The notes beneath the pieces were generated by a model. The model saw only the letters and a list, made by a program, of their open reading frames with translations, did no database searches and was not told where the DNA came from. DNA of 32,006 nt from a bacterium (GTDB taxonomy: Bacteria; ARS69), in the NCBI GenBank assembly GCA_025774805.1, contig JALGZR010000091.1, positions 1 to 32,006 on the forward strand. Reading direction: 5' to 3'. Positions 1-32,006 of this stretch are shown one piece after another. Each line of letters begins with the position of its first letter. The first letter of the stretch is position 1. Both the position numbers and the translations under genes were made by a program.

Positions 1-162
1 TCTGGAAGGATTGGTTTCGTCGCTGATTCCTTTCTACCAGATCTGGAGCGCTTTTCAACATCTATATTACAAAGTCATATGCAAAACTCCCCTCCTTATC
101 CGTGGATCTGGGCTTAGGGTGACAAGGCAATGCCCTTTCCTACGGGATACACCACTGTCGGG

Positions 163-1467
163 TCAGACCAGGCGGTGGGTCTTTCCGATCGACCGGATCC
201 GATCCGCTTCGACGCCGGCGTCCTTGGCATACTCTGGCCAGCGCGCCACCGCGTCGGCCACTTCGTCGACGATCGCCGCGCACCGTCTCACACTCATCTC
301 TCGCCCCACGCTCAGCAGGTCGTCTCGCGTGATGTCATCTCGTTTGCCGTTGATCGACATCTGGTGGCGGCTGGTGAACCGGCCCGTGGGGTTGAACGCG
401 TAGATCACGTCGAACGCGGGCGAGAGTCGCCACACACCGCAGCGATCCATCAGGTAGGCGATGTTCTTGGTGTGGTCGTCCTGGTTCCGCGCGACCACGT
501 TGAACACCATGCGCCGGTACTGCTGCTCGGTGTCGTCGTAGGGCAGACGCAGGCGGCGCATGACCTGGAAGGCCTGCTCGTAGGAGTATCCGCCGGGTTC
601 GTTGAAGTCGTAGTGGGCCATGGCGCAAAGCGACTGTTGGTGAAGCTTCTCGTTCCCCGACGGCCGGTCGAACCGCCGCGTCATGAAGTGCGCGCGACCG
701 CCTTCTTCGAACATCCGGCACTCTGTCATGCGAATGCCGACCGCGGTGGCCATGTGGTAGTACCCGTACTCGATCCGTCCGTAGCCGGCCGGGTCGCCCA
801 GTTCGCGGTCCTTGACCCCGTCGAACTTGAGGATCCAGTGGTCGAAACCGGGCGGTGCTTCAACCTGACCGGTGCGCACGGCCTGGGTGGCGTCGTTCAA
901 CGCGATCACCGCCTTGGGTCGGCCGCCGCCGGCCGAGGTTCCCACGCGGATGATGTCCATCATCGCGTCGGTGGCGTCGTCGGTCAGGCTGGCGTCGAGG
1001 CGGGTACGCTCGTCGACCACCGCCTGCGCCAGCTCGACCAGCTCTCCCACCTCGACCGGCACCGACTGGTCGATCTTTTCGTTGATGACCGGCGAGAACT
1101 CCAGCGCGCCCGTTGCGCGCCTGCCGGTGTAGCACAGTCGTTCCACTGCGCTGAAGTCGCCGGGGTCGCGACCTTGCCAGGCCAGCCACGCGTCGATGAT
1201 GCGGTTGCCGAAACGGTCGGGCAACGCGTCGGCCAACATGCCGGGCAGCCCCAGATACGTCCGTCTGGGAAGGGTGCGAAACTCGAACCGCGCGTCGCCG
1301 CGACGGGCCTGGGCGATCGGCATCTCCAGCGGCGCCACGTCCAATCCGTGCTCGAGGAACCCGCGGTCGAACTCGAAGGTGGCAAACTCGCGCTCGTCAT
1401 CCCACGCGACGGCGCCGACCAGCATCCCCCGCATCTTGACGTAGGCGGTTTCGACTCGGTCGGCCAC
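163..1467 (-). CDS. hipA: HipA-family serine/threonine kinase toxin
   Basis: Toxin of a HipBA-type toxin-antitoxin pair. HipA proteins are cytoplasmic kinases with a PI3/4-kinase-like fold; E. coli HipA phosphorylates glutamyl-tRNA synthetase. Visible motifs: LPDRFGN (about residues 82-88, HipA N-terminal subdomain), GGGRPKA (180-186, the flexible phosphate-binding loop), ILKF (212-215, ATP lysine), NQDDHTKN (328-335, catalytic loop) and LSPAFDV (348-354, metal-binding Asp). All key residues are present, so the enzyme looks intact. I chose the GTG at 1467 because GGGGA lies 6 nt upstream, it follows the hipB stop by 2 nt, and it gives 434 residues, close to the usual 440. An in-frame TTG at 1473 is an alternative. 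The frame is open further upstream, but there it overlaps hipB and the residues look like a shadow. The true substrate is unknown. Confidence 0.93.
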   Translation of the reverse strand: MADRVETAYVKMRGMLVGAVAWDDEREFATFEFDRGFLEHGLDVAPLEMPIAQARRGDARFEFRTLPRRTYLGLPGMLADALPDRFGNRIIDAWLAWQGRDPGDFSAVERLCYTGRRATGALEFSPVINEKIDQSVPVEVGELVELAQAVVDERTRLDASLTDDATDAMMDIIRVGTSAGGGRPKAVIALNDATQAVRTGQVEAPPGFDHWILKFDGVKDRELGDPAGYGRIEYGYYHMATAVGIRMTECRMFEEGGRAHFMTRRFDRPSGNEKLHQQSLCAMAHYDFNEPGGYSYEQAFQVMRRLRLPYDDTEQQYRRMVFNVVARNQDDHTKNIAYLMDRCGVWRLSPAFDVIYAFNPTGRFTSRHQMSINGKRDDITRDDLLSVGREMSVRRCAAIVDEVADAVARWPEYAKDAGVEADRIRSIGKTHRLV

Positions 1468-1469
1468 GT

Positions 1470-1805
1470 TCAATCCCCGCCCGTCAATCGATCGTCGTCG
1501 CCGGTCGGCCGTCGCGACGCGCGTTGCCGCTCCCGTCCCTTCATGCGCGCCAGCTCCAACGGACTGAGACCAGACTCCGGCAAGAAGGCGTCCAACTCCC
1601 TCAGGCCACCCAAAGCCCGCAACACCTGAATCAGGGTGAGGACGCCAGCGGGCGCCCCTCGCTCGAGGTCGCTGACGGTGGTGCGGCTCAAGCCGGCCCG
1701 ATCGGCGAGTCGCTGCTGGGACAGGTTCTTGTCCAGCCGTCGGCGCCGCAGCCGCCGGCCGACCTCCTTGAGAATCGCCCGGTCGCTCATACTGTGGTAG
1801 TCCAT
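1470..1805 (-). CDS. hipB: HipB-like XRE-family antitoxin/repressor
   Basis: Short DNA-binding protein with a Cro/C1-type helix-turn-helix (LSQQRLADRAGLSRTTVSDLE, about residues 28-48), directly upstream of hipA and effectively coupled to it. HipB proteins bind and neutralise HipA and repress their own operon. The C-terminus is polar and arginine-rich, as expected for a disordered tail. Start choice: a TATAAT box at 1825-1830 on this strand rules out the longer frame that begins at 1952. The ATG at 1805 has GGGA 7 nt upstream and gives 111 residues; the ATG at 1790 (106 residues) is also possible. Confidence 0.88.
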   Translation of the reverse strand: MDYHSMSDRAILKEVGRRLRRRRLDKNLSQQRLADRAGLSRTTVSDLERGAPAGVLTLIQVLRALGGLRELDAFLPESGLSPLELARMKGRERQRASRRPTGDDDRLTGGD

Positions 1806-1823
1806 AATGTCGTCCCAGACAGT

Positions 1824-1913
1824 CATTATATGCCATATGGGGCTTCTGTGTTGTCTTTGCTGGTCAATATAAGGGGTATCGGTGCCCCTGGCAACCCTTG
1901 TGAGCATATAATG
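1824..1913. promoter_or_regulatory. hipBA operator region with two kinds of dyad
   Basis: The 10-mer CATTATATGC (1824-1833) recurs as its exact reverse complement GCATATAATG at 1904-1913, so the same box faces both ways 70 bp apart. The left copy carries the hipBA -10 box. Between them lies AGGGG-N8-CCCCT (1872-1889), an 18-bp dyad with 5-bp arms. E. coli HipB operators have the same 5-8-5 geometry (TATCC-N8-GGATA). I infer that these are autoregulatory HipB sites; binding is not shown. Confidence 0.45.
1825..1830 (-). promoter_or_regulatory. -10 box of the hipBA promoter
   Basis: Perfect TATAAT on the minus strand, 20-25 nt before the chosen hipB ATG, inside an AT-rich island (about 1800-1950). 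The hexamer 17 bp upstream (CAACAC) is a poor -35 box, so the promoter may depend on an extended or upstream element. Confidence 0.5.
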
Positions 1914-2069
1914 TCGTCTGTCGACATCAAAACAGCCACAAATACGAATCAATGATGTCTGTAATTGTCATTGAAGAGTACTGGAACCGCCCGAACTCGG
2001 CGCCAGAAGGGGGGGACGGCGAAGGGAATCGCTTCGCCGGCCTCCCTTGACACTTCCGCGCCTGCGTTC

Positions 2070-2250
2070 CTAGTCTGCGTTTCTCACCAGGCTCGTCGCG
2101 AGGCTGCGGCTCGTCGTGGCTGGCGAGGAGATGGGGTGCTTTCGCCCGAGTCGGGGCCGTAGCCCCGGCGCAGGGCGGAAGCGACGCAGCGACGAAGCCA
2201 GGCGCGGCGAGCCGCTGCCGCAGCAGAGGCTGGTGAGATACGCAGACTAG
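2070..2250. repeat. 181-bp imperfect palindromic element
   Basis: The ends CTAGTCTGCGTTTCTCACCAG-type arm (2070-2090) and its complement (2230-2250) match at 20 of 21 positions. Inside, a GCGGCTCG...CTGGC block on the left pairs with the right half, a CTTTCGCCC/GGGCGGAAG pair follows, and the apex is a perfect hairpin CGGGGC-CGTA-GCCCCG (2152-2167). The element is symmetrical about position 2160. It fills most of the gap between hipB and the amidase gene and holds no credible ORF. A TTGACA lies at 2047-2052 just outside it. It could be a REP/MITE-like mobile palindrome or a structured RNA. Confidence 0.7.
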
Positions 2251-2253
2251 TCT
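2223..2253 (+). repeat. Copy of a dispersed 31-bp repeat (right arm of the palindrome)
   Basis: This stretch, which includes GGTGAGATACGCAGACTAG at 2232-2250, matches 23167-23197 at 27 of 31 positions, with all four differences being transitions. A shorter relative is at 8045-8063, and the inverted partner is the left arm of the palindrome at 2070-2090. Confidence 0.65.
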
Positions 2254-2320
2254 GCCCTTCGTCCCGGCCCTCGGATCGCCGGGACGACGTCCGTCACACC
2301 CCCTCCGATCGGGAGCGATC

Positions 2321-3721
2321 GTGTCATCCCGCCCGCTCGATCACGGCTCCCCCCTGTCTCGGAGCTACCGGCCCGCGGCCCGCCCCTCGGCGGGAACGGG
2401 ACGGCTTGTCGCCGGCTTCGTCGTCGGCCTCCTCGCCGGTCTTGCGGTCGTGAGTCTTCCGGCCGTCGGGGGGGCCACCGACCTCCTCGCCGTACGCCAC
2501 TGGTCCGCCCCCGACCACACCCGGATCGTCGTGGACATCTCGGAGCCGACCGCCTATCTGCACCGGGCGCTCGACGATCCGCCCCGGATCGCGGTCGACA
2601 TCGCCGGAGGACGCTTTCTCTTTCCTCTCGATCCTATCCCGATCGACGACGGTCTGATCCGCCGCCTCCGATTCAACGTGCTCTCCAAAAGCGGCAAGGG
2701 ACAGGTCGTGCTCGATCTCGAGCAGTCGACCCCCTACGACGTGTTCGCGCTCGAGCCCTACCAGTCGAAGCCGAACCGGGTCGTGATCGACGTGAAGCGC
2801 CGGAGCGCGATCCCGCGTCCCCCCCCGGTGAAGCGGCCGCGCGTGGAGCAGGAGATCGGCCCGGAGGGCTTCGGCGACTTTCTCGTCATGATCGATCCGG
2901 GCCACGGTGGCGAGGACTCCGGACGCCGAAACCCCGACGGGACGAGGGAGAAGGTGCTCGCGCTCCAGTTCGCCCGCGACCTGAAGAAGACGCTCGACTC
3001 CCGACCCGGCTTCCGGGCCGACCTGACCCGGGACGGGGACTACTTCGTCAGCCTGCGGCGGCGCCGGGAGATCGCGGAGCGTCACGGGGCACACCTGTTC
3101 GTGAGCCTTCACTTCAACGCGGCGCCGTCCCGTTCCGCTCGGGGGACGGAGGTCTTCTTCGTCTCCCTCAAGGGAGCGACCTTGCGGGCCGTCCGGGAGC
3201 TCGTCCAGGCGGAGAACTCGGCCGACCTCGTGGGCGGACTCCCGCCCGCCGACCGGGAGACCCAGGACGACCTCACGAAGATGCTCGTGGACCTCCGGCA
3301 GTCCGACTCGGTCGAGCGGAGCCAGCAGCTCGCCCTGGCCCTGACCGATCGGGTGGGAGAGGTGCGCGGGGTGCGTACCCGGCCGGTCAAGCAGGCGGGC
3401 TTCGCGGTGCTCAAGTCGCTGTTCATTCCGGCCGTCCTCGTGGAGATCGCCTTTCTCTCGAACCCTCAGGACCTGCGTTTCGTGAAGTCGAAGCGGAACC
3501 GGGAGCGCTACGTGGACGCGATGGCGGACGGGATCGTGAACTACTGCGAGACGGTCGAGATCCCGCGGCTCGGATGGAGGGTCCACACGGTGAGGCAGGG
3601 CGACTCCCTCTCGAAGATCGCGCACGTCTACGCGATGAGCCTCGACTCGCTCCGCGAGGCGAACGAGATCACGGGGGACAAGATCCGCGTGGGACAGAAG
3701 CTGCGCGTTCGCCCCCGGTAG
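2321..3721 (+). CDS. N-acetylmuramoyl-L-alanine amidase (AMIN, Amidase_3, LysM)
   Basis: Exported zinc amidase that cuts the bond between MurNAc and the stem peptide of peptidoglycan, typically during cell separation. In order: a basic N-terminus and membrane/signal segment (about 28-50), an AMIN localisation domain (about 55-160), a proline-rich linker, an Amidase_3 catalytic domain (about 187-408) and a C-terminal LysM peptidoglycan-binding domain (about 420-465). Zinc-site residues are visible as IDPGHGG (H195), the REK glutamate (E210) and SLHFNA (H264), with the catalytic glutamate in VEIAFLSN (E375). GTG start with GGGAG 5 nt upstream. The C-terminal LysM is an add-on compared with E. 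coli AmiB/AmiC. Confidence 0.93.
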   Translation: MSSRPLDHGSPLSRSYRPAARPSAGTGRLVAGFVVGLLAGLAVVSLPAVGGATDLLAVRHWSAPDHTRIVVDISEPTAYLHRALDDPPRIAVDIAGGRFLFPLDPIPIDDGLIRRLRFNVLSKSGKGQVVLDLEQSTPYDVFALEPYQSKPNRVVIDVKRRSAIPRPPPVKRPRVEQEIGPEGFGDFLVMIDPGHGGEDSGRRNPDGTREKVLALQFARDLKKTLDSRPGFRADLTRDGDYFVSLRRRREIAERHGAHLFVSLHFNAAPSRSARGTEVFFVSLKGATLRAVRELVQAENSADLVGGLPPADRETQDDLTKMLVDLRQSDSVERSQQLALALTDRVGEVRGVRTRPVKQAGFAVLKSLFIPAVLVEIAFLSNPQDLRFVKSKRNRERYVDAMADGIVNYCETVEIPRLGWRVHTVRQGDSLSKIAHVYAMSLDSLREANEITGDKIRVGQKLRVRPR

Positions 3722-3729
3722 GTGCCGCC

Positions 3730-4155
3730 ATGATCCGCGTGACCCCGGCGATCTCGATCTCCGAGAGCGATCTGCACTTCGACTACATCCGCGCGTCGGG
3801 ACCGGGGGGGCAGAACGTCAACAAAGTCGCGACCGCGGCGCAGCTCCGTTTCGACGTGCGGGGTTGCGCCTCCCTCCCGGTCGACGTGCAGGATCGACTG
3901 CTGAAGCTCGCGGGGGGCAAGGCGACCGCCGACGGAACGATCGTGATCACGGCCCGGCGCTTCCGCGCCCGGGAGAAGAACCGGCAGGACGCGATCTCCC
4001 GTCTCGTGGATCTCCTGCGCCGGGCGGCGACGTCTCCGAAGCGGCGCCGCCGCACGCGGCCGACGGCGGAATCGCGACGCCGGCGGCTCGAGGAGAAGCG
4101 CCGGCGGTCCCGGACCAAAGAGGGACGGCGGGCGGTCCCGTACGAGGAGGACTGA
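3730..4155 (+). CDS. arfB: ArfB/YaeJ-like peptidyl-tRNA hydrolase (ribosome rescue)
   Basis: Release-factor-like protein of 141 residues, the size of E. coli ArfB. It carries the GGQ catalytic motif in SGPGGQNVNKV near residues 24-34, whose glutamine places water for hydrolysis of peptidyl-tRNA on stalled ribosomes. The highly basic C-terminal tail (runs of Arg and Lys from about residue 103) fits the family's mRNA-channel-binding tail. There is no codon-recognition domain, so it is not RF1 or RF2. The ATG lies 8 nt after the amidase stop. A frame that opens further upstream overlaps the amidase and is not needed. Confidence 0.9.
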   Translation: MIRVTPAISISESDLHFDYIRASGPGGQNVNKVATAAQLRFDVRGCASLPVDVQDRLLKLAGGKATADGTIVITARRFRAREKNRQDAISRLVDLLRRAATSPKRRRRTRPTAESRRRRLEEKRRRSRTKEGRRAVPYEED

Positions 4156-4173
4156 CGGCCGCATCGGGAATGA

Positions 4174-4194
4174 CGGGTCGGGGAGACCGACCCG
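4174..4194 (+). terminator. Stem-loop after arfB
   Basis: Perfect 8-bp stem CGGGTCGG / CCGACCCG with a GGAGA loop, 18 nt after the arfB stop. There is no T-run after it, so it is an atypical terminator or a processing hairpin. Confidence 0.4.
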
Positions 4195-4319
4195 ACGAAG
4201 ACACGACAAAAACACGATCTTCGCGGCACGGCATTTGGGCTATGATCAAAGAGACCCCCGGGCCGCCCCCATCGATCGTATCCCCCCCTCACCCCGCCAC
4301 GAGTCATCGAGGGAGCCGA

Positions 4320-5432
4320 ATGGCCATCGAGGGCGCCAAAGAGCTGAGCACGGTGCTGTCCGCCATCCGGAAGGGCCGGACGAAACCGGTCTATGTCGTG
4401 CACGGCTCCGAGGGATATCTCGTGCGGACGGCCGCCGACGCGCTCGCCAACGCCCTGGCCGAGGGCTCGGGCGCGGAGGTGGTCCGCATCGACGCGGCCG
4501 GCCGATCGCCGGAGACCCTGCTCGAGGAGGTGGCGTCGCCGACGCTGTTCGCTCCGGGAACGGTGGCGCTCCTCAGGAACTTTTCCCACCTGCTCACGGG
4601 AGAGAGCGCCGATCGTCTTCTCGCCGGGATCGACGCCGGACTCGGGGAGAGCAATTTCCTCGTCTTCGTCGCGGCCGGCGACGGACCCGCGGACAAGATC
4701 GACAAGAGGTTCAAGGGCACGAAGGGGCTCCTCGCACGGGGGGCGGCGATCGAGCTGAATACCCAGAAGCCAGAGCACCTCGCGGTATGGCTGAGCGAGA
4801 AGGCGGCCGAGGAGGGCAAGGTCCTGGAGCCGGACGCGGCGACCCTCCTCCTGGAGCGGGCCGGCAGAGACATGGAGACGCTGCGCCGGGAGCTCGACAA
4901 GGCGCTGCTCTTCTGCCTCGACCAGAAGCGGATCGCGGCCGACGATCTGGAGAAGCTGATCGGCAGGTCCCGCGAGGACGCGGTCTGGGATGTCGGTGAG
5001 GCGGTCGCGTCCCGGGATCCGGTGCGCGCCATGGCCCTCCTCGACGATCTCCTCGACGCGGGAACGTATCCCCTCGCCATTCTCACGCTGCTCATCCGTC
5101 AGACCCGCCATCTCCTCCAGGCCCGGCTGCTCTGGGAGGGGGCCGGGCGCCCCTCCTTCGGGGACTACCGCTCCTTCCAGTCGCGGGTCGCTTCCGCCGG
5201 CGAGAGCGGGGCCTTCGGCCGGGGTGCCGACGACGTGACGACGATCCACCCCTTCGCCCGATTCAAGCGATTCGAGGCCGCGCGCCGTCGAAGCGTCGGG
5301 GAGCTGCGCGCGGTGCTGTCGCGACTCTGCCGAGCCGACCGGGAGGCGAAGACCGGAGTGGCGGCGGGTCCGCGAGAGGTGCTCGAGGAGCTCGTGCTCG
5401 ATCTGTGCGCCCGCGGGTCGAGGGCGGCATGA
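4320..5432 (+). CDS. holA: DNA polymerase III subunit delta
   Basis: Delta subunit of the clamp loader, which opens the beta sliding clamp during replication. The 370-residue length, the early KPVYVVHGSEGYLVR segment and the helical C-terminal half (TYPLAILTLLIRQTRHLLQA) are typical of HolA. The ATG at 4320 has GAGGGAG upstream; the longer open frame overlaps arfB. A weak TATGAT at 4241-4246 could be its -10 box. The stop overlaps the start of holB (ATGA), so the two clamp-loader subunits appear translationally coupled. The direct holA-holB pairing supports the assignment. Confidence 0.9.
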   Translation: MAIEGAKELSTVLSAIRKGRTKPVYVVHGSEGYLVRTAADALANALAEGSGAEVVRIDAAGRSPETLLEEVASPTLFAPGTVALLRNFSHLLTGESADRLLAGIDAGLGESNFLVFVAAGDGPADKIDKRFKGTKGLLARGAAIELNTQKPEHLAVWLSEKAAEEGKVLEPDAATLLLERAGRDMETLRRELDKALLFCLDQKRIAADDLEKLIGRSREDAVWDVGEAVASRDPVRAMALLDDLLDAGTYPLAILTLLIRQTRHLLQARLLWEGAGRPSFGDYRSFQSRVASAGESGAFGRGADDVTTIHPFARFKRFEAARRRSVGELRAVLSRLCRADREAKTGVAAGPREVLEELVLDLCARGSRAA

Positions 5433-6799
5433 GGCGACGCCCTTCCACCGATCGTGACGCGCCCCTCGACGGCTCGATCCTCGGACACCGGAACGTGCAG
5501 GCCGCCCTCGACGCCGCCGTGCGCACCGATCGTCTCCCGCACGCCCTGCTCTTCACCGGCCCCGAAGGGGTGGGCAAGAGAACGCTGGCGACGGCGCTCG
5601 CCCGCCGTCTCGTCGCGGGGGACGACGCGGGGGAGACGGAGCGATTCGACCGGGGCGCGCACGAGCGGTTCCTCCTCTACTCCGACCTGGAGAAACCGCT
5701 TCCGGTGCGCCGGGGCGATCTCCTCGGTCCCGATCTCGACGAGGCGGGGCTCCTCGCCGCCTACCGGACTCTCGAGGAGGAGGAATGGATCCGCGGGATC
5801 TCGGACGCCTCCGGAGAGGAGGCGATCGATCTCCTCGTCCGGAACCCGGAGAGGTACACCGGCCGCAAGGGCATTCCGTTCGCCGAGGTCCTCGAGAGGG
5901 AGCTCGGGGTGCTGGAGCGCTCCCGGCGATCGAGTCCCGCCGCGGTCGCGGTGGCGCGCCGCCTCTTCTCCGTCGGGACCTCCCACGCGCCCTACCGCCG
6001 GAGCCTGGGCATCGAGCGGATCAACGGGAAGGGCGACGGGGCCCTGTTCCGCAACGTGAGCGCGTTCCTCAAGACGGCGGGCGGCGGGGGATGGCGCGTC
6101 GCGATTCTCGACGACGCCCAGAAGATGACGGACGCCGCCGAGAACGCGTTCCTCAAGACCCTGGAGGAGCCGCCCCCCGACACCCTGTTGATCCTGGTCA
6201 CTTCCGAGCCCCTGTCCCTCCTGCCCACGACCCTCTCCCGCTGCGCCCGGGTCGTGTTCGACGCCCTCCCCCCGGAGGATCTGGCGGGTTTCCTCACGAG
6301 GACCCAAGGGGTCCCGGAGAACGAGGCGCCGCTCGTCGCGGCGCTCGCGGAGGGGAGCCTGGGGCGGGCGCTCGAGCTCCTCGGCCTCGACTTCTCCGGA
6401 CGCCGGGAGCTCGTCGTGAAGATCCTCGAGGCGATCGGCCGGGGCGATCTGGCGGACGCCCTCGCGCGAACCGGGGCCTGTCTCGCGAACGCCGCGGCCG
6501 AGGCGACGGAGCGACCGCGGGACCGGGAGCGGCACGAGGCGCGGCTCTTGCTCGAGCTTCTCGCCCTGGGGCTGCGGGACGTGATCCTCGCCCGCGCCGC
6601 CCCGACGGTTCCTCCTATCAGCGGGATCGACGCCGACCTCGCCGCCGAGCTGACGACCCGCCATCCCGCCGAGACCTGGGAAGAGCTCTTCGCCCGGACG
6701 GAGCTCGCCCGCTCCGACCTCGCCGCGAACGTTGAGCCCCGCCTCGCGATCGAGGCGCTCTTCGCGGACGCTTTTCCCGCGGGGGAGCCCGTCTCGTGA
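5429..6799 (+). CDS. holB: DNA polymerase III subunit delta-prime (AAA+)
   Basis: Clamp-loader AAA+ subunit. Walker A is GPEGVGKR (about 44-51), the Walker B-like strand is VAILDDAQKM (about 224-233), and the conserved KTLEEPP (243-249) and LSRC arginine-finger motif (269-272) follow. The ATG at 5429 overlaps the holA stop. A stretch of more than 100 residues between Walker A and Walker B (about 65-205) is longer than in E. coli delta-prime, and the usual zinc-binding cysteine cluster is not seen. DnaX is an alternative, but the weak P-loop context and operon partner favour delta-prime. Confidence 0.85.
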   Translation: MRRRPSTDRDAPLDGSILGHRNVQAALDAAVRTDRLPHALLFTGPEGVGKRTLATALARRLVAGDDAGETERFDRGAHERFLLYSDLEKPLPVRRGDLLGPDLDEAGLLAAYRTLEEEEWIRGISDASGEEAIDLLVRNPERYTGRKGIPFAEVLERELGVLERSRRSSPAAVAVARRLFSVGTSHAPYRRSLGIERINGKGDGALFRNVSAFLKTAGGGGWRVAILDDAQKMTDAAENAFLKTLEEPPPDTLLILVTSEPLSLLPTTLSRCARVVFDALPPEDLAGFLTRTQGVPENEAPLVAALAEGSLGRALELLGLDFSGRRELVVKILEAIGRGDLADALARTGACLANAAAEATERPRDRERHEARLLLELLALGLRDVILARAAPTVPPISGIDADLAAELTTRHPAETWEELFARTELARSDLAANVEPRLAIEALFADAFPAGEPVS

Positions 6800-7497
6800 G
6801 CCGCCGACCCGTTCTTTCGAGGGAACTCCCCGCGCTCGGCGCGCGGGCGGCTCTGCTCGTTCTCGTCGCGGGGACGCCGGGAGGATGCGGGGACACGGCC
6901 CGGGAAGACCTCGAGCGGTACGACCGGGCGATGCGCGAAGAGGAAGAGGCTCGGAGCAACAGCTTCCCCGACGCGACGATGATCCGATTCCGGGAGGTGC
7001 GGAGCGAAGGATTCGAACGGGAGAGCTGGGAGCTGGAGGTGCTTCAGATGGGGGACGACATCCGGCTCCGGGGCTCGATCCGGACCGCCGGATCGTCCGT
7101 GCCGATCTACCAGAGGATGGGCTCGACGGAGTTCTCGAAGCTCTGGACCTGGCTCGAGAGATTCCCGCTCGACGGACATCGCGTCGCGGTCCGGGAGACG
7201 GTGCCGGAGGAGGACTGGGAGAAGACGTTCGAGCTCGACGTGGTCCTCGGACCCGACCGGCGACTGCTGTGCCGGAACACGTGGACGCGCCCCCTGCAGG
7301 AGACCGACTGGGTCCGGCTGGTGGAAGACCATCTGCACGCCATGACCCTCAGCCTCGCGGAGAAAGAGGTCGGCCGGATGGAGTCCGAACCCGAGGCGGT
7401 CCCCACGCCCGCCCCGGCCGAGACGCTCCGCGCGATGGAGGCACTCGGCCTGGACGTGCCGCCCCCCCCTCCCGAGACCCCTCGTCCCGATGAGTGA
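6796..7497 (+). CDS. Probable lipoprotein of unknown function
   Basis: No family recognised. 233 residues: a short N-terminus with a hydrophobic stretch (ALLVLVAGTPGGC, about 20-32) ending in a Cys, which could be a lipoprotein signal, although the residue at -3 (Pro) is unusual. The rest is soluble and acidic with a mixed alpha/beta look, and the C-terminus is proline-rich. The GTG start overlaps the holB stop by 4 nt (GTGA), and the next gene starts 8 nt before this stop, so it belongs to the same transcript. Confidence 0.7.
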   Translation: MSRRPVLSRELPALGARAALLVLVAGTPGGCGDTAREDLERYDRAMREEEEARSNSFPDATMIRFREVRSEGFERESWELEVLQMGDDIRLRGSIRTAGSSVPIYQRMGSTEFSKLWTWLERFPLDGHRVAVRETVPEEDWEKTFELDVVLGPDRRLLCRNTWTRPLQETDWVRLVEDHLHAMTLSLAEKEVGRMESEPEAVPTPAPAETLRAMEALGLDVPPPPPETPRPDE

Positions 7498-7951
7498 GCC
7501 TCTTCGAGAGGACCGTGCCCACGCCCTCTCCATCCCGCGTCTCGTCGTGGACACGAATCTGTTCGTGGGGCTCCTCTTTCGGCCCGAGTCCCCGGGTCCG
7601 CGCGGGATCTGGGAGGCCGTACTCTCCGGCCGGGCTCGGCTCGTGCTGTCCCCCCCGGTTCTGCGGGAGCTCCGCGCGACCTTTCGGCGCCTGCCCGTGG
7701 AGTCCGCTCGGAAGCGGGAGATCCTCGACCGACTGGAGGACCCGTCGCTCGTCGAGTGCCGGGAGGCCGTCGAGGACTCCGGCTTTCGATGCGCCGACCC
7801 GGAAGATGACAAGTTCCTCCACCTCGCCCTGGCCGCGGACGCCGACGCTCTGGTCACATCGGACCGCGCTCTTCTCGCGGTCGAAGGATTCCCGGTTCCG
7901 ATCTTGAAGAGCGGTCAATGGCTGCGGCGGCACGGCCGAGAGCAAGAGTAG
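7490..7951 (+). CDS. PIN-domain ribonuclease (orphan toxin-like)
   Basis: 153 residues with the PIN-domain acidic set: D21 in VVDTN, E60 in VLREL, D106/D107 in PEDDKFLHLA and D125 in VTSDRALL. These coordinate divalent metal for RNA cleavage in the family. It resembles the COG1569-type PIN proteins. No antitoxin-like small DNA-binding gene lies beside it, so it may be a solitary nuclease rather than a toxin-antitoxin member. Its ATG overlaps the end of the preceding gene by 8 nt. Confidence 0.82.
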   Translation: MSEPLREDRAHALSIPRLVVDTNLFVGLLFRPESPGPRGIWEAVLSGRARLVLSPPVLRELRATFRRLPVESARKREILDRLEDPSLVECREAVEDSGFRCADPEDDKFLHLALAADADALVTSDRALLAVEGFPVPILKSGQWLRRHGREQE

Positions 7952-8044
7952 ACGGCATGTCCCCCCGGGCTCGGCTGCGCTGCGGGGCGGCGGACTCCGA
8001 GGAACTCCGAGGTGTCGACACGGTGGCGGGCTTGCCGCGAGACC

Positions 8045-8063
8045 GGTGAGAACCGCAGACCAG
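8045..8063 (+). repeat. Third copy of the dispersed GGTGAGA...GCAGAC repeat
   Basis: GGTGAGAACCGCAGACCAG differs from the 2232-2250 copy at three of 19 positions. Like that copy it sits about 65-70 bp before a plus-strand start codon. No inverted partner is seen nearby. Confidence 0.4.
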
Positions 8064-8127
8064 ACGCCCGTTGTGCCTCCGGGAGCCACCGGAGTACATT
8101 CGATCATCCCCCGAAAGGAACCGTGCC

Positions 8128-9264
8128 TTGGTCTGGCAGAACTGGACCCAGAATCTGGCCCCCAAGATCCTTTCGCTCGTGATTGCGGTCGGGCTCTGGG
8201 TCAACGTCACGAACCGGATCGAGTCCATGCAGACCCTCAGCTTTCCGATCGACTACGCGAATCATCCCGAAGGGCTCACACCTCTCGAGCCCCTTCCTCG
8301 GGAGGTTCGTGCCGGTGTGCGCGGCAAGGGGAGGTTTCTCCGCTACACCACGCGGGGAGGGGTGTACAAGATCGACCTCCTGGGGTCCGCCGCGGGACCG
8401 AACACGCTGCACCTGGACAACTCGAGCCTGACGATCCCGGGCGATGCCGAGGCTGTCTGGATCGAGCCCAAACGAATCCGAATCGAGTTCGACCAGACCG
8501 TCGTCCGGGACGTCCCGATCACCCCCGCGATCGTCGGGAGTCCGGACGAGAACCACGTCCAGGTCGGCAAGACGTTTCTCAATCCGTCCACCGCCCGCGT
8601 GAAGGGACCGCGCCGCCTCGTCGACCAGATCAAGCTGCTCTCCACGGTTCCCGTCGAGATCCGGGGACAGCGGAGCATCGTTCGCAAGCGCGTCCGTCTC
8701 GCCGATCTCGGCCATTCGACGGTGGAAATCACCCCCTCGACCATCGAGGTCGGGATCACGATCGAGCCGATCGTCGAGCGGACGATCCAGGAGATCGCCA
8801 TCGGGTTCGGAAGCGAGTTGAACGGGCGGTGGACGGCGAGCGCTCGTCCCCCGAATCTCGGCGTCGAGATCAGCGGAGCCCGGAGCATCGTGGACGTGGC
8901 GGTTCGCGAAGTGTCGTCAATCGTTCTGCATGCGGACACGTGGTCGGTGGGAACGACCATTCTCCGCCTGCTGGAGATCCGCGGACGTGACCTCGTATAC
9001 GCGCCCCACGAAGCGGTTCCCCTGGTCCTGGCTCCGCCCGCCGACAACGGCCAACCGAGACCCCCGGCCGGTCCGAGTCCACGCCCCTCCGGCAAGGTTC
9101 CTCCCGCGGTCCGCGGAGAGGTCGTGGGGACTCTCCCCCTTCCTCCCGGCCTCGAGATTCTCGGCGTCAGTCCCGAGCTCATGGCGGTCGCGATCCAGAG
9201 GAACGGGGAGAGGACGCAGAACGTCGCGCGCAGCAAGGACCCCGCACCGGAATCGGGCCCGTGA
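8128..9264 (+). CDS. YbbR-domain (CdaR-like) membrane-anchored protein
   Basis: N-terminal membrane segment in NLAPKILSLVIAVGLWVNV (about 6-24), preceded by Trp/Asn as in CdaR/YbbR proteins, then repeated beta-rich YbbR domains (about 30-300) outside the membrane and a proline-rich tail. In Firmicutes CdaR regulates the diadenylate cyclase CdaA; here no cyclase gene is adjacent, so the partner is unknown. I chose the TTG at 8128, which has an AAAGGA box 8 nt upstream and begins at the conserved N-terminus; an earlier in-frame TTG at 8071 would add 19 unrelated residues. The stop overlaps the tsaD start (GTGA). Confidence 0.82.
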   Translation: MVWQNWTQNLAPKILSLVIAVGLWVNVTNRIESMQTLSFPIDYANHPEGLTPLEPLPREVRAGVRGKGRFLRYTTRGGVYKIDLLGSAAGPNTLHLDNSSLTIPGDAEAVWIEPKRIRIEFDQTVVRDVPITPAIVGSPDENHVQVGKTFLNPSTARVKGPRRLVDQIKLLSTVPVEIRGQRSIVRKRVRLADLGHSTVEITPSTIEVGITIEPIVERTIQEIAIGFGSELNGRWTASARPPNLGVEISGARSIVDVAVREVSSIVLHADTWSVGTTILRLLEIRGRDLVYAPHEAVPLVLAPPADNGQPRPPAGPSPRPSGKVPPAVRGEVVGTLPLPPGLEILGVSPELMAVAIQRNGERTQNVARSKDPAPESGP

Positions 9265-10358
9265 TCCTGGGAATCGAGACATCTTGCGACGAGACCGCCG
9301 CCGCGGTGGTGGATCCGGCCGGGCGGGTGGTCTCCAACGTGGTCGCGTCCCAAAAGGTGCACGAGCTCTACCACGGCGTGGTTCCCGAGATCGCGTCGCG
9401 GGAGCACGTGAAAGTGCTCCCTCCGGTCGTGCGAAAAGCTCTCGAGGAGGCGGGCGTCGGTCTCCACGAGGTGAAGGGCATCGCGGTCACCGCGGGGCCC
9501 GGTCTCGTCGGGGCGCTTCTCGTGGGAGTCACGACCGCGAAGGGTCTCGCGCTCGGCCTGGCGAGGCCGTTCCTCGGCGTGAACCACCTCGAGGGGCACG
9601 TGCTCTCCCCGTTTCTCGAGGACCCCGATCTCGCGCCGCCCGTTCTCGTCCTGGTCGCGTCGGGAGGCCACACCCTTCTCGTTCGGGTGGACGCCCTCGA
9701 CAGACTGCAGATCGTGGGGCGCACGCGGGACGACGCCGCCGGCGAGGCCTTCGACAAGGTCTCGGTGCTTCTGGGACGGGGATATCCCGGAGGAGCGACG
9801 ATCGAGCGGCTCGCCGCGGAGGGAGATCCGAACGCGTTCGCCTTTCCCCGGGCCTGGCTCGAGGAGGGATCGTTCGACTTCAGCTTCTCGGGAATCAAGA
9901 CGGCGGTGCGGCTCGCGGTCGATCGGGATCCCGCTCGGAGGGAGGAGCCGGCGGCGCGGGACGTGGCGGCCTCGTTTCAGGCGGCGATGATCGAGGTCCT
10001 CGTCGAGAAAACGATCCGGGCCGCCCTCGGGGTGGGCGTGCCCGCGGTGGCGGTCGCGGGAGGAGTCGCGGCCAACCGCACACTGCGGCGCGCGTTCGAG
10101 GAGGCCTGCCGGGAGAGCCGCCTCCGTCTCGTCGTTCCGCGCCTGGAGTACTGCGGCGACAACGCCGCGATGATCGCGTGGGCGGGCAAGCTGCGCCTCG
10201 ACCGGGGAGAGCGATCCGACTTCGACCTCGATGCGGATGCCAATCTCCCGCTGGGAGCGATGCCGAACCGCGCCCCCCGGCGTTCGAAGCGAGCCCGCCC
10301 GCCGCGCCGTCGGCCCGCGGGCCCGCGATCTTCACGAGGCTCGTCGCGAGGCCGTTGA
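9261..10358 (+). CDS. tsaD: tRNA N6-adenosine threonylcarbamoyltransferase
   Basis: TsaD/Gcp/Kae1 enzyme, which with TsaB and TsaE transfers threonylcarbamoyl to A37 of ANN-decoding tRNAs. It starts with ILGIETSCDETAAAVV and has the metal-binding HLEGH (109-113), ASGGHT, and the GGVAANRTLR and CGDNAAMIAWAG blocks. GTG start overlapping the preceding stop by 4 nt. The family usually ends soon after the NLPLGA region; here about 25 extra Arg/Pro/Ser-rich residues follow, and the last ones are encoded by a hairpin element at 10320-10370. That tail looks acquired rather than functional. Confidence 0.95.
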   Translation: MILGIETSCDETAAAVVDPAGRVVSNVVASQKVHELYHGVVPEIASREHVKVLPPVVRKALEEAGVGLHEVKGIAVTAGPGLVGALLVGVTTAKGLALGLARPFLGVNHLEGHVLSPFLEDPDLAPPVLVLVASGGHTLLVRVDALDRLQIVGRTRDDAAGEAFDKVSVLLGRGYPGGATIERLAAEGDPNAFAFPRAWLEEGSFDFSFSGIKTAVRLAVDRDPARREEPAARDVAASFQAAMIEVLVEKTIRAALGVGVPAVAVAGGVAANRTLRRAFEEACRESRLRLVVPRLEYCGDNAAMIAWAGKLRLDRGERSDFDLDADANLPLGAMPNRAPRRSKRARPPRRRPAGPRSSRGSSRGR

Positions 10359-10370
10359 AGAACGCGGGCC
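10320..10370. terminator. 51-bp near-perfect hairpin between convergent genes
   Basis: Outer arms 10320-10334 and 10356-10370 pair at 14 of 15 positions; the inner part continues as ACG/CGT, GG/CC and CTCG-TCG-CGAG. The tsaD stop (10356-10358) lies in the right arm, and the stop of the opposing regulator begins at 10370, so the element sits exactly where the two transcripts meet. There is no T-run on either side. It may act as a bidirectional terminator or be an inserted REP-like palindrome. Confidence 0.6.
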
Positions 10371-10948
10371 TACCGGGCGCGGTCGGGGTAACAGGCGATG
10401 ATCGTCGTGTAGCGGGCTTCGGCGCCCGTGCGTTCGGTGCCCCCGTATCGCTCCCGGAGTGACTTCACCGCGGCGAGGAGATCCGCCAGAAACGCCGCGC
10501 GCGCCGACGCGTCCGGGAACGCCAGGTCGACGGCTGTCGCGTAGGTGGAGAACTCGCGACCGTCGCGGGCCGCCTCGTCCAGGAGAAGCAGCGCGTCCCC
10601 GTTGAGGCGCTCTCCCAGCGCGATGAGGTTTCGCAGGGGACGGCGGGCCGTGTCGTTGCGCAGCTGGCGGCGCTCCTCTCCTCCCGGAGTGAGGCCTTCG
10701 GCGACGATGTAGGTGCGGGCGATCGCCGTGTAGAGGATCTCGGTGAGGTTGCGCACGCGGCGACTGCCCGACCGCCGGATCAACCCCGTCTCCCGGAGTC
10801 TTCGAAAGTGGTGGCTCACGCGGGGAGCGGGCATCCCCAGCTCCCGGGCGACCTCGGAGGCGGAGGCCGGCGTTCGCAGCCGGGCCAGGATCCGCTCCCG
10901 GATCGGGTGCAGCAACACGGCCGCCCTCTCGGGGTCCTCCACCCTCAT
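10370..10948 (-). CDS. ArsR-type winged-helix transcription regulator
   Basis: 192 residues with an N-terminal winged helix: HPIRERILARL, then EVARELGMPAPRVSHHFRRL (recognition helix) and ETGLIRR (wing). The C-terminal half (about 75-192) is helical and may bind a ligand or dimerise. No metal-site cysteines are visible, so a metal sensor is unlikely. The ATG at 10948 overlaps the stop of a short upstream frame (ATGA), which favours it. A GTG at 10969 with GGAGG 6 nt upstream is an alternative. The target is unknown. Confidence 0.8.
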   Translation of the reverse strand: MRVEDPERAAVLLHPIRERILARLRTPASASEVARELGMPAPRVSHHFRRLRETGLIRRSGSRRVRNLTEILYTAIARTYIVAEGLTPGGEERRQLRNDTARRPLRNLIALGERLNGDALLLLDEAARDGREFSTYATAVDLAFPDASARAAFLADLLAAVKSLRERYGGTERTGAEARYTTIIACYPDRAR

Positions 10949-11037
10949 CTGACGCACGGGAACGCCCACCCGACGCCTCCCTTCGGGAGTCCCTTCACGA
11001 GAAGCATCGGCTTTTCGTCGAAGAACTTGAGCCCCAA
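10945..11037 (-). CDS. Short coding-like frame overlapping the ArsR-type gene
   Basis: A minus-strand frame runs through GLKFFDEKPMLLVKGLPKGG and ends with a TGA that overlaps the regulator's ATG. Its residues look natural and its third codon positions are mostly G or C, unlike the other frames here. The frame stays open upstream beyond 11170 but has no ATG or GTG before the TTG at 11037; that TTG gives 30 residues and lacks a clear ribosome-binding site. It is either a very small leader gene or the 3' remnant of a larger gene whose front was lost. Family not recognised. Confidence 0.35.
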   Translation of the reverse strand: MGLKFFDEKPMLLVKGLPKGGVGWAFPCVR

Positions 11038-11177
11038 GGCGTTGCGGCGGGCGCTCCGCGGGTCGGAATCTGGATCGCCTCTCAGAATTCGCCGGGATTC
11101 TTCTTCGTCGTTGCGAATTTCGGGCCGATGACCCGTAAGAGCCGGTGCTCGCTGGCGACAGACCTGGCAGGAGGCCC

Positions 11178-12149
<972 letters not shown>

Positions 12150-12151
12150 CG

Positions 12152-14953
12152 GTGAGACGAGAGATTCCGGGCGGGAGTCCCACGACGATGTCTTCGCCGA
12201 GCGCCGTCCGGGCTCCGGAGAAGGAGCGCTCGAACCTCCTCGACGCCCACCTGGAGAGCCTTCAGCGAGCGGACTCCGTGGAGCAGGTGACGGACGTCAT
12301 TCGCGACGCGGTGTCGCGAACCCCGGGAGTCGGACGGGGAACGATCTTCCTCACGGAACCGAAGAGCGAGCCGACTCCCGTCGCGCAGATCGAGGGGCCT
12401 CGGAAGGAGCTCGTGGCGCCGGCGCTCGAGCTCGTGGGGCTGGCGCGGCGGGCCTATCGGGAGCGGACGAACGTGACGCAGAGCGGAGCGACGTCCGGCT
12501 CCGTCTGGGCGGTGCCGCTGACATCGGCCCGGGAGATCCACGGCGTCGTGGCCGCGACCGGCGACATGGGGGAGTTGACGCGGTTCCTCGCGCACGCGGG
12601 TCACGCGCTCGCCCGAGAGAGAAGTCGGGCCTTCGAACGGGAGCGGTGGGCGGACACCGAGCGCAGGACATCCAACCTCGAGCAGGCGATCGAGGTGCTC
12701 GACTCGGTCGCGGCGGACGACGGTGACGGCCTGGCCGAGAGGAAGATCGTGACCGGTGTCGCGGGCGTCCCGGGAGTCGGAGGCGTGACTCTCCGGGCTC
12801 TTCGCGTCCAGGATCTCACCTACGTCGAGGTCGCGGCCACCCGCGACGCTCCGGAGCCTCCCCCCGAAGCCCGCCGGGTCGACGGAATGCTCGACTGGGT
12901 GGAGGGCCTGCCCTCCTGGCGAGGGTTCCGTTGGATCTCGGGACCACCGATCGATCGACCGCGGCCCGGGACCGGAGACACGCTACTCTTGACCCTGAAC
13001 GGATCGGAGCGCCCGGACCCGATCGGTTACCTCCTGATCGGGCTGGAGCGTTCGCTCGAGGATGCGATCGCGACCGACGATCTGCAGCGGTGGGCCTCCC
13101 TCGGCCGGATCGCTCTCAGCAACCAGCGCGATCGCGAGCTCGCGGGTCGTCGATACGAGGAGATCCAGAACGAGAAGGACCACCTCAGCGAGCTTCACCG
13201 GCTCAAGTCCCAGTTCATCGCGGCCGTCTCCCACGAGCTGCGGACGCCGCTGACGTCCATCTGCGCGTACGCGGAGACGCTCCGCTCGCCGGCCGTGCGG
13301 GAAGACGAGGAGACGAGAGACCGTTTTCTCCGGGTGATCCAGGACGAGAGCCGTCGTCTCACCCGAATCGTCGACGACATCCTCGATCTCGCCACGATGG
13401 ATTCGGGTCACGTCCGGCTGTCGTGCCGTCCCGACGACCTCGCCGCCCTCGTGAGAGACGCGTTCGACGTGATCCACCCCATCGCCCGGGAAAAGGACAT
13501 CCGAATCGTCGAGCCCGATACGGAAGAGGCGAGGGTGCACGCCGATCCCGACCTCCTCAAGCAGCTGATCGTGAATCTCCTCGAGAACGCGGTCAAGTTC
13601 TCGCCGAGGGGAGCCGAGGTCCGGGTCTCGATCGAGCTCGACGCGAGCACCGTCCGACTGGTCGTCGAGGACGACGGACCGGGCATCCCGACCGAAGAGC
13701 TGGACGCCATCTTCGAACGCTTCCACCAGATCGACGGATCGAACGCGCGAGAGCACGGCGGGTCGGGTCTCGGGCTCGCGATCTGTCGCAGCATCGCCAC
13801 CTGGCACGACGGGCGCATCTGGGCCGAGAGCGGCGAGGGGGAGGGGGCGCGCTTCATCGTGTCTCTGCCGCGCGGGCGGGCGATCGGCCGCGAGAAGACC
13901 GACCCGCCCACCGTGGTGAAGCGCCGGCGCCCGCGGGATCACCGGCTTCCCGAGCTGATGACCGAGATGATCGCGGAGGTCATGGGCGCGGAGACCGTCT
14001 CCCTCATGCTTCTGGACCCCGCCGGCAACGAGCTTTACATCCAGGCCGCCCTGGGACTCCCGGACGAGACGATTCGAGACGTGCGCGTCGCCGTCGGGGA
14101 GCGGATCAGCGGCGTGGCCGCGGAGACGGGAAAGACGGTCTTCATTCCCGACCTGAACGCCGATCCGAGGTTCGTTCCGACCGGCCGCGAGAACCAGTAC
14201 AGGACCCCGTCCCTCCTCTCGGTGCCGATCCGCCTCCAGGACACAACCATCGGCGTGATCAACGTGACGAACAAGTCGACGGCCGAGCCGTTCTCCGACC
14301 ACGATCGCCGACTCCTCGAGATCCTCACCGAGAGGGTCGCCACGGTTCTACGGAAGCTGCGCGAGTACGGGAGCACACGGGAACGCGTCGAGTGCATCGA
14401 GGAGGCGATCCGCGGCGTGATCGACGTTCGCCGCCACTATTTCCCTCGCGGGGAAGATTCTTCGGATCTCGTCCTCGGAATCTGTCAGGAATTGGGCCTG
14501 GACCAGGAGGAGGCGGTCCAGATCCACTATGCGTCCGTGTTGCACGACGTCGGGATGACCCGGCTCCCGGAGGGGGTCTACAAGAAGCCGGCCGATCTGT
14601 CGGAAAGGGACCGGGAGATGGTTCACCGCCACCCCGAGGAGGCGGCGCGCGTTCTCCGCTCCCTCGAATACATGCCGGACGTGTTCGACATCATCGTGGC
14701 GCACCACGAGGAGCCGGACGGGTCAGGTTACCCGAAGGGCCTCACGGCTCCGGTGATCCCGATGGGAGCGAAGATCCTGGCCGTGGTGGACGCCTACCAC
14801 GCGCTGAGAAGCGAAAGACCTTACCGGGATCCCGTGTCGCGGGAGGAGGCGATCGAGGAGCTTCGGCGCAATTCCGGAAAGCAGTTCGAGCCGGAGATCG
14901 TCGAGTCCCTCGTTCGGGTGCTCGAGAAGACCGCAACTCGAGGTAGAAGATGA
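12152..14953 (+). CDS. Histidine kinase-GAF-HD-GYP fusion protein
   Basis: Single 933-residue soluble protein joining a sensor kinase to a c-di-GMP phosphodiesterase-type domain. Order: two N-terminal GAF-like regions (about 30-160 and 180-320), a coiled linker, HisKA with AAVSHELRTPLTSI (phospho-His about 361), HATPase_c with NLLENAVKFSP, DDGPGIP and GGSGLGLAI (about 465-575), a third GAF domain (about 600-735), and HD-GYP (about 745-930) with LHDVGM (His-Asp), AHHEEPDGSGYP and a downstream DAYHAL. All HD-GYP landmark residues are present. No membrane segment. GTG at 12152 with AAGGAG 8 nt upstream; a TTG at 12146 is possible. Flanked by two receiver proteins, its likely phosphorylation partners. 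Confidence 0.92.
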   Translation: MRREIPGGSPTTMSSPSAVRAPEKERSNLLDAHLESLQRADSVEQVTDVIRDAVSRTPGVGRGTIFLTEPKSEPTPVAQIEGPRKELVAPALELVGLARRAYRERTNVTQSGATSGSVWAVPLTSAREIHGVVAATGDMGELTRFLAHAGHALARERSRAFERERWADTERRTSNLEQAIEVLDSVAADDGDGLAERKIVTGVAGVPGVGGVTLRALRVQDLTYVEVAATRDAPEPPPEARRVDGMLDWVEGLPSWRGFRWISGPPIDRPRPGTGDTLLLTLNGSERPDPIGYLLIGLERSLEDAIATDDLQRWASLGRIALSNQRDRELAGRRYEEIQNEKDHLSELHRLKSQFIAAVSHELRTPLTSICAYAETLRSPAVREDEETRDRFLRVIQDESRRLTRIVDDILDLATMDSGHVRLSCRPDDLAALVRDAFDVIHPIAREKDIRIVEPDTEEARVHADPDLLKQLIVNLLENAVKFSPRGAEVRVSIELDASTVRLVVEDDGPGIPTEELDAIFERFHQIDGSNAREHGGSGLGLAICRSIATWHDGRIWAESGEGEGARFIVSLPRGRAIGREKTDPPTVVKRRRPRDHRLPELMTEMIAEVMGAETVSLMLLDPAGNELYIQAALGLPDETIRDVRVAVGERISGVAAETGKTVFIPDLNADPRFVPTGRENQYRTPSLLSVPIRLQDTTIGVINVTNKSTAEPFSDHDRRLLEILTERVATVLRKLREYGSTRERVECIEEAIRGVIDVRRHYFPRGEDSSDLVLGICQELGLDQEEAVQIHYASVLHDVGMTRLPEGVYKKPADLSERDREMVHRHPEEAARVLRSLEYMPDVFDIIVAHHEEPDGSGYPKGLTAPVIPMGAKILAVVDAYHALRSERPYRDPVSREEAIEELRRNSGKQFEPEIVESLVRVLEKTATRGRR

Positions 14954-15330
14954 GCAAAGGGAAGATTCTGGTCGTCGACGACGAGAACTACATCCTCCAC
15001 ATCCTGGACTTCAGTCTGGGGGCGGAGGGGTACGAGGTCATCACCGCCGAGGACGGCGAGGAGGCGGTGCGGAAGGTCAAGGAGGAACGGCCCGACCTGG
15101 TCGTGCTCGATGTGATGATGCCGAAGATGGACGGTTTCGAGGCGTGCCGGATGATCAAGCGCGACCCCGACACGGGGGGCACCCCGGTGATCCTCCTCTC
15201 CGCCCGGGCTCGGGACGTCGACCAGAAGCAGGGCTACGAGGCGGGCGCCGACGACTACATCACGAAGCCCTTCAGTCCCGGACGCCTCGTGGAGCGCGTG
15301 CACGGTCTGCTCAAGACCCGCACGTCCTGA
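14950..15330 (+). CDS. Stand-alone CheY-like receiver protein
   Basis: 126 residues, a receiver domain only: acidic pair D10/D11 (VVDDEN), phospho-acceptor D54 (VVLDVMMPKMDG), Ser in LLSAR and Lys in TKPFSP. There is no output domain, so it should act by protein-protein contact or phosphorelay. The ATG overlaps the kinase stop (ATGA), so it is translationally coupled to the kinase-HD-GYP gene, its most likely phosphodonor. Confidence 0.92.
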   Translation: MSKGKILVVDDENYILHILDFSLGAEGYEVITAEDGEEAVRKVKEERPDLVVLDVMMPKMDGFEACRMIKRDPDTGGTPVILLSARARDVDQKQGYEAGADDYITKPFSPGRLVERVHGLLKTRTS

Positions 15331-15337
15331 CCCACGG

Positions 15338-15352
15338 GCGCCGCTTCGGCGT
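15338..15352 (+). terminator. Short hairpin after the receiver gene
   Basis: GCGCCG-CTT-CGGCGT stem-loop (one G-T pair), 7 nt after the receiver stop. No T-run follows. It marks a likely end of the signalling operon. Confidence 0.35.
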
Positions 15353-15516
15353 CTTCGCCGTCCCTCTGCTTCCGCGCCGATCGGCCCGACGGTGCGATCG
15401 GTGGGCCCCTTCCCGAGCGGGAAGCCGCCGGGTTCGCCGGCCTTCGTTCGCGCGGCCTCCCCCACGAAGCCGTGGTATCCTCCCGCGCACGAGCCGGCTC
15501 GGCCGCGGAGGGCTCC

Positions 15517-17309
15517 ATGAGGTCGCTCCTGCCCGCGACATTGCTCGTGCTGCTCTCCTCGTGCGGAATCGGTGGCGAGTCACGATCGACACGATGCGGA
15601 CCGATCACGTCGGCGCCTACGGGAATCCGCTCGTTCGCACGCCCTCTCTCGATCGCATCGCCCGCACGGGGACCCTCTTCGCCTCGGCCCGCGTCCCCTA
15701 CTCGCTGACGCTCCCCTCCCACGCCACGATCTTCACCGGCGTGTGGCCATACTCCCACGGGGCGCGTCGCAACGACACCTTCGACTTCGACACGACGAGA
15801 ACCACGCTTCCCGCCCTCCTGCGGGAGGAGGGCTGGGAGACCGGAGCGACGATCGCCTCCTTCGCGCTCAACGCGAAGTTCGGGCTCGGGCCGAGCTTCG
15901 ATCACTACGACGATCTGAGCTCGCCGGAGGATCGGAGAACGGGACGGACGGAGCGGCGGGCCGACGAGGTGACGAAGCGGGCTCGGCGCTGGCTCGCCGA
16001 TCGGGGTGCTACGCCGTGGCTCCTCTGGGCCCACTACTTCGATCCGCACGACGAGTACGAGCCTCCGCCTCCCTTCGTTCGGATGTACGGAGAGACCGAG
16101 CTCGGCCGCTACGCCGGAGAGGTCGCGTTCGTCGACCGCGAGCTCGGGCGACTGCTCCGCGATCTCGATCTCCGCGTCGATCGGGAGCGTACGCTGCTGC
16201 TCGTGGTCGGCGATCACGGCGAGGCCTTCGGAGAGCACGGCGAGACGGGGCACGGGTATTTCCTCTACGAGACGACACTGCACGTTCCCCTTCTTCTGGG
16301 CCGCGGGTTCGGCGGACCGCCGGGCGCCATCCGGCCCGATCCGGTTCGCGCGGTCGACCTCTTCCCCACGGTGGCGGGCCGGCTCGGGGTAGGGCCTCCG
16401 GACGGGCTGCCGGGAACGCGGATGGACCGAGGGGAGCCTCCGGGACGCGGAGAGCGGGGCCGCGGCGGCGAGCCGCTCTACGCCGAGACGTTTTGGCCCG
16501 CGCTCACCTTTGGGGCCACCGATCTGCGCGCGATCGTGCACGACGGCTGGAAGCTCGTGCACGCGCCGAGGCCGGAGCTTTACGACCTCCTGGAGGACCC
16601 CGGAGAGACGGACAACCTCGCCGACGTCGAGACCGACGTCTTTGAGGCGTTGGAGGGCATTCTCGAGGAGCATCTGTCGGCGGAGGCGCGAGAGGGCCGC
16701 GTCCCGGCGAACGTCGCGGAGGTCGACGAGGAGACGCGGGAGCGCCTGCGGGGGCTCGGCTACATCGGGAGCGGTCCGGACGAGGAGCGGGCGGAGGGCT
16801 GGAGCCGCCGGGACCCGAAGGACATCGTCCACCTCGTCCCGCTGTTGACCGAGGGGATCCGGCTCTGCCACGACGATCGGTGGGACGAGGGGATTCCGCT
16901 GTTGGAGCGCGTGCTCACCGAGGACCCCCTGAACACGAAGGCGCTTCACTGGGTCAGCCGGGATCGCGAGCGGCGGAGGGACAAGGACGGAGCTCTCCAG
17001 GTGTATCTCGACGCTCTGGAGAGGGAACCGGGAAACGCCGGCCTCCTCAACACGATCGGGCAGATCCATCTACGACGGGGAGAGACGGTAGAGGCCGTCG
17101 CCCTGCTTGAGGCAGCGAGCGACGTCGATCCGCGCGCGATCTCGCCGCACCTGAACCTCGTGTCGGCCTACGGCCTCCAAGGTAGGATGGACGAGGCGCG
17201 CGCCGCGCTGAGACGCGCCATGGCGATCGACCCGGAGAATCCGATCGTGATCCGGCTGGCGAAGCAGATGGGAATGAGAACGCCCTCCGCGGGAGACCCG
17301 AGACGATGA
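15517..17309 (+). CDS. Sulfatase-like/TPR lipoprotein with an apparent frameshift
   Basis: The ATG at 15517 (GGAGG 5 nt upstream) begins a lipoprotein signal peptide, MRSLLPATLLVLLSSC, but this is in a different frame from the enzyme, which resumes as VTIDTMRTDHVGAYG from about 15579. The normal family start (NVLLVTIDT) is missing, so a small deletion or sequence error near 15560-15580 has broken the gene. The rest is an intact alkaline-phosphatase-superfamily domain: TLPSHATIFTG (15708 on; Thr in the nucleophile position instead of Cys/Ser of CxPSR), a metal-binding GDHGEAFGEHGE block from about 16209, then TPR repeats (about 16850-17280). The substrate is unknown. The stop overlaps the next start by 4 nt, so it is in operon with the hydroxylase genes. 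Confidence 0.75.
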
Positions 17310-19564
17310 CGACGAGTCCCACGATGGGGACCGACGTGCCCCGTCGCGAGGGAGCGGAGAAGCTCACCGGAGAGGCGGTCTATCTCGACGACCTGCCCCG
17401 AGAGGGCGTGTGGCTCGGAGGGACGGTCCGCGCCTCCGGGCCGCGCGGACGCCTGCGCCGGATCGTGCGGGACCCCTCCTTTCCCGACGATCGGGCGGTC
17501 CTCGTCACGGCCGAGGACATCCCCGGCGAGAACGTGATCCCCCTCTTCGTCGACGACCAGCCGGCGCTCGTGGAGAGCGAGATCCGTCACCCGGAGGAGC
17601 CCGTGGCGCTCGTCGCCGCGCCGGACGCGGAGACGCTGGCCGTCGCCCTCGGAGCGATCCGGTTGGAGACTGACCAGCGGCCCCCCGTCCTCGACCTCGA
17701 CGAGGCGCTCGCCGCGGCCGAGAGTGGAGACGCGATCTTCCCCCCCGACAACGTCTTCAAGTGCATCGAGATCGTAAAGGGGGACACGGCGGCGGGGGGC
17801 GCGGCGGCCGACGCCGTCGTCGAGGGGGAGTACACGTTCGGAGCCCAGGAGCACGTCTACATCGAGCCGCAGGCCGTTCAGGCGGAGTGGACCGACGACG
17901 GGATCGTGATCCGGGGCTCCCTGCAGTGTCCCTACTACGTGGCCCACGGACTCACGCGCGTACTGGATCTTCCGCTCGAGAAGGTGCGGGTGATTCAGAC
18001 GACCACGGGCGGCGGCTTCGGCGGGAAGGAGGAGTACCCTACGATGCTCGCCGCCCACGCGGCCCTCCTCGCGCGCACGGCGGGGCGCCCGGTCCGCATG
18101 GCGTACGGGCGGAGCGAGGACATGCTCGCCACCACGAAGCGGCACCCGGGTCGGGTGCGGCACCGGACGGGGCTGCGGCGCGACGGGCGCATCGTGGCGA
18201 TGGACATCGACGTGGTCCTCGACGGCGGCGCGTACTGCACGCTGAGCCCGGTCGTGCTCTCCCGCGGCGCGATTCACGCCGCCGGACCTTACGACGTCCC
18301 GAACGTGCGGACCCTCGCGCGGGTCGTCGCGACGAACCATCCTCCCAGCGGCGCGTTTCGCGGGTTCGGAGCTCCTCAGACGATTTTCGCGCTGGAGACC
18401 CATCTCGATCGCTGTGCCGCGGAGCTCGGCGTCGATCCGATCGACCTGCGCCGGAGAAACCTCCTGCGGACGGGAGGCACGCTCGCCACCGGTCAGGACC
18501 TGGGCGACGACGTCGCGGTGGAGGACGTCTTCGAGACCGCACTGGCGAAGACCCGCTTTCTCGAGCGGCGCTCCGAGCACGCGCGGTTCAACGCGGAGGC
18601 CAAAGGTCACGAGGGTGCCGACCGGTTCCTGCGGCGGGGCATCGGCCTTTCTCTCTTCATGCACGGCGCGGGCTTCACCGGAAGTGGAGAGGTGACGCTC
18701 GCCTCCGAGGTGCAGCTTGTCGGAACCCCCGACGGCACGGTGACCGCGCTGACCGCACAGACGGAGATCGGGCAGGGCACCCGGACCATCCTCGCTCAGA
18801 CAGCCGCCGACGGCGTCGGCCTTCCGGTGGAGAAGGTGCGGACCATGGAGCCGGACACGGCCGTCGTCCCCGACTCCGGGCCGACCGTGGCGTCGAGGAC
18901 GGCGATGGTGATCGGAGGTCTGCTCCTCCGCGCCGGGCGCGAACTCCGAGAGGTCGTGGAGCGAAGGGCGGGGCGCGAGCTGCCCGATCCGGAGGAGTTC
19001 TGCGCCGAGGTGGCCCGTCTCTCCGCGGAGGGTCCCCTCCAGGTCAGCGCGACGTACTCGCCTCCCGAAGGCGTTCACTGGGACGAGGAGACCTATCGCG
19101 GCGACGCGTACGCCTCCTTCGCCTGGGCGTGCGACGTCGCCGAGGTGGAGGTCGACCTCCTGACCGGCGAGACGCGCGTTCTCGGCGTCACGGCCGTGCA
19201 GGAGGTCGGACGCGTGATCAACCCGGTGCTGGCGACCGGTCAGATCGAGGGGGGCGTGGCGCAGGGAATCGGCTGGGCACTGCTCGAGGACGTGGTTTGG
19301 GAGAAGGGTCGGATGAAGAACGCGAACCTGACGGACTACGTCCTTCCGACATCGGTGGACACGCCTCCGATCGAAGTGGTCTTCCTGGAGCGACCGCACC
19401 CGCGGGCGCCGCACGGGGCGAAGGGAATCGGTGAGCTCCCGATGGACGGCCCCGCTCCCGCGATCGTCAATGCGCTGCGACAGGCGATCGGGGCGGAGTT
19501 GAGCCACGTGCCGGCGACGCCGGAGCGGATCCTCACCGCGATCCCGGAGGAGGAGCCGGGGTGA
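17306..19564 (+). CDS. Molybdenum hydroxylase large subunit (XdhD-like)
   Basis: Molybdopterin-binding subunit of the xanthine dehydrogenase family, 752 residues. Landmarks: GGGFGGKEE (235-243) and FRGFGAPQ (351-358) for cofactor binding, QTEIGQGTRT, and the catalytic base in GAKGIGELP (E710). The FeS and FAD subunits follow directly. With ygfK-, ygeY- and ygeW-like genes downstream, the closest known setting is the yge/ygf purine-catabolism cluster, where the Mo enzyme is XdhD; hypoxanthine, xanthine or a related purine is therefore the likely substrate, by inference. ATG overlaps the preceding stop (ATGA). Confidence 0.88.
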   Translation: MTTSPTMGTDVPRREGAEKLTGEAVYLDDLPREGVWLGGTVRASGPRGRLRRIVRDPSFPDDRAVLVTAEDIPGENVIPLFVDDQPALVESEIRHPEEPVALVAAPDAETLAVALGAIRLETDQRPPVLDLDEALAAAESGDAIFPPDNVFKCIEIVKGDTAAGGAAADAVVEGEYTFGAQEHVYIEPQAVQAEWTDDGIVIRGSLQCPYYVAHGLTRVLDLPLEKVRVIQTTTGGGFGGKEEYPTMLAAHAALLARTAGRPVRMAYGRSEDMLATTKRHPGRVRHRTGLRRDGRIVAMDIDVVLDGGAYCTLSPVVLSRGAIHAAGPYDVPNVRTLARVVATNHPPSGAFRGFGAPQTIFALETHLDRCAAELGVDPIDLRRRNLLRTGGTLATGQDLGDDVAVEDVFETALAKTRFLERRSEHARFNAEAKGHEGADRFLRRGIGLSLFMHGAGFTGSGEVTLASEVQLVGTPDGTVTALTAQTEIGQGTRTILAQTAADGVGLPVEKVRTMEPDTAVVPDSGPTVASRTAMVIGGLLLRAGRELREVVERRAGRELPDPEEFCAEVARLSAEGPLQVSATYSPPEGVHWDEETYRGDAYASFAWACDVAEVEVDLLTGETRVLGVTAVQEVGRVINPVLATGQIEGGVAQGIGWALLEDVVWEKGRMKNANLTDYVLPTSVDTPPIEVVFLERPHPRAPHGAKGIGELPMDGPAPAIVNALRQAIGAELSHVPATPERILTAIPEEEPG

Positions 19565-20082
19565 GTCGGACCGTCCGCTTCCGCCTCAACGGTCTGTCGG
19601 TGGAATCCACCGGTCCGCCGATGAGGTGCCTCCTCCACGTCCTGCGAGAGGACTTCGGATTCACGGGCACGAAGTACGGGTGCGGGGAGGGTGAGTGCGG
19701 CGCGTGCACCGTCCTCCTGGACGGAGACGCGGTGACGGCGTGTCTCGTGCCCGTGGCGCAGGTCGAGGGTCGCGACGTCGTCACGGTGGAGGGTTTGGCC
19801 GGCGACCCCGAATGCCGCGAGCTCCGGCGCGCGTTTCTGGAGGAGGGCGCCGCCCAGTGCGGCATCTGCACTCCGGGGATGCTCGTGGCGGCCGCGGCGT
19901 ATCTCGGGGGGGGCGGTGGTAACGACGAGTCGGCCATCCGGGAGGCGCTGGCCGGAAACCTCTGCCGCTGCACCGGCTACGTCCGCATCGTCGAGGCGGT
20001 GGCGCGCGCCGCGGCGGACGAGGGACGCCCGGAAAGGTCCGGGACGGAACGTCCGGCGTCCGGGCACCGGAGGGAATCCTGA
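19561..20082 (+). CDS. Molybdenum hydroxylase 2Fe-2S subunit
   Basis: 173 residues with two [2Fe-2S] clusters. The plant-ferredoxin-type site uses C41, C46, C49 and C61 (GCGEGECGACT), and the second, helical site uses C100, C103, C135 and C137 (CGICTPGM, CRCTGY). It relays electrons from the Mo centre to FAD. The last 25 residues are polar and not conserved. GTG start overlaps the large-subunit stop (GTGA), and the stop overlaps the next ATG by one base. Confidence 0.93.
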   Translation: MSRTVRFRLNGLSVESTGPPMRCLLHVLREDFGFTGTKYGCGEGECGACTVLLDGDAVTACLVPVAQVEGRDVVTVEGLAGDPECRELRRAFLEEGAAQCGICTPGMLVAAAAYLGGGGGNDESAIREALAGNLCRCTGYVRIVEAVARAAADEGRPERSGTERPASGHRRES

Positions 20083-20972
20083 TGCCGTTGCGATCCGACC
20101 TCGACGTCGTCTCCCCCGCGACTCTCGCCGACGCGCTCTCGTTTCTGGCAGAACACGCCGACGAGGGCTGGGCCCCGGTCGCCGGCGGCACCGACGTCAT
20201 GGTCCGACTGGAGTACGGGATCGAGAAGCGGACGCGGTGGATCGATCTCTCGCGCTTCGCCGGCGAGCTCGCCGCGATCGGCGAGGAGGAGGGGCGGATT
20301 CGCGTCGGAGGCGGAGCCACGATGACCGCCGTGCGCCGATCCTCCCTGCTCGCGGACGCCTGTCCGCTCCTCGGCGCCGCGGCGGCGACCGTCGGGGCGA
20401 TCCCCATCCAGAACCGCGCGACCGTCGCCGGAAACCTCGTCAACGCCTCCCCTGCCGGAGACACGCTGCCGGTCTGGCTCGTGCTCGATGCCGAGGTCGA
20501 GCTCGCCTCGGGCCGCGGTACGCGTCGCGTTCCCTACCGCGAGTTCACCCCGTCCTACCGGACGACGGTGCGCCGCCCCGACGAGCTCGTGACGGCCGTC
20601 CGGTTCGAGCCGCCGCCGAAGGAACGGTCGCGACTCCTGTTTCGCAAGGTCGGCACGCGGGCCGTTCAGGCCATCAGCAAGGTCGTGGTCGCAGGTCTTC
20701 TGCGGACCGACGCGACGAACCGGCTCGTGGACGTCCGCCTCGCGTTCGGAAGCATGGCGCCCGTCCCCGTGCGTGCCACGGCGGCGGAGAGGGAGGCGAT
20801 CGGGCGGGCTCCTTCGGTCGCGACGGGAAGAGCCGCCGCGGAACGACTCGACGCCGATCTCTCCCCGATCGACGATGTCCGATCCACCGCCGCCTACCGG
20901 ATGAGGGTCGCCCGCAACCTCACCCGAGAGTTTCTCGCCGGCCGGCTCGGCGAGCCGCCGCCCGTCCTCTGA
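20082..20972 (+). CDS. Molybdenum hydroxylase FAD-binding subunit
   Basis: 296 residues of the CoxM/XdhB/YgfM type. FAD-contact motifs are VAGGTDVMV (33-41) and TVAGNLVNASPAGDT (114-128). It takes electrons from the iron-sulfur subunit to the final acceptor. The start TGATG overlaps the preceding stop. Subunit order Mo, FeS, FAD in three overlapping genes suggests a heterotrimeric complex made from one message. Confidence 0.92.
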   Translation: MPLRSDLDVVSPATLADALSFLAEHADEGWAPVAGGTDVMVRLEYGIEKRTRWIDLSRFAGELAAIGEEEGRIRVGGGATMTAVRRSSLLADACPLLGAAAATVGAIPIQNRATVAGNLVNASPAGDTLPVWLVLDAEVELASGRGTRRVPYREFTPSYRTTVRRPDELVTAVRFEPPPKERSRLLFRKVGTRAVQAISKVVVAGLLRTDATNRLVDVRLAFGSMAPVPVRATAAEREAIGRAPSVATGRAAAERLDADLSPIDDVRSTAAYRMRVARNLTREFLAGRLGEPPPVL

Positions 20973-20990
20973 CCCGGTTCGAGGAGTTCC

Positions 20991-23057
<2,067 letters not shown>

Positions 23058-23117
23058 GATCGTTCGACTTCCGACGACCGCCCGGCGCGTCGCGCCGCCC
23101 GTTCCGTCCGACAGTCC

Positions 23118-23145
23118 TTGACACCGGCGTTCCGCCAGGGATCAT
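23118..23145 (+). promoter_or_regulatory. Candidate promoter for ygeY-ygeW
   Basis: Perfect -35 TTGACA (23118-23123), 16 bp, then GATCAT (4 of 6 matches to TATAAT). A dyad overlaps the -10 region. It would let ygeY-ygeW be expressed apart from the genes upstream. Confidence 0.45.
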
Positions 23146-23168
23146 TGCGAGGGAACGCATCCCCTGGC
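23134..23168. promoter_or_regulatory. Dyad over the ygeY promoter/leader
   Basis: GCCAGGG (23134-23140) pairs with CCCTGGC (23162-23168), and TGCG/CGCA nest inside with an AGGGAA loop. If transcription begins near 23152 the dyad is a DNA operator; if it comes from upstream, it is an RNA hairpin just ahead of the ribosome-binding site. Confidence 0.4.
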
Positions 23169-23197
23169 AGAGGCTGGTGAGACATGCAGGCTGGTCT
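23167..23197 (+). repeat. Copy of the dispersed 31-bp repeat over the ygeY start
   Basis: 27 of 31 positions match 2223-2253. Here the repeat contains the ribosome-binding region (AGAGG) and the ATG at 23184, so it encodes the first residues of the protein. Confidence 0.6.
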
Positions 23198-24407
23198 CGA
23201 CCGGAACGCGATTCTCCGACTCGCCGAGCGCGACACGCCCGCCATGGTCGGCTTCCTGCGCGACATGATCGCCATTCCCTCCGAGAGCGCGGAGGAGCGT
23301 CAGGTCGTCGAGCGGGTGATGGCCGAGATGGAGCACGTCGGATTCGACGAGGTGCGGGTCGATGGACTGGGCAACATCCTCGGACGGATCGGGTCGGGCT
23401 CCCGCGTCCTCGCCATGGACGCGCACCTGGACACCGTGGGGGTCGGAGATCCCTCGACCTGGAGTCGCGATCCCTACGCCGGTGAGGTCCGTGACGGGGT
23501 GATCTACGGCCGGGGCGCCGGGGACCAGGAAGGCGGGATGGCGGCCATGGTCTACGGGGCGAGGATCCTGAAGGAGCTGGGGATCGGCGGCGAAACGACG
23601 GTCTGGATCACGGGCACTGTGCTGGAAGAGGATTGCGACGGTCTCTGTTGGCAATACCTCCTGAAGGAGAAGGTCATCGAGCCGGAGGTCGTCGTCATCA
23701 CCGAGCCGACGGACCTCGGCGTGTGCCGGGGCCAGCGCGGGCGCATGGAGATGGAGGTTCGAACCCAGGGTCTCTCCGCGCACGGATCGGCCCCCGAGCG
23801 GGGTGTCAATGCCGTCTACAAGATGGCGGGCATTCTCGCCGACGTGGAGAAGCTCAACGAGCGTCTGGTAGACAGCGCGGACCCCTTTCTGGGCAAGGGC
23901 AGCGTGACCGTCTCCGACATCCGCTCGACGTCGCCGTCGCTCTGCGCGGTCGCGGACAGCTGCACGATTCACCTCGACCGGAGGTTGACGAGGGGCGAGA
24001 CGCTCGAGAGTGCGGTCGCGGAGATCGAGGCGCTCCCCTCGGTGCGATCGGTCGGAGCCACCGTCACCGTGCTCGACTACGCTCGGGAGTCCTGGACCGG
24101 CTTGATCTATCCCACGCGGAAGTACTACCCGACCTGGGTCCTCGAGCAGGAGGATCCGGTCGTCGCCGCGGCGGCTCGGGCCGCGGAGCTCGTTCTCGGC
24201 CGTCCGGCGCGGATCGACAAATGGGGGTTCTCCACGAACGGGGTCGCCACCTGCGGAATGCACGGCATCCCTACCGTCGGGTTCGGGCCCTCGCACGAGA
24301 AGTGGGCTCACAGCCCCGAAGATCAGTGCCCGGTGGACGATCTCACGAAGGCCGCCGCGTTCTACGCGGCGTTCCCGCAAATCTATCTCGAGACCGTCCC
24401 CCGGTAG
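23184..24407 (+). CDS. ygeY: YgeY-like M20-family metallohydrolase
   Basis: 407 residues of the M20 di-zinc peptidase/deacylase family. Metal and catalytic residues: H81 and D83 in DAHLDTV, D114 in GAGDQEGG, E148/E149 in TVLEED, the Glu of VITEPTD and the C-terminal His in PSHEKWAH. The lid/dimer domain includes GLSAHGSAPERG. YgeY belongs to the yge/ygf purine-degradation set, where it is thought to act on an amide or peptide-like intermediate. Start with AGAGG 10 nt upstream. 25 nt separate it from ygeW, so they are one unit. Confidence 0.9.
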   Translation: MQAGLDRNAILRLAERDTPAMVGFLRDMIAIPSESAEERQVVERVMAEMEHVGFDEVRVDGLGNILGRIGSGSRVLAMDAHLDTVGVGDPSTWSRDPYAGEVRDGVIYGRGAGDQEGGMAAMVYGARILKELGIGGETTVWITGTVLEEDCDGLCWQYLLKEKVIEPEVVVITEPTDLGVCRGQRGRMEMEVRTQGLSAHGSAPERGVNAVYKMAGILADVEKLNERLVDSADPFLGKGSVTVSDIRSTSPSLCAVADSCTIHLDRRLTRGETLESAVAEIEALPSVRSVGATVTVLDYARESWTGLIYPTRKYYPTWVLEQEDPVVAAAARAAELVLGRPARIDKWGFSTNGVATCGMHGIPTVGFGPSHEKWAHSPEDQCPVDDLTKAAAFYAAFPQIYLETVPR

Positions 24408-24432
24408 GCGCAAAAGGGAGAGAAGGAGAGCC

Positions 24433-25629
24433 ATGCCGCACGCCGGTATCCAGGAGAAGATCCACCGCCTCTCCGGCACGCCGAACGATCTTCACGATCG
24501 GGACGTTCTTCTCACCTGGGAGATCTCCGACACCGGCATTCGGAGTCTCGTCCGGGGAGCGGAGATCCTGCGGGATCTCCACCGTGCCGGTCTCTCCACC
24601 CGTGTGTTCGAATCGGGCCTGGGGGTCTCGATCTTTCGCGATCAGTCCACGCGCACCCGCTACTCGTTTCGCTCCGGGTGCGATCTCCTCGGCCTGATGA
24701 CCGAGGAGCTCGACGAATCCACGTCGCAGATCGTGCACGGCGAGACGGTACGCGAGACGGCGACCATGATCTCGTTTCTCACCGAAGTCATCGGCATTCG
24801 CGATGACATCTTCCTCGGAGAGGGACATCGCTACATGCGAGACGTGGCGGGGTCGCTCGACGACAGCCGTCGGGAGGGGGTGCTCGACCACCGCCCGGCG
24901 GTGATCAATCTCCAGTCCGATCTCGACCACCCGACCCAGTCCGTGTCCGATCTCTGCCACCTCGCGGAGCACTTCGGCGGCCTCGACAACCTGCGCGGGA
25001 AGAAGCTCGCGATGACCTGGGCGTACTCACCGAGCTACGGAAAGCCGCTCTCGGTTCCACAGGGGGTCGTGGCGCTGATGACGCGATTCGGTCTGGACGT
25101 CGCTCTCGCTCATCCGAGGGGATACGGGCTCGTCGAGGAACCGCTGGAGAGGGCGCGGACGTTTGCGGAGGCCTCGGGCGGGACGTTCCGCACGGTCGAG
25201 TCGATGGAGGAGGCCTTCGACGGCGCCGATATCGTCTACCCGAAGAGCTGGGCTCCCTACGAGGTCATGGAGGAGCGGACGCGGCGGCGGCGCACCGGGG
25301 AGACGTCCCGACTCGACGAGCTGGAGAGGGAATGCCTCATGCAGAACGCGAAGCACATGGAGTGGGAGTGCACCGAGGAGATGATGGGTCGCACTCGGGA
25401 GGGGCGCGCTCTCTACATGCACTGTCTTCCCGCCGACATCTCGGGAGTGAGTTGCGACGATGGCGAGGTCGCGGCCTCCGTTTTCGAGCGCCACCGGCTC
25501 TCGACGTATCGGGAGGCGGCCTGGAAGCCCTTCGTCATCGCCTCGATGGTCCTCGCCACGCGGTTCCGCGAGTCGGCGTCGGTTCTCTTCGAGTGCCTCG
25601 ACCGCGGAAGGGCCCGCCGACCGCTCTGA
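24433..25629 (+). CDS. ygeW: YgeW-type carbamoyltransferase-family protein
   Basis: 398 residues, as in E. coli YgeW (396). Carbamoyl-phosphate site residues are seen as STRTR (72-76), DHPTQ (165-169) and HCLP (330-333), the landmarks of the aspartate/ornithine carbamoyltransferase superfamily; long family-specific inserts (RYMRDVAGSLDD, the 280-310 region) set it apart from ArgF and PyrB. The natural substrate is not firmly established; in the purine pathway it could handle a carbamoylated diamine or ureido intermediate. Strong AAGGAG upstream of the ATG. Last gene of the operon. Confidence 0.92.
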   Translation: MPHAGIQEKIHRLSGTPNDLHDRDVLLTWEISDTGIRSLVRGAEILRDLHRAGLSTRVFESGLGVSIFRDQSTRTRYSFRSGCDLLGLMTEELDESTSQIVHGETVRETATMISFLTEVIGIRDDIFLGEGHRYMRDVAGSLDDSRREGVLDHRPAVINLQSDLDHPTQSVSDLCHLAEHFGGLDNLRGKKLAMTWAYSPSYGKPLSVPQGVVALMTRFGLDVALAHPRGYGLVEEPLERARTFAEASGGTFRTVESMEEAFDGADIVYPKSWAPYEVMEERTRRRRTGETSRLDELERECLMQNAKHMEWECTEEMMGRTREGRALYMHCLPADISGVSCDDGEVAASVFERHRLSTYREAAWKPFVIASMVLATRFRESASVLFECLDRGRARRPL

Positions 25630-25686
25630 GAAGGGTCCGCCAGAATCGGCGTCTCTGACCCACTATTTACCAACCTTTTGTGGAAA

Positions 25687-25727
25687 GTCCCCGCGGCCTC
25701 GGCGCCGGGGCCGGCGCTCGGGGGGAC
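25687..25727 (+). terminator. GC-rich stem-loop after ygeW
   Basis: Outer GTCCCC (25687-25692) pairs with GGGGAC (25722-25727); inside is a perfect GCGCCGG/CCGGCGC stem (25702-25708 and 25711-25717). Very stable; followed by CTTGTATTC rather than a T-run. Likely end of the hydroxylase-ygeW operon. Confidence 0.45.
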
Positions 25728-25811
25728 GGCCTTGTATTCGCCCTTGGCCGCCAGTTAAGCTGTTCATTGGCTGAATGTGGGTACGAATACGAGCCCGGGC
25801 GGCCGACGCGT

Positions 25812-25867
25812 CCCTGATCAACAGGGCCGAAACCGGGCATCTTCTGCCTCGTGACGGGAGTCATGAG
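25812..25867 (+). other. Structured 5' leader of the propeller gene
   Basis: Hairpins lie just before the ribosome-binding site: CCCTG-ATCAA-CAGGG (25812-25826), GGGCA-TCTTC-TGCCT (25835-25849) and CTCGTGAC-GGGA-GTCATGAG (25848-25867, 8-bp stem with one G-T pair and a GNRA loop). The second and third overlap by two bases, so they may alternate. No known riboswitch class matched by eye. Confidence 0.35.
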
Positions 25868-25884
25868 TCGATCGGAGGAATCGT

Positions 25885-27852
25885 ATGTCATCTCGATACC
25901 ACCGGAGAAGTCATCGTAGGAACGCGGGCCTCGCGTTGCTCTGCGGAGGGAGTCTCGTCCTCCACGCCCCTCTCGTTCGCGCCGGGGAGACTCAGATCAC
26001 GAGCGATCCGGCGACGGACCAGCGACCGGCCTGGTCTCCCGACGACTCGACGTTCGTGTTCGACTCCGATCGATCGGGAAATCCGGATCTCTGGCTCGTA
26101 CCGAGCGCGGGAGGCGCCGCCACCCAACTCACCACCAATTACCTGCTCGATCGTCACGGCGACTGGTCGTCCGACGGGACGACGATCGCGTACAGCGGCC
26201 GGGAGTCGGGGGGAATCCTGAATCCGGACATCTGGACGATCCCGTCCGGCGGCGGCTCTCCCACGAAACTCGACTCGGATACGCTGACCACGGACAGGTT
26301 TCCCGCTTACTCTCCCAGCGGAACCCAAATCGCGTACACCAAGGACGGCGACATCTACTTGATCCCGTCCGGGGGCGGAACCCCCGTGCAGCTCACGACG
26401 AATGCGGCGACCGATCAACACCCCACGTGGTCGCCGGACGGATCGACGATCGCCTTCGTGTCCGATCGGAGCGGAAACCTCGACATCTGGACCATCCCGG
26501 CCTCGGGAGGAACCGCGACCCAGGTCACGACGCACGGTGGGAACGACAGCGCCCCCGACTGGTCCCCCGCGGGCGATCGAATCGCGTTTCACACCGACCG
26601 CAACGGGAACAACGATCTCTACCTCATCTCGGCGACGGGAGGCACCGCCATCCAGGTCACCTCCGGCTCCGTGGCGGACAGCCAGCCGGACTGGGCCAAC
26701 GGGGGCGCACGAATCGCCTTCAACCGGGATGGGAACATCTGGATCTACACGTTCCCGGTCGATCTCTCGCTCGTGAAGACCGTATCCGATCCGGCACCGA
26801 GTCAGGGAGCCACGATCACCTACACGATCGCCCTGTCCAACGCGGGACCGGACTCCGCGACCGGCGTCGCGGTGACGGACGTTCTTCCGGCGGGCGTGAC
26901 GTACCAGTCCGCGTCCGCGACTCAGGGCACCTACAGCGCGGGCACCGGCGTCTGGACGGTCGGGGCCATGGCGGCCTCCGACGCCGATACGCTGACCATC
27001 ACGGTCACGGTGGACGTCGGAACGACCGGGACCACGATCACGAACACGGCGAGTGTGACCGCCGTGGATCAGCTCGATCCCGACTCCACGAACGACTCCG
27101 ACGGCGCCGACATCTCGGTCCAGGCGATCCTGGCCATCACGTCGTCCGCGAACCAGATCTTCGTCGTCGCGGGTCCGACCACCGCCATCTCCCCGATCCG
27201 GATCGTGGACGACGGCACCAGCCCGACGGTCACGGCCGCGAACGACCTGAGGGTCCGGATACCGTCGGGATTCAACATGGACTGGGACACTGCGGACGTG
27301 ACCGCCACGATCGGCGGGATCGCGGCCGCGAAGGTGTCCGGAACCGTCACGTATGAGGACGCCGGAAAGACGTTGGTCCTCGAGGTCACGAGCGACTTCG
27401 CCGCGGCGGACCAGATCACCGTGTCCGACCTGAGCTTCACGAACTTCACGGCTCCCTCGGGGCCGAGCTCGCTGGAGCTCGAGGTCAACAACGACGGCGC
27501 CGTCTCGGCGACGGACGACAAGACGATCGAGGTCTTGGCCCCGAACGCCGTGCTCGAGGGTGACCTCGGTCCCGAGTCCTTCGCGCTCGGAGCCGCGCGA
27601 CCGAATCCGTTCCACGAGAGCACGATGATCGAGTTCACCGTCCCGGTCGCCGGGAGCGTGGAGCTGACGATCTTCGACATCACGGGGCGTCGCGTGAGGT
27701 TCCTCGTCCGCAGCGAGGTTCAGCCGGGCGTCCACCGACTTGTCTGGGACGGGAGGGATCAGGACCTGCGTCGCGTCTCCGCCGGCGTGTACTTCGTTCG
27801 CCTGGAATCGGGTTCGTTCGAGGCCACGCAGAAGCTGATCCGCGTGCGTTAA
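25885..27852 (+). CDS. Secreted beta-propeller/DUF11 protein with FlgD-like C-terminus
   Basis: 655 residues. A basic N-terminus and hydrophobic core (MSSRYHRRSHRR..., about 1-33) form a signal peptide. About six TolB/PD40 blades follow (about 35-290), each with a WSPDGxxIAF core and (D/N)(I/L)W or Y, then (I/V)P. Next comes a DUF11 repeat (about 293-412; TYTIALSNAGPDSATGV), an Ig-like region (about 415-555) and a FlgD-like C-terminal domain (about 563-655; GAARPNPFHESTMIEF, FDITGRRV, SAGVYFVRLESG). This C-terminal type is common on secreted proteins of FCB-group bacteria and may be a sorting signal. GGAGG precedes the ATG by 6 nt. No catalytic site is seen; a surface-binding or structural role is inferred. 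Confidence 0.88.
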   Translation: MSSRYHRRSHRRNAGLALLCGGSLVLHAPLVRAGETQITSDPATDQRPAWSPDDSTFVFDSDRSGNPDLWLVPSAGGAATQLTTNYLLDRHGDWSSDGTTIAYSGRESGGILNPDIWTIPSGGGSPTKLDSDTLTTDRFPAYSPSGTQIAYTKDGDIYLIPSGGGTPVQLTTNAATDQHPTWSPDGSTIAFVSDRSGNLDIWTIPASGGTATQVTTHGGNDSAPDWSPAGDRIAFHTDRNGNNDLYLISATGGTAIQVTSGSVADSQPDWANGGARIAFNRDGNIWIYTFPVDLSLVKTVSDPAPSQGATITYTIALSNAGPDSATGVAVTDVLPAGVTYQSASATQGTYSAGTGVWTVGAMAASDADTLTITVTVDVGTTGTTITNTASVTAVDQLDPDSTNDSDGADISVQAILAITSSANQIFVVAGPTTAISPIRIVDDGTSPTVTAANDLRVRIPSGFNMDWDTADVTATIGGIAAAKVSGTVTYEDAGKTLVLEVTSDFAAADQITVSDLSFTNFTAPSGPSSLELEVNNDGAVSATDDKTIEVLAPNAVLEGDLGPESFALGAARPNPFHESTMIEFTVPVAGSVELTIFDITGRRVRFLVRSEVQPGVHRLVWDGRDQDLRRVSAGVYFVRLESGSFEATQKLIRVR

Positions 27853-28011
27853 CGCGCGACGGCGGACAACGCGCGACGAACCGAGCCCGCTCTGCGGCTC
27901 GATGGTCAAGGCACGGAGCTCGGGTGGTCCGAAGCGCCGGATCAGGATGAGGAGGACGACCTCGCCGGGAAGATCGGCGGGGCCGTCCGTTTTCAGTTTT
28001 CAGTCTCGGTA

Positions 28012-28551
28012 TCAGTCTCGATTGCCACCGGGGCCCGCTCTCGTCGAGCCGCGGAGAGGCGCCGGCTCCGTCGCCCGTCTCGCCCATCCCCACCGCGGGA
28101 CTCTCGTCCGGTAGCCGGTGTACTCCTCGCCGAATCTCTGCTGGAGGTCCCTCTCCTCCTTCCGAATCCAGAGATCCACGAGGAGGAAGAATAGACACGA
28201 GAGGAGAAGCCCGGTCACGGAACCGAGAAAGAGGACCCACCCCACTGCCAGTGCGAGGAGGCCGAGGTACAGGGGATTTCGGGAGCGAGCGTAGGGTCCG
28301 GTCTCGAGGATGTGGGCCTGCGGACCGATGCGTACGACGCTCAACCTATTCGCGTAGAAGGTGTACGAGGCCCATCCTCGGAGGGCGGTTCCGAGGAGGA
28401 GCAGCAGTATGCCGGTCGCCGCGCTGGCCGCTGAGCGGTAGCCCGCGATTCCGAGCCTCGAGTCCACGAACGCCGAGGCCCACGCCCCCCCGTACAGGAC
28501 CAGCAGCCAGTAGAGGGTGAGCGAAAGGGTCTTCAGGTACACCACCCCCAC
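28012..28551 (-). CDS. Isoprenylcysteine/phospholipid methyltransferase-family membrane protein
   Basis: Polytopic membrane protein with four or so hydrophobic segments and the SAM-binding hallmarks GPYARSRNPLYLG (about 85-97) and EERDLQQRFGEEYTGYRTRVPRWG near the C-terminus. Bacterial members methylate lipids or remain uncharacterised; no protein prenylation partner is evident. The GTG at 28551 (AGGAGG 4 nt upstream) starts at the first membrane segment; GTGs at 28545 and 28542 also fit. An ATG at 28641 would add 30 polar residues but lacks a ribosome-binding site. The last 15 residues are a low-complexity tail. Convergent with the propeller gene. Confidence 0.82.
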   Translation of the reverse strand: MGVVYLKTLSLTLYWLLVLYGGAWASAFVDSRLGIAGYRSAASAATGILLLLLGTALRGWASYTFYANRLSVVRIGPQAHILETGPYARSRNPLYLGLLALAVGWVLFLGSVTGLLLSCLFFLLVDLWIRKEERDLQQRFGEEYTGYRTRVPRWGWARRATEPAPLRGSTRAGPGGNRD

Positions 28552-28641
28552 GATCCCTCCTCGAAGAGATCCTTCCCGGAATCGTGCCGGCCACGGCCGG
28601 GCGTGGCGAGTCGCGCGAGCGATTTCGCCGGTCGCTTTCAT

Positions 28642-29083
28642 TCTCAGAACGGGAGTCGAACGATGTCAACGGGAGCGGGCCGGCACAATCGACAAGGACG
28701 CCGGTTTCTTCGGTTCCCCCGTCGGCATCGATCCGGCATCGGACTCCACGACCCGTCGTATGACGTCGCCCGGAGGGATTGCGCGAGAGTCCGCGCCGGA
28801 GTGCGGAGTGCCGATCCGGGCACCACGGAAGAGGTCGGGCCCGGGGGCTCGGGTGCTTGATCGGGGTGGCCCTGTTCACCATGGGGTCAGAGTTCGCGTT
28901 GGGAGAGGGGACCCGGACCTGCGCCTGCGGAAGGCCGCGGCGAGGTAGTGGACGCTCCCCCGCTCAGCTGCCGCCCCGCCATTCCGCCGCCGTAACGCCC
29001 TGGAGGGCAAGGTGTTGACGCTTGGCGCGTTTCGTTTCGCTGGCCGGTCTGTCCGGCGGCGAGCCCGAGTGACAGGGTAGACT
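28642..29083. other. Gene-free interval
   Basis: No ORF with coding character on either strand; the ones present are Arg/Pro-rich shadows. GTCCGGCGGCGAG at 29051-29063 matches the start of the repeat family found further right, and GCGGCGAGG lies near 28938, so a decayed repeat copy may follow the NmrA-like gene. Nothing else is seen. Confidence 0.4.
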
Positions 29084-30001
29084 TCAGCCTAGCCCCTTTC
29101 GACGTCGCGCTTCCCGTTCCAGAGTGGTCGGCACAAAGTCGAAGGTGTCCAACAGCCGCTTGTGATCCATCGGCACCTCAGCAGCCATTTCCGGAGGGAA
29201 TCTGTTCAGCAGGGTGAGGGCCGAGGCGATGTACTTGAGGAACGGGAAGGCCCATCCAAGCTGGAAGAAAGCGGTTCTGATAGGTGCAAGTGGGATCTTC
29301 CTGAACCGAATGGGCCGACCCCAGACATCGCCGATGCGGCGTGCTGCCTCGGGTAACGACATTGCCTCGGGTCCCGTCAGACGAAAGTGCATGCCCGACA
29401 GGTCGTCGCGCACAACGGCTTGAGCCGCAACGGTTCCCAAGTCGGACGGCGAGAGCGTCGGGATCGATGGAGGCCCTCCTCCGGGAACGATCATGACATC
29501 GCTCCGAATGAAGGCGAAGAACAACTCCATCGACGGTGCACAACCCAACACCGTCCAGTTGAGGGGTGAGTCGGCGAGGGCGGCTTGGACGTCCAGCTGG
29601 GGTCGGGCAAATTCGAGCAACCCTAGCGGCTCGACGAACTCCCGCCGCACGTCGTAGCCAGAGAGGTAGACGAAGCGTCGGGCACCCTCACGCTCGGACC
29701 GTTCGATGAGCGCGAGCACAGCGTCACGTTCGATTGCAATCCGCTTGCGGATGAGCTTCTTGGTCCCCGCAGATACAGAGAGGATGATTGCCCGTGCGCC
29801 TTGGAGCGCGGGCGAGAGCGACTCGACATTCGTAATGTCTCCCTCGATGATCTCGGGTTCGCTCCCCACGATGCTCCGTGCGGCCTGCGCATTCCGGCTC
29901 AGCAAACGTACCCGCTCGCCGACCTGCAAAAGGCTCCGGACAATGTGGCGACCGTAGTGGCCCGTGCCGCCGATAATCAGAATGGGACGCTCGCGGCCCA
30001 T
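29084..30001 (-). CDS. NmrA-like NAD(P)-binding protein
   Basis: 305-residue atypical short-chain dehydrogenase/NmrA-family protein. The Rossmann glycine motif GGTGHYG is at 11-17, with LLSRN at the end of the second strand and EGDITN after the next, all typical of NmrA/HSCARG proteins that sense NADP(H) or act as reductases. A hydrophobic patch near the C-terminus (FFQLGWAFPFLKYIASALTL) may touch the membrane. The ATG has GGAGG 9 nt upstream. A TTGAAC at 30050-30055 (minus strand) could be its -35 box. First of four minus-strand genes separated by repeats. Substrate unknown. Confidence 0.85.
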   Translation of the reverse strand: MGRERPILIIGGTGHYGRHIVRSLLQVGERVRLLSRNAQAARSIVGSEPEIIEGDITNVESLSPALQGARAIILSVSAGTKKLIRKRIAIERDAVLALIERSEREGARRFVYLSGYDVRREFVEPLGLLEFARPQLDVQAALADSPLNWTVLGCAPSMELFFAFIRSDVMIVPGGGPPSIPTLSPSDLGTVAAQAVVRDDLSGMHFRLTGPEAMSLPEAARRIGDVWGRPIRFRKIPLAPIRTAFFQLGWAFPFLKYIASALTLLNRFPPEMAAEVPMDHKRLLDTFDFVPTTLEREARRRKGLG

Positions 30002-30124
30002 GGTGCGCTCCCTCCCCCAAACTGAACGCTACCTTACCGATCCGGGTCGTTCAACCTTGTCCTGATAGCGACTCATTAACTCCCGCCGCAAGTGAACTCA
30101 GGTCGTGTCCGCCCACCCAAAGGG

Positions 30125-30242
30125 GGGCGAGCGCGGCGGGGCAGCGCAGTTTCATCAGTGGCCAACGTGTCCGACGGTCACGTCGACTACGCACTATCGC
30201 CCGTCCCTGTCCAGGCACCTCCTCCGGCGGCGAGAGGGGCGG
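30125..30242. repeat. Repeat unit 1 (copies A and B of the bounding motif)
   Basis: The bounding motif GGCGAGAGGGGCGGGGCGGA occurs diverged at 30125-30139 and nearly exact at 30229 on, 103 bp apart. The interior shares CCGACGGTCACGTCGAC with unit 2 (30717-30836). Lies downstream of the DUF6868-like gene. Confidence 0.6.
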
Positions 30243-30379
30243 GGCGGAGCAGGACGGTGGTAAGGCGCCTACAGACCAGGCGGTCTGCCCGCGTCGGACG
30301 GCTACCTTCAGCGCATCCGTCTTCGCTCCGACGCCGAACACGTGACCCGTATTGAGAGTTCGGAGGTAGCGAAGCGGCC

Positions 30380-30588
30380 TCAGCCCACGATGCGCAGCGC
30401 CAGGTAGGGCGCCAGATTGAAAAGCATGATCGCTCGTCGAAACGCTCCACGGAAAGGCTGAACCACTTGCCGTGATAGCCGTATACCCAATCGTGTGCGA
30501 GCCTAATCACCATCCACCAGAGCAACAGCATCACCCAGTTAATGATGGTGCACCACCCCAGGGCGTCCCGGATTACGTCGAGAGTCAT
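30380..30588 (-). pseudogene. DUF6868-like small membrane protein, frameshifted
   Basis: The N-terminal half reads in one frame (MTLDVIRDALGWCTIINWVM, then a membrane helix, HGKWFSLSVERFDE) and the family's C-terminus, MLFNLAPYLALRIVG, follows at once in another frame, ending at the TGA at 30382-30380. The segment normally between them (roughly a dozen residues) is missing, so a small out-of-frame deletion lies near 30430-30436. GGAGG sits 7 nt before the ATG. Read straight through in the first frame, the protein runs on into meaningless Arg/Pro-rich sequence across the repeats. Function of DUF6868 is unknown. A sequencing error is possible but would need to remove many bases. Confidence 0.7.
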
Positions 30589-30716
30589 CGTTCATCCTCC
30601 CTCTCACGTGAACGTGGTCTCGCGCAAGGTCCTATGGCAGCAAAGTCCATGATCGAGGGAAAGGCAAGTCATACTGAGGGCTAGTCGCCACGCTACTCCT
30701 GCCGGCCCGTCTTCGT

Positions 30717-30836
30717 GGGCGAGAGGGGCGGTGCGGTGCAGGATCATCGGTGGTCAGCACGTCCGATCGTCACGTCGACTGCCCACCACCGCTTGTCGCC
30801 TTCTGGGCTACCTCGTCCGGCGGGCGAGAGGGGCGG
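30717..30836. repeat. Repeat unit 2 (copies C and D of the bounding motif)
   Basis: GGGCGAGAGGGGCGG at 30717-30731 and again at 30822-30836, 105 bp apart. The interior forms a long imperfect hairpin: GGTGGTCAGCACGT pairs with ACGTCGACTGCCCACC. Lies downstream of the 42-residue membrane peptide gene. Confidence 0.65.
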
Positions 30837-30985
30837 GGAAGAGCAGAAAAACGACGACCTTCCGAGCAGACTCGCCCTCGATCGTCCTGAGTCGCAGAAA
30901 ACACATGTCCCGCCAATGCACGACCGTCGCCGGCCGCGCCCGGGCTCCAATGCACAACATGTCGCCCCGGCCCGGCGCGTACTCC

Positions 30986-31114
30986 CTACGCTTGTTCCGA
31001 CTTCCTCATCCGGCTCTGGCCCCAGAAGAAGACACCCAGTCCGGCAAGGAATACGCCCAGACCGATGGGTCCGGGCCAGAACAGGATCAGAAACCAGAAG
31101 AGCCACTCAGGCAT
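30986..31114 (-). CDS. 42-residue single-helix membrane peptide
   Basis: Small gene with a textbook ribosome-binding site, AAGGAGG, 8 nt before the ATG. The product begins MPEWLFWFLILFWPGPIGLG, continues as a second hydrophobic stretch (VFLAGLGVFFWG) and ends in a charged tail (QSRMRKSEQA). A central Pro-Gly-Pro kink could make one long helix or a hairpin. No family recognised. Same strand and same repeat-separated layout as its neighbours. The strong start signal and clean composition argue that it is expressed. Confidence 0.65.
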   Translation of the reverse strand: MPEWLFWFLILFWPGPIGLGVFLAGLGVFFWGQSRMRKSEQA

Positions 31115-31192
31115 GTCGCGTTCCTCCTTCGAAGGTGTCCATATCTGAACCCGAATCCACTGATCACGTCCAGCGCTGCGTTTATGGCCGGG

Positions 31193-31394
31193 GGGCGAGA
31201 GGAGTGGGGCGAAGCAGCGGAACGGCCGCTCATAGACATCCGTCGATCATCGCCTTCGATCTGCTGCTCGTCCGGCGTCGAGAGGGGCGGGGCGGAGCAC
31301 GACCATCGGTGACCGGCGCGTCCCACCGTTCCATCGACGACGAACCACGGCATGATGGTTCCCGGGCCCGCTCGTCCGGCGGCGAGAGGGGCGG
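31193..31394. repeat. Repeat units 3 and 4 (copies E, F and G of the bounding motif)
   Basis: The bounding motif starts near 31193 (diverged), 31277 and 31381, so two units of 83 and 104 bp lie in tandem. F and G share GAGAGGGGCGGGGCGGAGC exactly. The F-G interior contains the perfect hairpin GAACCA-CGGCATGA-TGGTTC. Lies downstream of the 31434-31850 gene. Confidence 0.65.
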
Positions 31395-31433
31395 GGCGGA
31401 GCGGCATCATGGCCGACGACCGAGGCCGCAGGA

Positions 31434-31850
31434 CTAAGGCTTCCGGCGTCTCGCCTCGCTTGCCACCAAGTACTCCGAGGCCATCGTGACGAAGTCCATT
31501 GGCTCGGGTTCCGAAAGTATCGCTGGGTCGAGCATCCAGATCTCACACAATTGATCTAGGGGCCGGCGATCGTAACTCTCGTGGGTAGAGCCTTCTTTCC
31601 ACGGCGTTGATGCGATCACAAGTGTTGCCTGGATTATGGCCTCGCGCAGCGCTGCGTCATCCCTGACGTCCCGCGCGCGCGCCTCAATAAGATCCGCGTT
31701 CTTCTCGGCAAAGGCCCGGGCCTCATCATTGGACGCCGGCTGTTGCAGCAGGTGATTCGTGACCGCTCCGGCAAGCTTGTCGGCAACGTCATCTGGGTGG
31801 TGAGCCGAGAATCGCCCTTGCAGCCTGAAGCCGGTGCCCATCATGACCAT
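31434..31850 (-). CDS. Hypothetical soluble protein
   Basis: 138 residues, family not recognised. Acidic, mostly helical; the middle is rich in Ala/Glu/Asp (NDEARAFAEKNADLIEARAR) and the C-terminal third has the distinctive DQLCEIWMLDPAIL segment. No signal peptide or membrane segment. The ATG at 31850 has GAAGGA 6 nt upstream; a GTG at 31868 would add six residues and has no such site. Rightmost of the four minus-strand genes in the repeat-bearing region; the gene beyond it runs the other way. Confidence 0.6.
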   Translation of the reverse strand: MVMMGTGFRLQGRFSAHHPDDVADKLAGAVTNHLLQQPASNDEARAFAEKNADLIEARARDVRDDAALREAIIQATLVIASTPWKEGSTHESYDRRPLDQLCEIWMLDPAILSEPEPMDFVTMASEYLVASEARRRKP

Positions 31851-31910
31851 GTCGATTCCTTCACCCACATCCGCCGCACCTGGGATGGATTCGCCTAGAC
31901 CCTATAGAGC

Positions 31911-31991
31911 GACCGGTCTCCGAGTCCGTAGAATCGCGGGCTATCAGTCGGGTACGGCTGAATACCGCATACGGATGGAAGGAGACCGGTC
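31911..31991. repeat. Inverted pair GACCGGTCTCC / GGAGACCGGTC
   Basis: Perfect 11-bp inverted repeat (31911-31921 and 31981-31991). Each arm contains the 8-bp palindrome GACCGGTC; the two copies are 73 bp apart. They lie between divergent genes, with the right arm ending directly at the ATG at 31992. Possible operator pair or RNA stem over the ribosome-binding site. Confidence 0.5.
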
Positions 31992-32006
31992 ATGGCGAAG
32001 CGTATC
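31992..32006 (+). CDS. Start of a gene cut by the window edge
   Basis: ATG followed by four codons (MAKRI) up to the last base. GGAAGGAG lies 7 nt upstream, so initiation is well supported, but the product cannot be named. Confidence 0.55.

Follow-up and report, generated by a model that had tools for sequence, protein, structure and literature searches.

The last 3 kb of the window, where small genes on one strand alternate with a repeat, raise the question of how such a cassette-like order came about. Integrons are the best-known bacterial route to ordered arrays of captured genes. The original prediction saw in this order a resemblance to an integron array without an attC core and proposed either another recombination-based gene-capture system or an expanding noncoding repeat. 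The window of 32,006 nucleotides is an entire contig (C37) of a 5.1-Mb genome in 284 contigs.

The gene-repeat array and its units

The coordinates confirmed that four minus-strand genes alternate with the repeat at the end of the contig, and each of the junctions A/B, B/C and C/D contains it. The features are as follows.

31434-31850, minus strand: gene A, 138 aa, ATG start with a purine-rich stretch upstream, no confident family
31278-31404, minus strand: unit C37a, block, interior with rsmH-like core at 31309-31341, block
31194-31290, minus strand: short unit, block 31277-31290 in common with unit C37a, unrelated spacer of 55 bp, decayed block 31194-31207
30986-31114, minus strand: gene B, predicted membrane protein of 42 aa, GGAGGA upstream
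30718-30846, minus strand: unit C37c, rsmH-like core at 30750-30782
30380-30588, minus strand: gene C, DUF6868 (PF21742), C-terminal part in a different frame
30126-30252, minus strand: unit C37d, rsmH-like core at 30158-30190, second block decayed
29084-30001, minus strand: gene D, NmrA-like NAD(P)-binding protein (PF13460, 2.5e-20)
29036-29063, minus strand: possible block relic, 79% direct repeat of 31359-31386 over 28 nt

Comparison of gene A with Pfam, PADLOC and PHROGs gave nothing above the cut-off, and no match was found among plasmids. Gene C is frameshifted after about residue 52 and is either a pseudogene or affected by a sequence error. PADLOC and PHROGs gave no sign of phage or defence genes in the cargo of the array.

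Seven 14-base blocks of the GGCGAGAGGGGCGG type are located within 30126-31394 with the predicted spacings of 103, 105, 83 and 104 bp. They start at 30126 (two mismatches), 30229, 30718, 30823, 31194 (two mismatches), 31277 (one mismatch) and 31381, the remaining four being exact copies. A typical unit measures about 104 bp. Its diverged interior, with a core of 33-37 bp similar to rsmH, is flanked by two directly repeated copies of a conserved end block of about 25 bp (GCCCCGCCCCTCTCGCCGCCGGA). Pairwise identity is 88-100% in the first block (25 bp) and 68-100% in the second, with the lowest value at the decayed end of unit C37d, but only 56-77% in the 57-bp middle. As the block and the middle of one copy should be equally old, the block seems to have been kept alike by constraint or by homogenisation.

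The interiors are less uniform than had been expected. The proposed common motif CGTCACGTCGAC is exact only in 30718-30846 and present with one mismatch in 30126-30252 but absent from 31278-31404, and the interior of the 83-bp unit (31194-31290) is unrelated to the others. The decayed copy suggested at 29058 retains only 8 of the 14 block bases, although the similarity of 29036-29063 to 31359-31386 makes a relic possible. The unit ends that precede genes are ragged and lack a single sharp breakpoint. Two such ends on different contigs (30690-30731 and L036:735-790) share a GA[AG]-type stretch, GACGGGC[CG]GGCAG[AG]A, that is absent from the tandem blocks.

The predicted dyad with imperfect hairpins was not confirmed. 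Folded as single-stranded DNA, the seven interiors gave z values from -0.57 to +1.96 against dinucleotide shuffles, no better than the shuffled sequences, and the repeat is therefore not a dyad. The consensus fold contained only two pairs with double-sided change, its covariation term was unfavourable, and no convincing covariation was detected. An Rfam scan of the repeats produced no match, a terminator scan yielded a single match, which lies within gene B and does not exceed the number in shuffles, and neither terminal inverted repeats nor inverted arms were found in the units.

Distribution and setting of the arrays

The exact 14-mer block occurs eight times in the genome, four times on C37 and four times at the start of a second contig, C270; elsewhere in the genome, one-mismatch copies are about as common as with a reversed-pattern control. 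Whole units of C37 and C270 share 80-81% identity (BLAST E down to 3e-29), and the C37 units match one unit on a third contig, C17, partially with 78%. A repeat model built from six units was run on this genome and on four genomes of the same family. The C37 units scored E values of 7e-30 to 4e-28 with this model, which was made from these same units, and in the 5.1-Mb genome full copies were found only on C37, C270 and C17. The four family genomes contained zero array copies. On C270 the repeats lie among three genes, one of them a remnant; two gene junctions hold the repeat, and the junction 2158/2256 is without it. On C17 about one and a half units precede a cytochrome c-like gene. Repeat and flanking genes share their strand in all clusters, so that the genome search proposed originally ended with three gene-repeat arrays, all co-directional with their genes.

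Beyond this genome, the exact block pattern gave 0 matches in genome_contigs and viral_contigs, blastn against plasmids found no repeat, and a set of 98 genomes contained arrays in no genome but this one, with rsmH matches in two relatives. The repeat family is real and private, that is, lineage-specific. The three array contigs may represent one locus, which makes the sample small. Joining C37 and C270 by synteny was tried and rejected: in the best relative the flanking genes are about 120 kb apart, with no array genes at the matching places. In the relative G002 a tRNA-Met gene is located directly upstream of tilS (L238:2679-2755); upstream of tilS on C270 (L034:3765-4028) no tRNA was found and the array occupies the place.

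Recent local duplication was considered as a source of the units and is disfavoured, because tandem neighbours are no closer to each other (82% identity on C270) than units on separate contigs (up to 83%).

The array genes differ from nearby host genes in composition. Their GC content is 56-63% compared with 66-72%, and their GC3 mostly 63-81% compared with 79-88%. They are foreign in composition and look horizontally acquired. The genes of an integron on contig C266 resemble them in GC and GC3.

The final 113 bp of C37 (31894-32006) are repeated without change at the beginning of contig C61 and include the start of an open reading frame (MAKRI). C37 thus ends inside a multicopy IS-like element, another copy of which starts C61, and this explains the assembly break. 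The surroundings of the arrays are variable and IS-like. A second repeat, 129 bp long and with 80-87% identity between copies, lies at 28873-29001 of the window and at C270:3636, C276:184, C205:19, C244:83838 and C248:19674. On C37 and on C270 it bounds the array on its outer side, and it is also present at or near three other contig ends.

The original prediction advised looking for a nearby recombinase. A search covering tyrosine recombinases detected none beside the arrays; all five matches are on other contigs, among them C19, C144 and C190, and two of the five are XerC/D-like by inspection.

Comparison with integrons and with rsmH

The absence of an attC core held up. A scan for pairs of RYYYAAC and GTTRRRY with up to two mismatches on both strands of C37, C270 and C17 found none in the repeats and none beyond shuffles. 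As this core feature was tested and is lacking, the array is not classed as an integron in spite of the similar layout.

The genome does contain an integron. The integron integrase on C266 reaches 415.8 bits with TIGR02249 (cut-off 265) and is truncated by an in-frame TAG located a short way ahead of the catalytic tyrosine region (C266:31000-35756, 1636-2640). It is followed by two genes on the same strand with attC-like sites (2865-4528 in C266:31000-35756). These sites, GTCTAAC with GTTGTGC and GCACAAC with GTTGGGG, are near the consensus and placed after genes; their folding energy is not beyond the best of shuffles, and they have no resemblance to the array repeat. Uninterrupted integron integrases were found in two genomes of the same family (G002:C16 and G003:C352). 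A protein of the C270 array is related to the exported protein of the first integron cassette in one of these two genomes (36% over 76 aa, E 2e-5), a weak link because such exported proteins form a large family in the lineage. The lineage thus has integrons and their cargo overlaps in kind with that of the arrays.

Thirty open reading frames of this genome, and 13-26 in each of four relatives, carry the tail [ST]WGx[ILV]K[AGS]x[YF]R at their C terminus, compared with 0 for the reversed pattern. The tail-bearing proteins are mostly exported (for example L034:1171-1203, L208 and L200), and the tail may be a lineage-specific sorting signal. Defining the array cargo by this tail ([ST]WGxxKxxYR) was dropped, since the 30 genes include ordinary tandem families without repeats.

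The middle of the units aligns with the start of rsmH, the gene of 16S rRNA methyltransferase H. Apart from the arrays and array fragments, rsmH was the best match of the repeat model in all five family genomes, with E 3.6e-4 in this genome and 7e-5 to 4e-3 in the other four. The 33-bp core consensus is identical to the genome's own rsmH in 29 of 33 positions, in the frame VVDATVGRAGH, and individual units in 23-29, with 23/33 as the best match of reversed decoys (268 kb, both strands). Read in the rsmH frame, the units encode VVDGTVGRAGH, AVDVTIGRADH, VVDVTVGHVGH, VVDATVGRAGH, VVDATVRRASH and VVDVTVGRPGH. The pairwise differences between units fall 20 times on first, 31 times on second and 79 times on third codon positions. 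Ten of the 11 third positions are variable, compared with 4 and 5 at the others (hypergeometric P 0.007, not adjusted for the pattern having been noticed beforehand). The rsmH genes of the five genomes vary at some of the same residues, A/G after VVD and R/H after TVG. This codon-like pattern may have been preserved by exchange with rsmH, by a match to that gene, by pairing with its mRNA or by translation. A single capture of an rsmH piece is likely, because the same bases foreign to rsmH flank the core in all units. The genome carries its own rsmH at a distance from the arrays, with an uninterrupted open reading frame.

Possible origins and relation to known systems

We favour, with a probability of about 0.4, an island of acquired genes, each of which would have arrived with its downstream repeat, joined at the blocks of a constrained, lineage-specific repeat. 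Most island genes carry one or two copies of the repeat of about 104 bp at their 3' side on the same strand. Joining could involve a site-specific recombinase, or else the blocks could recombine by homology; if a circle with a single block inserted at a block already in place, exactly the order block, gene, block would result. The confinement to three arrays of acquired-looking genes and the absence from the four family genomes, the fixed orientation, the conservation of the block, the lack of a signal of local duplication, the lower GC of the array genes and the C270 protein related to a cassette protein favour this explanation. It is weakened by the lack of a tyrosine recombinase match next to the arrays, the ragged unit ends, the one C270 junction without a repeat and the small sample. 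A cassette-like layout, as originally suggested, is supported by the confinement, the orientation and the lower GC and GC3, and recombination is a candidate mechanism.

Almost as likely is a noncoding MITE- or REP-like repeat that picked up a fragment of rsmH and spread passively in one unstable, IS-rich region, which the assembly split into three contigs. The order of genes and repeats would then reflect only the tolerance of insertion between genes. In favour of this, the copies all lie between genes in varying number, a multicopy IS-like element and other repeats are present at the end of the region, and no tyrosine recombinase was detected nearby. A passive repeat fits less well with the lack of dispersal elsewhere in the 5.1 Mb, the single orientation relative to genes, the absence of a hairpin or terminal inverted repeats, and a block conserved well beyond the rest of the unit.

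It seems unlikely that the unit is the site of an undescribed, non-integron gene-capture system, in which the arms would bind a recombinase, the core would match or be exchanged with an attachment site in rsmH, and genes would be added serially as gene-plus-site cassettes. Still less probable is an array of the genome's own integron, with divergent or decayed attC sites left after loss of the integrase. The integrase and attC-like sites on C266, the gene-repeat order, the orientation and the related cargo would agree with such an origin, but it is contradicted by the missing core, as no R-box pair better than shuffles was present, and also by the direct end blocks, the lack of a stable single-strand fold and the dissimilar C266 sites. 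Equally improbable is a role of the rsmH-like core as RNA or peptide, either as decoy or antisense of rsmH mRNA or as a small translated motif: the core identity well above decoys and the codon-position differences speak for it, stop codons at variable positions near the core, the absence of a covarying RNA structure and a core less conserved than the block against it.

If genes do arrive with such a unit, the arrays would suggest a second route to, or a replacement for, the integron architecture in a genome with a damaged integron, and searches based on attC would miss them. If the repeat only spreads, the arrays show how easily cassette-like layouts are misread.

REP, BOX and MITE sequences are dispersed modular noncoding repeats. 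The units described here are likewise short, modular and located between genes in varying copy number, but they are found on three contigs only, have a fixed orientation to genes and form neither a stable hairpin nor terminal inverted repeats. With integrative elements that have their attachment site in a conserved gene, for example Tn5253 at rbgA (PMC8571831), the units share a short segment that matches a conserved gene of the chromosome and is flanked by constant arms. They differ in that the core is present in every unit of several arrays, the genome's own rsmH is distant and has an unbroken reading frame, and no tyrosine integrase was found beside the repeats. None of the papers listed by a literature search for rsmH as an integration site mentioned this gene. 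Compared with chromosomal integron cassette arrays and integrase-less attC arrays (CALIN), the arrays have no R boxes or foldable bottom strand, their arms are direct and not inverted, the integrase is truncated and on another contig, and the units hold an rsmH-like core. What they have in common with these arrays is a succession of unrelated small genes of foreign composition on the same strand, with a similar site of about 100 bp behind each gene.
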